Positions 1 to 64,000 of a stretch of DNA of 64,000 nucleotides are shown piece by piece (the stretch's first letter is position 1; every line of letters begins with the position of its first letter). Position numbers and translations under genes: made by a program. Origin of the DNA: Candidatus Gastranaerophilales bacterium. Its GTDB lineage: Bacteria; Cyanobacteriota; Vampirovibrionia; Gastranaerophilales; Gastranaerophilaceae. The stretch spans positions 1 to 64,000 of the forward strand of contig JAFQOV010000015.1 in assembly GCA_017402995.1 (NCBI GenBank). The letters run 5' to 3'. The notes beneath the pieces were generated by a model, which saw only the letters and a list, made by a program, of their open reading frames with translations, was not told the origin of the DNA and ran no database searches.

Positions 1-26
1 AATTATTGTATAAGGTGTTCAAAACC

Positions 27-247
27 TCGACTGTTTTATTCAGGAGTTAAGTTTTGAAGCGTTGTAAAGAAACAAAACAATTTAACCAAGCCCGAGGTTT
101 CTTTCTTTTCTCGTACTCTTTTCTTTCTTTTCATTTCGGCGATTGAGAGAAAAAGAAAGAAAAGAGTACAAAGACTTTAGTCTTTTAAACAAAAAAAACA
201 AAAACTTTAGCTTTTTATAAAAAATTAAAAAAATAATAAACAGTCGA
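27..247. repeat. MITE-like element with imperfect terminal inverted repeats
   Basis: TCGACTGTTTTATT at 27-40 is answered by AATAAACAGTCGA at 235-247, an inverted pair missing one A. Between them lies a second, perfect inverted repeat (113-169). No reading frame of note occupies the stretch, so it looks like a small non-coding mobile remnant. The sequence shows the inverted ends; calling it a MITE is inference, since no second copy and no clean target-site duplication is visible in this window. Confidence 0.4.
113..169. repeat. Perfect 19-bp inverted repeat (long hairpin)
   Basis: The arm GTACTCTTTTCTTTCTTTT at 113-131 is exactly complementary to 151-169, with a 19-nt loop. It lies inside the MITE-like element. 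No T-run follows directly on the + strand, so it is not a typical intrinsic terminator. Confidence 0.85.
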
Positions 248-289
248 CAAGTTTACCAAAACCCAACAATTTTCTTGCAATGACAAAAA

Positions 290-439
290 TTATTTCCCAA
301 AAACCTGAAAAATCCATTTTTCATATCTAAAAACATGACCTTCTGGTTTGTTTTTTTCTAAAGTAAAAATTGTTGTTCCAATCATCAAAAACATTGTTAT
401 CGTCATTAAAATTGCAATGATTTTTTCTTTTTTAGACAT
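290..439 (-). CDS. Small single-membrane-span protein downstream of prepilin
   Basis: A 49-codon frame starts with ATG two bases after the prepilin stop codon, with AAGGA suitably placed upstream of the start. The product begins MSKKEKIIAILMTITMF, so it has a short basic cytoplasmic end, one hydrophobic helix at about residues 7-26, then a charged tail. The tight spacing implies translation coupled to the prepilin, and a role in pilus or pseudopilus assembly is possible by context. I do not recognise the family. Confidence 0.55.
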   Translation of the reverse strand: MSKKEKIIAILMTITMFLMIGTTIFTLEKNKPEGHVFRYEKWIFQVFGK

Positions 440-441
440 AA

Positions 442-1170
442 TTAATCCTTACTTGTAATTTCTTTTTTAAGCCATTCATCTGCTCTTGCACCTGTTAAAA
501 TTTTTCCATCAGCACGAATTCCAAAGCCAAAAGGACACTCGTTAATGCAATCATCTTTGCTTGCACCCTCTGGAATACCATCTATATCCATGCAAAAATA
601 TTTATATATTTTGTCAAAACCCGCGTCATCTTTAAAATCACCAAACAATCTCAACCCGGTTGGCGTAATTATTTGCGAAACAGCATCCCACAAAGTTCCA
701 AAATGAAAAACCGTATTTGTTTCATAAAATGAAATATTATCTGAACTTATTATTTCATTATTTAATGTTTCCTTATTATTTTTGCAATTATAATCTAATT
801 GCGACAATACAAAACCAATAGTTTTTACAGAAAACCAAGCATTGTAATGTGGGTTTGTTTCAGCTTGAACAGATGTTGAGCAATTTTTGCTTTGAATACT
901 AATTACATCAGCAAATGTTTCACAAAAATATGTTGCACTGTCAACCAAATTGCCATCATGCTTCACGCCTAAATCACCATTTAAATAGTACTTATCTGAG
1001 GAAACAAGCTCACGAATTACTGATGTTAAAGTATTATATCCTTTCTTAAACTTCAAAATATTCTTATCAGGAGTTGAATTAATCGCCACAGGCAAAAGTA
1101 TTGCGCTCAAAATCCCAATCACCGTTAATACAATCATCACTTCAGCTAATGTGAAAGCTTTCTTTTTCAT
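442..1170 (-). CDS. Type IV prepilin-like (pseudopilin) protein
   Basis: 242 aa. The N-terminus MKKKA-FTLAEVMIVLTVIG is a classic type IV prepilin leader: a short basic leader, cleavage after Ala5 by a PilD-type peptidase, N-methylated Phe+1, Glu+5 and a roughly 20-residue hydrophobic assembly helix. The globular part has a handful of Cys (for example near the C-terminus, around CMDIDG and CINECPFG) and ends in a GIRADGKILTGARADEWLK region common to pilins of this lineage. GAGGTAAAA just before the ATG supports this start. It would be exported and assembled into a pilus or pseudopilus; which machine is unknown because no pil/gsp assembly gene is nearby. The following small membrane protein is probably co-translated. 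Confidence 0.85.
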   Translation of the reverse strand: MKKKAFTLAEVMIVLTVIGILSAILLPVAINSTPDKNILKFKKGYNTLTSVIRELVSSDKYYLNGDLGVKHDGNLVDSATYFCETFADVISIQSKNCSTSVQAETNPHYNAWFSVKTIGFVLSQLDYNCKNNKETLNNEIISSDNISFYETNTVFHFGTLWDAVSQIITPTGLRLFGDFKDDAGFDKIYKYFCMDIDGIPEGASKDDCINECPFGFGIRADGKILTGARADEWLKKEITSKD

Positions 1171-1227
1171 TTTTACCTCAAAATTTATTAGAAAACATGA
1201 TTATTATTGAATTTTAGATACAAAACT

Positions 1228-1277
1228 AGCGTATCAGTCTATATAAATAATAAGCGTGTCAGTCTATATTGTCAAAT
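1228..1277 (+). promoter_or_regulatory. Tandem operator-like repeat and promoter of the XRE regulator
   Basis: AGCGTATCAGTCTATAT at 1228-1244 recurs as AGCGTGTCAGTCTATAT at 1253-1269, 16 of 17 identical with a 25-bp period. The second copy contains TATATT (1265-1270), which would place transcription start on or next to the ATG at 1278. Two near-identical sites overlapping the promoter of a Xre-type repressor suggest autoregulation; that role is inference. Confidence 0.6.
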
Positions 1278-1496
1278 ATGAATACTAAGGTTCTTGAAAA
1301 GCTAGGCAAAACTTTAAAAAATATCCGCATTGAAAAAGGCTTAACCCAAGAAGCGCTCGCAGAAAAGGTCGGAATTCACCCAACCTATGTCGGCAAATTA
1401 GAAAGCGGAAAAAACAACGTTTCAATCAAAATGTTGTTTAAAATTTCAAGAGCTCTAAACACAAAGCTTTATGACATTTTTGACTTTGATAAATAA
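1278..1496 (+). CDS. XRE/Cro-CI family DNA-binding regulator
   Basis: 72 aa from this ATG; a TTG at 1269 would add three residues. The protein is essentially one HTH_3 domain: LGKTLKNIRIEKGLTQEALA is followed by AEKVGIHPTYVGKLESGKNN, the recognition-helix pattern of Xre/SinR-like repressors, and a final helix (ISRALNTKLYDIFDF). There is no effector domain. Neither start has a Shine-Dalgarno sequence, and a TATATT box ends 7 nt upstream of the ATG, so the message is probably leaderless. The 17-bp direct repeats upstream suggest it controls itself. It is convergent with the next gene with no gap between stop codons. Confidence 0.9.
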   Translation: MNTKVLEKLGKTLKNIRIEKGLTQEALAEKVGIHPTYVGKLESGKNNVSIKMLFKISRALNTKLYDIFDFDK

Positions 1497-2684
1497 TTAA
1501 ACTTCTTTTTCACGCAACATGTTTTTAGAATCTAGATAGTCTAAAATTCTAAAGTTAATAATATTTCTATAATCTTTCATTACAGGCGTAAAAGAGGTGA
1601 TATGTTTTTCATCATCTAAAACACTCAAAACTTTTCTCACAGTGTCCATATCGTTAATCATGCCTGTTTTAAAAACATCTGGGCGATAAACGGTCCAAGC
1701 ATTGTGCGGATAATACGTTGAGCGACATTCATTCACATTTCGATTTAATAACATTTCATCAAATAAAATGTAGTTCATGTTATAAAATTCTTGTTTAATA
1801 TTGTCTTCATAGGGTTTTAAAAGCGGTGGCATTGGCACTCTTGGATATGGAATTGATTCAGCGTGTGGATTTAACATTTCCATATATTCAATTGAACCTA
1901 TTCCAACAATTTGAATTGATTTTGAAAATTCTTCCAAAATTCCAAGTTCATCAGCGTATCTAGATAAAATATCTAAAAAAGAACAGGCTCCTTTGCCAGA
2001 GCAAATATAATCTGTGATTACGGTTTTTTTGCCCTCTTTTTGCATTGTTTCAACAATTGTTTGCGGGTTTGCACCAATTCTATCAAGATATTTTCGATAT
2101 GCCATTTCTTCTTCGTTTGTTGGCGCTTGATTTTGAAGTTTTTTAATTCCTTCTTTGTTATCTGGATAAAACCAATAATTCGAAAAAGCGACAAATTTAT
2201 AGTCTTTTAAACCGTCTTTTGTCCAATATGCTGTATTTAAAAACCATTTTGGGCTTCTGCCAAGGCAGATTATTGGTTGGTCTTTATATTTTAAATATTT
2301 TTGTGAAATTTTAATAAAATCTTCCATTGTTTTATCACTTCTTAAAGGCAAACAAGGAAAAGTTTTGTCAAAAAGCTCTGCTTTATCTAGGTTTTTATTA
2401 CTTAAAAAATCATTATAAAAATTTCTATATTTTTCTTTTTTCTCATCTGACATCTTCCAATATTGCTCTAGTTCAATATTTTCCACCAATCTTCGATTTT
2501 TTAATTGAGAAGAAAAAGAAATGTTACATAAGGAATTGAAACCTAAAGGAAGGGTTGTTGAATTGTTGTTTTCGCGGGTTTGAACAGCTTTGTTAACAGC
2601 CATTATTTTCATTGGCTGTTTCATAAAAGACTGATATTGATTTATTTTAGGAATAAACACATTTATACCCTTATTTGTCGACAA
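1497..2684 (-). CDS. Unrecognised protein with SFSS-type leader and PRTase-like loop
   Basis: 395 aa from a TTG; a GTG eight codons further in has AAGGG before it, so the start is uncertain. The first 60 residues are Asn/Gln/Ser-rich and end in NISFSSQLK, like other leaders in this window. The folded part has an IICLGRSPKWFL strand-turn near residue 140 and VITDYICSGKGACSFLDILS near residue 220. The latter resembles the PRPP loop of phosphoribosyltransferase-type folds (acidic residues, then a Gly/Ser turn and a helix). No signal peptide or membrane helix is seen, so it is probably cytoplasmic. I do not recognise the family, and the PRTase-like reading is a weak inference. Confidence 0.7.
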   Translation of the reverse strand: MSTNKGINVFIPKINQYQSFMKQPMKIMAVNKAVQTRENNNSTTLPLGFNSLCNISFSSQLKNRRLVENIELEQYWKMSDEKKEKYRNFYNDFLSNKNLDKAELFDKTFPCLPLRSDKTMEDFIKISQKYLKYKDQPIICLGRSPKWFLNTAYWTKDGLKDYKFVAFSNYWFYPDNKEGIKKLQNQAPTNEEEMAYRKYLDRIGANPQTIVETMQKEGKKTVITDYICSGKGACSFLDILSRYADELGILEEFSKSIQIVGIGSIEYMEMLNPHAESIPYPRVPMPPLLKPYEDNIKQEFYNMNYILFDEMLLNRNVNECRSTYYPHNAWTVYRPDVFKTGMINDMDTVRKVLSVLDDEKHITSFTPVMKDYRNIINFRILDYLDSKNMLREKEV

Positions 2685-2809
2685 TATAAATAAGAGTTAT
2701 GAAAAAAAACTTTGCTAGTTTATTAAGAATATTTACAGCTATTTTAGGATATTAAAAATCTCACAACGTGGTATTATACTAATAGTACAGTTTTAGGAAA
2801 TGAGTGCGT

Positions 2810-3619
2810 ATGAAAATTTTAATTTCTAATGATGACGGAATTGCTGCTGAAGGTATTAAAGCCTTAATGCAAAATCTTGCAAAAGAACATGACGTATATG
2901 TTGTTGCACCTGATAGAGAACGTTCTGCCGCTGGGCATTCTTTAACTTTGCATTCTCCAATTCGAGTTGAAGAATTAGAACCACAATACGGAGTAAAACG
3001 CGCATGGGTCACAAACGGAACCCCAGGGGATTGTGTTAAAATCGGAATTTGCGCTCTTTTAAAACAAGAAGAATTGCCTGACATTGTAATTTCAGGGATT
3101 AACCACGGACCAAATTTAGGAACAGATATTTTATATTCAGGAACTGTTAGTTGCGCTCTTGAGGCTGCAATGCTTGATTATCCAGCAATTGCTGTTTCAA
3201 TGACATCAATGACACCTGATCCAATATATTTTGATTCAACAGCAAAATTCATTTGCAAATTCTTGCCAAAAATCAAAAATGTTTCGTTCCCTAAAAAATC
3301 AATTTTAAACGTTAACGTTCCAGCTCTTGAAGAAGAAGATATTGCAGGGGTTGAAATTACAAAGCTTGGCACAAAAATGTTTACAGATAATTACGACAAG
3401 CGAATTGATCCAAGAGGAAAAATTTATTATTGGATGGCTGGCGAATTGACATCTAAACATGAAGAAGATGGAACAGATATCGCTGCGGTGCGTGCAAATC
3501 GCATTTCAATCACACCTGTAACATTTGAAATGACCCACAAAAATATTATGGCAGAATTAGAACATGAATTTTGCCCTGGGGGCATTTGCACTTGGTATGG
3601 GTATGATGCCCAAAAATAA
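2810..3619 (+). CDS. surE: 5'/3'-nucleotidase SurE
   Basis: 269 aa from the ATG; an in-frame GTG at 2804 would add two residues. SurE dephosphorylates nucleoside monophosphates using a divalent metal. The metal-site residues are all present: Asp8-Asp9 (MKILISNDDGI), Ser39 (RERSAAGHS) and Asn98 (SGINHGPNLGTD). The TNGTPGDCV segment is also typical, and the length is normal for the family. AGGA lies upstream, and TATACT at about 2774-2779 is a plausible -10. The stop codon TAA is itself the first triplet of a repeated GC-rich sequence that continues downstream. Confidence 0.96.
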   Translation: MKILISNDDGIAAEGIKALMQNLAKEHDVYVVAPDRERSAAGHSLTLHSPIRVEELEPQYGVKRAWVTNGTPGDCVKIGICALLKQEELPDIVISGINHGPNLGTDILYSGTVSCALEAAMLDYPAIAVSMTSMTPDPIYFDSTAKFICKFLPKIKNVSFPKKSILNVNVPALEEEDIAGVEITKLGTKMFTDNYDKRIDPRGKIYYWMAGELTSKHEEDGTDIAAVRANRISITPVTFEMTHKNIMAELEHEFCPGGICTWYGYDAQK

Positions 3620-3842
3620 CCCGAACAAAGCGAAGCGTAGTGCGACGCACTAGCTGAGCAAAGTGAGGGCAGAAGGATATGGAAAACTGGGTCGGAATGT
3701 TGAATTCCGACCCAGTTTGGAATTGGACTATGGCGACGTGGGATAATCGAGCTTTTGAGCGACTGCGATAGCAAAAGCGAAAACAAGCGAGATACCCACA
3801 GGAGCAAAGGCTTAACCCGAACAAAGCGAAGCGTAAAACCAA
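3617..3842. repeat. GC-rich repeat block A, starting on the surE stop codon
   Basis: A 23-nt sequence occurs identically at 3617-3639 and 3813-3835, bracketing about 170 bp. Its first three bases are the surE stop codon. Inside are a palindrome TAGTGCGACGCACTA (3637-3651), a 15-bp perfect hairpin (3684-3698 with 3704-3718) and a segment at 3732-3805 whose ends match block B near 10.3 kb. The base composition is much richer in GC than the neighbouring genes. Reading frames through it are incidental. It occupies the whole gap between surE and the convergent kinase-like gene. Confidence 0.8.
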
Positions 3843-4574
3843 CTATTTTTTAACCGTAAAACCAAAAATTGAGCTATTGTTTTTTTGAGATTGTAAAACA
3901 AGCTCCCAATTGTGTGCATTGATTAATTTTTTTGCAACGTTCAAATTTAGGTTCATTCCAAGCTGGTTAAAATCTTGGTAGTTTGCCCTTTCTTCCTTCA
4001 AAAGCCCTTTAATTTTTTCTTTTGTCATATAAATTGATTTATTTTTTGCTTGAAAAGAAATTTTATTTTTATTTTCTTTAATCGATACTTCAATATCAGA
4101 ATTTTCAAAACCAAAGGCAATTGAACCAGACAAAATATTAAATATTATCTTTTGAATTAATCTTCTATCGCCAAAAAGCTCGACATTTTCTGGCATATTT
4201 AAAACAATTTTTTGACTTTTTTCATCTGCCATTAAATTAATTTCTTCAATACAATTTTTAATTTCTGACAAGACATTTACCTTTTCAAATTTCAACTTCG
4301 GCTTTTCAAGTTCATATTTTTGCAAAAAAATCGAATTTAAAACGATTTGCAATAAAAATTTGTTTGAATTTAAAATTTCTTTTAAAATTTCATCTTCCCT
4401 ATTTTTTAAAAGCAATTCAAGAGCTTGATTTTGCGCTAAAATCGGGGTTTTAATATCATGGTTTAAAATTGAAATAAATTTATTTCGCTCGCAAATGAGC
4501 TTTTTTTGAGCACGTTCACGCTGAGTTTTCAAAATTTTTCTAATTTTTCTTAATATCTTTTTTCTTAGAAACAT
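3843..4574 (-). CDS. Degenerate sensor histidine kinase-like protein
   Basis: 243 aa with no sensor or membrane region: a basic helix, then a HisKA-like box ILNHDIKTPI with His39 and an HATPase-like second half. The H-box is intact, but the ATP-binding motifs are not. The N-box reads NILSGSIAFG at about 146-155, where the second Asn and Lys/Arg are lost; no D-x-G-x-G box is visible; the G2 region is QLGMNLNLNVAKKL. It starts inside the end of the response regulator gene (10-nt overlap) with GAGGAAAA before its ATG, so the two are co-translated. It may be a phosphotransfer or decoy partner rather than an active kinase; that is inference. Confidence 0.75.
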   Translation of the reverse strand: MFLRKKILRKIRKILKTQRERAQKKLICERNKFISILNHDIKTPILAQNQALELLLKNREDEILKEILNSNKFLLQIVLNSIFLQKYELEKPKLKFEKVNVLSEIKNCIEEINLMADEKSQKIVLNMPENVELFGDRRLIQKIIFNILSGSIAFGFENSDIEVSIKENKNKISFQAKNKSIYMTKEKIKGLLKEERANYQDFNQLGMNLNLNVAKKLINAHNWELVLQSQKNNSSIFGFTVKK

Positions 4575-5239
4575 TTTTCCTCAAAAATATTTGCCCTGAC
4601 TGCTTTTACGACTGCTTGAACTCTATCTGTTACAGATAATTTTGTTAAAATATTTCCAACATGTGCTTTTGCTGTATTTGTCGAAATGATTATTTCTTGG
4701 GCGATTTGCGAATTTGTTTTCCCATCAATCATCAATTTTAAAACTTCCAATTCCCTTTGGGTCAAACTGCTTTCAAAATTATCTTTCTCGGGAATATTTT
4801 TGAAATTTTCTTCTTTTTCTGCTGTTGTATTGTCAAAAACCTCGGTCGCCGTTTCAATATCCATGTGAAATTCGCCGTGTACAACATTTTCAATTATTTC
4901 TTTATAATCTATCACTTCTTTTTCTTTTAAAACATAAGCGCTAACCCCGTCACAAAGGGCATTTGAAGGATTAAAATCATTCAAAAAAGAAGAAGTGATA
5001 ATAATTTTAACTTTTGGGTTAATTCTTTTTAAAAGCTCAATTTCCTTGTAAACATTCGTATCGAGCAAATCAGAATCAATCAAAATAACATCTGCTTGAT
5101 TTTTTTCCATTGCCAAAATGCAATCACTTATCGAACTAAAATCGCCAGAAATATTAAAATTTGCTTTTTCTAAAAAACGTTTTTTTGAAATCCTCGCAAG
5201 CAAGCAATTATCCACCATATATAGTGATGCTGTCGTCAT
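4565..5239 (-). CDS. NarL/FixJ-family response regulator
   Basis: 224 aa. The receiver domain (about 1-120) has the acidic pocket VDN at 9-11, a candidate phosphoacceptor Asp55 in VILIDSDLLD and the conserved Lys in YVLKE. The C-terminal LuxR-type HTH is SLTQRELEVLKLMIDGKTNS followed by QIAQEIIISTNTAKAHVGNI. A DNA-binding output is therefore expected. AGGGAAAA precedes the ATG. It overlaps the kinase-like gene and is the first gene of that pair, the reverse of the more common kinase-first order. The receiver has Asn at the second acidic position, a tolerated variation. Confidence 0.9.
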   Translation of the reverse strand: MTTASLYMVDNCLLARISKKRFLEKANFNISGDFSSISDCILAMEKNQADVILIDSDLLDTNVYKEIELLKRINPKVKIIITSSFLNDFNPSNALCDGVSAYVLKEKEVIDYKEIIENVVHGEFHMDIETATEVFDNTTAEKEENFKNIPEKDNFESSLTQRELEVLKLMIDGKTNSQIAQEIIISTNTAKAHVGNILTKLSVTDRVQAVVKAVRANIFEEKCF

Positions 5240-5289
5240 TTTTCCCTACTTTCAAAGCATATGATAATAGACTTTCGGCTAAAATGATA

Positions 5290-7002
5290 TTACCCTTGTG
5301 GACTATTCAAATTGTTTTTCATTTCAATTATCGTATTTTTGATGTTTTCTTCTTGATTTAAAACAAAATAGATTTTAATTTTTTGCAAATAAAATTCACT
5401 ATTGTTTTTTTTCTTTAGTGCTTTGTCAAGTAGTTTTATCGCCTCTTGAGGCTTGTTTTCGTCAAAATATATTTCTGATAAATCTAAATAATCCATTTCA
5501 AACAATGGTTTGATTTTTACAATTTGTTTTAACTCTTTTTGCGCTCTACTATTATCCCTCATTTTGTTCAAAATATATAAATTATATTTATATATTATTC
5601 GATTTTTGTCAAGCGCTGTTTTCTTGAAAAGATAATTTTGAGCCAATTTAAAGTTATTATTTTTTAAATAACTTTTAATTAAATAATCTTCGATTTCATT
5701 TCTAACAGTTGAATTTTTAGCAACTTTTAAACCTTCAAGAAGATATTTTTCGCATAGAGAATAGTTTTTTTCTAAATATTCAATTTTTGCTAAATCAAGG
5801 TAATATTGCGCATTTTCATCTTCCTTCAAAGCTTGTAATAAATATCCTTTAGAGTTTTTAAAATCGCCCTGATATTGACAAATCAAACTCAACAAATAAT
5901 TTAATTCGCTTTTATTTTCGTTTAATTCGCTCAATTTTCGAATGTTTGAAACCGCAAAATCAATATCTGCGATTTTTATTGAAGAATAAATCAAATTAAA
6001 ATATGCTTCATACATCAAATCGTCAACAATCACAAGAGTTCTAGATATTTCATTTGCTTTTTTAAAATCTTGTTTTTGAATATATAGATTGCTTAATTCA
6101 TACAAAACTTGTTTATTATTTGGATTGATTTTATATGCTTGCTCAAGCGCATTTGCTCTTTTTTCTGTGTCATTTTCAATATTTGCAATTTGTGCTTCTA
6201 AAAGCTTTAATTGCAAATTATTTGAAAACAATTTTTGCGCTTCAAATAAAACCTCTTTTGCGCCTTGAATATTTCCTTGTGCAAGATATGCCTCAATTAA
6301 AAGTGAATAAACATTTGAATTTGTTTTATCTAGTTCAATATATTTTTTCGCATTTTTAATCGCATTTGACATATCAAGATAGAAAAACGCTTCTTGTGCA
6401 AAAGTTAAATAAATTTCTTTTGTCAATTCTGGCAAGGCATAAATATTTAAACTTTTGGCTAAATTTGTCCTTAAAATGTCATTATTTAGGGCAATTGCCT
6501 TGTTTAAAAAAGTTTTTGCAATGTCCTCTTTTTTTTCAAGTTGAGCAAGTTTTGCTTTAATAAAATATGCACTTGAAGATTTTGGATTAATTTTTAAAAT
6601 CATATCCGCGTAATAATTCGCTTCAAAGAAATTTCCCTCTTCAAAATACATAATTGCCATGTCAAAATAGTCTTCAATTTGTTGATTATTTATTGGCTCA
6701 TAAGATATTTTTTCTGTATTTTTTTCTTGTGAATATAATTCATAAAATTTCTTAAGATTTTTTTGCGCTAAAGCCTCTTGTTTTGGGGTTTTTAAATATG
6801 TTTTCGCAAGCCAAAAATATGTATTTTTATCATTTGGATTATATTTTTCAAATGTTTTAAATTCATTAATGGCATTATTGAAGTCGTTTTTTTGAAAATA
6901 GCTAACGCCATCATAAATATTCCACAAAAAGCTCGCCTCAAGACCTTTTGCGCCAAATAGCAAAAATAAAGATATTAAAAATATTTTATTTTTTATTTTC
7001 AT
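5290..7002 (-). CDS. Exported TPR-repeat protein
   Basis: 570 aa. A signal peptide (MKIKNKIFLISLFLLFGAKG) is followed by tetratricopeptide repeats over nearly the whole chain, recognisable by recurring A/Y/P spacing such as AINEFKTFEKYNPNDKNTYF, EANYYADMILKINPKSSSAY and LEQAYKINPNNKQVLYELSN. It is very Lys/Asn-rich, fitting the AT-rich genome. A periplasmic or membrane-attached scaffolding role is likely, but no partner is evident. It overlaps the end of tmk by 4 nt and is probably in the same transcript. Confidence 0.88.
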   Translation of the reverse strand: MKIKNKIFLISLFLLFGAKGLEASFLWNIYDGVSYFQKNDFNNAINEFKTFEKYNPNDKNTYFWLAKTYLKTPKQEALAQKNLKKFYELYSQEKNTEKISYEPINNQQIEDYFDMAIMYFEEGNFFEANYYADMILKINPKSSSAYFIKAKLAQLEKKEDIAKTFLNKAIALNNDILRTNLAKSLNIYALPELTKEIYLTFAQEAFFYLDMSNAIKNAKKYIELDKTNSNVYSLLIEAYLAQGNIQGAKEVLFEAQKLFSNNLQLKLLEAQIANIENDTEKRANALEQAYKINPNNKQVLYELSNLYIQKQDFKKANEISRTLVIVDDLMYEAYFNLIYSSIKIADIDFAVSNIRKLSELNENKSELNYLLSLICQYQGDFKNSKGYLLQALKEDENAQYYLDLAKIEYLEKNYSLCEKYLLEGLKVAKNSTVRNEIEDYLIKSYLKNNNFKLAQNYLFKKTALDKNRIIYKYNLYILNKMRDNSRAQKELKQIVKIKPLFEMDYLDLSEIYFDENKPQEAIKLLDKALKKKNNSEFYLQKIKIYFVLNQEENIKNTIIEMKNNLNSPQG

Positions 7003-7613
7003 AAAATTTCATCAATTATTTTTTTAACTTGTTCAAAAACTTCATCAATAGGCAAATTTGAATTAATTACTTTAATTCTGTTTGGGTATTTTTTCGCTAA
7101 TTCTAAATATCCAAAGCGAATTTTTTTGTGAAATTCAATTCCTTCTTTTTCCATTCTGTCTTTGTTTTTGCCAACGCGCTCTTGAGCGATTTCAGAATCA
7201 ACATCAAAAACAAAAGTAACATCTGGTTTAAATCCTTGCGTTGCAATTTCATTTAATTGATTAATTTTTTCAATGTCGCCACCGCGCGCGTAACCTTGGT
7301 ATGCAACGGTTGAGTCAATGTGTCTGTCGCACAATACAATTTTGCCTTCGTTAACGTTTTTCATAATCACTGCTTCAACGTGTTGTGCTCTATCTGCAAG
7401 ATACATCAAAAGCTCAGCAGTATCTGAAACAAAACCTTCATGATGAAGTAAAATTTGTCTTAAATTTTTGCCAATATCAGACCCACCAGGTTCAAGCGTT
7501 AAAAAAGTATTATAATTTTTTTGTTTTAAATATTCGTTTAGTAAATTAATTTGTGTTGTTTTGCCACAACCATCGGCACCTTCGAAAGTAATAAATAAAC
7601 CTTTATTTGTCAT
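6999..7613 (-). CDS. tmk: Thymidylate kinase
   Basis: 204 aa, normal family length. It phosphorylates dTMP to dTDP in the cytoplasm. The P-loop GADGCGKTT is at 12-20, followed by LEPGGSDIG (the family usually has EPGGT) and the DRHIDSTVAYQG motif from Asp96. A lid region (GKNKDRMEKEG) is near residue 150. GAGGAG precedes the ATG. The downstream TPR gene overlaps its end by 4 nt. Confidence 0.97.
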   Translation of the reverse strand: MTNKGLFITFEGADGCGKTTQINLLNEYLKQKNYNTFLTLEPGGSDIGKNLRQILLHHEGFVSDTAELLMYLADRAQHVEAVIMKNVNEGKIVLCDRHIDSTVAYQGYARGGDIEKINQLNEIATQGFKPDVTFVFDVDSEIAQERVGKNKDRMEKEGIEFHKKIRFGYLELAKKYPNRIKVINSNLPIDEVFEQVKKIIDEIL

Positions 7614-7739
7614 ATAAACTCCTCTTACATGTAAATATACTACATATAAATTTTTGAGTCAGAAATTTACAATATGCTACATTTTGAAAAAGAAAAAATA
7701 ATTATTACATTTTATGAATAAATTGAAACATATTTTACT

Positions 7740-7763
7740 ATTTGCTAAATTATAATTTATAAT
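7740..7763 (+). promoter_or_regulatory. Promoter of the coiled-coil/kinase operon
   Basis: TATAAT at 7758-7763 followed by G, with TTTACT-like sequence about 18 nt upstream, precedes an AAGGGGAGAG ribosome binding site just before the GTG at 7803. An earlier TATAAT at 7751-7756 is an alternative -10. Confidence 0.45.
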
Positions 7764-7802
7764 GTATTAGTGAAATAATTTTTTATTCAAGGGGAGAGAT
7801 TC

Positions 7803-8435
7803 GTGCAAGAATCGTTATTAAATACAGTTAAAAAAATGCAAGCAGAAGAAAAAGTTAACGTCGAAGAGCTTGAAGTTCTTTTAGGAAGCGATATTGAAGA
7901 AGTTGTATCTTTGTGCAAAAAGGCATGTTTAAAACCAAAAACAGATACAATGGGTAACGCATATTTTACAAGACAAGATGTCGATATCTTGAAAAAAATG
8001 AAAGAATTATACTCTCAAGCTCAAAATGTGCAAAAAGAAGAAATTATTTCAGAAACAACCCTTGAAAAAGCAGACGAAACAGTTGAACTAGACAACGCAA
8101 ACAAAAAAATTAATTTCTTGCAAAAAGCAAAATCAAGAATGAAACAAGAAGTTATTACCCCAATTAACTCTTATCACCCTATTGTTCAATTAAACGACAA
8201 AATTGAAAAACTAGAAAACAGCTTAATTGCTAAAATGAGCGACATTTTAAGCGAAAAAATGGACGGTTTTGACGAAATTATTGTCGAGTTAATTCGTGCA
8301 AAAACAGAAAATGAAAACCTAAGACAACAAGTGAATAATTTAAACAAACAGGTTTTTGTTTTGAAAAACGAACTTGCGTCTTTTAATCCTGTCGCTTTTG
8401 GTTTTTATACTAAGAAAGAAACTGACGAACTTTAA
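7803..8435 (+). CDS. HTH-like protein with C-terminal coiled coil
   Basis: 210 aa from a GTG preceded by the strong site AAGGGGAGAG. Residues 15-80 have the helix pattern of a small DNA-binding domain of MerR type (NVEELEVLLGSDIEEVVSLC and GNAYFTRQDVDILKKMKELY). Residues from about 130 to 200 form a heptad-rich helix (IEKLENSLIAKMSDILSEKM, ENENLRQQVNNLNKQVFVLK). No effector-binding domain follows. The histidine kinase gene begins 8 nt after its stop, so the two are probably one operon; a link between them is inference. Confidence 0.75.
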   Translation: MQESLLNTVKKMQAEEKVNVEELEVLLGSDIEEVVSLCKKACLKPKTDTMGNAYFTRQDVDILKKMKELYSQAQNVQKEEIISETTLEKADETVELDNANKKINFLQKAKSRMKQEVITPINSYHPIVQLNDKIEKLENSLIAKMSDILSEKMDGFDEIIVELIRAKTENENLRQQVNNLNKQVFVLKNELASFNPVAFGFYTKKETDEL

Positions 8436-8443
8436 AAACGACC

Positions 8444-10171
8444 ATGAGCAATGCTTTAATCAGTTTTTATCATAATTTAGAAGAACCGATAATTATTTAT
8501 GATAGAAAGATGGATATTTTATATCATAATCTTTCTTTTTCAAAAATTTTCGGCGATTTTAACAATTCAAAAGGCTTTCAATGTCTTTCAAAATTGGCAT
8601 ATAAATTTGCATATCAAATGTGCTTTTTAAAATCCGAAGACTTAAGAACCTACTGCCCCGCAATTGCGGCTTTAGAGAAAGATGTTAACTACACAAGTTT
8701 TGCAACATATCAAAAAGACGAAGACAAATTTTTTCATTTCATGATTAAAGCGTTTAGCGTTAAAAAGCGTTATCGTGTTGTCTATTTTTACGATATTACA
8801 AACGAGCTTCGCGGTGAAAAATTAAAAGAAGAAAACGAACGCTTAAGAATTCAAAACATAGAATTTTTAAACACAAACTCAAAAGCGCAAAACCAAGCTG
8901 TTAAAATGGCGCTTTTAAACCGCATTTCAATTAGCATTAAAAACGAACTTGATATTAAAACTTTAATTGAAAAATCCCTTCGCGAATTGAGCATTGTTTT
9001 TGGGGCAAATAAAAGCTATTTCGCCGAATTTAACAAAAACGATTTCACAATTAAATATACATATCCAGAGGTTTTCGCCCCACAAATCAACGAAATTGTA
9101 TCTTATTCAAAAGCGATTGTCGACGATTTGCACATTGGAATTAATTCAATTCAAACATGTTTAAAAGAACATGATGGCGCGTCTATTCCATTATTAAATT
9201 CGACCACAAGAATTATTATGCCGATTTTGAAAAATTCGCAACTCTATGGAATTGCAGTTATTTTCACTCCAAGAAAAGAAATTACGGAGCTTGAGCGCGA
9301 GCTTTTGGTCGGGATTTCAATGCAAGTTTCTTCATCTTTAATTCAAGCGAGCTTATTCCACCAAATTTCACAAAAAAATGAAGAATTAGAGCTTGCGTTT
9401 AAAGAATTAAAAGAAGCACAACTGCAATTGATTAACTCAGAAAAAATGGCGTCACTAGGTCAATTGGTTGCCTCAGTTGCCCATGAAATTAATACTCCAT
9501 TGAGTGCAATTAACGCAAATAATGAAATTTTAGACAAAGTTTGCGAGAAATTTAATGAAAATAATCTTGAAATTTTAAAAGAGATTAATTCCGTTGATAA
9601 AGAAGCAATTAAAAGAATTACAAATATTGTACAGTCGCTGAAACGCTTTGTACGACTAGACGAAACAACTCAACAAGAGGCAAATATCAACCAAGAGCTT
9701 GATTTAACCCTTGATTTAATTAGGCACAAAACCAAAAATGGCTTTGATATCATCAAAGAATATTCAAATATTCCACTTGTAGAGTGCTATCCAAACATGT
9801 TAAATCAAGTATTTTTAAATATTTTAATGAACGCACTGCATTCTATTGAAGATATTAAAAAAGAAAATCCTGATTATTTAGGAAAAATCAAACTAAAAAC
9901 CCAAGTCTCAGACGACTTTTTGCAAATCAGTATTTTAGATAATGGAAAAGGTATTAAAGAAGAAGACAAAGAAAAAGTTTTCCAAGCTGGTTACACAACC
10001 AAAAAGAAAGGTGAAGGAACGGGGCTGGGGCTTGCAATTTGCAAAAAAATTATTGAAAAGCACCAAGGTGAAATTTTGTTTGATAGTGGGGAAATTGGCT
10101 TTGAACCTGAGTTCAAGACAATTTTTATAATTCATATTCCATTAAAAATAAAAAATGCTTGCATGGAATAA
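8444..10171 (+). CDS. PAS-GAF sensor histidine kinase
   Basis: 575 aa, soluble. A PAS-like domain (about 1-118) is followed by a linker helix, a GAF-like domain (about 155-305), a coiled coil, then HisKA with SEKMASLGQLVASVAHEINT (His347) and a complete HATPase: N-box FLNILMNALHSIED, G1 ISILDNGKGI, G2 GEGTGLGLAI. All catalytic motifs are intact, in contrast to the kinase-like gene at 3.8 kb. No transmembrane helix is seen, so it should sense cytoplasmic signals. Several Cys lie in the N-terminal domain (CLSK, MCFLK, TYCPA), which could bind a cofactor. No response regulator is adjacent; the coiled-coil HTH gene directly upstream is a possible partner. Confidence 0.93.
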   Translation: MSNALISFYHNLEEPIIIYDRKMDILYHNLSFSKIFGDFNNSKGFQCLSKLAYKFAYQMCFLKSEDLRTYCPAIAALEKDVNYTSFATYQKDEDKFFHFMIKAFSVKKRYRVVYFYDITNELRGEKLKEENERLRIQNIEFLNTNSKAQNQAVKMALLNRISISIKNELDIKTLIEKSLRELSIVFGANKSYFAEFNKNDFTIKYTYPEVFAPQINEIVSYSKAIVDDLHIGINSIQTCLKEHDGASIPLLNSTTRIIMPILKNSQLYGIAVIFTPRKEITELERELLVGISMQVSSSLIQASLFHQISQKNEELELAFKELKEAQLQLINSEKMASLGQLVASVAHEINTPLSAINANNEILDKVCEKFNENNLEILKEINSVDKEAIKRITNIVQSLKRFVRLDETTQQEANINQELDLTLDLIRHKTKNGFDIIKEYSNIPLVECYPNMLNQVFLNILMNALHSIEDIKKENPDYLGKIKLKTQVSDDFLQISILDNGKGIKEEDKEKVFQAGYTTKKKGEGTGLGLAICKKIIEKHQGEILFDSGEIGFEPEFKTIFIIHIPLKIKNACME

Positions 10172-10207
10172 TTGATTTGTTATCATGTGAATACAGCTAA
10201 ATAAAAT

Positions 10208-10384
10208 GCCCTGGTAGCTCAGCTGAAAAGCGTAAGCCAGAGCGCAGTCGATGAGGCAAAGCCTCAGCGACAAAGCAATTGATAGGCGACGTAGGATAAT
10301 CGAGCGAATTTGCGACAGCGATAGCGAAGCAAATTGATAAGCGAGATACCCACAGGAGCCATAAATGAAATTTTAATAATACAA
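10208..10384. repeat. GC-rich repeat block B with copy of the tRNA-Arg 5' end
   Basis: GCCCTGGTAGCTCAGCTG at 10208-10225 is identical to the first 18 nt of the tRNA-Arg gene 177 bp further on, but then departs into GC-rich sequence, so it cannot fold as a tRNA. The segment 10285-10359 shares its two ends with block A (3732-3805): GGCGACGT-GGATAATCGAGC at the left and AAGCGAGATACCCACAGGAG at the right, with a diverged middle. Together with 10172-10207 and the sequences up to 10809 it fills a gene-poor region. Confidence 0.8.
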
Positions 10385-10458
10385 GCCCTGGTAGCTCAGC
10401 TGGATAGAGCAACTGCCTTCTAAGCAGTAGGTCTCGCGTTCGAATCGCGACCAGGGTA
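10385..10458 (+). tRNA. tRNA-Arg (anticodon TCT)
   Basis: The cloverleaf is complete: acceptor GCCCTGG with CCAGGGT (ending in a G-U pair), D-arm GCTC/GAGC, anticodon stem ACTGC/GCAGT with loop CTTCTAA (anticodon TCT, reads AGA), five-base variable loop and T-arm TCGCG-TTCGAAT-CGCGA. CCA is not encoded. An intrinsic terminator follows within 10 nt. Partial copies of both its 5' and 3' ends lie on either side. Confidence 0.95.
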
Positions 10459-10464
10459 GATTTT

Positions 10465-10488
10465 AAAAGAGCCTTCGGGCTCTTTTTT
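10465..10488 (+). terminator. Intrinsic terminator of tRNA-Arg
   Basis: AAAAGAGCC-TTCG-GGCTCTTTTTT: a strong stem with a UUCG tetraloop and T-run immediately after the tRNA. Confidence 0.9.
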
Positions 10489-10675
10489 AGTGCCATGATG
10501 TGATGAGAACGCAGCGTTCGAGCGGATTTTGACTAGGGCGCCGTGTGAGCGAAAGCGAACCCAGCCCGTATGTTCAAGAAAGTTTATGAAATGAAGTTTT
10601 TGCATAAGCAAAAACGAAATGAAATGCTAAACTTTCGAGTTGTCAAAATTCAAGACAATCGCGACCAGGGTAGAT
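10489..10675. repeat. GC-rich/hairpin block D ending in a copy of the tRNA-Arg 3' end
   Basis: AATCGCGACCAGGGTAGAT at 10657-10675 repeats 10443-10461, which is the tRNA 3' end and its trailer, 214 bp away. Between them is GC-rich sequence of the same style as the other blocks (GTGAGCGAAAGCGAACCC) and a nested hairpin: outer arms 10578-10586/10628-10636, inner arms 10596-10603/10608-10615. No convincing gene is present. Confidence 0.75.
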
Positions 10676-10710
10676 AAAAAAGAGACAGGTTTTTGCCTAG
10701 TCTCTTTTTT
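10676..10710 (+). terminator. Second intrinsic terminator after the tRNA-Arg 3' copy
   Basis: AAAAAAGAGAC and GTCTCTTTTTT pair around an AGG/CCT-extended loop. It follows the duplicated tRNA 3' end just as the first terminator follows the real tRNA, although the stem sequence differs. Confidence 0.8.
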
Positions 10711-10809
10711 ATTTACATATAAATTACCAAAAAGCACAACAAAAGCATGGAAAACAATGCTATAATAGATAAATTCAATAAACAACATAAAAAACAGGTG
10801 GGGGAAATA

Positions 10810-11592
10810 ATGCAAAATATCGAAAACAAATATTTCATAGATGAAGAAAAATTTAATTGTCCTTTTTGCCAAAACAAAGGATTAAAATATGTTGTCTTAG
10901 GAATTGCACAATTTGACGAAAAAAATGACAAAAAATTACACGCGGTTTTTGTTGAATGTTCACATTGTCACAAAGTTTCAATGCACTTAATGAAAAACAT
11001 AAATCTACCAATGAATAATTTTGAAATACTTAATGACAATTGTTGCGAACACAAAACATATTGCAAACAAACTTATAATTCATACATCAAAAATAAACTT
11101 TCATTTTATTACGACAATGAAGATGTTAAAAATACCACATGCGTTGATGAAAACATAATCCTAAGTATCCCAACTTCGTTTTTCACAATTGACGACAGAA
11201 TTCCAAAAAAACTTCGCGAATTAATTAATGAAGCTGAAAAATGTGTTCAAAATAATTGTATAACAGGTGCTTCCGCGTGCATTCGCAAAACAATTTATGA
11301 ATTTTTGCTAATAGCAAATGCACAAGGAAATTCGTACGAAGAAAAAATTAAATCCTTAAAAAATATCTACAAAACTGTTGAAAATGAATACATGGACATA
11401 CTATCAAAAATACAAGGCATAATGTGCGACCAAGTTCATGAAAATACGATATATAATAATTTCAAAACAAACGAAGCAAAAGCTTATATTGAATTATTAA
11501 AAGAGATTTTCAATCAAGTTTATGTCATACCTGATGAATTAAAAAAGAAAAAAAGCAAAATTGACGAGCTTTTCGGCTCATTAAAAAGATAA
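10810..11592 (+). CDS. Zinc-ribbon and DUF4145-like protein
   Basis: 260 aa from the ATG that follows AGGTGGGGG; a frame open further upstream lacks such a site. Two CxxC pairs (Cys17/Cys20 and Cys50/Cys53) form a zinc ribbon. The segment PKKLRELINEAEKCVQNNCI followed by TGASACIRKTIYEFLLIANA matches the helical DUF4145 pattern. That domain is common in restriction, phage-defence and mobile loci, but it also occurs alone. It is predicted cytoplasmic. The position beside a tRNA with duplicated ends suggests acquisition by transfer; this is inference. It ends in its own terminator and forms a single-gene unit. Confidence 0.8.
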   Translation: MQNIENKYFIDEEKFNCPFCQNKGLKYVVLGIAQFDEKNDKKLHAVFVECSHCHKVSMHLMKNINLPMNNFEILNDNCCEHKTYCKQTYNSYIKNKLSFYYDNEDVKNTTCVDENIILSIPTSFFTIDDRIPKKLRELINEAEKCVQNNCITGASACIRKTIYEFLLIANAQGNSYEEKIKSLKNIYKTVENEYMDILSKIQGIMCDQVHENTIYNNFKTNEAKAYIELLKEIFNQVYVIPDELKKKKSKIDELFGSLKR

Positions 11593-11614
11593 ATTAAAAA
11601 ATATTTAATTTTAT

Positions 11615-11637
11615 AGCTCCCTTAAAGGGAGCTTTTT
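11615..11637 (+). terminator. Intrinsic terminator after the DUF4145 gene
   Basis: AGCTCCCTT pairs with AAGGGAGCT, followed by TTTTT. Confidence 0.9.
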
Positions 11638-11729
11638 GTTTAAATTTACTTCATTTTGTGGAACTTAATGTCTAGCATTATAAAATAATATATTATATAA
11701 TGTATCATGTTAAATATTAAGGAGTAAAA

Positions 11730-14234
11730 ATGAAAAAGAAAACTGCGTTTTCACTAGTTGAAATATTAATCAGTTTAATTATCATATCTTGCATTATGGC
11801 TGCATTTGTACCCGTAATCACCAAAAAAATGACTAAAAATATTGAAATTAAAGCAGAAACTACTAGTAGCAACGAAGAAGAAGAAACAGGAGAATACAAA
11901 GATCCAGCTTCTCAACAAGATTGCGATCCGTATTATGCTCTGTATATTCCTGCTCACTGGAACGGACTTGGCGGTAAACCTGTATGCGTCACAAGATATA
12001 ACGCAGGCGATACTTTTGGTCCTCCACTTACTTCCGAAGCTACTGTTGTTGGATATGGAGGAGCTTGTAGCGCTTACGATAATTATACATGTTGTTGGCA
12101 AGGAGATTACTCTGGCGATCCCAGATATGGATATTGTACACATACAGATAGTTATGGCGGTATATATTCTGGTTGTACAAGAACAACTTGTCAAGCTATT
12201 GCTGCTGAAAAAACATGTGCTGAATGGGCGCCAAACGGCATGAAAGCAGGAATGTGGCGTTTGCCAACATTAGATGAAATTGACTCTTGGGGTACTGTTT
12301 CTCAAAGTGATACATTAGACGCTATGTACTTAAATCGCTATATGGGACAAAACGGTCTACAATGGTGTAATAGCAATTCAGCTGATGAAGATCAAAGCAT
12401 TACAGATGGTGTTATCAAATGTGCCAATCAAAATTTATGTAATAAAGCAGACGGTACTACTAGAACATGTTACTTTAGTGATTTTTGGGGACAAAAAAAA
12501 ATTACAGGAACAAAAGACAATTACTACTACTATGGTTCAGTTAGCTCATATTATGTCACAAGAAGCAATACCTATGCATATTATGGCAAATCGGTTCGTT
12601 GCGTTGCTGAAAAAGTACCAAAAGCCAAAGCTGGCTTCACAAGTGATAAAAAAGCTATGATTACAAGAACCGTAGCCACCTCTGATATAACTCCAAGAAT
12701 AGAAATACCTATTACAGAGAAAACTCAAAAAATTGTTGTTAAAGCAATGATTAGCCAAGGGGGAGATGGCGGAAATGGTGCTCTTTCTAGTAGCACGCAA
12801 AAAATTAGACCAAGAACTCAAGAAGATTGTCCAGAATATTCAAAACGAGTAACAGTCTCAAGCTCTAACTATGGGTGTGCTGCTAAATGGAATCTTGGAG
12901 ATACACAAGAAAGTGGAAGGTCGGATTTTGCGTTGCCTTCTTCTGCGCAATGGACCTCAAGTGATGGCGAAACAGTTACAACGCAAATAATACATAAATT
13001 AACTGCTGGCTCTGGAGATGCAAAAGAATGTACTACAGCAAAAGGAGCCGTTATTTCAGCCAGTGGCACATACGCTAATTCTGCTTGTTGTTGGAATAGC
13101 GGACAAACTGCAAGCGATTATACGCTTAATGATGGCTGGACAGAGGGCACTCAAAGCGAATATTCAGGACAAAACAGAACAGTTTGTACTTGGCAAGCAG
13201 CAAAATTATTATGTGATAATTGGGCGCCTGAAGGCACCTCAAAAGGCGATTGGGCTTTACCGACAAAAACACAAATTTCAGATTATGGTGTTGGCAGTTA
13301 TAGCAATAATAAAGGTGCAAGCGGACTGCAATATTGTAGCTCTGCTCTCACAACTAATTTTAAAACTTATCCACGCACGTTGTGTAAATATAGTAGTGAT
13401 GCGTGCACAGGCGCATATGATAATAAATGTTATCCCGCAAGAATTTGGACATCAAATACAAGTGGCAGTGGTTCAAGTACTAAAGCATATTATGGAGAAT
13501 TTGATGATTCTGGCAGCCCTACTATTGCAGCATCATATGCATATTATCCCGCTTCTGTTCGTTGCGTAATGGCATACGTAAATAAAAAAGTAGAATACAG
13601 CGGAGGCGCTGGTGCAAGTGGTTTTGCTATGGAAACATTTGAATTACCAAGGCAACATTGGTCTTGGCATGCGGGTGGAAAAATCATTATAGACAGAGAC
13701 TTTGAAGATACGCAAAATGGTACTTCGCATAATGCCGTCATATTCATTCAAGCTAAAAATGGTTATATTACTTATGTCCAAATGTTACCAAAAGGTGAAG
13801 ATGGCGCTGATGCTGTTTATACTGTAGCTGATGATGGCACTGTCACAGCAGAGTTTGGCGAAGCAGGCGCTTCAAAAACTTGTGAAAATGCTTCCTATTA
13901 TTATTATAACTATGGATATGGCAGATATGCTTTAAATAGCGTTTTAAAATCTTATAAAGAAAAAGATTCATCACTCTGTACACTATCTTCTCAAGCAGGA
14001 TATAGTGGTTCTTCAAGTTATGCTTACCCAAAACGAGGAACTGCAGATGATATTACTGTGAATGGAATTACATATATTGGTGGCAAGGGCGGAAGAAATG
14101 AGTCGCCAAACGGACAAGATGGTCAAGGATATGGTACAGGAGGAGGCGGAGGATATGCAAACCAAACTACCGTTGGCATTGGTGGCAAAGGGGCCCCTGG
14201 ATATATCGAAATTGAAATAACTGAATCACAATAA
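11730..14234 (+). CDS. Giant prepilin-like adhesin with two Cys-rich modules and Gly-rich tail
   Basis: 834 aa. The N-terminus MKKKTA-FSLVEILISLIII is a type IV prepilin leader with Glu+5, but the exported part is several times larger than a normal pilin. Two related modules occupy about 60-300 and 370-625. Each contains CCW, a conserved CAEWAPNG/CDNWAPEG then W-x-LPT segment and a closing SVRCV motif, resembling the DUF1566/fibrobacter-type surface domains. The C-terminus (from about 700) is Gly-rich, ending in GGKGAPGYIEIEI. Many Cys suggest disulfides outside the cell. AAGGAG precedes the ATG, and TATAAT lies upstream (about 11696). It probably sits at a pilus tip or on the surface as an adhesin; the ligand is unknown. 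Confidence 0.85.
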   Translation: MKKKTAFSLVEILISLIIISCIMAAFVPVITKKMTKNIEIKAETTSSNEEEETGEYKDPASQQDCDPYYALYIPAHWNGLGGKPVCVTRYNAGDTFGPPLTSEATVVGYGGACSAYDNYTCCWQGDYSGDPRYGYCTHTDSYGGIYSGCTRTTCQAIAAEKTCAEWAPNGMKAGMWRLPTLDEIDSWGTVSQSDTLDAMYLNRYMGQNGLQWCNSNSADEDQSITDGVIKCANQNLCNKADGTTRTCYFSDFWGQKKITGTKDNYYYYGSVSSYYVTRSNTYAYYGKSVRCVAEKVPKAKAGFTSDKKAMITRTVATSDITPRIEIPITEKTQKIVVKAMISQGGDGGNGALSSSTQKIRPRTQEDCPEYSKRVTVSSSNYGCAAKWNLGDTQESGRSDFALPSSAQWTSSDGETVTTQIIHKLTAGSGDAKECTTAKGAVISASGTYANSACCWNSGQTASDYTLNDGWTEGTQSEYSGQNRTVCTWQAAKLLCDNWAPEGTSKGDWALPTKTQISDYGVGSYSNNKGASGLQYCSSALTTNFKTYPRTLCKYSSDACTGAYDNKCYPARIWTSNTSGSGSSTKAYYGEFDDSGSPTIAASYAYYPASVRCVMAYVNKKVEYSGGAGASGFAMETFELPRQHWSWHAGGKIIIDRDFEDTQNGTSHNAVIFIQAKNGYITYVQMLPKGEDGADAVYTVADDGTVTAEFGEAGASKTCENASYYYYNYGYGRYALNSVLKSYKEKDSSLCTLSSQAGYSGSSSYAYPKRGTADDITVNGITYIGGKGGRNESPNGQDGQGYGTGGGGGYANQTTVGIGGKGAPGYIEIEITESQ

Positions 14235-14253
14235 TTTTTTCATAATCACGTAT

Positions 14254-14272
14254 GGGGCTAAAAGCCCCTTTT
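14254..14272 (+). terminator. Intrinsic terminator after the giant prepilin gene
   Basis: GGGGCT and AGCCCC pair around AAA, followed by TTTT. Confidence 0.85.
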
Positions 14273-14362
14273 GTTTGTAAATATATGTAACAAAATTAAA
14301 CCATTTTCTAAACATCATCTGACCTTCTGCCGATAAAAAAGGTGGAAGGTCTAGGTGTATTT

Positions 14363-14644
14363 ATGAAGAAAAAAATTGCAGATGAACTAAGAAAAGAGCT
14401 TTTAAAAGACTTTGAAAACAAGCCCAGCGTGCAAAAGCGCGACTTGAGAGAAGTTGAATATATTTCAAAAACAAACTATCCATACTCATCTTTAATTTTC
14501 ACAATGGATTTAGATGAAGCTTTGACATTTGTCGAAAGCTCACAAATAGAAGAACTAGCAGCCCTAACTGTTGCAGAATTAAACAGATTGGGCGAAATCT
14601 TGGGAGTAGAGCCGAGCATTTTGACTCAAGGAGTAAACTACTAA
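14363..14644 (+). CDS. Small acidic protein, function unknown
   Basis: 93 aa from the ATG; a GTG at 14342 would add seven residues (MEGLGVF), less likely because AGGTG sits before the ATG. Basic start (MKKKIADELRKELLKDFENK), then helical acidic sequence DLDEALTFVESSQIEELAAL ending in AELNRLGEILGVEPSIL. No membrane span or signal is seen. The last part resembles the packing helix of small helix-turn-helix proteins, but there is no complete HTH. I do not recognise it. Confidence 0.65.
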   Translation: MKKKIADELRKELLKDFENKPSVQKRDLREVEYISKTNYPYSSLIFTMDLDEALTFVESSQIEELAALTVAELNRLGEILGVEPSILTQGVNY

Positions 14645-14666
14645 GTAATTTTTTTAAGTTCAATTC

Positions 14667-14700
14667 AAGCCGGAAACAAGCGTTTCGGCTTTATTTTTTT
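14667..14700. terminator. Bidirectional terminator between the small protein gene and rlmD
   Basis: AAGCCG-AAAC pairs with GTTT-CGGCTT (one bulged G), followed on the + strand by TTATTTTTTT. It overlaps the last bases of rlmD on the other strand. Confidence 0.75.
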
Positions 14701-16073
14701 GTAAACAAAACAACGCTTTCAATATGATTTGTATAAGGGAACATATCCACCCCTTGCAAAAATTCTGGCTTAAAACCGCAATTAATAAGGGTTTTGGTAT
14801 CTCTTTTTAAAGTCATTGGATTACATGAAACATAGATTATGTTTTTTGCTAAGGGTGCAATATCTTTCAAGCCCTTTTCTTCACAACCACTTCTTGGAGG
14901 GTCAAGAATAATATAATCAAAAATTTTATTTTCTTTTTTAAAGTTTTCAAAGTGTTTTGTAGCGTCACCTGAAAAAATTTCGAAATTTTCAATATTATTC
15001 AATTTAAAATTTTCTTTTGCCATAACGCAAGCTGAAGAGTTTTCTTCAACTAAAGTAATTTTATTTGCCTTGTCGCTTACCCAAATTCCAATCGCGCCAA
15101 CTCCGCCATAGGCGTCTAAAACGCTAGATTTTTCTTTGATATTTTTTCTTACAATTTCAAATAATTCAACAGCACTTTTAGGGTTAACTTGGAAAAAACT
15201 ATCCGCTGAAATTTTATATTTTTTTGTTTGAATTTCATTTTCTAAAGTTTCAATCAAACAATCTTCGCCAAAAATTTTCAAAGTTAAATCAGACGTGATT
15301 TTATTTGTTTTTTTATTGTTTAAATTAGCGAAAATGCCGACAATATTTGGATATTTTGAGCTTAATTTTTTAGAAAAAGCTAAAAATTTATCTTCATAAT
15401 ATTTTTTATAATTTTTTTCATCACAATTTAAAACAAAAGTTAAAAACGTATCTTTTGAATAGTTCGAAACGCGATATAATACGTTTTTTAAAAGCCCTTT
15501 GTCTCTTTTTTCGTCATAACAATCAAATTCAAAATTATCTCTTAAATATTGCGTAATTTCCGCAATAAAACTTGGTTGCAAAGGACAAAACTTGATATTT
15601 GTTAAATCATGGGAATTTGTTTTAAAATAGCCCATTAAAATTCGTTTTGAATTTTTTGTTTGCCTACAAGGATATTGAATTTTATGGCGATATTCTTGAA
15701 TTTGCGGTGATTTTATAACATTAAAAATATTTTTTTCATCAATTAAATCGCAAAACAGCTCTTTTAAAATTGATGTTTTTTGTTCAATTAAATAATTATA
15801 TTCAACATTTCCAAGGTTACAACTGCCACAGGCATTATAAAGTGGGCAAATTGGTTTTGTGCGAAACTTTGATTGTTCAATGATTTCAACAATTTGCGCA
15901 TGGGCAAAATGTTTATTTAAAGAAGTGATTTTTGCTTTGATTTTTTCTTCTGGAAGCGCACCAATTACAAAAACAACAAATTTTTCTTCGCCAAAGCGCG
16001 CTAGTCCCTCTCCTGTTGGGGTTAATTTTTCAATTTTTAATTCAATTGTGTCGTTTAATTTAATCAATAGCAA
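14691..16073 (-). CDS. rlmD: 23S rRNA (uracil-5-)-methyltransferase, RlmD/RumA family
   Basis: 460 aa. An N-terminal TRAM domain (LKIEKLTPTGEGLARFGEEK) is followed by the [4Fe-4S] cysteine set CPLYNACGSCNLG, then the methyltransferase domain with VLDAYGGVGAIGIW (SAM site), ILDPPRSGCEEKG and the catalytic VSCNP. It methylates C5 of a uridine in 23S rRNA, or tRNA in close relatives, so the exact target is inference. No ATG is available: TTG at 16073, or TTG at 16067 overlapping the TGA of the upstream gene as TTGA, is the start. It is probably translationally coupled to the winged-helix gene upstream. Confidence 0.92.
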   Translation of the reverse strand: MLLIKLNDTIELKIEKLTPTGEGLARFGEEKFVVFVIGALPEEKIKAKITSLNKHFAHAQIVEIIEQSKFRTKPICPLYNACGSCNLGNVEYNYLIEQKTSILKELFCDLIDEKNIFNVIKSPQIQEYRHKIQYPCRQTKNSKRILMGYFKTNSHDLTNIKFCPLQPSFIAEITQYLRDNFEFDCYDEKRDKGLLKNVLYRVSNYSKDTFLTFVLNCDEKNYKKYYEDKFLAFSKKLSSKYPNIVGIFANLNNKKTNKITSDLTLKIFGEDCLIETLENEIQTKKYKISADSFFQVNPKSAVELFEIVRKNIKEKSSVLDAYGGVGAIGIWVSDKANKITLVEENSSACVMAKENFKLNNIENFEIFSGDATKHFENFKKENKIFDYIILDPPRSGCEEKGLKDIAPLAKNIIYVSCNPMTLKRDTKTLINCGFKPEFLQGVDMFPYTNHIESVVLFTKK

Positions 16074-16387
16074 AAATACCTGTCGAAATCTACATCTTCA
16101 AACGAACAAAGCAATTGATAGATTTCATCTTCCTCGTCTAATCTTTGAAATTTATATTCGTCAAAACGCCAATATTTTGGGTTCATTCCTGAACATCTAA
16201 CGATATCATGTTCGGATAAAACTTTTAATTTCTTTTTCACAATATCCAGAGGAAGATTAACCCTTTTTGCAAGCTCAACCGCCGTAATCCCCTCAGGGTT
16301 TGAATACTTTTGAGGAGTTAGAAACATTAATTCTAACCCAACGGTTTTTAAAAGTTTATCTTCGCTATCGTAATCGTATTCAAACAT
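16064..16387 (-). CDS. Small winged-helix-like protein
   Basis: 107 aa. The middle part GITAVELAKRVNLPLDIVKK followed by KLKVLSEHDIVRCSG has the helix-turn-helix and wing pattern of a winged-helix domain (residues about 33-70). A C-terminal acidic segment follows (EDEIYQLLCSFEDVDFDRYF). It is probably a regulator or DNA/RNA-binding protein in one transcript with rlmD, whose start overlaps its stop. The family is not recognised beyond the fold. Confidence 0.65.
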   Translation of the reverse strand: MFEYDYDSEDKLLKTVGLELMFLTPQKYSNPEGITAVELAKRVNLPLDIVKKKLKVLSEHDIVRCSGMNPKYWRFDEYKFQRLDEEDEIYQLLCSFEDVDFDRYFCY

Positions 16388-16424
16388 AGTTTAATAATAC
16401 CCTAAATTATGCTAAAATATAATC

Positions 16425-16703
16425 ATGAAAAAGATTTATTTATTGTTAATTGCCATATTCATATTCACCTCTGCTTCATATGCCGTTCATTTCGGTACAT
16501 ATAAACCTGAAGAAGAATATGGTTTAATAGACGGCTTTAAATGGAATTTCTTTAATCGCGAAAAAGGGCAACCCTTGGTTCAATTAAAATCAGAAACCCC
16601 CGAAGAAATTGAACGCCTCGAGCGTGAGAAAGATAAACCAAAACCTCAGCAAGATGACGTTCAATTGTATAAATTTATGCTAGACAATATTGTTGTCTAT
16701 TAG
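16425..16703 (+). CDS. Small secreted protein
   Basis: 92 aa. The signal peptide MKKIYLLLIAIFIFTSASYA is followed by a short, charged mature part (EETPEEIERLEREKDK-like) with no cysteine. There is no ribosome binding site: TAAAAT (16413-16418) ends exactly 6 nt before the ATG, consistent with a leaderless transcript. It is convergent with the PPIase gene, the stop codons being adjacent. Function unknown; periplasmic location is predicted. Confidence 0.65.
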   Translation: MKKIYLLLIAIFIFTSASYAVHFGTYKPEEEYGLIDGFKWNFFNREKGQPLVQLKSETPEEIERLEREKDKPKPQQDDVQLYKFMLDNIVVY

Positions 16704-17072
16704 TTATTTTTTATCAATAACTTTGATTAAGTGCCAGCCAAATTGAGTTTGAACAGGGTCAGATACTTCTCCTTTTTCACCTTCAAAAGCTGCAACTTCA
16801 AATTCTTTAACCATAACTCCTCTTGGGAAATAGCCCAAATCGCCACCGCGTGCGCCTGATGGGCAAGATGAAAATTGTGCTGCTGCTGTTTCAAAATCAA
16901 CTTCGCCTGATGTAATTTTGTTTTTTAGTTCTTTTGCTTCATCTTGCGTTTTAACCAAAATGTGCGAAGCTCTAACTTCTTGAAAATCTGTGCTCATTTT
17001 TGCTCCTATCTGTTCACAACTTAAGAAAATAATTCCAAACATCAAAATTAAAAGTGATAATATTTTTTTCAT
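16704..17072 (-). CDS. Parvulin-type peptidyl-prolyl isomerase lipoprotein
   Basis: 122 aa. The lipoprotein signal MKKILSLLILMFGIIFLSC has a lipobox with Cys19. The rest is one PpiC/rotamase domain: RASHILVKTQDEAKELKNKI, FSSCPSGARGGDLGYFPRGV and FGWHLIKV are its hallmarks. It is predicted to be anchored in a membrane, facing the periplasm, and to assist folding of exported proteins. GGAGAACATC precedes the ATG. Confidence 0.93.
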   Translation of the reverse strand: MKKILSLLILMFGIIFLSCEQIGAKMSTDFQEVRASHILVKTQDEAKELKNKITSGEVDFETAAAQFSSCPSGARGGDLGYFPRGVMVKEFEVAAFEGEKGEVSDPVQTQFGWHLIKVIDKK

Positions 17073-17121
17073 GATGTTCTCCTTTTTTGGAATTTTAACA
17101 TGAAAATGTTATAATGTAATT

Positions 17122-17307
17122 AGCTTTGCATGGGTGTCATTTTGTTCCTACATTTTACTTAACAGGGAGAGAATAGCTCAGATGCTATGCTTGTGTTGAG
17201 AAGTATACCGACCTCTCGTTTGAAGTTTAACGGAAATGGACACACACTGGCGCTCACCCACCTGCTGACTTCGGCAGGAAACAAAATCCCTCATGTAAGG
17301 CTTTTTT
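17122..17307 (+). ncRNA. ssrS: Probable 6S RNA
   Basis: TATAAT at 17110-17115 puts transcription start near 17122. The two ends of the following roughly 185 nt pair: AGCTTTGCATGGG with CCCTCATGTAAGGCT, then ATTTTGT with ACAAAAT, and the 3' arm runs into TTTTTT, so the closing stem doubles as terminator. Inside are short hairpins (ATAGC/GCTAT; CCTGC/GCAGG) around a large open centre, and a GGACACAC...CTCACCCACC strand like the 3' side of 6S RNA. Size and shape fit 6S RNA, which binds RNA polymerase holoenzyme. No protein frame is present. The ncRNA is well supported; the 6S name is less certain. Confidence 0.6.
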
Positions 17308-17313
17308 AAAATT

Positions 17314-17342
17314 TTGTTTTTAAAGCACTTTTATAGTACAAT
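17314..17342 (+). promoter_or_regulatory. gyrB promoter
   Basis: TTGTTT (17314-17319) and TACAAT (17337-17342) are separated by 17 nt. The gyrB ribosome binding site AAGGGGAG follows before the ATG at 17373. Confidence 0.6.
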
Positions 17343-17357
17343 ATAGCTAAGATATAA

Positions 17358-19820
<2,463 letters not shown>

Positions 19821-19823
<3 letters not shown>

Positions 19824-20165
19824 ACCCAAAAGGCAAGGAGCCGACGACAGTCGAGCGAACGCCTTGAGGGCATAAAGAGTGTGAGGGCGTGACGGCAAAG
19901 CGAAGAGCTTTGGCGAACAGCCCGAAACCGTTCTAAGCCGCCGTTGCGACTGAAGCGCAAGCGCGAAAGGAGCGAAGAAATCTTTGATTTCACAGGCGGT
20001 AGACCCGAAAGGCAAGGAGCCGACGACAGTCGAGCGAACGCCTTGAGGGCAAAGGTGTGTGAAGCGCGTCGGCAGCCGCGTTGAGCTGGTGCCGAGCGCG
20101 AAATCCGTACCCGAGCAAAGCGAATTGCGGCACGACTGTGCCCAATGAGCAAAGCGAGGGCATAA
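19821..20165. repeat. GC-rich repeat block C, starting on the gyrB stop codon
   Basis: A 52-nt unit beginning TAGACCC occurs at 19821-19872 and 20000-20051, 51 of 52 identical and 179 bp apart. The first copy begins with the gyrB stop codon. The rest contains runs of the same word family seen in block A (GAGCAAAGCGAGGGC at 20150-20164). Composition is far more GC-rich than the flanking genes. Open frames on either strand are judged to be by-products of repeat composition. Confidence 0.85.
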
Positions 20166-20172
20166 CAATATC

Positions 20173-20201
20173 AAAAAACCTCGGAACAACCGAGGTTTTT
20201 T
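20173..20201. terminator. Bidirectional terminator between gyrB and a convergent gene
   Basis: AAAAAACCTCGG and CCGAGGTTTTTT pair around AACAA, giving A-stem-T on both strands. Confidence 0.92.
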
Positions 20202-20204
20202 ATA

Positions 20205-20444
20205 TTAACATTTCATATCAAAAATGCGTGCCCTTGTGCCATCTTCACCTATAACATCAGAAAATCCGATAAAATGAGAGCCCATCATTTCTCTGCCGTT
20301 TGGTCCGATTACATCAGAAAACCAAATTTGAGGTGCTTCAGGTTCATAAATTGTAGGTGATGGTTTTTCTTGTTCGTCTTTTTCAATTTTTTTTGAAGAA
20401 AAACTTGGATTACAATTTAAGAAATTAATTGCTTTAATATTCAT
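20205..20444 (-). CDS. Small protein with SFSSK leader and duplicated FSDVIG motif
   Basis: 79 aa. It begins MNIKAINFLNCNPSFSSKK, a leader of the type seen on GlgA and MalQ here. After a Pro/Glu linker the short unit FSDVIGPNG (42-50) repeats as FSDVIGEDG (61-69), each followed by Arg-rich turns. AAAGGAGAAGG precedes the ATG, so it is likely translated. No signal peptide or membrane helix. I do not recognise it. Confidence 0.65.
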   Translation of the reverse strand: MNIKAINFLNCNPSFSSKKIEKDEQEKPSPTIYEPEAPQIWFSDVIGPNGREMMGSHFIGFSDVIGEDGTRARIFDMKC

Positions 20445-20496
20445 GCCTTCTCCTTTAATTTTTTATATTAAAACATAAAAATAACTTTTTTTGCAA

Positions 20497-21723
20497 TTAT
20501 TCATATCTTAACGCGTCAATCGGATTAAGCATAGACGCTTTGTGCGCTGGGTAATATCCAAAACCAATCCCAACAAGCCCAGAAAACCCAAAAGAAAGTA
20601 AAATTGGAGAAAGAGAAATCACAATTGCGGTTGAAAAAACTTTTCCAACAATTAAAGCAATCGCAATTCCAACAACAACACCAATTAACCCGCCAATTAG
20701 AGATAAAATCAAGGCTTCAATTAAAAATTGCATTCTGATATCTTGTGCGCGTGCGCCAATTGCAAGGCGAATTCCGATTTCTTTTGTGCGTTCAGTTACC
20801 GAAACAAGCATAATATTCATTATTCCAATTCCTCCAACAATCAATGAAACAGAGGCGATTGAAGCTAATAATATTGCAAAAGTTTTAACTGTTGATTTCA
20901 TTTTTTCTTGAAACTCTGCCGAATTTCTTATTTGAAAATCATTTTCTTGCATTTTTCCAAGATTATGTGTACGTCTTAAGATTTCTTCAATATCTTTTTG
21001 AGCAATTTCAGTATCTTCAAGGCTTAAAGCTTTAACAACAATTTGACTAACAGCTCCAGGGAAATCTGTTCCAAAAACTTTCCTTTGTGCAGTTGTGATT
21101 GGAATAAAAATTAAATCATCTTGATCCATGTGTCCCATAGCGCCTTTGGTTTTAAGGGTTCCAACAACTTTAAAAGGCACATTTCCAATTCTTATGGTTT
21201 TATTGATTGGATTTATATCTCCAAAAAGCTCTTTTTCAATTGTAGAACCAATCAGCGCAACTTTTGCAGCGTTTTGGTTATCATCTCGTGTAAAACTTTT
21301 ACCCAATTCGATTTCATAATTTTTTACATATAAATACGGTGTTGTGACACCATAAACAGTTGTTGACCAATTTTGGTTGCCATACATTATTTGTTTCGTA
21401 GAATTTAAAACTGGAGCAACTGCGTCAATCCCGCGAGCCTGTTTTTTAATCATTTCCGCGTCTTTTATGCTGAGCGTTGGCTTTGTACCCATACCCATTG
21501 AGACACCGCCAGTTTTTGCCGTTGCAGAGCGAATTGTCAAAAGATTAGAACCCATAGATTCCATATTAGATTGCACTTGTTTGTTTGCCCCTGTACCAAT
21601 TGCGAGCATAATAATTACAGCAGAAACACCGATAATTATCCCAAGGGAAGTTAAAATAGAGCGCATTTTATTAACTTTCAATGAATTAAGCGCTATTTTT
21701 ACTGTGGATTTAAAATCTATCAT
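20497..21723 (-). CDS. MacB/FtsX-type ABC transporter permease
   Basis: 408 aa. An N-terminal membrane helix (TSLGIIIGVSAVIIMLAIGT) is followed by a periplasmic MacB core domain (about 45-280) and three C-terminal helices with the FtsX signature GIGIMNIMLVSVTERTKEIG then IRLAIGARAQDIRMQFLIEA. This is the permease half only; no ATPase is fused. The matching MacA-like adaptor and ATPase are 5-8 kb away on the other strand. Likely export of peptides, macrolide-like compounds or lipoproteins; the cargo is unknown. GAGGTTTT precedes the ATG. Confidence 0.92.
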   Translation of the reverse strand: MIDFKSTVKIALNSLKVNKMRSILTSLGIIIGVSAVIIMLAIGTGANKQVQSNMESMGSNLLTIRSATAKTGGVSMGMGTKPTLSIKDAEMIKKQARGIDAVAPVLNSTKQIMYGNQNWSTTVYGVTTPYLYVKNYEIELGKSFTRDDNQNAAKVALIGSTIEKELFGDINPINKTIRIGNVPFKVVGTLKTKGAMGHMDQDDLIFIPITTAQRKVFGTDFPGAVSQIVVKALSLEDTEIAQKDIEEILRRTHNLGKMQENDFQIRNSAEFQEKMKSTVKTFAILLASIASVSLIVGGIGIMNIMLVSVTERTKEIGIRLAIGARAQDIRMQFLIEALILSLIGGLIGVVVGIAIALIVGKVFSTAIVISLSPILLSFGFSGLVGIGFGYYPAHKASMLNPIDALRYE

Positions 21724-21786
21724 AAAACCTCAAATTTTATTTTGAGTATAGCAAATTAATAAATGCTCTTCAACAAAAAACGCATT

Positions 21787-21814
21787 AAAAAAGCCCTGAA
21801 TTTTCAGGGCTTTT
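21787..21814 (-). terminator. Intrinsic terminator of the 21.8-kb gene
   Basis: AAAAGCCCTGA pairs with TCAGGGCTTTT. On the minus strand it ends in T-run GCTTTTTTAATG just after the gene at 21832-22338. Confidence 0.85.
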
Positions 21815-21831
21815 ATTTATTGGAAAATTTT

Positions 21832-22338
21832 TTATTTTTCGTTTTGAGCTTCGATATAACCAGCATCACCTGCTGATTTTAGCGCCCAAGCTGGAACAAG
21901 AATAGCCAAAGCTGCTGTCGCAGTAGCAATTGCTGCTTTTAATGGTTTTGGAAGAGCATTAGCTTTTTTGAAAATTTTTGAATCTTTAATCATTGTTTTA
22001 AGGTTTTTATCGTTAATGTTAATTTCAGATAAACCTTCACCAATAAATGATTTAGCGTCTTTTAAGAAAGTGCTTACTTTTGATGATTTTGTAGCCAATG
22101 CTGCTGCACCTGAAAGAACAGCTGTTGTGCCCACAACTTTACCAGCGTCTTTTAAATTTTGTTTACCAATTTGCACGAAAGTATCTTTTTTTGCTTGTTC
22201 ATCTAATTTATCATTAGTTAAAATGTGCATGGCAGAACCATTTACACCAATAGGTTTTTTTGCCTTCTTTGCAATTAATGCAGTAGCTCCACCTAATACT
22301 CCACCTGCCAATGAACCAATTAATAACGCTGTTCTCAT
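21832..22338 (-). CDS. Membrane-associated protein of unknown function
   Basis: 168 aa. A Gly-rich hydrophobic N-terminus (MRTALLIGSLAGGVLGGATA) and a second Ala-rich hydrophobic stretch near the C-terminus (AAIATATAALAILVPAWALK) flank a soluble Lys-rich middle; a weaker Ala/Gly segment (VVGTTAVLSGAAALATK) lies between. AAGGAAAATTTT precedes the ATG. The family is not recognised. Confidence 0.7.
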   Translation of the reverse strand: MRTALLIGSLAGGVLGGATALIAKKAKKPIGVNGSAMHILTNDKLDEQAKKDTFVQIGKQNLKDAGKVVGTTAVLSGAAALATKSSKVSTFLKDAKSFIGEGLSEININDKNLKTMIKDSKIFKKANALPKPLKAAIATATAALAILVPAWALKSAGDAGYIEAQNEK

Positions 22339-22462
22339 AAAATTTTCCTTTATAAAAGTATTATCACAATCTTTTTGATGTCATGATAAAGCGAGTGAAG
22401 ATTAAAAATTGATTGATAAATAACAAATGTTAAAATATTGTAACAAAAAACAATTGGGTTTT

Positions 22463-22491
22463 TTGCGAAAAAAATAAAAGTACGTTAGTAT
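22463..22491 (+). promoter_or_regulatory. Leaderless promoter of the lipoprotein gene
   Basis: TTGCGA (22463-22468), 17-nt spacer, TAGTAT (22486-22491), then 6 nt to the ATG at 22498. No ribosome binding site lies between. Confidence 0.5.
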
Positions 22492-22497
22492 TGAACT

Positions 22498-23157
22498 ATG
22501 AAAAAGATTAGATTTGCATTAGGGTTATTTTTATTTGCTTTATCAAGCATTTTGTTGAGTGGTTGCGCAACTTTAACATATAGCGGTGAAGATTTTGATT
22601 CAAACAATCTTCAAACAGTGCGCACCCAAGAAGAGTTTGTTTTTCAAACATATACAAAATCAACAAATAACATAAGATTTAAAACAGGCATTACCAAAAC
22701 TCCTGTCCCTGAAATTTTAGCTCTTTATGTGCAAATAGACAATCTTTCATATGAAACACCATATACCTTCAAGGTAGAAGATTTATCTGTTTCTAACCCA
22801 AGAAGTACAATGCAATTTATCACAACAAACAACTATTTAAGCATTTGGCAAAACCAAGAGGCTGCTTCAATTTCTGCAATGAGCGCAATGGGTTCAAATT
22901 TAGCTAACATGACAAATATGAGCGCTAATTTTAATGAATATAATCAAACAATGTTGCAAAACCAATCTCAAGAAACAAATAAATCCGCTTTTTCGCACCT
23001 TGAACGCATTGGAAACGAGCTATCTAAACATTCAATCAAAGTTTCTTCTACAATTTCACCAAGAAAAAGCCAATATTTCTACTTTTTCTTTGAAGATTTA
23101 GATGAATATCCAATTTATATTGAATATAAAAATTTAAATTACGAATTTAAATTATAG
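22498..23157 (+). CDS. Lipoprotein with Met/Asn-rich stretch
   Basis: 219 aa. The signal MKKIRFALGLFLFALSSILL is followed by a lipobox SGC at Cys23. The mature part is beta-rich with a central Met/Asn-rich section (SAMSAMGSNLANMTNMSANF) and ends in aromatic strands (YFYFFFEDLDEYPIYIEYKN). The spacing of promoter and ATG suggests leaderless translation. It is convergent with the TolC-like gene; the stop codons are contiguous and both CDS share the six bases TTATAG. Function unknown. Confidence 0.7.
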   Translation: MKKIRFALGLFLFALSSILLSGCATLTYSGEDFDSNNLQTVRTQEEFVFQTYTKSTNNIRFKTGITKTPVPEILALYVQIDNLSYETPYTFKVEDLSVSNPRSTMQFITTNNYLSIWQNQEAASISAMSAMGSNLANMTNMSANFNEYNQTMLQNQSQETNKSAFSHLERIGNELSKHSIKVSSTISPRKSQYFYFFFEDLDEYPIYIEYKNLNYEFKL

Positions 23158-24441
23158 AGTTTCAACATCTTCGATTGTTGTGCCAAGCTCTCTTAAAAGC
23201 TCTGCCCAGCTAATATAGTAATCTCCAAGAGCGTTTTGATATTCTAACATCAATTCAAAATATAGTTTCTTTGAAAACAAATAAGATGTTAAATCATTGT
23301 CATTTTTGCGCAAACCTTCGCGCGCAACTTTTAGTAGCTCTTGCGAATTATTCATTAATTCTTTATCGTAAAAATTCAAGGTATCTTTCGCAATTGAAAA
23401 CTTTTCCCAAGCGTCTGTAATGTTTCTTGTCGCGTCGATAATCATATCTTCATATTTTAATTGAGCTTTTTCAACTTCCAATTTGGCATTTTCAATTTCA
23501 GGTTTATATTGATAAATTAATGGAATGTTTGTTAAACTTACGCCCGCATAACCACCTGAGCGAAAAGCGTCATCTGGGGTTGCGCCTTTTGCTTGATATG
23601 CCCAACCAGCACCAAAAGTTAAATCGGGGATTTTTTTACTTTTTGTCATTTCAAGTTTTTTTTGCGCAGTCACAATCTCTTGTTTTGCACTTTTTAAATC
23701 ATATCTGTTATCAAGCGCATATTGTTTTAATTTATCAAAAGATAAATTATCATTTTGCGGATTATATGTGTATAATTTTGCCCAATTTCTTTCAAGCGTA
23801 TCTTCTTTTGTATCAAAATTAATATTACTTGTATTCATTGCAGTATTAAAGCGATTTTGCGCGAAAATAACTTCGCTTTTTGCAATGTTATAATAAACAA
23901 TTGTACGATTTAGGGCAATTTTTGTTTGTATTAAATCAGACTTTGAAATCTTGCCTTTTTTTTGCTCTTTTAAAGCACTTTCATATAGGTCATTTGCAAG
24001 ATTTTTTTGTTCTTCAACAACTTTTAAATTAGATTTTTTTAACAACAAATCAATATATGTTTTTTTGATTTCTAATATTAAAGATTGCTCTAAAAATTTT
24101 TCTAAATCATACATTGCTAAAGATTTAGAATATGCAACATCTTTTCTTTTTGAACGCTTTAAAAGCTCAATAGTATAATCAAACCCAAAATGATGTTGTT
24201 CATTTTTGGTGAAACGACCAATATTGTTATATGTTGTTAATGCTGGATTTTGTAATTTATTTGCGGTTTTAATATCGTTTTGCGCAATTTGTGTATCAAT
24301 CTTTGCCATTTTCAATTGCGGATTTGACGCAAGCGCAGTTTCAATTGCCTCTTGCAATGAGATTTTTTTGGTTTCTAAAATCCCATTGCTTGGCAAAATT
24401 ACTAATATTAAAGCTATTAAAGAAATTAAGGTCTTTTTCAT
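23152..24441 (-). CDS. TolC-family outer-membrane channel protein
   Basis: 429 aa. A signal peptide (MKKTLISLIALILVILPSNG) precedes two related helical halves typical of outer-membrane efflux proteins: LQEAIETALASNPQLKMAKI near the start and LKQYALDNRYDLKSAKQEIV in the second half, both followed by long helices. It would form the outer-membrane exit duct of an efflux or type I system. It is followed upstream by fabI with only 10 nt between, so both may share a transcript. Confidence 0.9.
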   Translation of the reverse strand: MKKTLISLIALILVILPSNGILETKKISLQEAIETALASNPQLKMAKIDTQIAQNDIKTANKLQNPALTTYNNIGRFTKNEQHHFGFDYTIELLKRSKRKDVAYSKSLAMYDLEKFLEQSLILEIKKTYIDLLLKKSNLKVVEEQKNLANDLYESALKEQKKGKISKSDLIQTKIALNRTIVYYNIAKSEVIFAQNRFNTAMNTSNINFDTKEDTLERNWAKLYTYNPQNDNLSFDKLKQYALDNRYDLKSAKQEIVTAQKKLEMTKSKKIPDLTFGAGWAYQAKGATPDDAFRSGGYAGVSLTNIPLIYQYKPEIENAKLEVEKAQLKYEDMIIDATRNITDAWEKFSIAKDTLNFYDKELMNNSQELLKVAREGLRKNDNDLTSYLFSKKLYFELMLEYQNALGDYYISWAELLRELGTTIEDVETL

Positions 24442-24451
24442 ACTTCTTTTT

Positions 24452-25249
24452 TTATCTTGTCATTTGTTCCATTTCATCTGCTGATGTATAAACACAGTGG
24501 CAACCGCAGTCAACATGGACAATTTCACCTGTTACGCCACTTGAAAGGTCTGATAACAAGTATAAACCAGTTTTACCAACGTCTTCAAGTGTAACATTTC
24601 TTTTTAACGGTGCTTTTAAAACACCAGCTTTTAACATTTTTCCAAATCCATCAATACCAGAAGCGGCTAATGTTTTAACAGCGCCTGCTGAAATGCAATT
24701 AACTCTAACGCCATATTTACCCATATTATCTGCTAAATATCTTGCAGATGCTTCTAGGGCAGCTTTTGCCACACCCATTACGTTATAGCTTGGAACAACT
24801 TTTTCTGAGCCAAGATATGTTAATGCTAATATTGAACCGCCTTCGTTCATGATTGGTTGAGCGCAACGTGTCAAAGTAACAAGTGAATATGCGCTAACGC
24901 CCATTGCGATATCCCAACCTTCTTTTGAAGTATTAATGAAATCGCCTGTTAAATCTTCTCTATTTGCAAAAGCAACAGCATGAACAACAAAGTCAATTTT
25001 TCCGTATGTTTTTTCTAATTCATTAAAAACTGCTTGAACTTCGTCTTCTTTTGTTACATCACAAGACATAATTACTTTCGCATTCATTCCTTGCGCAATA
25101 GGGCGAACGCGTTTTTCCATTATTTCACCAGCATATGTAAAAGCAATATCTGCACCTTCGTCAAATAATTGTTTTGCAATGCCGTATGCTATACCATGTG
25201 TATTTGAAACGCCAAAAATGACGCCTTTTTTACCTGTCATTAAACCCAT
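24452..25249 (-). CDS. fabI: Enoyl-[acyl-carrier-protein] reductase FabI
   Basis: 265 aa. It performs the last reduction of each fatty-acid elongation cycle, using NAD(P)H. The Rossmann start is GVIFGVSNTHGIAYGIAKQL; the active site has Tyr-x6-Lys in SYNVMGVAKAALEASARYLA; NCISAGAVKTLAASG is a typical FabI loop. Family length is normal. AGGAGAC precedes the ATG. Confidence 0.96.
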   Translation of the reverse strand: MGLMTGKKGVIFGVSNTHGIAYGIAKQLFDEGADIAFTYAGEIMEKRVRPIAQGMNAKVIMSCDVTKEDEVQAVFNELEKTYGKIDFVVHAVAFANREDLTGDFINTSKEGWDIAMGVSAYSLVTLTRCAQPIMNEGGSILALTYLGSEKVVPSYNVMGVAKAALEASARYLADNMGKYGVRVNCISAGAVKTLAASGIDGFGKMLKAGVLKAPLKRNVTLEDVGKTGLYLLSDLSSGVTGEIVHVDCGCHCVYTSADEMEQMTR

Positions 25250-25368
25250 AAATAAGTCTCCTATTTTTTGACATATTAAATTATAATATAAAAATTTTAT
25301 AAACCAAATTCGGCATATATGCTATATGTATTATAGCCAAACAAAAAAAATTATAATAAAATATCTTT

Positions 25369-26925
25369 ATGGGGATTAAAAAAAGAAGTTTAATAATATT
25401 TTTTGTTGGATTATTGCTTTTTCAAAACGCAATAGCAATTGAAGATGAAGACAATTCTAAAAAATCATTTTTTGATTTTTTTAAAAAAAATCCTGCGCAA
25501 ACAAAAATAAAAACAAAGAAAAAATCCAAAGTTGAAGATATTAAACTTCCGCAAATTCACCTGAAAAGACAACCACTGAACCAACTTAATGTAATGACGA
25601 TTGATGATTGCGTAGATTATGCAATTGAACACAACCCTAATTTGTCTGTTTCAAAAAATAGAGTTGAAGCGGCGCGCTCAACCATTGGCATAAACAGAGC
25701 AAACTATGCCCCAAGATTAACTGCAAGAGTTAACTACAACCACAACACAAACCATGGAACAAGAATTATTAATTCACATGAAAATTCGGCTGGTTTTAAT
25801 GTTGGCATTTCTGAAATGATTTGGGATTTTGGCAGAACAACAGCAAGAATAAACATGGCAAAATATGACGTTGAATCGGCGCAATATGACCACGATTTTG
25901 AAATTTTAAACGTTATTTATGATGTCAAAATAAATTATTATAAAGTCCTTTCTGCATTAGCAAATTTGGATATTTTTGAACAAAATGTCAGAATTAACAA
26001 ATTAAATTACGATAGAACAAAAGCAATGTTTGATGAGGGTTTGAAATCTAAAATTGATGTCGTAAACGCGCAAGTCAATTTAACAGATTCAAAAATTCAA
26101 CTCGTCGAAGGGCAAAACAACCTTGAAACTGCGCTGATTGCGCTTAAAAATTCAATGTATTTTGAAGAAGATACTGATTTCATTGTTAAAAATACTGAAA
26201 ATTTTAGCTTTTTAAAAGCAGACTACAAGAAAAAAGTTGAAAGTTTAACAACAATAAAACCATCAGAAAGTGACATCAAAAAAACACAAGATGGTTTGAT
26301 TATGCTTACTTCTGGAATTGAGCACAAAGATATTATTCAAAATTTTGAATTTAAACCATTGGTTTTAACAAAACAAGAAGCAGTTGACGAAGCTTTATCT
26401 TTAAGACCAGATTTAAAATCTAACGAAATGCTAACATTAGTTCAAGAAGAAGCTCTAAGAGCAATTAAAAAACAATACATGCCAGAAATCACAGGCGATT
26501 TGACTTGGGGATATACAAAAAATGAAGAAACATATTCATCTCCTCTGCAGGTCGGCGCAAGCATGGGGCTTGGCTCAATTAATCCATATCGCATAAAATA
26601 TGAAATTAAAGAAGGCGAAAACTATTTAGACATTGCATATCACAACTATAACATTGCAAAAGCAGATATTTTTTGGGAAGTTCAATCAAACTATGTTAAC
26701 ATGCGTCAATTAGAGCGCAAAATCCCTCTAATGAACACAAAAGTCAAAGCAACTCTAGAAAACTTTGAACTTGCAGATGGAAGATATTCTGTCGGTTTAA
26801 ATAATTATGTTGAACTTCAAGACGCATTAGCAAACTATAACAACTCACAATTAAACTTTGTTGAAGCGGTGTTTAATTATAACGTAGCAAGAGAAACCTT
26901 ATTAAAATCAATGGGGGTTAGATGA
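25369..26925 (+). CDS. TolC-family outer-membrane efflux protein
   Basis: 518 aa. A signal peptide (MGIKKRSLIIFFVGLLLFQN) and a basic linker precede two OEP halves: MTIDDCVDYAIEHNPNLSVS and TKQEAVDEALSLRPDLKSNE. It is the first gene of a three-gene operon with an adaptor (overlap 4 nt) and an ATPase, so it is the exit duct of that exporter. TATAAT at 25352-25357 lies only 11 nt before the ATG and there is no ribosome binding site upstream, so the leader is very short. It is clearly distinct in sequence from the TolC-like gene at 23.2 kb. Confidence 0.92.
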   Translation: MGIKKRSLIIFFVGLLLFQNAIAIEDEDNSKKSFFDFFKKNPAQTKIKTKKKSKVEDIKLPQIHLKRQPLNQLNVMTIDDCVDYAIEHNPNLSVSKNRVEAARSTIGINRANYAPRLTARVNYNHNTNHGTRIINSHENSAGFNVGISEMIWDFGRTTARINMAKYDVESAQYDHDFEILNVIYDVKINYYKVLSALANLDIFEQNVRINKLNYDRTKAMFDEGLKSKIDVVNAQVNLTDSKIQLVEGQNNLETALIALKNSMYFEEDTDFIVKNTENFSFLKADYKKKVESLTTIKPSESDIKKTQDGLIMLTSGIEHKDIIQNFEFKPLVLTKQEAVDEALSLRPDLKSNEMLTLVQEEALRAIKKQYMPEITGDLTWGYTKNEETYSSPLQVGASMGLGSINPYRIKYEIKEGENYLDIAYHNYNIAKADIFWEVQSNYVNMRQLERKIPLMNTKVKATLENFELADGRYSVGLNNYVELQDALANYNNSQLNFVEAVFNYNVARETLLKSMGVR

Positions 26926-28070
26926 ATAAAAAACAAATCATAATCATATCAAGCGCTATCGCCATTTTAAGTATTATTTTAATTTTCTTTTTTGGCGCAA
27001 ACAAAATAAAATATAATACTAAACCATTAGCAAAAGACACAATTATTCAATACGTTGAAGCATCAGGCACCATAAAGCCGATTAACACTATTGCTGTTGG
27101 CACGCAGGTTTCTGGAACTGTTTATAAAATTTATGTTGATTATAATTCTGTTGTTAAAAAAGGCGATTTATTAGCAGAATTAGACCCAAGTTTGTTCCAA
27201 GCAAATGTTGAACAAGCAAGCGCAAAATTAAACAACGCCAAAGCAAGCTTTGCAAAAGCAACATCTACTTTGAATTATAAGAAAAATAATTATCATAGAT
27301 ATAAAAATCTTTATGAAAAAAATTACGTTTCAAAAGATGACGTTGAATTAGCGCAAGCAAACTACCTGCAAGCAAAAGCAGAACTAGACGCAGCTCGTGC
27401 TGAAGTGAGCGCGGCAAATGCAACATTAGACAACAATTTAACAAATTTAAGATATTCAAAAATTGTATCTCCGGTTGATGGTACAGTTATTTCAAGAGCG
27501 GTTGATGTTGGTCAAACAGTTGCAGCAAGCTTTAATACTCCAACATTATTTGAAGTAGCAAAAGATTTAACTCAAATGCAAATTGAAACAAGCGTATCTG
27601 AAGCAGATATTGGCAAAATTAAAGTCGGACAAAAAGTCCAATACACTCTTGACGGTTATCAAGATAAGATATTTAACGGCGAAGTTGTGCAAATTCGCCT
27701 TGCTTCAACTACAACAAACAACGTTGTAACATATACTGTTATTGTTTCTGTGGATAACACAGAGGGCTTTGCAATTCCCGGCATGAGCGCAAATGTTTCA
27801 ATTATTGTTGGCGAAGTTAAAGATGTCTTTTGTGTTATGAACCAAGCGCTAAAATTCACCCCCGAAACAAACACGCAAAAATATGAAAAACAAGGAATTT
27901 GGATATTAGACAAAGGTATTCCAAAAAGAATAGAAATTGAACTCGGCTTGTTTGATGATAATAAAACTCAAATTATTTCAGATGAATTAAAGCTTGGCGA
28001 CAAAATCATTATTTCATCAACATCTAAAAAGAAAAAACAAGCACAATCAATGAGAAGACCACCACTATAA
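26922..28070 (+). CDS. MacA-like periplasmic adaptor protein
   Basis: 382 aa. One N-terminal membrane helix (IIIISSAIAILSIILIFFFG), then the split lipoyl/barrel-sandwich domain (GTIKPINTIAVGTQVSGTVY and TLDNNLTNLRYSKIVSPVDG), a long alpha hairpin about 95-165, and a beta-barrel domain. This is the HlyD/RND adaptor architecture, and the sequence is closest in style to MacA. It links the inner-membrane transporter to TolC. Its ATG overlaps the TolC stop by 4 nt. Confidence 0.92.
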   Translation: MNKKQIIIISSAIAILSIILIFFFGANKIKYNTKPLAKDTIIQYVEASGTIKPINTIAVGTQVSGTVYKIYVDYNSVVKKGDLLAELDPSLFQANVEQASAKLNNAKASFAKATSTLNYKKNNYHRYKNLYEKNYVSKDDVELAQANYLQAKAELDAARAEVSAANATLDNNLTNLRYSKIVSPVDGTVISRAVDVGQTVAASFNTPTLFEVAKDLTQMQIETSVSEADIGKIKVGQKVQYTLDGYQDKIFNGEVVQIRLASTTTNNVVTYTVIVSVDNTEGFAIPGMSANVSIIVGEVKDVFCVMNQALKFTPETNTQKYEKQGIWILDKGIPKRIEIELGLFDDNKTQIISDELKLGDKIIISSTSKKKKQAQSMRRPPL

Positions 28071-28079
28071 GAAGGCAAA

Positions 28080-28766
28080 ATGGCATTAATTGAAGTTAAA
28101 AACGCAATAAAAACATATCAAATGGGCGAAGAAACATTTTACGCTTTAAATGATGTTTCTTTTGAAATTGAACGCGGCGAATTTGTTGCAATTATGGGCG
28201 CTAGTGGTTCTGGTAAATCGACTTGTATGAACATGCTTGGCGCACTAGATAAACCAACAAGCGGGCAATATTTTTTAGATAACGAAGATATGTTTTCTCT
28301 TACGAGTGATGAATTATCTGATATTCGAAATAATAAAATCGGTTTTGTTTTTCAAGGTTTTAATCTAATTTCAAGAACATCAGCTTTAGATAACGTCCAA
28401 CTTCCAATGATTTACAAAGGAATTAGTGAAGAAGAAAGAATTAAAAAAGCGCGCGAAGCGTTGAAAATTGTTGGTTTAGAAAAAAAAGAAAACAACATGC
28501 CTTCTCAAATGTCTGGCGGGCAACAACAACGCGTTGCAATCGCAAGAGCAATAGTTAACGACGCGCCTTTGATTTTAGCAGACGAACCGACAGGAAACCT
28601 AGACACCAAAACAAGCATAGATGTTATGGAATTTTTTGTAAATTTAAATGAAAAATATGGCAAAACCATTGTTTTAGTAACGCACGAACCAGATATCGCG
28701 CAATATACAAAACGCGTTTTGACCTTTAAAGACGGAAAAATTATTTCAGATAAAAAACAAAAGTAG
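28080..28766 (+). CDS. MacB/LolD-type ABC transporter ATPase
   Basis: 228 aa. Walker A GASGSGKST (40-48), Q-loop FVFQGFNLIS, signature QMSGGQQQRVAIARA, Walker B LILADEPTGNLDTKTS and H-loop LVTHEPD are all present. It is a free-standing ATPase; no permease follows. The only matching permease in the window is at 20.5-21.7 kb on the minus strand. It follows the adaptor with a 9-nt gap. Confidence 0.94.
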   Translation: MALIEVKNAIKTYQMGEETFYALNDVSFEIERGEFVAIMGASGSGKSTCMNMLGALDKPTSGQYFLDNEDMFSLTSDELSDIRNNKIGFVFQGFNLISRTSALDNVQLPMIYKGISEEERIKKAREALKIVGLEKKENNMPSQMSGGQQQRVAIARAIVNDAPLILADEPTGNLDTKTSIDVMEFFVNLNEKYGKTIVLVTHEPDIAQYTKRVLTFKDGKIISDKKQK

Positions 28767-28767
28767 C

Positions 28768-31365
28768 CTATTTTTTCTCTTTAACAACCACATAAACATA
28801 TGGATTTGAGAAATATTTATTTGCAATTTCAATAATATCGTTTTGATTGATATCTAAAATCAATTTTTTATAATCATCAAAAGCTTCTAAGCCAAGTCCC
28901 AAAGCCCAATACCAGCTTTGAAGCTCGGCTTGTGACATGTTTGTTTCTTGTGACATTAGAAGTTTTGCTAAAATTTTATCTTTTGCAGAATTTAATTCTT
29001 TTGTTGTGACCATTTCTTTTTTTAATGTGTCAAATTGGGCTAAAATCTCTTGTTTTGCTTGTTCTATGCCTTTTTCGTTTGTTCCAATATAGGCAATAAA
29101 CGCACCGTCATAGATATTTGCATTTAAAGTTGAACCAACGCTATAAGCAAGCCCCATTTCTTCGCGCAATTTTGTGAACAAACGGCTTGACATTCCATCA
29201 CCTAAAATTGCATTAATTATGTTCAAAGTTGCAATATCTCTCCTGTTTGTTATTGCACAAGTTTTATATCCAAGCGCAATCCAATTCGCCAAAACTTCGT
29301 TTTTATATAGCGTTTTTTCTATGTTTTGAATTGGCAAATATTGGTTATATTTGTAATCTTTAAAAGAAAACTTTTTCAAATTTTGTTTTGATTTAACAAT
29401 TTCATTAATTTTATTTAAAACAAAACTCTCATCAACGTCTCCAACAATGCTAAGCACCATATTTTGCGGATTTATAATTTCATTATAATATTTTAAAATG
29501 TCATCTCTTGAAACATTTTTTATATTTTTCAAAATAAATTCCGAATTTTGACCATAAATAGAATTTAAAAATGCAAGTTTTTTAAATTCATCAAAGACAT
29601 AGCTAGAAGGGTTATCCTTAAGAGCGTTTAACTCTTTTATTTTTCTTGTTTTAATTTTTTCAATTTCATAGCTTGGAAAAATTTGCTTGTTTAAAACTTC
29701 ATCTAACGCAATAAATGCGTCATCAAGGTGATTTTTAGTTGCTTGCAAAGAAATTGTGAAAATATCAGCACTTGATGTAACGCTTAATTTAATTCCGTTT
29801 TCGTCTAAAAATTCGCTAAATTCAGAATTAGTATATTTTTCACTACCGCAAGTCATGCAAAGCGCAGTTAAATAGGCGCTTGTTGGCTTTTGTTCAATCA
29901 TTTTTGCGCCTTTGATTGAAATATCAAAAGCAATAATTGAATTTGTATTTTTTGGCTTAATAATTACATTTGCGCCATTTTCTAAAAGATATTTTTTTGT
30001 ATTATTTTTTTCTTCAATTAATTTATTTTCAAAAGTTTTCTTAGGCATTACCTCGTTGATATTTTTAAAACCTTTTGGTTTTACAACAGAAACAGCATAT
30101 TTATTTGTTAAAAGATATTTTTTTGCAACGTTGATTATATCTTGCTTTTGAACTTTTTCGATATTTTTTAAATAATTTTCATAGTAATTCAAATCAGAAG
30201 AAAAAGTAAAATCATAGCCTAATTCTTCTGTGATATTTGAAATTGATTCGCGCGCATAATATGTATCTGTTTTGATGATATTTTTAGCTTTTTCAATTAA
30301 AGCTGGGCTAAAATCGCCTTTTTGAATTTTTTTGATTTCGGAAATAATTTCTTTTTCAATAAATTGTTCTTTTTTAGGGTCAAGTTGCGCATAAATATAG
30401 AACATTCCAGATTCTTTTTGTGAATAATTTCCACTTGTTATAGACAGAACTAACTCTTTTTTTTCTTTTAATTCTTGGTTTAAAATTGAACTTTTACCGT
30501 CTGACAAAATTGTTGATAATACATCTAGTGCATAATTATCTTTATTTTGCGCAAATTTTGGCGCTAAAAAAGATAACATATAATATGTTTTGTTGATATC
30601 CATTTCTTCTTCAATGCGCTCAATCTTTTCAAGCGGTTTGATTTTTGGATATTTAATTTTGTGAGCAGATTTTTTCTCGTTTTTAAACGCTTCTTCAATT
30701 TTTTTTAAAACATCTTGCGTCTCAATATCCCCAACAACAACAGTAGTCATCATATCAGGTGTATAGAATTTTTTGTAATAATCTAAAATTTCTTCACGAG
30801 TAACATTTTCAATGACCTCTTTTGTGCCAATAACAGGGCGAGCATATGGGTGATTAGATTTTGAATAAATTAATTTATATAAATTATTAAACATTACATT
30901 TGTTGGATTATCTTTTCCTTTTGAAATTTCTTCCACAACAACAGGGCGCTCGCGCTCAAGCTCTTTTCTTGGAATCATTGGATTTAGAAGCATATCTGCG
31001 TGTAATTCAAGAGCAATATCAAAGTCTTTTGATGGAATTTGGATATAATAGTGCGTGAAATCTTTGCTTGTTCCAGCGTTTACATAAGCACCTTTCGAAT
31101 CTAAAATTTTATCCATTTCCCCAGTTGGATATTTTTGCGTTCCTTTAAAGAAAAGGTGCTCTAAAAAGTGGCTAATGCCGGTTGTTTTTTCGTCTTCATT
31201 AATTGAACCAGTATTAATCCAAGTATCAATTTTGACAATGTTGTTGTCATGTTGTTCTTGAATAATTACCTTTTGCCCACTTGGGAGAGTGTTTATGGAT
31301 ATATCTGCGCAATATGCAAAATTAAAGCTTAAAATCGCGAGTGATGTAATTAATATTTTTTTCAT
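28768..31365 (-). CDS. Exported M16-family zinc metalloprotease (two-domain)
   Basis: 865 aa from the ATG preceded by GAGG; a TTG at 31377 would add four residues. A signal peptide (MKKILITSLAILSFNFAYCA) precedes a first M16 half with the inverted zinc motif HFLEH and a downstream glutamate pair (PVVVEEISKGKD). The second half, from about 430, has the fold without the zinc motif, as expected for pitrilysin-type proteins. It degrades or processes peptides in the periplasm. It is convergent with the exporter operon with a 1-nt gap. Confidence 0.93.
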   Translation of the reverse strand: MKKILITSLAILSFNFAYCADISINTLPSGQKVIIQEQHDNNIVKIDTWINTGSINEDEKTTGISHFLEHLFFKGTQKYPTGEMDKILDSKGAYVNAGTSKDFTHYYIQIPSKDFDIALELHADMLLNPMIPRKELERERPVVVEEISKGKDNPTNVMFNNLYKLIYSKSNHPYARPVIGTKEVIENVTREEILDYYKKFYTPDMMTTVVVGDIETQDVLKKIEEAFKNEKKSAHKIKYPKIKPLEKIERIEEEMDINKTYYMLSFLAPKFAQNKDNYALDVLSTILSDGKSSILNQELKEKKELVLSITSGNYSQKESGMFYIYAQLDPKKEQFIEKEIISEIKKIQKGDFSPALIEKAKNIIKTDTYYARESISNITEELGYDFTFSSDLNYYENYLKNIEKVQKQDIINVAKKYLLTNKYAVSVVKPKGFKNINEVMPKKTFENKLIEEKNNTKKYLLENGANVIIKPKNTNSIIAFDISIKGAKMIEQKPTSAYLTALCMTCGSEKYTNSEFSEFLDENGIKLSVTSSADIFTISLQATKNHLDDAFIALDEVLNKQIFPSYEIEKIKTRKIKELNALKDNPSSYVFDEFKKLAFLNSIYGQNSEFILKNIKNVSRDDILKYYNEIINPQNMVLSIVGDVDESFVLNKINEIVKSKQNLKKFSFKDYKYNQYLPIQNIEKTLYKNEVLANWIALGYKTCAITNRRDIATLNIINAILGDGMSSRLFTKLREEMGLAYSVGSTLNANIYDGAFIAYIGTNEKGIEQAKQEILAQFDTLKKEMVTTKELNSAKDKILAKLLMSQETNMSQAELQSWYWALGLGLEAFDDYKKLILDINQNDIIEIANKYFSNPYVYVVVKEKK

Positions 31366-31453
31366 TTTTATCCTCAATTTATCAATACAATTTTAGCATT
31401 TATTGTTTTGAGTGTCATCTTGGAAAGTGGGGGAATATGAAATTAAATTTATT

Positions 31454-31481
31454 AAAAAAGGTAGACTTTCGTCTACCTTTT
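31454..31481 (-). terminator. Intrinsic terminator after the nitroreductase gene
   Basis: AAAAGGTAGAC and GTCTACCTTTT pair around a 4-nt loop; on the minus strand it continues TTTTTTAAT. Confidence 0.88.
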
Positions 31482-31497
31482 AAAACCTGTTTTGAAC

Positions 31498-32154
31498 CTA
31501 AACTTCAAATTTCTGTCCAACGCGTTCAAAATGAATGATTTCATCAAAATCTTTTCTCATTTTTTCAGGTTTTTCTTCCTCTTTCGCATAACCCAAAGTA
31601 ATCATAGAAATTAAAACTTCACCTTCTTTAAGGTTTAATTTTTCATTAACTTTTGAAATAATATCTTCTTGCCAAACCGTTGCTTCGTTTGCAATTGCGC
31701 CAATTATACAAGAATCTATGCCAAGTTCTTTTGCTTCAAGCATCATATATGAAATTGCATATGTCACTTGTTCAACGCTTCTTAAAAGCACCTTATCATC
31801 ACCCAACAAAACAGGATATAACATTGGAACAGAAAGAATTTTGTCAATTCCTGCTTCGTTCATGCCGCGACGCGCTAAAACTTTTCCAAAATTTTCCCTA
31901 TTCCAAGCATTTTTATCTGCAATGCAAACAATTACAGCGTTTGCCGATTTAACATGTGGCTGATTAAGCGCAAGTTGAGATAACAAAGCTTTAGATTCTT
32001 CATCTTTAACCAAAATAAATTTCCAAGGTTGGCTGTTCATCCAGCTTGGAGCGTAATATCCAGCTTGTAAAATCTTTTTTAAATCTTCGTTTGGAATATT
32101 TTTTTCGCTATAATTTCTTATGCTTTTTCTATTTTGAATTAAATCTAATAACAT
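31498..32154 (-). CDS. Nitroreductase-family flavoprotein
   Basis: 218 aa. Begins MLLDLIQNRKSIRNYSEKNI with the family RxSxRxY-type FMN site, then APSWMNSQPWKFILVKD (APSxxNxQPW). LGIDSCIIGAI is a further hallmark, and the C-terminus (ITLGYAKEEEKP) closes the fold. It is an FMN enzyme that uses NAD(P)H; the true substrate is unknown. AAGGAGAAAAT precedes the ATG. It sits 9 nt downstream of the membrane glycosyltransferase gene, so co-transcription is likely. Confidence 0.92.
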   Translation of the reverse strand: MLLDLIQNRKSIRNYSEKNIPNEDLKKILQAGYYAPSWMNSQPWKFILVKDEESKALLSQLALNQPHVKSANAVIVCIADKNAWNRENFGKVLARRGMNEAGIDKILSVPMLYPVLLGDDKVLLRSVEQVTYAISYMMLEAKELGIDSCIIGAIANEATVWQEDIISKVNEKLNLKEGEVLISMITLGYAKEEEKPEKMRKDFDEIIHFERVGQKFEV

Positions 32155-32163
32155 ATTTTCTCC

Positions 32164-33945
32164 TTATTTAAACTCTGCCTTTGTAAAAACTCCCAATGGG
32201 GTTTTATATAATTCAATATTTTGAGCTTTTTTGATTGTATCATCATTTAAATACAAATTTAATACATATGCGACGAATGGCTTATCATCAAATTTAGCTA
32301 AATTAATTTCGTTTATTCCAATATTAACAGGCAAATAAACCATTTTTGCCCCTTGAATATTAAATTTGTGATATTTTTCAACCGTATCCGTCATAAAAAC
32401 ATAATTTGTTTTATTCACATCAATATCGTTTTTTATAAAGTCAAGATATAGATTATGATTACAATATAAATTTTGGTAATTAACTCTTTGCATTGTCAAA
32501 AAAGCAACAAATAAAACTATTTGCAAGATACTTTTAAATTTAGTTTTGTAATTAAACGCAATTGCTATCGCACAAAGAATTAAAAAATTAGGGAAAATAC
32601 TATAAAAATATTTGTAATAAAAAATTGGCTTTATCAAAATAGAAAATAAAAATGCCATTAAAAAAACACTCAAAATTAAAGCAAAATTATATGTAAGAAA
32701 TATTTTTTGTAATTTTTTTTCTGTTTTTGAATAAATATAAGCCAAAAACGCTACAAAAAGCGCAAAAATCAAAATTGGACAGAAAATTTTAATTGCCAAA
32801 ATAAAATCTTCAATTTTTGGTTCGCTAAGCCAACTATTAAAATTTGAGGTAATTCCTTTTAATTTTGAATTGATTAATATTGCTAAAAAACACATTAATA
32901 TTAAATTAGAAATTAAAAACATTTTTAATTTAATTTTATTTTTACAAAAGAAAACCAAGCCAAAAACAAAATTAAAGAAGAAAATAAAAGCCCCATAATA
33001 ATGCGTTAAAATGAGCGCAAATGTTGAGAAAAAATATTGAAAAGCTGTTTTTTTGCGAAACTTAAATAAACAAATTGCGCACAAAACATTTAAAAGCATT
33101 AAAAGCATATAACTTCTTATTTCTTGCGAATAATAGATTAAAATTATATTTATTGTTGAAATAAAAAGTGCTAGTGTTGCTTGTTTTTTACCGAAATTAT
33201 TTTTTAAAAAAACATAAATTAAAATGTTTAAAATTAAGCCTAAAAATACCCCAAAATAACGATAAAATTCAGGATTTGAAACAATTGAAGAATATATTTT
33301 AAAGAAAATGAAAAACAAAGGCGGATTTCCAAAATCTTCAAAAAGTGCCGAAAGTGGCGAAGATTGCGCTGTCACGCTCAAAACATAAATCTCATCATCC
33401 CAAAAAGGAATAGAATTTATTTGCGTAATTCTTAAAAACAAACCCAAACCAATAAAAAATAACAATGGTTTTTTGATTTTAATTTCCTGCGAATTTAAAA
33501 ACAAAAGCAAGAAAATATATGAAAGTAAATAGAATTGAAAATTATAGAAAAAAGAAAGAAAAATAATTGCAATTCTATCAAGCAATGGTTTTGAATTGTC
33601 AAAATTGTAATTTGTTTTCAAATCTTTGACAAAAATTGGCTCGAAACCATTATAAATTGTCAGTTTTTTAATGTTTTTAATTTCATCAGATGAAAAATTC
33701 AAAGAAGTTTTGCGCGAAAAATCATTTTGCTCAAAATAATAGTGATTTTTGTCTATTTTTGTTACTGTAAAATTAGGGTTTGGCTTGAAAACAAGCGCAT
33801 TTTCATCATTATAGAAAATATCATAGCAAATTTTTTTGTTTAAACCGTTAAAATATGGAACGTCGATTTTGTCTTTAAAAACAAATAAAGATACAAAAAA
33901 ACTCACGCAAAATAATATTAAAAAAACCACCGATTTTCTATTCAT
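32164..33945 (-). CDS. Polytopic membrane glycosyltransferase (PMT/ArnT type)
   Basis: 593 aa with about 10-12 hydrophobic helices. The first loop carries PFWDDEIYVLSV (Asp183-Asp184-Glu185), the acidic motif of GT-C lipid-linked sugar transferases (GT39/GT83). A large periplasmic tail follows the last helix, from about 480. It likely moves a sugar from an isoprenoid phosphate donor to protein or lipid in the periplasm. TATAAT lies 9 nt before its ATG, which has no ribosome binding site, so it may have its own short-leader promoter even though ctpA ends only 20 nt upstream. Confidence 0.82.
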   Translation of the reverse strand: MNRKSVVFLILFCVSFFVSLFVFKDKIDVPYFNGLNKKICYDIFYNDENALVFKPNPNFTVTKIDKNHYYFEQNDFSRKTSLNFSSDEIKNIKKLTIYNGFEPIFVKDLKTNYNFDNSKPLLDRIAIIFLSFFYNFQFYLLSYIFLLLFLNSQEIKIKKPLLFFIGLGLFLRITQINSIPFWDDEIYVLSVTAQSSPLSALFEDFGNPPLFFIFFKIYSSIVSNPEFYRYFGVFLGLILNILIYVFLKNNFGKKQATLALFISTINIILIYYSQEIRSYMLLMLLNVLCAICLFKFRKKTAFQYFFSTFALILTHYYGAFIFFFNFVFGLVFFCKNKIKLKMFLISNLILMCFLAILINSKLKGITSNFNSWLSEPKIEDFILAIKIFCPILIFALFVAFLAYIYSKTEKKLQKIFLTYNFALILSVFLMAFLFSILIKPIFYYKYFYSIFPNFLILCAIAIAFNYKTKFKSILQIVLFVAFLTMQRVNYQNLYCNHNLYLDFIKNDIDVNKTNYVFMTDTVEKYHKFNIQGAKMVYLPVNIGINEINLAKFDDKPFVAYVLNLYLNDDTIKKAQNIELYKTPLGVFTKAEFK

Positions 33946-33965
33946 TTCAAAATAATTATAGCATA

Positions 33966-35228
33966 TTAGAGCTCTTTTTTAGCTAGTTCTTTTGCTAAAA
34001 AATTTTGCGCAAAGTTTAATTGAGTATCAAAATTATTTAAAAAATCTCTATGTGAAAAATTCACCGTATAATCTGGTTTAATGCCTCTTTCATTAATATC
34101 TTTTCCAAGAGGAGTTAAATATTTTGCAATTGTTAAATTCATGCCAGATTTATTTGGCATTGAATATATTTTTTGAACAAGCCCTTTGCCATATGTTTTT
34201 GTGCCAATCAAAGTAGCACGATTGTTTTCTTGAAGGGCAGATGAAAAAATCTCGCCCGCAGAAGCGCAAGATTCATCTATCAAAACAACAATTGGATTGT
34301 CATAAATGCACCCGTCATCTTGAGCGCTATATACGTTTTTTTTGCCATTTCTTGCAATAACTTGGACAATTGTTCCTTTTTTCAAAAATAAATTTGAAAT
34401 CAAAACTGCGTTTTGAAATAATCCGCCCGAATTTCCTCTCAAATCAAGAATTAATGCCTTTGAATCGATAATTCTATTCAATGCAACAATAAATTCTTTT
34501 GGTGTATCTGCGCCGATAAAGCTTGAAATTCTGATATAGCCGATATCGTTTGGAAGTTTTTTATATTCAACTGCTTTGACTTTTATTTCTTCGCGTTTTA
34601 CAACCTTGTTTAGCTGTTGATTTCCCCTCAAAAGCTGAAGATTAATGTAATCTCCAACATTTCCACGAATTAGCCTTGCAACGTCATAAATTGTTTGACC
34701 TTTGACGTCTGTTTCGTTAACTTTTAAAATAATATCCCCGATTTGCACCCCAGCATTATATGCTGGCGCTTGTGGTAAAACGTTAATGATATATATTTTT
34801 CCCGAAATTGAAGCAATGTTTATCCCAATTCCATAAAGTTTTGAATTTATGGCGCTATTTTGCTCTTGAAATTCTTTTTCTGACATAAATTTAGAATATG
34901 GGTCATCTAGACTTGCAAGCATTGTATTTATTGCAACATAAGCATCTTCTTGGTTTTTAATTTGGTACAAATATCTTTTTTTCCACTTTGCCCAATTTTG
35001 ATTATTTAAATCTTTATTATAATAATTTGATTTAATAATCGACCAAGAGTTTAAAAACAATTCTCTACCAGAAGCTTTTTGCTCGTTTAATGTATTAATT
35101 TCAGATAAAGAATTTATCCTTTGAATTTGTTTTGTTTTATTGTCTTGGCAAGCAAAAATAATCAAAAACAAACAAAAAAAGGCAAAAACTAAAAAATTTT
35201 TTGTTTTGTTGCTAAATTCTATCTTCAT
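33966..35228 (-). CDS. C-terminal processing protease (S41, CtpA-like) lipoprotein
   Basis: 420 aa. The N-terminus has a lipobox-like end (LFLIIFAC, Cys27), so membrane anchoring is likely. A PDZ domain (GIGINIASISGKIYIINVLP to about 215) is followed by the S41 protease domain with Ser/Lys dyad: DESCASAGEIFSSAL and GTKTYGKGLVQKIY. It cleaves exported proteins from the C-terminus in the periplasm. Its ATG overlaps the stop of the response regulator gene by 1 nt, so they are co-translated. Confidence 0.93.
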   Translation of the reverse strand: MKIEFSNKTKNFLVFAFFCLFLIIFACQDNKTKQIQRINSLSEINTLNEQKASGRELFLNSWSIIKSNYYNKDLNNQNWAKWKKRYLYQIKNQEDAYVAINTMLASLDDPYSKFMSEKEFQEQNSAINSKLYGIGINIASISGKIYIINVLPQAPAYNAGVQIGDIILKVNETDVKGQTIYDVARLIRGNVGDYINLQLLRGNQQLNKVVKREEIKVKAVEYKKLPNDIGYIRISSFIGADTPKEFIVALNRIIDSKALILDLRGNSGGLFQNAVLISNLFLKKGTIVQVIARNGKKNVYSAQDDGCIYDNPIVVLIDESCASAGEIFSSALQENNRATLIGTKTYGKGLVQKIYSMPNKSGMNLTIAKYLTPLGKDINERGIKPDYTVNFSHRDFLNNFDTQLNFAQNFLAKELAKKEL

Positions 35229-35944
35229 TAATCTTTTTCTACACCAGTTGTTAAAAGTCTGTATCCGCCACCATATATTGTCTTAATATATTTATTTTTT
35301 TCAGAAGAAATCTTATTTATTTTACTTCTCAAATGGGTGATATGCACCCTAATTGTGTCAATATCATCTTCTTCGTCATATCCCCAAACTTCTTTTAAAA
35401 GAGTTTTTGATGAAACCATTGCGCCCTGATGTTGCATTAAAATATTTAAAATTTCAAATTCAATAGGGGTTAATTGCGCTGTTTTATCAATAATTTTGAC
35501 GCTATAACTCTCAGGGATTAAGGTAATATCTCCATCAGATAAAATTTCTTTCACTCTTAAAGATGGGATTTCTTGTCCAGAACGATTTAAAAGCGCCAAA
35601 ACCCTTGCTTTCAGCTCTTCAATTTCGAAAGGTTTTGTCATGTAATCATCAACTCCAGATGAAAAACCTTCAAGCTTATTGTTTAATTCGCTTAAAGCTG
35701 TAAGCATGATTATTGGGGTTTTTGAAATGTCTTGCGTTTGTCTAATTTTTTGCGCAACGCTATACCCGCTTGTTTGACCCATCATGACATCTAATATGAC
35801 TAAAGATGGTTTTTCTTGTTTAACAAGCGCAAAACCTTTCGTTGGATCAGTTGAATATAAGCACTCATAGCCTTGTAATTCAAGATTGATTTTTATTAAT
35901 TCGCATATTGCAAAATCGTCGTCAATAATCAAAATTTTGTTCAT
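35228..35944 (-). CDS. OmpR/PhoB-family response regulator
   Basis: 238 aa. The receiver has Asp8-Asp9, phosphoacceptor Asp52 (LVILDVMMG) and the MTKPFE lysine. The C-terminal winged helix ends TIRVHITHLRSKINKISSEK then IKTIYGGGYRLLTTG. It is coupled to the C-terminal protease gene by a 1-nt overlap; no kinase is adjacent. TAAAAT ends 7 nt before the ATG and no ribosome binding site is visible, so the gene may be leaderless. An envelope-stress role by linkage to the protease is inference. Confidence 0.93.
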   Translation of the reverse strand: MNKILIIDDDFAICELIKINLELQGYECLYSTDPTKGFALVKQEKPSLVILDVMMGQTSGYSVAQKIRQTQDISKTPIIMLTALSELNNKLEGFSSGVDDYMTKPFEIEELKARVLALLNRSGQEIPSLRVKEILSDGDITLIPESYSVKIIDKTAQLTPIEFEILNILMQHQGAMVSSKTLLKEVWGYDEEDDIDTIRVHITHLRSKINKISSEKNKYIKTIYGGGYRLLTTGVEKD

Positions 35945-36032
35945 ATAAAAAATTTTAATTCATTAAATTAAAAATAAACATAAAAGATTAAAAAATGTTA
36001 AAATTTTTAAAAAATTTAGTCAAAATTCACTA

Positions 36033-36061
36033 TTGTATGTTTTTTTGTTATAGTGTATATT
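36033..36061 (+). promoter_or_regulatory. speD promoter
   Basis: TTGTAT (36033-36038), 17-nt spacer, TATATT (36056-36061). Transcription would begin near 36068. Confidence 0.55.
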
Positions 36062-36063
36062 TG

Positions 36064-36117
36064 TTTCTATCAGTGTAATAGAAAATCCATAAGGAGGAAT
36101 ATGAATTGGCAGTAATG
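36064..36117 (+). promoter_or_regulatory. speD leader: hairpin, strong SD and a 4-codon reading frame
   Basis: TTTCTAT (36064-36070) and ATAGAAA (36078-36084) form a small hairpin just before AAGGAGGA (36091-36098). An ATG at 36101 opens the frame Met-Asn-Trp-Gln-stop, whose TAA overlaps an in-frame speD ATG (36115) as TAATG. The TTG at 36106 has the ideal spacing to the ribosome binding site. Whether the mini-frame is translated is unknown. Confidence 0.45.
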
Positions 36118-36555
36118 AACCCTATTAAGAATATGTCTGAGATTGAAACAAAAAAACAACAATACTTAGGAAGACATATACTAGCTGAATTTTTTGAATG
36201 TGACCCCAACGTTTTAAACAACCCTACTTTAGTAGAAAAATATATGTTAGAAGCTGCGCTTGAATGTGGTGCTACCATTGTTAATAAATGTTTTCACCTT
36301 TTCGCTCCACACGGTGTATCAGGCGTCGTAATTATTTCAGAAAGTCATTTAGCAATTCATACATGGCCTGAATTTGGCTATGCTGCTGTCGATTTATTCA
36401 CTTGTGGCGAACAATGTGATCCAAAAGTTTCATATGAGTTCTTAAAAAGAAAATTCAACTCAAGAGACGCGAAATATACTCAATTAAATCGCGGTCTTAT
36501 GAGCGAAGAATTTAATGTAGAACATCAAGCATTTAAAATGGCAGAAACATTTTAA
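36106..36555 (+). CDS. speD: S-adenosylmethionine decarboxylase proenzyme
   Basis: 149 aa from TTG (ATG at 36115 as an alternative). The enzyme makes decarboxylated AdoMet, the aminopropyl donor for spermidine. It cuts itself between Glu79 and Ser80 in VIISESHLAIHTWPE, turning that Ser into the pyruvoyl cofactor. HKFAPHG-like HLFAPHGVSG and DLFTCGEQCDP are also family features. Compared with the typical short bacterial form it has about 20 extra residues at the N-terminus. No speE is seen in the window. Confidence 0.95.
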   Translation: MAVMNPIKNMSEIETKKQQYLGRHILAEFFECDPNVLNNPTLVEKYMLEAALECGATIVNKCFHLFAPHGVSGVVIISESHLAIHTWPEFGYAAVDLFTCGEQCDPKVSYEFLKRKFNSRDAKYTQLNRGLMSEEFNVEHQAFKMAETF

Positions 36556-36584
36556 TCTTTTTTAATTTTTGATATCATATTCAT

Positions 36585-37085
36585 ATGGAAGATTTACAAA
36601 TCAAAAAGATGGAATATGATGACGTTGATAGAATTCTTCAAATAGAAGAATTGTCTTATGGTGAGCATCATTGGTCTCGTGATTCTTTCATTGCTGAATT
36701 AAACAACAAAATATCAAGCTATTTTTGCATTTTGCTTGATACTGTTTGTGTTGGCTATATTGGTTTTTGGAAAATCATAGACGAAGCACATGTGACAAAC
36801 CTTTCAATCCACCCAGAATATCGCAAAAGAGGACTTGGACAAAGGCTTTTGTTGAAAATGGTTGAAGAGTGCTATAAAGAAAAAATCAAATATATTACTC
36901 TTGAAGTTCGTGAAAGCAATGAAAAAGCGATAAAACTCTATGAAAAATTTGGTTTTAAATCTTTGGGAATTAGAAAAAATTATTATCAAGATAACAACGA
37001 GTCTGCTTTAATTATGTGGAGTGAAAATATTTTTGATAAAAAATATAAAGAGTTATATGATAAAATAAAGAGTGATTTAGGGTAA
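36585..37085 (+). CDS. RimI-like N-terminal acetyltransferase (GNAT)
   Basis: 166 aa. A single GNAT domain: HVTNLSIHPEYRKRGLGQRL is the acetyl-CoA site, and ITLEVRESNEKAIKLYEKFG with FKSLGIRKNYYQDNNESALI is the RimI-type end. It probably acetylates the N-terminal amine of a ribosomal or other protein. The ATG has no ribosome binding site and lies exactly 6 nt after TATCAT (36573-36578), so it may be leaderless. The following gene is 2 nt away. Confidence 0.9.
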   Translation: MEDLQIKKMEYDDVDRILQIEELSYGEHHWSRDSFIAELNNKISSYFCILLDTVCVGYIGFWKIIDEAHVTNLSIHPEYRKRGLGQRLLLKMVEECYKEKIKYITLEVRESNEKAIKLYEKFGFKSLGIRKNYYQDNNESALIMWSENIFDKKYKELYDKIKSDLG

Positions 37086-37087
37086 AA

Positions 37088-37780
37088 ATGATTAACAAAA
37101 GATATAAAGACATTTTTAATAGTTTTATATATAAAGGCGAAAAAACTCCTTTTTCAATCGGAACTTTGGTTGTTTTTGCGCTTTGTTTCATTCTTTTAAT
37201 CGTTGCAACATTTACCCAAATCCCAATTCCTATCCCATATTTTGTTAACTCAGAAGCTGGTTTATTTGAATTTAAAACCTTACTTTATAACCCACAAATT
37301 TGCGCAATGATTTTGTGTATTTATCTTTTGAAAAGAACATATTCTTATTTTCTTTTTGCTCTATATTTAATCGTTGGGATTTTTATTGCGCCAATTTTTG
37401 TTTTCGGTTTTGGGCTTGAAGTTTTCCAAAGCTACTTGTTTGGCTATTTTCTTGGTTTCGGGTTTGCAATTTTCATTGCAGGTTCAATTTTTAACCTAGC
37501 ACATACATTAAAAGCAAGACTCCTTGGTTCAATTCTTGGTGTTGTTTCAATACATTTAACTGGCATAGTTTATTGTTTTATTTTAGCTTTATTTAATGTT
37601 ATTGATTTTAGCCTTTTATCTCCAATTTATGCCACTGTTACAGGAAGCAAAATCTTCTACGACATTACTTTTTCAATTTTAATTATGCTTTTAGCACCAT
37701 ACATAAAAAATGTTTTTTGGCTTTGCATGAAACCAAAACTTGAACGCAACAAATCAAAAAATATTGGCGTAAGAAGTTAA
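37088..37780 (+). CDS. BioY-like membrane transporter subunit
   Basis: 230 aa with six or so hydrophobic helices. The order YLIVGIFIAPIFVFGFGLEV then FQSYLFGYFLGFGFAIFIAG resembles the BioY signature (Gly-Pro-Val-Phe and Gly-Tyr-Leu-Gly-Phe regions), and the fold size fits an ECF transporter S component for biotin. No EcfA/T partner is nearby. AGGGTAAAA precedes its ATG. The last 27 nt overlap the end of the convergent fliR. The family call is moderate; substrate is inference. Confidence 0.6.
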   Translation: MINKRYKDIFNSFIYKGEKTPFSIGTLVVFALCFILLIVATFTQIPIPIPYFVNSEAGLFEFKTLLYNPQICAMILCIYLLKRTYSYFLFALYLIVGIFIAPIFVFGFGLEVFQSYLFGYFLGFGFAIFIAGSIFNLAHTLKARLLGSILGVVSIHLTGIVYCFILALFNVIDFSLLSPIYATVTGSKIFYDITFSILIMLLAPYIKNVFWLCMKPKLERNKSKNIGVRS

Positions 37781-38533
37781 ATAATCTGTAATTACATTAA
37801 CAAGCATAGGCAAAATTACAATTAAAATAAACGCGCCCATAACAGGCTTGAACAAAAAGCTTAATGAAAATACGTTTACTTGTGGCGCTGTTTTTGAAAT
37901 AATCCCCAAGATTAAATCTTGCGCTAATGTTGCTAATAGTACAGGTCCTGCAAGGTGCATTCCCATAAACAAAATATTTGCCGTAATATCGCTTAAAAAC
38001 TGAACGTTTATAATGTTTTCAAAATGGAAATTTACAAAATACATTGGAAACAATTCAAAACTTTTAATGAAAGCATTAAAAAGCCAATAAAGCCCGCCTG
38101 AATAGATAAAAATTAGCAAAGCTAATGTTGAAAAATAATTCGCCATTACACTGACTTGCGATTTTGTGCTTGGATCCATAACCATAGCAGAAGACAAGCC
38201 CATTTGCGTGTTAATCATGTCCCCACCAGTTAAAATTGCAGCCAAAATACAATTAGCAATAAACCCAATAATCACCCCGAACAAGAAATTTAAAAACATG
38301 CACAAATATATTGGCGTGTCTGGGCTTGGCGGAGTTGGTTTTATCACCCCAACTAAAATAATTGTTGTGATAATTGCAAAAGACAATCTGACCATTGATG
38401 GCACCTCTGTTTTAGATAAAACAGGTGCAAGTCTCATCATGCCAACTAAACGCAAAAAAATCATTATCCCGCTACCTAAAGCATTATTGATTTCTGGAAA
38501 AAGCAAAGAAAATTGTTTAAAAATTTCTTCCAA
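37754..38533 (-). CDS. fliR: Flagellar export gate protein FliR
   Basis: 259 aa, usual length, with about six hydrophobic helices and the family segments FLRLVGMMRLAPVLSKTEVP and LSFAIITTIILVGVI. It is part of the FliPQR export gate in the membrane. A TTG start is used, with AGGAGG a few bases upstream. It is last in the order fliN-fliO-fliP-fliQ-fliR. Confidence 0.93.
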   Translation of the reverse strand: MEEIFKQFSLLFPEINNALGSGIMIFLRLVGMMRLAPVLSKTEVPSMVRLSFAIITTIILVGVIKPTPPSPDTPIYLCMFLNFLFGVIIGFIANCILAAILTGGDMINTQMGLSSAMVMDPSTKSQVSVMANYFSTLALLIFIYSGGLYWLFNAFIKSFELFPMYFVNFHFENIINVQFLSDITANILFMGMHLAGPVLLATLAQDLILGIISKTAPQVNVFSLSFLFKPVMGAFILIVILPMLVNVITDYLTSYANIF

Positions 38534-38541
38534 ACTTCCTC

Positions 38542-39036
38542 CTATTTATTGCTTTCAATTTTTAATTTTTCAATAAAATTAGCGTCGTTCATTGGGCTTT
38601 GTTTAGATTTTACATAGATTTTGTTATCTAGAGCTTTTTTGTCCCAAGGAATATTGCCTTTGTTAATTAATGCTTTATTCAAATCACGATTTTCATTGAT
38701 TTTATCTTGCATTTCGGCGCTAAATGGCTTTGTATATTTATAATAATCACTTGGTAAAACAAACGTTTCAACCCTTGGAATAATTTCAAAAGCAAGATGA
38801 GTGCCTTCAAAAATGAAATTTGTTAAAACTTTAATGAAATATCCACCCAAAAGGACAATAGTTAAAAATACAATCACAATTTTAGGCGCAGCGGCAATTG
38901 TTTGCTCTTGAACTTGAGTAACCGCTTGTAAAATACCAACAACAAGCCCGACAAGAGCCGCCATTAATACACAAGGCATGCTTATTGAAAGCATTACCAT
39001 AAAACCTTTTGCTAAAAATTCTACCAATGCTTCCAT
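38542..39036 (-). CDS. fliQ: Flagellar export protein FliQ with long C-terminal extension
   Basis: 164 aa, nearly twice the usual 85-95. The first 90 residues are FliQ: MEALVEFLAKGFMVMLSISM, ALVGLVVGILQAVTQVQEQT and a second helix KIVIVFLTIVLLGGYFIKVL. The remaining 70 or so residues are soluble and charged (ETFVLPSDYYKYTKPFSAEM, then a Lys-rich end). The extension has no family I recognise. It shares one base with the end of fliP. Confidence 0.9.
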   Translation of the reverse strand: MEALVEFLAKGFMVMLSISMPCVLMAALVGLVVGILQAVTQVQEQTIAAAPKIVIVFLTIVLLGGYFIKVLTNFIFEGTHLAFEIIPRVETFVLPSDYYKYTKPFSAEMQDKINENRDLNKALINKGNIPWDKKALDNKIYVKSKQSPMNDANFIEKLKIESNK

Positions 39037-39677
39037 TAATTAAAACTCTCCACAAGACCTTTTACAATCAAGCTCCAGCCGTCTACTGCGATAAATATCA
39101 GCAATTTAAACGGCGTTGAAACAATTTGAGGCGATAACATGAACATACCAAGCGCCAAAAGAATGTTCGCGACAATCAAATCGAGCACAATAAATGGGAC
39201 ATAAATAATAAATCCTATTTCAAATGCTGTTTTTAATTCTGAAATAATATATGCTGGCGCAACTTCCCATAATGTCAATTCATCTGGACTTTTTGGGGCA
39301 GAGCCTCTTGTTTTTTCAACAAAAAACGCTAAATCCGCTTGGCGCGTTTGTTTAAGCATATATTCTTTTAAAGGCTTAGAGCTCGCATTCAATCCTTCAA
39401 CAATATTATGGGTTTTTTGATAAGGCACTTGATAAGCTTGATACATATTATCAAAAACAGGCGCCATAGTATAAAGTGTCAAAATCAAAGACAAACCAAT
39501 TAAGACGATTGCTGGCGGAACAGAGTTTGTACCCATTGCCGTTTTTAACATTGAAAAAACGATAGTAAATCTTAAAAATGGGGTCATTGAAACAAAAATG
39601 AACGGTAATAGCGAAAATGTCGCCATTACTATCAATAATTGAATTACAGGATTAATATCTTTTAAAATGTTATCCAT
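39036..39677 (-). CDS. fliP: Flagellar export gate protein FliP (no signal peptide)
   Basis: 213 aa. FliP features include SMTPFLRFTIVFSMLKTAMG, LKEYMLKQTRQADLAFF and PAYIISELKTAFEIGFIIYV with the C-terminal helix pair. Compared with the roughly 245-residue flagellar form it lacks the cleavable N-terminal signal and starts directly before the first helix, as in type III secretion SctR proteins. The gene neighbours (FliN, FliO) favour the flagellar assignment. Confidence 0.94.
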   Translation of the reverse strand: MDNILKDINPVIQLLIVMATFSLLPFIFVSMTPFLRFTIVFSMLKTAMGTNSVPPAIVLIGLSLILTLYTMAPVFDNMYQAYQVPYQKTHNIVEGLNASSKPLKEYMLKQTRQADLAFFVEKTRGSAPKSPDELTLWEVAPAYIISELKTAFEIGFIIYVPFIVLDLIVANILLALGMFMLSPQIVSTPFKLLIFIAVDGWSLIVKGLVESFN

Positions 39678-40177
39678 TAAAATTTACCTTCAAATTTTGA
39701 ACCCGCGGTTGTTTCGTTTAATTCTTTTAATAATTCACGCACCATGTCGCGTCTTTTTTGAGCATATTCTTTTTTATAATCTGTTTCGGTTTGAGAATAT
39801 AGTCTTTTAAATTGTCTTTCAATATCGTTTAATTTTTCTTTTTGTTCATCAATTACAGGAGTTTCAACGTATTTTTCTTGAACAAGTACAGGTACTTCAG
39901 GAAGCGTTTCTTCTTTTTCTTCAAGTTTATTATCTTCAAGTTTTGCTAAAAAGGTTGTGTGTTCAATTCCAGAGGCAATTAAAAACTTTTCATTTTTAAC
40001 TTTTACAACAAGTAAATTCTTTTTAGCGCCAATTGGAGTTGAATCTAGCACTTTGATAATGCTTTTTGAATCCACTTTTGTTGGAACCATTGTTTTTTTG
40101 TAAATTATGAAAGCAACGAGCAAAATTCCGACCATTGCCATTGTGTAGAAAATAAATGCGCTTAAATATGTAATCAT
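39677..40177 (-). CDS. fliO: FliO/FliZ-like flagellar assembly protein
   Basis: 166 aa. One N-terminal membrane helix (FIFYTMAMVGILLVAFIIYK) is followed by a small beta domain with KVLDSTPIGAKKNLLVVKVK and KFLIASGIEHTTFLAKL, the FliO core, then an acidic coil (EKLNDIERQFKRLYSQTETD). FliO helps assemble FliP in the membrane. The assignment rests on this pattern and on the position just before fliP. Confidence 0.82.
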   Translation of the reverse strand: MITYLSAFIFYTMAMVGILLVAFIIYKKTMVPTKVDSKSIIKVLDSTPIGAKKNLLVVKVKNEKFLIASGIEHTTFLAKLEDNKLEEKEETLPEVPVLVQEKYVETPVIDEQKEKLNDIERQFKRLYSQTETDYKKEYAQKRRDMVRELLKELNETTAGSKFEGKF

Positions 40178-40189
40178 TGGATTGTCCTT

Positions 40190-41362
40190 TTATTTTTCAA
40201 AATCAGAGTAGTCAAATTCTTCGTTTTCAGCTTGTGGCTTAGGTTTAGCTTGTGCTTGTGGTTGAGCTTGAGGTTTTGCTTGTTGTGGTTGTGGCTTTTG
40301 AGGTGCTGCCGCTTGGGGAGCCGGCTGTGGCTTAACTTGCGGTTTAGCAGCCGAATTTAAAACTTCATCTAATCGAACAGCATATCTATCATTAATAATG
40401 ATAAGTTCGCCTTTTGCAACTTTCTTGTCTTCAACATACAAAGAAATTTCATTATCGAAAACAGAACCCAAATCAACAACTTGTCCTTGTGTGATTTGTT
40501 TTAATTCACCAATTGTCATTTTGACTTTTTCAAATTCGGCGCTGATTTCGATTTGAATATCGTCCCAAAGATTTTTGCTCATTATTACCTCGTTATTATT
40601 AATTTCTTCATTTTCTTCTTCGTTTAAATTCATTATCAAAGCAGGGTTTGGTTTAACGCTGAATGGACGAACCATTTCGCCTGATATTAGAGTTAGTTTT
40701 GAAATGTTGCTGTTTTCTAACAAAACAATGTCATCTACTGCTAAATTTTTCAATTCATCAAGAGTTAATTTTGACTTTCCGGCAACAATTTTAACTTGTG
40801 TTTTACAATTTAAAAATACTTCATCTGTAAATGAAACAACTTTTTTAATCATTTTAAAGTTAATTCTATCTGATGGAATTGAAATTAAAATGTTGGAAAT
40901 ATTTTGAGCTTTGTTTTTAACACAAAGCAAAATATTAACCATTTTTTCGCTTTTTTCGCTAATTTTAACCTTTTCAGATGGAATTAGGGCTTCTTTTATT
41001 TTTTTGTATAAAAATTCACAGAAATTATTTAAAATTTTGATTTCTAATTGAGTTAAATTTGTTAAAGCAAAATTTGAAGCTTCATTATTTAAGGCTTCAT
41101 TTAAAAAACTTTCAACAAAATCTTTGCTAAGGCGGATTATTATTGGCTTATGGGATTGAACTTTAATTTGACTTGAAAAGAAATCGACTTTTGAAATTAA
41201 AAGCTCATCTCTCAATTCTCTAAAATCGTTCAAAGCAAACAGTTTAACATCAACATCTGTTTCCCAAAACTTTTGAATTGCACTTGCGCACAAATCAGCA
41301 AAAGCAAAAGCTGTTTCTTTAATGTTTACATTATTAAAAATATTTTGTTTATTTTTTGACAC
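40190..41362 (-). CDS. fliN: FliN/FliY-like flagellar switch protein with two SpoA-like regions and a PQ-rich tail
   Basis: 390 aa, GTG start. Two SpoA-type surface domains are visible: around 190-250 (CKTQVKIVAGKSKLTLDELK, ISGEMVRPFSVKPN) and around 262-338 (IEISAEFEKVKMTIGELKQI, QGQVVDLGSVFDNEISLYVE, LIINDRYAVRLDEVLN). The N-terminal 180 residues are FliY/CheC-like in position but not clearly recognisable. The last 50 residues are a Pro/Gln/Ala low-complexity tail, unusual for FliN. It would sit in the C-ring at the base of the flagellum and set rotation and export. Confidence 0.85.
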   Translation of the reverse strand: MSKNKQNIFNNVNIKETAFAFADLCASAIQKFWETDVDVKLFALNDFRELRDELLISKVDFFSSQIKVQSHKPIIIRLSKDFVESFLNEALNNEASNFALTNLTQLEIKILNNFCEFLYKKIKEALIPSEKVKISEKSEKMVNILLCVKNKAQNISNILISIPSDRINFKMIKKVVSFTDEVFLNCKTQVKIVAGKSKLTLDELKNLAVDDIVLLENSNISKLTLISGEMVRPFSVKPNPALIMNLNEEENEEINNNEVIMSKNLWDDIQIEISAEFEKVKMTIGELKQITQGQVVDLGSVFDNEISLYVEDKKVAKGELIIINDRYAVRLDEVLNSAAKPQVKPQPAPQAAAPQKPQPQQAKPQAQPQAQAKPKPQAENEEFDYSDFEK

Positions 41363-41496
41363 TTAATATCCTGTAAATTTGGCTATAAATACCCACAGTT
41401 ATTATATAATTTTATTTTTTGCGAAGGCAATTTATTAAAAAAATGTAATATCATTTAAAAAGACGACTTGAAAAATGTTAAAAAAAATTGCAAAAT

Positions 41497-41544
41497 AAAA
41501 AAAATAGCAAAAATTTTTAAAAAAAATAGCAAAAAATTTTTTTT
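41497..41544. repeat. Tandem A/T-tract repeat upstream of a small gene
   Basis: AAAAAAAATAGCAAAAATTTTT at 41497-41518 is followed directly by a slightly longer copy at 41519-41544 (extra A and Ts); a weaker relative lies just before (41481-41496). The long A- and T-tracts are spaced near one or two helical turns, which would bend DNA in the divergent promoter region between fliN and the gene at 41.6 kb. Confidence 0.7.
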
Positions 41545-41604
41545 CTATGTTTTATATAAAAAACACGATTTTTTAATTTTAAAAATCCAATGGAGAGAAA
41601 ATTG

Positions 41605-41958
41605 ATGAATAACGATATCACAGGAAACTATAACAATTTTAGCAACATACCAAAAGTTCAAAATAATGTTGGTTCAAATGGTGCTAAAAAAATTTTGCCT
41701 GAAGATATTGAAAAAATCGAAAAAAATATTCAATCTCCAATGGATTGTCTAAATTCAATGGGCATTGCACAAGTTAAAATGACTAATCCACAAACAAGAT
41801 TGTCTGCAATTGAATTTTTAAAAGACGAAGAATATGCAACTAAACATGTTGAATTTTGTGATGATTTGGTTGAAAAAGGCTATAAGCTTGAAGATGCAAT
41901 CCATATCACCGACGAAGTTTTTGCCCATTTGAAAAAAGGTTCAACATACAAAAACTAA
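41605..41958 (+). CDS. Small soluble protein of unknown function
   Basis: 117 aa from the ATG that follows GGAGAG; an earlier ATG at 41590 would place the ribosome binding site inside the gene, so the shorter form is preferred. An Asn-rich start (MNNDITGNYNNFSNI) leads to a helical C-terminal half (TRLSAIEFLKDEEYATKHVE, DLVEKGYKLEDAIHITDEVF). No membrane helix. It is divergent from the flagellar operon and 10 nt ahead of upp. A flagellar link is possible only by position. Confidence 0.7.
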   Translation: MNNDITGNYNNFSNIPKVQNNVGSNGAKKILPEDIEKIEKNIQSPMDCLNSMGIAQVKMTNPQTRLSAIEFLKDEEYATKHVEFCDDLVEKGYKLEDAIHITDEVFAHLKKGSTYKN

Positions 41959-41968
41959 AGGAATTAAG

Positions 41969-42634
41969 ATGGAAGCGTTAATAAACAAAAATGTGACAGT
42001 TTTAAATCACCCATTAATTAAACACAATCTTTCAATTATTAGAGACAAAAATTCTGACACAGAAAAGTTTAAAAACGCCCTTAAAAGAATTACTTATGCT
42101 TTGATGTATGAAGCAACAAGTTCTTTGCCTACTCAAAAAATAACTGTTGAAACACCTTTAATGGAAACAACTTGCGAAGTTTTTGACAAAGAAGCACAAT
42201 ATATTATCGCTCCAATTTTAAGAGCTGGCTTGATTTTTTGTGAAATAGCACAAGAACTTTTACCTTTTGCGAATGTTCACCATATCGGCATGTATCGTGA
42301 TGAAAAAACGCTTGAGCCTGTTTGGTACTATGACAAAAGAAAAGAAATTAAAAAAGATAAATCAAAAGTTTTTGTTTTAATTTTAGACCCAATGCTTGCA
42401 ACGGGAAACAGCGCTGTTGATTGCATTAAAAACTTCATTTCAAAAGGCGTTTTAGAAGAAAATATCATCTTTATGAGTTTGATTTCTTCTCCTGAGGGCA
42501 TTGAAAAAGTTACGTCTAATTTCAAAAACGTAAAAATTATTACATCAGCACTTGATGAAAAATTAAATTCAAAAGGTTACATTCTCCCAGGTTTAGGAGA
42601 TGCAGGCGATAGAATTTTTAACACAGTAGATTAA
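41969..42634 (+). CDS. upp: Uracil phosphoribosyltransferase
   Basis: 221 aa. It salvages uracil by joining it to PRPP to give UMP. Family markers: IIAPILRAGLIFCEIAQELL, IGMYRDEKT, the PRPP loop LILDPMLATGNSAVDCI and the uracil-binding tail YILPGLGDAGDRIF. Length is close to the usual 208-210 with a short N-terminal extension. It shares a TTAA with atpC: each gene reads TAA from its own strand. Confidence 0.96.
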   Translation: MEALINKNVTVLNHPLIKHNLSIIRDKNSDTEKFKNALKRITYALMYEATSSLPTQKITVETPLMETTCEVFDKEAQYIIAPILRAGLIFCEIAQELLPFANVHHIGMYRDEKTLEPVWYYDKRKEIKKDKSKVFVLILDPMLATGNSAVDCIKNFISKGVLEENIIFMSLISSPEGIEKVTSNFKNVKIITSALDEKLNSKGYILPGLGDAGDRIFNTVD

Positions 42635-43038
42635 AATTTCTTTTCAGCAGCGCTAATTCTAGCAATTGCTTTAGATAGAGCAACTTGAACTCTAACCATG
42701 TCCATATTTTCATCTTTAGCTTGGATTCTAGCCAACGCACGCTCTTTGGCATGGTTTGCTCTTGCAACGTCAATATCGCAATCGAGTTCTGCAACGTCTG
42801 TTAAAATAATTGCCTCATTATTGGCAAATTTTAAAATTCCACCCATGACCGCGATACATTGAGCAATTTTATCTTTCACAACTTTTGCAACGCCAACATT
42901 CAATGTTACAAGAATTGGAATATGATTTTTCAAAATTCCCAAACGTCCGTCTGTTGCTTGAACATACAATTCATCAATATAATCCTCAAAAACAATTTTT
43001 TGATGAGTTATTACTTTTAAATGAATTTTATCGGTCAT
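42631..43038 (-). CDS. atpC: ATP synthase F1 epsilon subunit
   Basis: 135 aa. The beta-sandwich domain (KIHLKVITHQKIVFEDYIDE, YVQATDGRLGILKNHIPILV) is followed by the helical tail (ALARIQAKDENMDMVRVQVA). It regulates the rotary F1 part. It follows atpD by 3 nt. Confidence 0.95.
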   Translation of the reverse strand: MTDKIHLKVITHQKIVFEDYIDELYVQATDGRLGILKNHIPILVTLNVGVAKVVKDKIAQCIAVMGGILKFANNEAIILTDVAELDCDIDVARANHAKERALARIQAKDENMDMVRVQVALSKAIARISAAEKKF

Positions 43039-43041
43039 TTA

Positions 43042-44510
<1,469 letters not shown>

Positions 44511-44545
44511 TTAAAATTTTAATTAATTTCAACTGTTTAGACGAG

Positions 44546-45046
44546 TTATCTATAATTTGTAAATTGCAAAGGTGCGTCAATTGCATCTTCTTTAGCTTTT
44601 ATCGCTTTAATAACGTCTTGTAAATCATCTCTAGATTTTCCTGTCACGCGGACAGAGTCACCTTGAATTGAAGCTTGAACTTTTAGTTTTGTGTCTTTAA
44701 TGAAACCAACAATTTTTTTAGCCAATTCTGTTGATAAACCTTTTCTTAATTTAATGTCTTGTTTAACATTGCCACCAAGAGCATTTTCAATTTTTTGAGG
44801 GTCTAAAATTTTAAGACTTAGGTTTCTTTTTACCATTTTTGATTGCAAAATGTCATAAATATTTCTTAATTTCATTTCGTCATTTGTTGTGATTAAAATT
44901 GATTTGTCTTCAACAAGTTCAACATTTGAATTTGAATCTTTAAGGTCAAAACGTGTTGTTAATTCACGCTTAACTTGATCAAGTGCGTTAATTAACTCTT
45001 GTCTATCATATTCAGAAACGATATCAAAACTTGCATCTTTTGCCAT
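44546..45046 (-). CDS. YajQ-family nucleotide-binding protein
   Basis: 166 aa, the normal length. MAKDASFDIVSEYDRQELIN, the ferredoxin-like repeats (RFDLKDSNSNVELVED) and QASIQGDSVRVTGKSRDDLQ are the UPF0234/YajQ signature. Members bind c-di-GMP or RNA. AAAGGAGGGTATT precedes the ATG. A terminator of rpsU lies upstream, so it has its own transcript. Confidence 0.95.
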   Translation of the reverse strand: MAKDASFDIVSEYDRQELINALDQVKRELTTRFDLKDSNSNVELVEDKSILITTNDEMKLRNIYDILQSKMVKRNLSLKILDPQKIENALGGNVKQDIKLRKGLSTELAKKIVGFIKDTKLKVQASIQGDSVRVTGKSRDDLQDVIKAIKAKEDAIDAPLQFTNYR

Positions 45047-45083
45047 AATACCCTCCTTTATTGGTCATTTTGTTTATTATACT

Positions 45084-45111
45084 AAAAGAAGTGCCTTTTG
45101 GCACCTCTTTT
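45084..45111 (-). terminator. Intrinsic terminator after rpsU
   Basis: GTGCC and GGCAC pair around TTTT, extended by AAAAGAA against CTCTTTT; on the minus strand it ends in TTCTTTTAG. Confidence 0.75.
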
Positions 45112-45119
45112 AATTTATC

Positions 45120-45293
45120 TTAAACTTTTCTTTTTCTAGCAGCTTCAGATTTTCTTTTTCTTTTTACTGAAGGTTTTTCGTATCTTTCTCTGCGTTTGAT
45201 TTCAGATAAGATGCCTGCTTTTTGAATTTTTTTCTTGAATCTTTTTAAAGCTGATTCTATATTTTCATTTTCACGAACTCTTACTTCTGGCAT
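45120..45293 (-). CDS. rpsU: 30S ribosomal protein S21
   Basis: 57 aa. [20 protein letters not shown], the Arg/Lys-rich middle ([20 protein letters not shown]) and the family length identify S21. The start is the Met-Pro-Glu ATG, 6 nt after AGGAGGTG; an upstream ATG would add three residues and lies too close to that site. The site itself can pair with a CACCT just upstream. Confidence 0.95.
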
Positions 45294-45299
45294 TGTTTT

Positions 45300-45315
45300 C
45301 ACCTCCTTTTAGGTG
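45300..45315 (-). promoter_or_regulatory. Small hairpin hiding half of the rpsU ribosome binding site
   Basis: On the minus strand CACCT-AAAAGG-AGGTG forms a 5-bp stem that takes in part of AGGAGGTG. This could allow feedback control; the function is inference. Confidence 0.35.
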
Positions 45316-45415
45316 TTCTACTTATTTAGCATATTGATATTATCACACGCAAACTCTTGCGTCAAGTGTGTTTGAAGTTAATAAAACCCGAAAAATATTA
45401 TTTTTGCGCAAAATT

Positions 45416-47350
45416 TTATTTTTCTTTTAAAATTTCGCTAAAATGATTTAATTTTTCAAGAATTTCATTGCTTTCTTTTCTTGTTCTTCCGCTCATTTCT
45501 TCGCTTTGCGCTTTTGCTTCAACAGCAGTCGCTAAAACCTCTGGCATATTCAAAGCATAATTATCTTCTTGTAATGCCTTATAATATTCGTCTTCATAAT
45601 TTGGGCTAATTCTTAAAGTCCAATTGTGCTCCCCGTTTGTTCCAGGAGTGTTATAGGCTTTGTTAATTCCAAAAAAGTCCATAAACGAAACTTGAATATT
45701 TTTTGTTGAACGGAATAAATCTGCAAATTTTGCTTTAATTAATGCTTTTTTATCTGTTTCAATTTCTCTCTGCAATTCGTTTCTTTGTTGGGTTTTGTTT
45801 GGGTGAGGCATTAAATAATTTGCCAAATAATCAGCATGCCAAGCGCCATTAGACCCTTTTAACATCTCTTCGTCACGAACCATAATTTGTACAGGTGGAT
45901 TGTCATGGCAACCGATAAATGCCCAATTTTCTGGTTTTGCGTTTTGTCCTTTTGTCCAAGCAAGACCGTCTATTCCAGGTAAACCCAGTTTTTTTCTAAA
46001 GTTTTTGTCAAAAAGACCGGTTTCGTCGTATCCAATATCTTCCCAAACAACTTTTTTAGGATCTAGCCCCATTTCAATCATTGTTGGTAAAACAATTTCC
46101 TCAACTAGTCGTTGATAATTATTGTTTTTATCAATTCCCAATCTTGAAAGATAATCTGCCTCTAATCCTTCTCTGATTGGATATTCAACCATTTCTCCTT
46201 CTTCATTTGCTTGAGAAGCCATTTTCACAGTATTTGGATTATACAAAAATGGATCTACAAAACCTAAGGTATGGTCAATTCGAATGCTTTTTGAATCCGC
46301 GATAGCTTTTTGCAATTTTTCTTTAAAAAATTCGCCCGCAGGTCCTAATGAACCATCTTCATTAAATAATTTATCAAAATCTACAATTGGAATACCCCAA
46401 AGTTGTGGCGAATTAAACGCTCCACCCCATTTTGCACCAAGTTTGTAGTCTTTTAAAAATACATCTTCATTTAAAAGTTCGTCAAAAGATGAAACTCCAA
46501 CAAGCAAATCTGAGATATATGTCACATCATTTTTATGATTTTTTGATTGTTTTTCAACTAAAAATTGAGAAAATTTATATAATTCAAAAGCGCGGAAATT
46601 TTTTGCAATCAAATTATTTTGTTCTTTAATTGCCTTTTTGTCCCCTTTTCGCGCACGCACAACAAGCTCTTTATCTTCTTTTTTCCAATTTGGATAATAA
46701 TCAAAGCCATATTTTGCTGCAATGATATCTAAAGTCGCGTAATCTTTTAGCCAGCCTTTATTTGCAGATTTATAGGCGTTAAATTCTTTTTTAAATTCAA
46801 TTGCACGCTCATCACCCTTGTGAATTTTGTTTCTTAAGTTTGTATATGCTTTGTCGATTAATTCATCATTGATTTTTTTTGCTTCTGCAAAATCTGTTTT
46901 TGTATAATTTTCTTTTTGCAAAACAGGTTTAGACATGACTTCTTCGATATCTTCTTTAGATAAAATGGACGCAAATTCAGAAGTTGTTAATTGTTCAAAA
47001 TCAATAAACAAAGGGTTTTTCGCAATCACAGAAGATGTATATGGCGAATTGTCACCTCTGTTTAATTTGCCCATTGGTCCAAGTTGCACCTGATTAAATC
47101 CATGCAAATTAATGAACTTTAAAAATTCATCTGCCCCATAAGGCGAACCAATGCGTTGGTCATATCCTTTTTTGTTTGCAGGGAAACTAGGCCCATGCAC
47201 AACTAACGCGCGATTATCTATTCCTAAATAATCCATTGCTTGATTAATCGTTTTGGAATATTCTTTTTGTTCTTCTTTTTTTAATTTTCTACTAAAAGTA
47301 ACTTGTCGACCTACAACACTTTTGCTTGGCAATATATTATTAATTTTCAT
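45416..47350 (-). CDS. malQ: 4-alpha-glucanotransferase, MalQ-like
   Basis: 644 aa. Glycoside hydrolase family 77 features: GSPYGADEFLKFINLHGFNQ near the start, IRIDHTLGFVDPFLYNP with the catalytic Asp, and VVWEDIGYDETGLFDKNF with the catalytic Glu. It transfers 1,4-glucan chains, with glycogen metabolism the likely context (glgA is 7 kb away). The first 25 residues carry the leader MKINNILPSKSVVGRQVTFS, as in GlgA, before the normal enzyme begins. The C-terminus is a helical tail with coiled potential. Confidence 0.93.
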   Translation of the reverse strand: MKINNILPSKSVVGRQVTFSRKLKKEEQKEYSKTINQAMDYLGIDNRALVVHGPSFPANKKGYDQRIGSPYGADEFLKFINLHGFNQVQLGPMGKLNRGDNSPYTSSVIAKNPLFIDFEQLTTSEFASILSKEDIEEVMSKPVLQKENYTKTDFAEAKKINDELIDKAYTNLRNKIHKGDERAIEFKKEFNAYKSANKGWLKDYATLDIIAAKYGFDYYPNWKKEDKELVVRARKGDKKAIKEQNNLIAKNFRAFELYKFSQFLVEKQSKNHKNDVTYISDLLVGVSSFDELLNEDVFLKDYKLGAKWGGAFNSPQLWGIPIVDFDKLFNEDGSLGPAGEFFKEKLQKAIADSKSIRIDHTLGFVDPFLYNPNTVKMASQANEEGEMVEYPIREGLEADYLSRLGIDKNNNYQRLVEEIVLPTMIEMGLDPKKVVWEDIGYDETGLFDKNFRKKLGLPGIDGLAWTKGQNAKPENWAFIGCHDNPPVQIMVRDEEMLKGSNGAWHADYLANYLMPHPNKTQQRNELQREIETDKKALIKAKFADLFRSTKNIQVSFMDFFGINKAYNTPGTNGEHNWTLRISPNYEDEYYKALQEDNYALNMPEVLATAVEAKAQSEEMSGRTRKESNEILEKLNHFSEILKEK

Positions 47351-47408
47351 ATCTTTTAGATATCAAAAATATAGTTTAAAAACAATTGTATGTTAAAATA
47401 TTTAAAGC

Positions 47409-48206
47409 ATGAACAGAAAATTTGAAAAAATCGGAATAATCTATAATAAAGATGTCAAACAAGGGTTTGATTTAGCACAAAAAATCAAAGAAAAGCTTGA
47501 AAACTCTGAAATTTTTGCGCTCGATAATCTCCCATGTGATATTGACCTTGCTTTTTGCATTGGGGGAGATGGAACTTTTTTAAAAGTTTCTAGATTTTGC
47601 GCCAAAAAAAATATTCCAATTCTTGGCTTTAACCTTGGCAGACTTGGCTATTTGGCACAAGCAAAGCCAGATGAAATTATTGAAACAATTGAAAAATTTA
47701 AAAATAACGAATTTACAATTGAAAAAAGATTAATGTTAAAATCTGGCGAAAAAACCGCATTGAACGATATTGTTGTAAATGGCGTCAACAGAAATCGCAC
47801 TTCGACAATGGATTTATACATTAATGACACGCTTTTATGTTCCTATGTTGCAGATGGTTTGATTATCTCAACCCCTACTGGCTCAACTGCCTATTCTTTA
47901 TCTGCGGGTGGTCCAATTGTTTCACCAAAATTGGATTGTTTTTTAATCATTCCAATTTGCCCACACACCCTGACTGCGCGTCCAATCATTGTTCCAAGTG
48001 ATGAAAAAATAATCATTCGCTCTTCTGAGGCGAAACAAAAGCTCAACGCAATTTTTGACGGACAAGAAAACAACAACAATCAAGATGAAGTTATTATTGA
48101 AAAAAATGAAAAACAAGTTGATTTAATTGTTTTAAATCAACAAAAAGATAAATTTTATGATATTTTAAAAGAAAAACTGCACTGGTCCATCGCTCCAAGG
48201 AAATAA
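47409..48206 (+). CDS. nadK: NAD kinase
   Basis: 265 aa. It phosphorylates NAD to NADP. Markers: GGDGT at 52-56, GFNLGRLGYL, NDIVVNGVNRNRTSTMDLYI, DGLIISTPTGSTAYSLSAGG. There is no clear ribosome binding site before the ATG, and a TAAAAT lies 9 nt upstream. The divergent neighbour is malQ; recN follows after 1 nt, so nadK-recN is an operon, as in many bacteria. Confidence 0.96.
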   Translation: MNRKFEKIGIIYNKDVKQGFDLAQKIKEKLENSEIFALDNLPCDIDLAFCIGGDGTFLKVSRFCAKKNIPILGFNLGRLGYLAQAKPDEIIETIEKFKNNEFTIEKRLMLKSGEKTALNDIVVNGVNRNRTSTMDLYINDTLLCSYVADGLIISTPTGSTAYSLSAGGPIVSPKLDCFLIIPICPHTLTARPIIVPSDEKIIIRSSEAKQKLNAIFDGQENNNNQDEVIIEKNEKQVDLIVLNQQKDKFYDILKEKLHWSIAPRK

Positions 48207-48207
48207 G

Positions 48208-49803
48208 ATGTTAAAAAGTTTATTAATTAAAAATTTTATATTAATTGATGAATTAAAACTTGATTTCAAGTTTGGTTTTAACGTGCTTTGCGGTGAAACA
48301 GGCGCCGGTAAAAGTATCATTATCAAAGCTCTTGATTGCGCTCTTGGGGCAAAAACTCCGCCAAGCTTTGCGCTTGATAATCAAAAATCATCAATCATTG
48401 AAGCAACTTTTGAATTAGATAATGAAGAAATCGTTGTTTCAAGAGAAATTACATCAACTTCAAAATATCGCCTAAATGGAGTTTTAGTTTCATCAGATGA
48501 AATAAAAACCTTAAAAGAAAAACTTTTAGATATCCATTCGCAACATCAAACATATTCATACATGCAAACAAAAAACCACATTATTTTATTGGACAATTAC
48601 ATTTCCAAAAAAGCAAATGAATATAATGACCTTTTAAAAAATTATAAAAATAGCTTTGCAGAATATGAAGAATATAAGAAAAAGCTTGAAAATTTAAAGA
48701 AAAATTTTGAAGAAAACGAAAGAGAAATTGAATTTTTACGTTTCCAATTAAAAGAACTAGATGACGCGTCTATTAAAGAAAATGAAGAAGATGAAATCAA
48801 ACAAGAGCTTGATATTTTATCTAACGTTCAAGAATTAAAAGAAAACACCCAAAATGCTTATTGGGCGCTGGGTGGAGATAATTCTTCTATTGTTGAAGCA
48901 TTATCTAAAATTAAATATTTAATTTCAAATTCCGCCGAGCTTGATAAAAACCTTAATGAGCCGATGGAATGGATTTATGACGCATATGAAAATTTAAAAG
49001 AAAGTGCAAATTATTTGCGCGATTATTCATCTAATCTTGAATTTAACCCTCAAAGGCTAGACGAATTAAATGAAAGAATTTCTTTAATACAAAAATTAAA
49101 AAGAAAATATGGCGCAGATTTAGATTTAGAACGAGAAAAAATCGCAAAAAAATTAGATGAACTAACAAATGGCGATAATGACATTGAAACAGTTGAAAAA
49201 AATTACCAAATCGCATTTGAAGCAATGTCGTTTTTGGCCGAAAAAATTGAACAATATCGCCAAAAAGAAGCAGTTGCTCTTTCAAATTTAATTGAAGAAA
49301 AATTAAAAAATCTTGAATTAAAAGAAGCAAAATTTGAAATTGCGATTGAAAAAACAGATTTTAATTCAAACGGACAAAATAAAATTGAATTTTTAATTTC
49401 GGCAAACAAAAACCAAAGCCTAAATCCATTGTCTCGCGTGGCTTCTGGCGGTGAAATTTCAAGAGTTATGCTTGCGCTTAAAACAATTTTTTGCGAAGTG
49501 GATAAAGTTCAAACTGTTATTTTTGACGAAATTGATACAGGAATTTCTGGTATCACATCAAATGCTTGTGCAAATGTCATTTTAGAACTTGCGCAACATA
49601 CGCAAATCATCTGTATTACGCACCAACCAATAATTTGCGCTAAGGCAAACAACTTTATTTGGGTTTCAAAAAATCAAAACGAAACATCAAAAGTCAGTGC
49701 AAAAATATTATCAGAAGAAGAAAAAATCCAAGCTTTAGCTCAACTTGCAAGTGGTGAAATATCCGAAAAAACAGTTGAGTTTGCAAAAACGTTAATAAAA
49801 TAA
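48208..49803 (+). CDS. recN: DNA repair protein RecN
   Basis: 531 aa. SMC-like repair ATPase: Walker A GETGAGKS at 29-36, IHSQHQTYSYMQTKNHIILL, long coiled coil, and the C-terminal ATPase half with LNPLSRVASGGEISRVMLAL then FDEIDTGISG and ITHQP. Slightly shorter coiled coil than the typical 550 aa. It acts at double-strand breaks. Confidence 0.96.
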   Translation: MLKSLLIKNFILIDELKLDFKFGFNVLCGETGAGKSIIIKALDCALGAKTPPSFALDNQKSSIIEATFELDNEEIVVSREITSTSKYRLNGVLVSSDEIKTLKEKLLDIHSQHQTYSYMQTKNHIILLDNYISKKANEYNDLLKNYKNSFAEYEEYKKKLENLKKNFEENEREIEFLRFQLKELDDASIKENEEDEIKQELDILSNVQELKENTQNAYWALGGDNSSIVEALSKIKYLISNSAELDKNLNEPMEWIYDAYENLKESANYLRDYSSNLEFNPQRLDELNERISLIQKLKRKYGADLDLEREKIAKKLDELTNGDNDIETVEKNYQIAFEAMSFLAEKIEQYRQKEAVALSNLIEEKLKNLELKEAKFEIAIEKTDFNSNGQNKIEFLISANKNQSLNPLSRVASGGEISRVMLALKTIFCEVDKVQTVIFDEIDTGISGITSNACANVILELAQHTQIICITHQPIICAKANNFIWVSKNQNETSKVSAKILSEEEKIQALAQLASGEISEKTVEFAKTLIK

Positions 49804-49865
49804 AAGTTTTTGCCCTCTTGTGTTTTTTAGTATAAAATCTTATTAAATAATTGTTTAAGGGGCAT

Positions 49866-51644
49866 ATGAGAGGTTACTTTTTAAAATTTTTTGTGTTGAT
49901 ATCACTTTTGCTTTTGCCTGTCTATGCCACAAGCGCCCCTGTTAATGACAGTGAAAATTTAACAAAAGAAAAGAAAAGCAAAAATCTTGTCGTTTTAAAA
50001 CAAAATGATAGGGTAATTTCAGAATCTACAAGAAAAATTAACGCAATTTATCCGCAAGATTTACCATATGTCACAAACAATTTCCCAGGATATAGAGGCG
50101 CAAACCAACTTGTAATCTATACTCAAAAATTTGGCAAAACAACAGAAACAAATGAATTTGGAAAAGAGGCAGTTGTTGTTGATGATATTGTTGTTGAATT
50201 AACTGGCGCAAATTCAATTATTCCAAAAAATGGATATGTAATATCAGGACATGGCACAGCAAAAAAATGGATTGGAGATAACCTCAAAATCGGCACCAAA
50301 ATTGAAATCAAAGACAAAACAATTAAAGCCTATACCACATTAGATAGTTACAGATTTTGCGCAAAACACAAACTTGAAACAGTAGAAAATGTTTTACTTT
50401 CAACAAAATTAGATTACGGTTCAAGAGATGATAAACAAATTTATCATTATTTGAAAAAAGCAAAACAACAATATAAAAAATCGCTTAAAAATTCGTCTGA
50501 TGAAGCGCTTGAGTGCGCAAAAGAATCAATCAAAAATTCAACCTTAGTTTTCAGATACACTCTTCCATATCTAGAAAATGAATTAAAAGGCACTTGGATT
50601 AGACCAAAAGAAACCTCTATAAAAGAAATTCAAAAAACGCTTGATAAAATCAAAGAAACCGGAATAAACAATGTATTTTTAGAAACATATTTCCACGGGT
50701 TGACAATTTTCCCATCTCAAGTCATGCAAGCCTATGGTTTTAACCCACAAAACCCTGCGTTTGTTGGAATTGACCCACTTGCAATTTGGATAAAAGAAGC
50801 TCACAAAAGAGGAATTAAGGTTCATGTTTGGTTTGAAAGCTTCTATGTTGGAAACAAATCCCCAGAAATTGATGAAAAATCAATTTTAGCAGTCAAACCA
50901 TCTTGGCAAAATATCACAAAACAAAAAGTAGATTACAAAGGCTATGTCCCGCACCCACAAGAACATAATGGCTACTTCCTTGACCCAGCAAACCCTGAAG
51001 TAATCACTTTTTTGACAAGTTTAATTGGCGAAATTTTTGCAAAATATAATATTGACGGATTAAATGTGGATTATATTCGTTATCCAAACATTGCAAAAGA
51101 AAACTATAACAACCAATGGGGCTATACTCCATATGCACGTGATGAATTTGAATTGACATATGAAATTGACCCATTTGATTTAGACAAAGATAGCTCTTTA
51201 TGGAACGAATGGAATCAATATCGAAAAGATAAAATTACAGATTACATTAAAAAAGTTTCAGATTTAGCAAAAAATAGAAATATTTTACTATCTGCCGTTA
51301 TTTTTCCAGATTACAAAATCAGCGTTCAAACAAAATTTCAAGATTGGACAAAATGGTTAGATGAAAAATATCTAAATGCAGTTACGCCATTAATTTTGAC
51401 AAGTGATGACAATCTTGCCAAAAATATGTTAGAAGAAATTAAAAAGAAAGCCCAAGACAACGCAATTGTCTATCCTGGGCTATTTGCAGGGTTTATCGAA
51501 TCAGACCCTGAGGACTTGTTAAAACAAATACACATCATCAGAAAATTGAAACTCCAAGGTGTAATTTTGTTTGATTGGGCACATTTGAGTAATGAATATC
51601 TCGAAGTTTTGAAAACAAGCGTTTTCAAAGTCCAAACATATTAA
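49866..51644 (+). CDS. Exported GHL10-like glycoside hydrolase family protein
   Basis: 592 aa from the ATG (a TTG upstream at 49851 is an alternative). A signal peptide or anchor (MRGYFLKFFVLISLLLLPVY) is followed by a mixed domain (to about 235), then the DUF187/GHL10 barrel starting ENELKGTWIRPKETSIKEIQ. Barrel motifs: GINNVFLETYFHGLTIFPSQ, AHKRGIKVHVWFESFYVGN, IDGLNVDYIRYPN and GVILFDWAHLSNEYL. Acidic residues at strand ends fit a hydrolase. Likely acts on a glucan or cell-wall sugar outside the cell; the substrate is unknown. Confidence 0.88.
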   Translation: MRGYFLKFFVLISLLLLPVYATSAPVNDSENLTKEKKSKNLVVLKQNDRVISESTRKINAIYPQDLPYVTNNFPGYRGANQLVIYTQKFGKTTETNEFGKEAVVVDDIVVELTGANSIIPKNGYVISGHGTAKKWIGDNLKIGTKIEIKDKTIKAYTTLDSYRFCAKHKLETVENVLLSTKLDYGSRDDKQIYHYLKKAKQQYKKSLKNSSDEALECAKESIKNSTLVFRYTLPYLENELKGTWIRPKETSIKEIQKTLDKIKETGINNVFLETYFHGLTIFPSQVMQAYGFNPQNPAFVGIDPLAIWIKEAHKRGIKVHVWFESFYVGNKSPEIDEKSILAVKPSWQNITKQKVDYKGYVPHPQEHNGYFLDPANPEVITFLTSLIGEIFAKYNIDGLNVDYIRYPNIAKENYNNQWGYTPYARDEFELTYEIDPFDLDKDSSLWNEWNQYRKDKITDYIKKVSDLAKNRNILLSAVIFPDYKISVQTKFQDWTKWLDEKYLNAVTPLILTSDDNLAKNMLEEIKKKAQDNAIVYPGLFAGFIESDPEDLLKQIHIIRKLKLQGVILFDWAHLSNEYLEVLKTSVFKVQTY

Positions 51645-51722
51645 CAAAATCTTTACAAATTGGCATAAATCAAAGGTTTTTTGATAAAATAGTTTCAAGG
51701 ATAAAAGGAACAATTAAATATT

Positions 51723-54674
51723 ATGGTTGATAGTATAGAAATCAGATTAGACCAACTGACACAAGCAATTAAAGGTCTGTATGCCAAATCATCAATGTCA
51801 CAAGGGGAGATATATAACGCGCTTACAAGTTTGTCGCAGCGTTATGAAAATTTGACAAATGTTTCTACGGAAAGAATTGCCGTAACACTTGTTAACGAGT
51901 TCAAAAAAACTTTTGACGCAAAATATGGTCAAACAACTCAAGTTATTCAAGACTTGGAAAATTCTCTTAAATCTCTTTTATCAAACAGCGCAAGCCAAAA
52001 TCCAAAAATGGCTGCCGAAATTACAAAACTTTTATCTGACACATCAAATGTATATGCAAAATTAAATTCTCAAGATTTAGCTCTACAAAAGATTTTCAAC
52101 ACTGTTGATTCGCAAAAAAATAACGATTTTGGTTTAGAAATTACAAAATTAAGTGAAAATTTCATGACTTTTTCAAATGGTTTTGAAAATATCACAATGA
52201 CATTAAACAAAAATTTTGCTGATTTTCTTGAACAAATCAAACAACACAACTCAAAAGACGAGTTTAACTCAATTAAATATGAACTTGATACAATCGCTGG
52301 AAATATCAACTCTGTTATATCTGCAATTTCAATCATAGACACAAAATATCGCGATATGACAAACTTTGTTGAATCTTTGAGCGAATTAAAAAATCTTTCT
52401 TCAAGACAAGATTTGCAAAATTTAAAAGACGACATCAAAGGACAAATTGAAGCGGTTAAATATGAAATTCAAAAAGCCGTTAATACCACTGGTGGTGGCG
52501 CAAATGGCGCTGAATTTAGCTCTTTAAATAATAATCTTTCAAACGTTTCAACAAATGTAGATAACTTATCTATCAACGTTTCAAATACGCAAGATGAAGT
52601 CAAAAACTTACAAGCAACCGTTCAAAATATGGGCGGAGAGCTAAAAAATGTTCATAATTTGATTAATGATGAAATTTTGTTTAAATCTCGTCAAGCGAAT
52701 AATGAATATGAAAAATATTTAAACAGCGCAAAAGATGAAATCCGCACTCTTTTGGCTGGTTTAACAACATTTAAAAAAGATATCAGCGCAATTAACGAAG
52801 GAAACATCAAAGTTCTTCAAGAGCCAATTGAGCGCGCTATGGGTCAATTGCAAAATGAAGGACTTGGAAAAAGTATAAAAGAATTATCTGAAAATTTAAA
52901 AGATGTCACATTAGAAATTCAAGCGTCAATTCAAAACATGCAATCAAGTTTAAATGACGTAAATAATGTGTCTACAATGAATTTATTAACTCAACTCACA
53001 GAGGCAATTCCAAACATTTCAGATAAACTTGAAATCTTTAGAACACATGTTGTTACAGAAAACAGCCAAAATCTTGGTCAAATTAAAACAACATTTTTCC
53101 AAACAGTTGCAGATATTAGAGACAACTTAAAAGATGCTGTCGACAAAATTCAAGACGACACAAAAACAATTAATATTGAAACTTTGGATACCTTAAAAGT
53201 TGACCTTCAAAGACTTTCAGACCATTTGGTTGAAAGTGTAGATAACCTTAACGACAGAGTTCAAAAAGAATTTGTTAACTTCAAGTCAGATTTCCAAGAA
53301 TTTTCAATCAAACAAAATGATAGCCTAGATAAAATCTCAGATAAATTAGGCGCTCTTGAAGTCGGTCTTGAAGCTTTTTCTCAAGAAACAATTGACAAAT
53401 TAAATGATACTTTAAATGTCAATTCTGCACATTCTCAAGACGTTTTAAATGAAATCAAAAGCGACATTTTAGAAAGCGTCGTTCAAATTGACAAATCAAA
53501 CAAATCTTCATTGGCGCAATTTGAAGTTAAAATAGACAAAATTTTGAACAACTACATTGGCGCAGATTTAGATAACATTGTAGAGAAAAAATCTTTAAGA
53601 GAAACGGTTGTCGATATTGAAACCAAAATTGACAGAACAAATCTTCAACAAATTCACAACGCAAAAGAACTTTTAGAAGAAATTCAATCAAGCGCTTCAA
53701 ATTTATCTATGAAAATTGCGACGATTGAAGAAAGCAAAAATATTCAAGGAATTATGAGCGCAATTTCCAAATTGAGCGACCGCTTGGTCAACCTTGAAGA
53801 AGTCAATGTTGACTTACAAGATGAATTTAAAGAAGCAAAAGAACAAATCGACCAAAAATTAAAAGATAACGTTCAAAAAATTTCAGCTCTTGTAGATAAA
53901 CCTCAAGACACAACAAACATTGAAAAACAAAATTCAAATATAGATAACTTATCTAACAAAGTTCAAGAATATTTATCTAATTTTGAATATTTAAAAAGCA
54001 ATATTTCACAAGAAATCAAAGACAATTTAGCTAGTGAATTTAAAAAAATTGACGAAGAAATCAAAAAAATCAAATCAAGTGATGAATCTTCAAATTATAC
54101 ATATACTCTAGAAGATATCGAATCTGACTTGGCTAAAATTAAATTGACTGTTGAAAAATCAGCGCTAAATAACGAAGATTTCAAGAGCCTTTTTGAAAAG
54201 ATAATTGAACTTCGAACAGTTACACTAGAAAACGTTAAAACAAGCAGAGATATCGAATCTGAAATTGGTCATTTGACTGGCTGGTGCCAAGATAGCATTA
54301 GAAAAATTGATGACCTTACAGAACGTGTTGAAGACATGCAAAATATTGGTTTTGAAGATATTAAAACAAGATTAATTCAAAGTGAAAAATCTAAAAATAT
54401 TAATCTTGAATTTAATGCAAAGCTTGAAAACGCTATTAAACATTTGATTAAATACGCAACAAATCAAGATGTTAAAATTGCACAATTAACAAAACAAATT
54501 GAACAAATGGCGCAAGCGCAACAAGAGGGCTTCAACCCAAGCCAATTTATCGATATTTTCTATGAAAATATGACACAAACAAAAATGCTTTCAAATAGAG
54601 TTGAAATTATCGAAGATAAAATCAACTCAATTCAAAATAGTGTTGAAAAATTAATCAGCTACGTTGAACAATAA
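51723..54674 (+). CDS. Giant cytoplasmic coiled-coil protein
   Basis: 983 aa with no membrane helix or signal, almost entirely heptad-type helix: examples are NVDNLSINVSNTQDEVKNLQ, SLDKISDKLGALEVGLEAFS and FKEAKEQIDQKLKDNVQKIS. The first 80 residues (RLDQLTQAIKGLYAKSSMSQ then SLSQRYENLTNVSTERIAVT) and the last 60 repeat a similar pattern. Composition is Asn/Lys/Ser-rich and uniform with its neighbours. It resembles a filament-forming or spacer protein (cytoskeletal, partition or polar scaffold), but no named family is clear. It is convergent with glgA with zero gap. Confidence 0.85.
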   Translation: MVDSIEIRLDQLTQAIKGLYAKSSMSQGEIYNALTSLSQRYENLTNVSTERIAVTLVNEFKKTFDAKYGQTTQVIQDLENSLKSLLSNSASQNPKMAAEITKLLSDTSNVYAKLNSQDLALQKIFNTVDSQKNNDFGLEITKLSENFMTFSNGFENITMTLNKNFADFLEQIKQHNSKDEFNSIKYELDTIAGNINSVISAISIIDTKYRDMTNFVESLSELKNLSSRQDLQNLKDDIKGQIEAVKYEIQKAVNTTGGGANGAEFSSLNNNLSNVSTNVDNLSINVSNTQDEVKNLQATVQNMGGELKNVHNLINDEILFKSRQANNEYEKYLNSAKDEIRTLLAGLTTFKKDISAINEGNIKVLQEPIERAMGQLQNEGLGKSIKELSENLKDVTLEIQASIQNMQSSLNDVNNVSTMNLLTQLTEAIPNISDKLEIFRTHVVTENSQNLGQIKTTFFQTVADIRDNLKDAVDKIQDDTKTINIETLDTLKVDLQRLSDHLVESVDNLNDRVQKEFVNFKSDFQEFSIKQNDSLDKISDKLGALEVGLEAFSQETIDKLNDTLNVNSAHSQDVLNEIKSDILESVVQIDKSNKSSLAQFEVKIDKILNNYIGADLDNIVEKKSLRETVVDIETKIDRTNLQQIHNAKELLEEIQSSASNLSMKIATIEESKNIQGIMSAISKLSDRLVNLEEVNVDLQDEFKEAKEQIDQKLKDNVQKISALVDKPQDTTNIEKQNSNIDNLSNKVQEYLSNFEYLKSNISQEIKDNLASEFKKIDEEIKKIKSSDESSNYTYTLEDIESDLAKIKLTVEKSALNNEDFKSLFEKIIELRTVTLENVKTSRDIESEIGHLTGWCQDSIRKIDDLTERVEDMQNIGFEDIKTRLIQSEKSKNINLEFNAKLENAIKHLIKYATNQDVKIAQLTKQIEQMAQAQQEGFNPSQFIDIFYENMTQTKMLSNRVEIIEDKINSIQNSVEKLISYVEQ

Positions 54675-57005
54675 CTATTTTGTTTGTGCGCCAATTAAAT
54701 TCATATAGTCATAAACTGGTCCTTTTTTGCCTTCTTGAATCCAGCTAAAGTCTTCTTGAAGCGAATCTTGAACCATTTTTGAGTATTGTTCTTTATCATT
54801 AAAGAAAATATTTAAGCCTTTTTTAATAGCTTTATAAAATTCTTCGTCAAATCCTTTTTCATTTGGATCTTTACCTAGTGTTGTCAAAATTCCATTTTCT
54901 TTTCCGTCGCGGTTAATTGTGTCAACAAGTCCGCCAACTGCTGTTGCAATAACAGGAGTTGCCAAAGCCAAAGCTTCGCCTTGCGTCAAGCCACAAGGTT
55001 CAAACTTACTTGACATCAAGAAAAAGTCACTACCCGCCATTAATGCTGGCATTGGCGCAAAACCGTGCGCAAAAAGAACTCTGGAAGAATCTTCACCTAA
55101 TTCTTCTTTGAATTTTTCAATATATTCTCTATGAATTCCACCTTCACCATCTGCGCCTGCAAGATAAACTATTGGTTTATTTTGGTTTGGAAAATCTTTT
55201 TCCCAATTTTGATACATCTTTTTCAAAGAATCGCACAAAATGTCGATACCTTTTTGAGAAACCAATCTGCCACCTGAGATGAAAAATGGAGTTTTTGCAA
55301 TTTCTTCGTCTGTCAAAATTGGCAGTTGAGTATCATTTGCGCCTTTTACATATTCAAGTCTTTTTGTAATATTTTTAACATCTGCGATTTCTTTTGCGCT
55401 GCTTTGAGGTGAATTTGAAAATGGCAAAATGAAATTGTTATATAAATTAATTTTGTTTTTTAATCTTGCTTTTTGCACTTCTTTTAAAGAACTTTTTTGA
55501 GTATATGTTTTAAAGTCAACGCCTGTTGAATCTTTAATTTGTTTTGCTTTTGCCTCAATTGATAAACTATTAAAGTCGTTTCCGTTGATAACACCTTTTA
55601 ATCTGCCTGATTTTGCTTTTTGAACCAAAGCGCTTTGCAAGTCATATGAAAGATGATGACGTTTTGGCGAAATTAATTCATTTGCATAGTTTTGTGAAAC
55701 AGGACAGAAATAATCACTTAAAACAATGCCTAAATTTAAAAGATTAACGTAATTTTCTTGTTCATTTTCAGCTTTCATAAGCATTACGTTTTCAATATTT
55801 TTAGCTTCTTTTTTTGTTCTAAGATTAAAGTTTTCACTGCCTGTTTTTGCATTTGATACGATATCATATGTAAATTTATCAAATAAGGTATTTAATACGT
55901 TTGTGTTGTGATTTTTTCTTTGAATATCATTGTTGTCATAAATCAGACCTTGATATTGAACATTGTGTCCAATAGCAATAATATTCATGTTTCTCAATTT
56001 TTCACTAGCTTCATCAGATAACATTCCGCAAGCATTTTCCATTGGAGCCTTATAGCGTGCTAATGCTGCATATGGGCTTGCTTGCCAGTCGTTGATGATT
56101 AAACCATCTGGCGATTGAACGCTTCTATATGCACTTTGTGATAAAATTTCAAGATTTTTTGGCGCATAATTTTCATCTGTTTTCAATTTAGCCAATTCAT
56201 ACATTGCTTTTGAGAAAATTACGAATTTTTCAGGCTCTTGGACTTTTGTATTGGCTTCATAAATTGAACCATCAAAGATATTATCACATTTAATAAAAAC
56301 TAATTGACGTTCGTCTTCATTGTTCACAAATATTTCAACAGGAACTGTTTTAATTTCTCCATTTTGGAAAATATCCATGTCGAATTTTGCAGCTTTTTGA
56401 ACTTGGAACTGTTTATCTTTATAAGTGTATGTATATGTGTTATGTGATTTTACAAGGTTTGAAACACCTTCTTGCATATACATTGGAATAAATGTTGGAA
56501 TATTTACACCAACTTCTTTCGCGTTTTTAGTAATTGCCGGAGGAACAACGCCCAAACCGCCTTCTTTGATTGGTGCAAATTCTGATGTTAAAGACCATAA
56601 AGTTGGATTTTTAGCTTCAATTGGTTTTAAGTTTGGTTTTGTTGTCAATTTTTCAAAAGCTGTGTTTTGAACAAGTTTGATTGCATTATCATATTTGGTT
56701 TTATTTTTTGTCGCAATATTTTTAGAATTTAATAATTGGATACCATTAAAATCTGTTGTATATTTTTCTAGGTTTGGATTTGGCTTAGCAAAAACATCTT
56801 TGATGTTATCAGGCGCTAGAGCTTCAAAATCTATGCCAAAAAACATAGACAATGTTTTAAGAGCGTTATTTGCCTCTTTTGCAGATGGCTTTCTAGTTGT
56901 TTCAAAACTATCATTTTTAGCTTGAAAACTAATCACATTTCTTTGTGTAAAGTTGCTACTTTGCGCTCTATTAAAGCGTGAAAAACTAATTGGTGTAACT
57001 TTCAT
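54675..57005 (-). CDS. glgA: Glycogen/starch synthase with N-terminal extension
   Basis: 776 aa, about 300 longer than typical GlgA. Residues 1-30 are the leader MKVTPISFSRFNRAQSSNFT ending NVISFQAK; residues 35-135 are a helical region not in ordinary synthases. GT5 features follow: SEFAPIKEGGLGVVPPA at 141, FISGGRLVSQKGIDILCDSL, and the C-terminal SSKFEPCGLTQGEALALATP with VIATAVGGLVDTI. It adds ADP-glucose to glycogen. AAGGTTAGAAT precedes the ATG. Confidence 0.95.
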   Translation of the reverse strand: MKVTPISFSRFNRAQSSNFTQRNVISFQAKNDSFETTRKPSAKEANNALKTLSMFFGIDFEALAPDNIKDVFAKPNPNLEKYTTDFNGIQLLNSKNIATKNKTKYDNAIKLVQNTAFEKLTTKPNLKPIEAKNPTLWSLTSEFAPIKEGGLGVVPPAITKNAKEVGVNIPTFIPMYMQEGVSNLVKSHNTYTYTYKDKQFQVQKAAKFDMDIFQNGEIKTVPVEIFVNNEDERQLVFIKCDNIFDGSIYEANTKVQEPEKFVIFSKAMYELAKLKTDENYAPKNLEILSQSAYRSVQSPDGLIINDWQASPYAALARYKAPMENACGMLSDEASEKLRNMNIIAIGHNVQYQGLIYDNNDIQRKNHNTNVLNTLFDKFTYDIVSNAKTGSENFNLRTKKEAKNIENVMLMKAENEQENYVNLLNLGIVLSDYFCPVSQNYANELISPKRHHLSYDLQSALVQKAKSGRLKGVINGNDFNSLSIEAKAKQIKDSTGVDFKTYTQKSSLKEVQKARLKNKINLYNNFILPFSNSPQSSAKEIADVKNITKRLEYVKGANDTQLPILTDEEIAKTPFFISGGRLVSQKGIDILCDSLKKMYQNWEKDFPNQNKPIVYLAGADGEGGIHREYIEKFKEELGEDSSRVLFAHGFAPMPALMAGSDFFLMSSKFEPCGLTQGEALALATPVIATAVGGLVDTINRDGKENGILTTLGKDPNEKGFDEEFYKAIKKGLNIFFNDKEQYSKMVQDSLQEDFSWIQEGKKGPVYDYMNLIGAQTK

Positions 57006-57061
57006 ATTCTAACCTTTATGCTAATGCCAAATATATAATGCTCGTGAAAAAAATTTTTTTA

Positions 57062-57454
57062 CTATTCGTATTGAGCAAATTCTTTTGAGTTTTCTTCCCA
57101 AACTTCGCGCTCAAGCTTTAGAGCATGATTCCAAAATTGTTCAATTTTATATAAATCTCTTTGAGTTTGATTCATAATATGGACAACGACTTCGCCATAA
57201 TCTAATAAATTCCAGCTGTTTTGTCTTTCAATTTCATCTCCAATTGGAATTCTTTTAAAATTATCTTTAATTTTTTGTCTTAGATTTTGCGTCAAGCCAC
57301 GCACATGTGGGGTTGAAGAACCTGTTGCAATGATGAAATAGTCAGATAATGAGCAAACATTTGCCACATTTAAAATCACGATATCTTTTGCTTTATTATC
57401 GTCTAAAAATCTTGCGATTATAGACGCAAATTTTTCACTTGTTAAATTTTCCAT
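57062..57454 (-). CDS. rsfS: Ribosomal silencing factor RsfS
   Basis: 130 aa, single DUF143/Iojap domain. Features: DIVILNVANVCSLSDYFIIA, TGSSTPHVRGLTQNLRQKIK, WNLLDYGEVVVHIM. It binds the large ribosomal subunit and blocks joining when nutrients run low. AAGGAT precedes the ATG. The PSP1 gene ends 8 nt upstream: a two-gene operon. Confidence 0.95.
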   Translation of the reverse strand: MENLTSEKFASIIARFLDDNKAKDIVILNVANVCSLSDYFIIATGSSTPHVRGLTQNLRQKIKDNFKRIPIGDEIERQNSWNLLDYGEVVVHIMNQTQRDLYKIEQFWNHALKLEREVWEENSKEFAQYE

Positions 57455-57462
57455 ACTTATCC

Positions 57463-58377
57463 TTAAATATTACCTGTGGAAGAGTTTTTGTCATCTTCTA
57501 ATGATTTAATATCGACAATTTCTTCCTCTTGATAATTCAAATTGCCTTCTGTTTCAATATCAATATTGACTTCGCCGTCAATCATTTCAATTTCATTTTT
57601 TGTATATTCTTTAATTTTGCCATCTTCAAGTTTAACATTTACGGTCTTTTTCAAGAAATTAACCATAAATATTTTTCCAATTCCATCTGGAGTCATAACC
57701 CCAGAGCCAACAGGTGGAAGGGTTTTAGCGGCGTCTAAATAATTTTTATATTCATAATTTAAACAACATAACAATCTTCCGCAAGTTCCTGTAATTTTTC
57801 CTGGAGTAATAGGAATCCCTTGGTCTTTGGCTAATTTTGTATTAACTTGCTCAAATTTTTTCAAAAATTTGCAACAGCAATAATCTTGCCCGCAAATTCC
57901 TTGCCCTTGCAAGATTGAGGTTTCATCTCTGACGCCGATATGGCGCAAATCAATTCTAACTCTTTTAAATTCTTGAGTTAAATCTTTTAAAAGTTCTCTA
58001 AAATCAACGCGCTCAGGCGCTGTATAATAAAATGTGATTTTTTTTCTGTCAAAAGTATATCTCGCTTGAGAAAACTTCATCACAAGATTTCTTTTCATTG
58101 CAAAATCGCGACATTTATAAAAGGCTTTAATTTCAAGCTCTTTTTGTTCTTCATATGTTTTCATGTCCTCGTCGTTCATTATTCGAACAACAGAAAGCGC
58201 CTCTGGTTGATGTTTTTCCCATTGGTGCTGAATACAAGAATTTACAAGGAAAACTTGAAAAACTTCTTCGCCTTTTTCTGTTTTAACAAGGACATATTGT
58301 CCATGTTTAATATTCGCATTATCAGCCACTTTTAAAGGGTGAAACTGGTTTTTAATCGTTCTTATTGCAAATTTCAT
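57463..58377 (-). CDS. PSP1-domain protein (YaaT/RicT-like)
   Basis: 304 aa. The PSP1 C-terminal domain is clear: DETSILQGQGICGQDYCCCK with LKKFEQVNTKLAKDQGIPIT and PGKITGTCGRLLCCLNYEYK; the cluster of Cys (CGQDYCCC, CGRLLCC) could bind an Fe-S cluster. A variable acidic tail follows. In Firmicutes RicT affects RNA turnover and cell fate. TATAAT (minus strand, 58389-58384) ends exactly 6 nt before the ATG and no ribosome binding site lies between, so the transcript is probably leaderless. Confidence 0.93.
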   Translation of the reverse strand: MKFAIRTIKNQFHPLKVADNANIKHGQYVLVKTEKGEEVFQVFLVNSCIQHQWEKHQPEALSVVRIMNDEDMKTYEEQKELEIKAFYKCRDFAMKRNLVMKFSQARYTFDRKKITFYYTAPERVDFRELLKDLTQEFKRVRIDLRHIGVRDETSILQGQGICGQDYCCCKFLKKFEQVNTKLAKDQGIPITPGKITGTCGRLLCCLNYEYKNYLDAAKTLPPVGSGVMTPDGIGKIFMVNFLKKTVNVKLEDGKIKEYTKNEIEMIDGEVNIDIETEGNLNYQEEEIVDIKSLEDDKNSSTGNI

Positions 58378-58383
58378 ATGTTC

Positions 58384-58413
58384 ATTATAGCAAAAAAAGC
58401 AGGTTTAATGCAA
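58384..58413 (-). promoter_or_regulatory. Leaderless promoter of the PSP1-rsfS operon
   Basis: TTGCAT (58413-58408) and TATAAT (58389-58384), 18-nt spacer, then 6 nt to the ATG at 58377. It abuts the pnp terminator. Confidence 0.65.
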
Positions 58414-58442
58414 AAAAGTCGAAGAATTAATCTTCGACTTTT
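58414..58442 (-). terminator. Intrinsic terminator of pnp
   Basis: AAAAGTCGAAGA pairs with TCTTCGACTTTT around ATTAA; T-run on the minus strand. Confidence 0.92.
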
Positions 58443-58473
58443 AATATATTGTTCGTCGATTTGCTGTTTTAGC

Positions 58474-60615
58474 TTATACTCCAAGGGTTGCTTTTTCTTC
58501 GTCAGTCACACCTTTAATTGTCAAGTTAACTCTTCCTTTATCATCAATTTTTTGAACTTTAACGATAACTTCTTGACCGATTGTTAAGTGTGGTTCGATT
58601 GTTTCAATTCTTTCATTGCAAACTTGAGAAATATGAACCATACCGTCTTTGCCTGGAGCCAATTCAACAAAAGCACCGATTGGAATAATTCTTACAACTT
58701 TACCTTTACAAATCATGCCAACTTCAGCTTTGAAAGTTAAATCTTTAATCATTTTCATTGCTAAATCAGCACCTTCTTTGTCATTTGAAGTAATTGTAAC
58801 TTTTCCGTCGTCTTGGATATCAATTTCAGCACCTGTCGCATCAATAATGCTTCTAATCATTTTACCACCAGGTCCGATAACTGTTCCGATATCTTCTTGT
58901 GGAATTGTCATAGAAAGTAATCTTGGTGCATTTGGAGAAATTTCAGCACGTGGCTCTGAAATTGCTTCTTTCATACATTCCATAATGTGCAATCTGCCAT
59001 CTTTAGCTTGAGCTAATGCTCTTCTTAAAGTTGGATTAGAGATACCTTTAATTTTCATATCCATTTGTAATGCTGTAATTCCTTCGGTGTTACCTGTAAC
59101 TTTAAAGTCCATATCACCTAAGAAATCTTCAATACCTTGAATATCTGTTAAAACGATATCAGTGTCATCTTCGTGGATTAAACCCATTGCAACGCCACCA
59201 ATCATACATTTAACAGGAACACCAGCGTCCATTAAAGCCATAGAGCTTGCGCAAGTTGAACCCATTGAAGTTGAACCATTAGATTCTAATACATCAGATG
59301 TTACTCTAATTGCATATGGGAATTCTTCTTTTGAAGGTAGCGCTGGAACATTTGCGCGTTCTGCTAAATTACCATGACCAACTTCACGACGACCTGGACC
59401 TCTCAATGGTTTAACTTCACCAACAGAGAATCCTGGGAAAATATATTTGTGCATATAATCTTTTGTTTTAATTGGATCAACGCCATCTAATTCTTGAGCC
59501 ATGCCAGGACCAGCCAATGTTGCAACAGAAAGGATTTGAGTTTGTCCACGAGTGAACACAGCAGAGCCATGAACTGTTGGTAAAACACCAACTTCGCACC
59601 AAATTGGGCGAACTTCTTCTGGTTTTCTGCCATCTGCTCTTGTACCTTCGTTTTTAATCATTGCTCTCATAATTTTCTTTTCAAGAGCTTTAAATTCTTC
59701 TGCAACGAAGTCTATTCCTGTTTCTTCAATCATTAAAGCAATTGGGTGTTCATCTCCAAGAGCTTCGATTTTTTCTTTAACAACTTTTTTGATAGCTTCT
59801 AATTTTTCGCTTCTTTCATCTCTATCTGGAGTATGATAAGCATCAACTACAACATCATATGCTGTTTCTCTGATAATATTTGCTAATTCGGTTGTATCAT
59901 ATGGGTTAACAAATTCTTCACGAACTACGCCACATTCAGCTGCAAATGCTAATTGAGCTTCGCATTGTTTTCTGATTTCAACTTGAGCAAATTCAACCGC
60001 AGCCATAATATCATCTTCAGTAACGAAATCACAACCTGCTTCAACCATAATTACAGAATCTGCAGTACCTGCGATAACAATATTCATATCAGATTTTAAA
60101 TCTTCAGAGTGTGTTGGGTTAGCAACAAATTCGCCATTAATTCTGCCAACTCTAACTGCACCAACAGGACCTTCAAAAGGTGCACCTGACAACATTAAAG
60201 CAGTTGAAGCACCAATGATTGATAAGATATCTGGTTGTTGTTCTTCGTCATATGCAAATAATTGAGATACGATTTGAACATCATTTCTATATCCCTTTGG
60301 CCAAAGTGGTCTGATTGGCCTGTCAATTAATCTTGAAACTAAGATAGCTTTTTCTGAGCTTCTGCCTTCAGTTCTTGTATATCCGCCAGGGATTTTACCA
60401 ACCGCAGACATTCTTTCTTCGTAATCTATTAATAATGGGAAGAAATCTATCCCAACTCTAGGTTCTTTTGAAACTGTTGCGTGGATAAAAAGCATTGTGC
60501 CTTCGCATTTAACAGTAACTGATGAAGTAGCTTGTTTGGCATACTTTCCTGTTTCGATTTCTACGGTTTTCCCACCAACCGTAAGTACCATTTTTTTGCT
60601 TTCTGGTTTGTTCAT
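58474..60615 (-). CDS. pnp: Polyribonucleotide nucleotidyltransferase (PNPase)
   Basis: 713 aa. Two RNase PH domains (LVSRLIDRPIRPLWPKGYRN, FPLLIDYEERMSAVGKIPGG in the first; GQTQILSVATLAGPGMAQEL and GVPVKCMIGGVAMGLIHEDD in the second), then a KH domain (about 560-620, IGTVIGPGGKMIRSIIDATG) and S1 domain to the C-terminus. It degrades RNA from the 3' end by phosphorolysis. AAGGAAATAAAA precedes the ATG. Confidence 0.97.
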   Translation of the reverse strand: MNKPESKKMVLTVGGKTVEIETGKYAKQATSSVTVKCEGTMLFIHATVSKEPRVGIDFFPLLIDYEERMSAVGKIPGGYTRTEGRSSEKAILVSRLIDRPIRPLWPKGYRNDVQIVSQLFAYDEEQQPDILSIIGASTALMLSGAPFEGPVGAVRVGRINGEFVANPTHSEDLKSDMNIVIAGTADSVIMVEAGCDFVTEDDIMAAVEFAQVEIRKQCEAQLAFAAECGVVREEFVNPYDTTELANIIRETAYDVVVDAYHTPDRDERSEKLEAIKKVVKEKIEALGDEHPIALMIEETGIDFVAEEFKALEKKIMRAMIKNEGTRADGRKPEEVRPIWCEVGVLPTVHGSAVFTRGQTQILSVATLAGPGMAQELDGVDPIKTKDYMHKYIFPGFSVGEVKPLRGPGRREVGHGNLAERANVPALPSKEEFPYAIRVTSDVLESNGSTSMGSTCASSMALMDAGVPVKCMIGGVAMGLIHEDDTDIVLTDIQGIEDFLGDMDFKVTGNTEGITALQMDMKIKGISNPTLRRALAQAKDGRLHIMECMKEAISEPRAEISPNAPRLLSMTIPQEDIGTVIGPGGKMIRSIIDATGAEIDIQDDGKVTITSNDKEGADLAMKMIKDLTFKAEVGMICKGKVVRIIPIGAFVELAPGKDGMVHISQVCNERIETIEPHLTIGQEVIVKVQKIDDKGRVNLTIKGVTDEEKATLGV

Positions 60616-60691
60616 TTTTATTTCCTTTACCTTTATTTACAAGGTTAATTTTATAATAAAACGCAAACTCATGCAAATAAAAGCTGAAAAT

Positions 60692-61558
60692 TTAGCACCA
60701 ATCATTAATTTGAATTTTTTGATTATTTTCAATACAAACCATACACTTTTCACAATCTAAATAATTATTTTTTGATGAATCTTCTAATGTTGAACCTAGT
60801 CGCGCACGATAGTCCCCAACAAGCATAGGACAAGAATATATTCCATTTTGAGAAACTACTCTTGAACTTTTACAGTCAAATAAAATCTCATCTTTTAAAT
60901 TATCTTTTTCTTTTAATTCGATTTCTCTTGGAAAATAAGGAATTATTTTTAAATTTATATCTTCAATTTCAATCCCTTTTTTAATAAAAAACTCGCTAAA
61001 TTCTTTAAAAATTTCACTTCTTTTTTTATTTTTATAATTTACAACACTAATAATTGGATTAAATTCATATTTAATTAAGCTATTTATCGCGCTAAGTGCT
61101 TTTCTAAAGGTTCCTCTTCCTCTTAAATTATCGTTTTCTATTTCATCTATTGAATCTAGGCTAATTCGATAAATTGTTTCAAAAGAGCTTTCGTCATCAA
61201 TTTTTTTCAAAAATCTCGCTTTTTTGTCGTTAATCATTGTTCCATTTGTTAAAATTGTTGTGTTTGAAACCTTAAGGCACATTCTTAAAATTTGGTTAAA
61301 ATCAGGGTGCAATAAGGGTTCGCCTCCTGTTAAATAAATTGAATTTAACTTAATTTTTTTATTTTTAATAAACAACAGAGTTTGTTTAATTTTATCAAGC
61401 GAAATAAAATCATCTTCATTTTTATATGGATTTTTTTGAATATAACAATTTCTACATTTTAAATTGCAAGCTTTTGTTGATAATTGAAAAAACAAATTTT
61501 TTAATTCTTCCATTTCAATTTTTGGCGGTGTGATTAGTGTTTGACTTAAATTTTGCAT
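60692..61558 (-). CDS. Radical SAM protein with SPASM-like C-terminus
   Basis: 288 aa from the ATG preceded by AAGGAG. The [4Fe-4S] motif CNLKCRNC (Cys31, 35, 38) and YLTGGEPLLHPDFNQI identify a radical SAM enzyme; LTNGTMIND is a further hallmark. The C-terminus has CKSSRVVSQNGIYSCPMLVG and CEKCMVC, a pattern used by SPASM domains to hold extra Fe-S clusters. Such enzymes modify peptides or small molecules; a peptide substrate is plausible, but no obvious precursor gene lies beside it. It is divergent from the gene at 61.7 kb, about 160 nt apart. Confidence 0.88.
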   Translation of the reverse strand: MQNLSQTLITPPKIEMEELKNLFFQLSTKACNLKCRNCYIQKNPYKNEDDFISLDKIKQTLLFIKNKKIKLNSIYLTGGEPLLHPDFNQILRMCLKVSNTTILTNGTMINDKKARFLKKIDDESSFETIYRISLDSIDEIENDNLRGRGTFRKALSAINSLIKYEFNPIISVVNYKNKKRSEIFKEFSEFFIKKGIEIEDINLKIIPYFPREIELKEKDNLKDEILFDCKSSRVVSQNGIYSCPMLVGDYRARLGSTLEDSSKNNYLDCEKCMVCIENNQKIQINDWC

Positions 61559-61719
61559 TTTTTTCTCCTTAACTTTCAAATATTTTATGAATTAAGAATG
61601 TAAATTAAAATTAGTCATCTGGGTATATTTAAAAATTTTTGGGAAAATAATAAATATATCTTTTTTCTTTTAAAATCTATAAAAATTTGCTATACTATTT
61701 TCAAGAAAGAGGTGGATAC

Positions 61720-62043
61720 ATGAGTAATAATCAAGGTATGCGTTGGTATGATAAAGACCCTATTTTAAAAGAAGCACTTGAGCTTTTAAGATTATCAACT
61801 GATGAACAAAAAGAACAAGCAAAAAGTTTTATGCTTAAATTACAAGAAGATGTTGCTCAAAACGTAATTGAACGCATTTATGAGATTGTTACTCAATATC
61901 ACGGAAAAGGCAACCGTTGGTACGATAATGACCCCGTAATGTTGAGAGCGGTTGAAATGTTGCGCCAAGCTGACCCTAAAACTCAACGTGTGGCTGCTTT
62001 GAAACTTCTTTTGGCATTAGAAAAAAACAGCTTTAACGATTAA
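61720..62043 (+). CDS. Small protein with duplicated RWYDxDP unit
   Basis: 107 aa from the ATG that follows AGAGGTGG; a TATACT box is at 61691-61696. The unit RWYDKDPILKEALELLR starts at Arg8 and recurs as RWYDNDPVMLRAVEMLR at Arg66, so the protein is an internal duplication with helical linkers. No signal. It precedes folE2 by only 2 nt, suggesting a shared transcript. Not recognised. Confidence 0.75.
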   Translation: MSNNQGMRWYDKDPILKEALELLRLSTDEQKEQAKSFMLKLQEDVAQNVIERIYEIVTQYHGKGNRWYDNDPVMLRAVEMLRQADPKTQRVAALKLLLALEKNSFND

Positions 62044-62045
62044 TT

Positions 62046-62843
62046 ATGATAAAAGATGTTCAAAATCAAAAAGATTTAAGAAACGTGCCAATTCAAAAAG
62101 TTGGTGTTAAAGATGTTGAAATCCCTTTAAAAATCGAACGCAAAAACCCAGACGATACTGTTGGGCTTGAAGTTGTCTATACAAAAGCTAAAATGTCTGT
62201 GAGTTTGCCTTCGCATTTTAAAGGCACCCATATGTCGCGTTTTATCGAGATTTTAAATGAATATAAAAAAGAAAACCTTTTATCAACAGATATTGAAACT
62301 ATACTTTTTGATATGAAAAAAAAGCTTGATGCACAAAGTGCATATTTAAAATTTAGCTTTAAATATTTCATTGAAAAAATTGCACCTGTGAGCAAAAACA
62401 AGTCTTTAATGTGTTATGATTGCGCTTTTGAAGGCGAAGTAGATGAACAAGACGATTATAACTTTTTCTTGATTGTTAAAGTTCCAATCACAACACTTTG
62501 CCCTTGTTCAAAAGAAATTTCAAAATATGGCGCGCACAATCAAAGAGCGCTTTTAAGAATTAAAATTAGCTATGACAAAGATAAACATGTTTGGCTTGAA
62601 GATTTAATTAAAATGGCGGAAGAGTGTGCTTCTTCTGAAATTTATCCACTTTTAAAAAGAGAAGATGAAAAATTTGTCACAGAACGAGCATATGAAAACC
62701 CAAAATTTGTAGAAGATATTATCAGAGATATTGTTGTTAAATTAAGAGAAAATGAAATCATCAACTTCTATGAAGTTGAAATGGAAGCAATGGAATCAAT
62801 CCATAATCATAACGCATGGGCATATCAAAAGTGTTATAAATAA
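62046..62843 (+). CDS. folE2: GTP cyclohydrolase FolE2 (type IB)
   Basis: 265 aa. It converts GTP to dihydroneopterin triphosphate, the first step of folate and queuosine-type synthesis. Markers: KAKMSVSLPSHFKGTHMSRF, ITTLCPCSKEISKYGAHNQR (the zinc-binding CPCS), EEVEMEAMESIHNHNAWAY-like end. Length normal. It can work with metals other than zinc, unlike FolE1. Confidence 0.95.
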   Translation: MIKDVQNQKDLRNVPIQKVGVKDVEIPLKIERKNPDDTVGLEVVYTKAKMSVSLPSHFKGTHMSRFIEILNEYKKENLLSTDIETILFDMKKKLDAQSAYLKFSFKYFIEKIAPVSKNKSLMCYDCAFEGEVDEQDDYNFFLIVKVPITTLCPCSKEISKYGAHNQRALLRIKISYDKDKHVWLEDLIKMAEECASSEIYPLLKREDEKFVTERAYENPKFVEDIIRDIVVKLRENEIINFYEVEMEAMESIHNHNAWAYQKCYK

Positions 62844-62857
62844 AGTTATAATGGTGT

Positions 62858-63754
62858 ATGATAGAAATTAAAAACGTAATTTTTACAAATTCCAAAGCCA
62901 ATTTTTTAAATTGGTTATTGTGTTTTGTTAATCATCTTTTGCCATTAAGAATAAAATTTTCAAGCGAAAGTTTTGTAGCACTTGTTAACAAGAAAAAAGA
63001 AGCTTTAATTACTCTTGAAAAAGATTCAAAAAGCAAAAAGCGTTTTAAAATTACAAAATTGATTTTGGAAGAAAATTCAACATCAACCGCAATTGAACTA
63101 ATAAACTACGCTATCACTCGCTATCGCGCTATGGGGGCACAATCTTTTTATGTTGTCGTAGATGAATTACAAGCCGATTTATTAAATATTTTTAAAAATG
63201 AATTAAATTTCAGAAATTGTGGGATTGAATATCTCTATAAAATTAATCAAACAAATACAAACTATTCATTATTTTTAAAACCATTTAAAAAAGAGTTTTT
63301 AAAGGCTGTTTGCGACTTTTTTAATGAAAATATTAATTCATTTAATCGTTTTTTGTTTTCTCGCGAACAATATCAGTTTTTAAATAATTGCTTAAAATAT
63401 GTCTTTATTGATGAAGAAACAAATAAATTTTTGGGCTATTTTGAAGTTGCAACAAAAAATAAGATTGATTTTTATATCAATTTTTCAATCGATTTTACCT
63501 ACAACATCTATATTATTGACGCAATTAAAATGATTAATTCAAAATTAAAAAGAAAATATAAAAAATTTAATTTATATATAAAAATCAAAGATTATTTTAT
63601 GAATTCAAAAGAACTTTTGGCAATTTTAAACGAAAATAATTTTGAATTTGTGTCTAAAAGTCAAATTTTAGCAAAAGATTATTATAAACTTCAAAAAAAT
63701 GAAAATTTATTTAAAAATGCAAAAATAATCTTTAACGATCCAACAACTGCTTAA
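62858..63754 (+). CDS. Two-domain GNAT-like protein
   Basis: 298 aa. The first half (FVALVNKKKEALITLEKDSK, ELINYAITRYRAMGAQSFYV) and second half (FIDEETNKFLGYFEVATKNK with FLFSREQYQFLNN) each resemble a degraded GNAT acetyltransferase core; the acetyl-CoA loop is not clearly conserved, so activity is uncertain. TATAAT (62847-62852) ends 5 nt before the ATG and there is no ribosome binding site, so it may be leaderless. It ends on a TTAA shared with metW. Confidence 0.55.
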   Translation: MIEIKNVIFTNSKANFLNWLLCFVNHLLPLRIKFSSESFVALVNKKKEALITLEKDSKSKKRFKITKLILEENSTSTAIELINYAITRYRAMGAQSFYVVVDELQADLLNIFKNELNFRNCGIEYLYKINQTNTNYSLFLKPFKKEFLKAVCDFFNENINSFNRFLFSREQYQFLNNCLKYVFIDEETNKFLGYFEVATKNKIDFYINFSIDFTYNIYIIDAIKMINSKLKRKYKKFNLYIKIKDYFMNSKELLAILNENNFEFVSKSQILAKDYYKLQKNENLFKNAKIIFNDPTTA

Positions 63755-64000
63755 TCTTTTTTTAAGATAAATATTGCTTCTTGGGCAAAAAAGTTTGAAA
63801 AAATATTGTATTGGATTGCTTTTCTAACTTTTGCTTTTGTTGTATAGAGCCCATTTTCAATTGTAATATTTCTCTTTTTAGCAAATTCAAAAAAGTCTTT
63901 AATTGTTAAAAGGTGAATATTTGGTGTGTCATACCATTCAAATGGTAAAACTTTTGATTTTGGCATTTTGCCCAAGAAAAACAAATAAAATCTTATTTTC
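63751..64000 (-). CDS. metW: MetW-like methyltransferase, C-terminal part (cut by window edge)
   Basis: The last 82 codons of a gene that continues past the window: no stop precedes the frame at 64000. The segment GKMPKSKVLPFEWYDTPNIH is characteristic of MetW, followed by LLTIKDFFEFAKKRNITIEN. MetW takes part in methionine synthesis with MetX in many bacteria; the SAM domain is outside the window. The stop codon overlaps the previous gene's stop in TTAA. Confidence 0.88.
   Translation of the reverse strand, partial: KIRFYLFFLGKMPKSKVLPFEWYDTPNIHLLTIKDFFEFAKKRNITIENGLYTTKAKVRKAIQYNIFSNFFAQEAIFILKKD

Follow-up and report, generated by a model that had tools for sequence, protein, structure and literature searches.

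How does an intact tRNA gene come to lie between copies of its own two ends? The question is raised by the tRNA-Arg(tct) gene of a Candidatus Gastranaerophilales bacterium (a gut-dwelling, non-photosynthetic relative of the cyanobacteria whose genome is metagenome-assembled), located in the 64,000-nt stretch of contig JAFQOV010000015.1 analysed here (the window). The gene, at 10385–10458, is intact as judged by ARAGORN and by Rfam (RF00005, 67.5 bits). Its first 18 nucleotides, GCCCTGGTAGCTCAGCTG, recur upstream (10208–10225 matching 10385–10402, 18/18 identity, spacing 177), and the stretch from the T-loop into the trailer, AATCGCGACCAGGGTAGAT, recurs downstream (10657–10675 matching 10443–10461, 19/19 identity, spacing 214), leaving gaps of 159 bp on the 5′ side and 195 bp on the 3′ side. 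Behind the far 3′ copy come a 17-nt inverted repeat (10670–10686/10700–10716) and a T-run. An earlier note on this DNA had described copied ends around an undamaged tRNA, with a terminator belonging to the downstream copy; all of this holds, and every coordinate that it gave is correct.

Organisation of the tRNA-Arg(tct) locus

Exact repeats of at least 15 nt at spacings of 40–1000 number only six in the 64 kb, and both tRNA-Arg end copies are among them. Four of the six bound GC-rich blocks, in a window whose background is 31.6% GC. The features discussed below are as follows, all on the + strand.

3732–3805 (+): further element A core, within a 23-nt direct repeat (3617–3639 and 3813–3835); from sequence match
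10159–10186 (+): original tRNA promoter, TTGCAT-16-TATCAT, now ahead of the displaced 5′ copy; read from the sequence
10208–10225 (+): copy of tRNA-Arg nucleotides 1–18, from the 5′ end to the D-loop; 18/18 against 10385–10402
10226–10359 (+): element A, payload of the 5′ unit, with a conserved core at 10285–10359 (GGCGACGTAGGATAATCGAGC..GAGATACCCACAGGAGC); from own-genome matches and covariation
10365–10378 (+): AT motif ATGAAATTTTAATA (consensus TGAMAATTRAATA) just 5′ of the intact tRNA; common to 5′ units
10385–10458 (+): tRNA-Arg(tct), intact; ARAGORN and Rfam RF00005
10466–10488 (+): terminator of the intact tRNA; hairpin in the predicted fold, and sequence
10502–10521 (+): T-arm fold-back, consisting of GATGAGAACGC (near-antisense), a one-base loop (A) and GCGTTCGA (sense T-arm and T-loop); from the sequence
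10522–10656 (+): element B, which the 3′ unit carries as payload, inserted at the T-loop of the displaced end; from matches elsewhere and pair changes
10657–10675 (+): tRNA copy running from the T-loop through the 3′ end and 3 nt into the trailer; 19/19 against 10443–10461
10670–10716 (+): second terminator, behind the displaced 3′ copy; inverted repeat and fold

The original promoter and leader remain with the displaced 5′ copy, and the intact tRNA-Arg now has a new leader. This promoter is not picked up by a consensus promoter scan; it matches the TTGCAN-16/17-TATNAT sequence that precedes the tRNA in those congeners whose 5′ site is empty. The AT motif sits 4–12 nt before the intact tRNA in 5′ units, and its common form has 0 matches in the window against 0.20 expected. 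Elsewhere in the window, a GC-rich composite repeat block (up to 68%) with a 53-nt direct repeat, at 19783–20200, starts immediately at the stop codon that ends a gyrB-like topoisomerase gene (17373–19823).

End copies at other tRNA genes

The earlier note proposed looking for similar copies at other tRNA genes of the genome, and a survey of the stretches around all 36 finds them at 16, on at least one side. On the 5′ side seven tRNAs (Thr-ggt, Val-tac, Ala-tgc, Gly-tcc, Met, Arg-tct and Asn) have nucleotides 1 to 13–18 recurring upstream at −89 to −210. On the 3′ side there are eleven (Lys, Phe, Asp, Arg-tct, Arg-acg, Asn, Gly-gcc, Met, Pro-ggg, Leu-tag and Glu), with copies of 12–57 nt downstream, some of which include trailer and terminator. 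Two genes, Arg-tct and Asn, have copies on both sides.

A stricter test required at least 12 nt inside the tRNA, with neighbouring tRNAs masked, and took as its control each flank paired with another tRNA. By this test 7 (5′) and 8 (3′) of the 36 genes have copies of their own ends, against 0.13 per set in the mispaired control, and this excludes an origin by chance or low complexity. Antisense copies of tRNA arms are likewise in excess (4 on the 5′ side and 8 on the 3′ side, against 0.47 and 0.80). Nor is the arrangement an assembly artefact, since it recurs in independent metagenome-assembled genomes (MAGs) and, for its 3′ side, in a finished E. coli genome.

Applied to four other genomes, the same test finds copies (5′ plus 3′) at 3+1 of 38 tRNAs in the congener G007 and at 1+2 of 43 in G045, which belongs to a different family of the order. 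G033, from a different genus of the family, has 0+0 of 43, and G057, from a different order, 0+0 of 42. In stretches L274, L282 and L263 of G045, a member of a distant family, own-end copies and the GGCTCATTCTTCGCC core were both seen.

Two unrelated structured elements

The blocks enclosed by the copies, elements A and B, are unrelated to each other and both are dispersed elsewhere. Element A has 13 matches in its own genome; it is present inside RNase P RNA, behind tRNA-Leu and once again in the window, at 3732–3805. A search of the public genome set with its pattern gives 78 stretches, in which all named groups are Candidatus Gastranaerophilales, Melainabacteria or Cyanobacteria. The upstream block is predicted to fold (z = −3.7), and across 62 distinct A cores the two positions that the search pattern leaves unspecified form C-G in 33, T-A in 28 and T-G in one, giving C-G/T-A covariation in 61 of the 62. 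Among the 18 species of the genus compared for RNase P RNA (G000, with its rnpB on L328, and 17 congeners), 8 have A-related inserts of roughly 80–190 nt at a single position and 10 have none.

Element B is found also behind tRNA-Glu, adjoining tmRNA, and behind tRNA-Asp, where it is tandem. With its terminators included, the downstream block has a fold z of −6.3, and of 29 predicted pairs in B, 14 have changed on both sides and still pair, in an alignment in which one B sequence is the reverse complement from L010. An Rfam family for A, B or the 5′ units was sought and rejected, only tRNA, tmRNA and RNase P scoring above noise.

A mirror-symmetric unit plan

Most units follow one plan, in which the intact tRNA is succeeded by a spacer, an antisense copy of the D- or T-arm, a payload and the displaced tRNA end. 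The short 5′ unit reads tRNA(1–18), a CC-hairpin-A-rich linker, tRNA(about 24–29), antisense of tRNA(29–11), the AT motif and the intact tRNA. The 3′ unit reads intact tRNA, trailer (usually with a terminator), antisense T-arm, sense T-arm to T-loop, payload, T-loop to 3′ end and, often, a second terminator. The two are mirror images. In one congener (G022) the antisense segment ATGCTCTATCCAGCTGAG is a perfect 18-nt complement of the tRNA. The window 3′ unit has its parts in the same order (near-antisense, one-base loop, sense arm, element B and the end copy), and its fold-back motif is found also in G021, G003, G016 and G006 and resembles that at E. coli tyrT. The A-type 5′ units, including that in the window, lack an antisense arm.

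The order of end, antisense and end is what template switching at tRNA hairpins would produce, and pure DNA rearrangement could have given tandem inversion duplications into which unrelated repeats drifted later. The fold-back points, just inside the D- and T-arms, agree with such an origin, and the E. coli case fits it too. Drift, however, does not account for one AT motif recurring at different tRNAs, nor for a GGCTCATAAATTCGCC-type core at several tRNAs and again in another family (G045), and we regard rearrangement on its own as very unlikely.

Empty and filled sites in related species

The orthologous locus was located through the histidine kinase gene (HisKA, HATPase_c) ahead of the tRNA, and the tRNA is covered in 23 genomes including the source; these are MAGs, and the comparison is between species. 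The 5′ site is filled in 9 of the 23 by threshold, or 10 if the indel-bearing tandem copies of G022, recognised by eye, are counted. It is empty in about 13, among them G006 and G010, in which the AT motif of a decayed unit is kept despite the decay of the copy. Filled sites hold differing payloads, namely element A, short hairpin units with antisense, and tandem arrays. Counts of filled 3′ sites are lower bounds, several contigs ending there and the threshold missing some units visible by eye. On the kinase tree, of which only 8 of 22 inner branches are well supported, the 5′ site has changed state at least seven times and the 3′ site at least six.

The clearest comparison is between G004 and G001, in which promoter, leader and tRNA follow one another, and their close relative G013, in which a matching promoter and leader are followed by a copy of the tRNA 5′ end and two tandem 170-nt A units. 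The empty site, which shows the state before insertion exactly, has one copy of the repeat, as expected of target-site duplication. Units are also stacked: in G020 and G002 a short hairpin unit comes after an A unit, and in G003 two different 3′ units stand in series. In G015 (L035, near 3411–3590) a truncated GCGTCCG-type tRNA-Arg precedes a complete tRNA-Arg that has a different acceptor stem (GCCTCGG) and agrees with the upstream copy; some species seem to have had their tRNA-Arg gene replaced at this locus.

The earlier note would have given up insertion had all relatives carried the same fragments in fixed blocks; the sites prove to be empty or differently filled, the opposite outcome. 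Since A and B are unrelated and both found elsewhere, and since the sites of relatives are empty or otherwise filled, the evidence supports two independent insertions. Of the two origins suggested in that note, two insertions or a duplication-insertion mechanism, what finds support is two independent insertions with duplication of tRNA ends; the blocks themselves are structured repeats of ~130 nt and not the remnants of large islands.

A functional role for the units could also be considered, as RtT-like small RNAs or as regulatory leaders whose antisense arm pairs with the copy or the true tRNA and controls maturation. The architecture is conserved while the stems vary, A and B covary, the 5′ unit is placed between promoter and tRNA, D-arm antisense is perfect over up to 16–18 nt, and the E. 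coli RtT RNAs are tied to amino-acid stress (PMC4986893). Yet presence differs between close species at one and the same tRNA, payloads are swapped for unrelated ones, and 3′ units lie mostly behind a terminator, so that we consider this explanation quite improbable.

Proposed mechanism

Our best reading, held with moderate confidence, is the recurrent insertion of non-autonomous structured repeats accompanied by duplication of tRNA ends. Insertion is supported because payloads exchange freely, because one payload is found in two orientations (before tRNA-Thr in one, behind tRNA-Phe in the opposite) and because sites are empty in relatives. Part of each unit is made on site, since the copies nearly always match the local tRNA. 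Plain transposition explains neither copies and antisense arms matched to the local tRNA nor the variable length of the duplication. A transposon with target-site duplication would have conserved termini and a fixed duplication length; neither is found, the duplications running from 13 to about 62 nt.

Under this reading of recurrent insertion, elements such as A and B would be mobilised in trans, A entering the D-loop from the 5′ side and B the T-loop from the 3′ side. Insertion may proceed via the folded tRNA gene, single-stranded or as a cruciform. Strand switching at the hairpin of the D- or T-arm, or target-primed repair synthesis there, could then give rise to the antisense arm and the duplicated end. 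Each event would be resolved such that a complete tRNA stays inside while the displaced end, with the original promoter or a terminator, is left outside. To judge from its position between promoter and tRNA, the 5′ unit must be transcribed and removed from the precursor, conceivably by RNase P, whose action a cut in the AT motif may precede. The 3′ unit, lying mostly beyond the terminator, is probably silent.

A more specific proposal, which we offer tentatively and think unlikely, is that the units are mobile structured elements of one class, which recognise a tRNA gene through base pairing with its D- or T-arm, the antisense arm serving as guide. They would insert in mirrored fashion at either end and restore the tRNA, and one relic of the class would be the tyrT repeats of E. 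coli.

Candidate enzymes and carriers

The search for a mobilising enzyme found none for the units. The only Y1_Tnp gene among 28 congeners, that of the source species, encodes a RAYT-like Y1 transposase of 173 aa (L317:1450–1971) and is flanked by GTAGACTAAAGTCTAC (GTAGACT) palindromes; the other 27 have none, and units are present in many. A RAYT/Y1 mobiliser was rejected, this sole gene being species-specific and flanked by other palindromes. Carriage by phage was likewise rejected: of 2.9 million viral contigs, 2 contain element A and none contains element B.

All five genomes tested for tyrosine integrases have them, whether or not they carry units. When such an enzyme crosses over in the T- or D-loop, the tRNA stays whole and its end is displaced (attL/attR); with later loss of the island, the copies could be scars of this process. 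Direct repeats that span the T-loop to the 3′ end do resemble classical tRNA attachment sites, and partial tRNA genes from integration of this kind are common (PMC9897764). The intervals, however, are only about 85–200 bp and contain repeat families common to several tRNAs and non-tRNA sites, and tandem arrays and antisense arms speak against scars as well. Integrase counts do not track unit counts either, G033 having four integrases and no end copies. The 159 and 195 bp between the window copies leave no room for an integrase gene, and no long integrase-bearing island lies between tRNA end and copy at the tRNA-Arg loci examined. We judge the scar explanation to be quite unlikely.

Comparison with known systems

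Short dispersed structured repeats, some of them in structural RNA genes, include REP/REPIN with RAYT, the Rickettsia RPE and the cyanobacterial STRR in rnpB. The units differ from these in having long end duplications that match the local tRNA and in that the only RAYT-like gene is species-specific; Y1_Tnp is confined to 1 of 28 congeners though units are widespread. Closer in arrangement are the att scars of tRNA-targeting integrases (PMC9897764), where, too, the tRNA is intact and its displaced end lies some way off. The present units differ in their size (about 85–200 bp), in their repeat-family content and antisense arms, in having no island and in affecting both ends of one tRNA.

The closest likeness is to the 178-bp repeats at E. 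coli tyrT/tyrV (rttR, tpr; RtT RF00391), which share with the B unit of the window the 19-nt copy from T-loop to 3′ end, the order of elements and the insertion point in the T-loop. In K-12 tyrT (L316) the 178-nt repeats stand in tandem, each made up of the antisense T-arm GGGGAAGGATGAGAAG, the sense T-arm AAGGTTCGA, a GC-rich payload and, as 19-nt end copy, AATCCTTCCCCCACCACCA. The succession of tRNA, antisense T-arm, sense T-arm, payload and 3′ copy describes equally the window at 10443–10675 and the tRNA-Asn and tRNA-Met units. A GATGAGAA motif common to the units and E. coli was also noticed by eye. The RtT model RF00391 nevertheless finds no match at E ≤ 0.1 in 28 genomes of the genus, its E. 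coli control being found. Membership of RtT is rejected by this covariance model, and the likeness is one, on the 3′ side, of how units work or arise.

PMC4986893, citing Bosl and Kersten (1991), describes rtT RNA as released from transcripts of tyrT and other tRNA operons and links it to the stringent response. Against such release from the tRNA transcript speaks, as far as sequence can tell, the terminator between tRNA and B. At tyrT, the sole E. coli locus read, there are 3′ units only and no terminator was seen between tRNA and unit. The Gastranaerophilales, in contrast, have a terminator before B, 5′ mirror units, many affected tRNAs and polymorphic sites. A limited literature search found no paper describing these repeats or a 5′ mirror version.

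The tyrT repeats have reportedly been known since the 1970s, through Egan and Landy, and their origin has stayed open since then because they were a single, fixed case. We know of no 5′ mirror version of a repeat of this type. This bacterium tolerates inserts of 85–350 nt between tRNA promoter and tRNA, and also inserts inside RNase P RNA, while keeping these essential RNA genes. With one plan at 16 of 36 tRNA genes and on both sides, in empty, freshly tandem and decayed states across two dozen related species, natural variation gives access to gain, loss and mechanism. What is new relative to the tyrT case is that nearly half of the tRNA genes are affected, and that the plan has a mirrored 5′ form.
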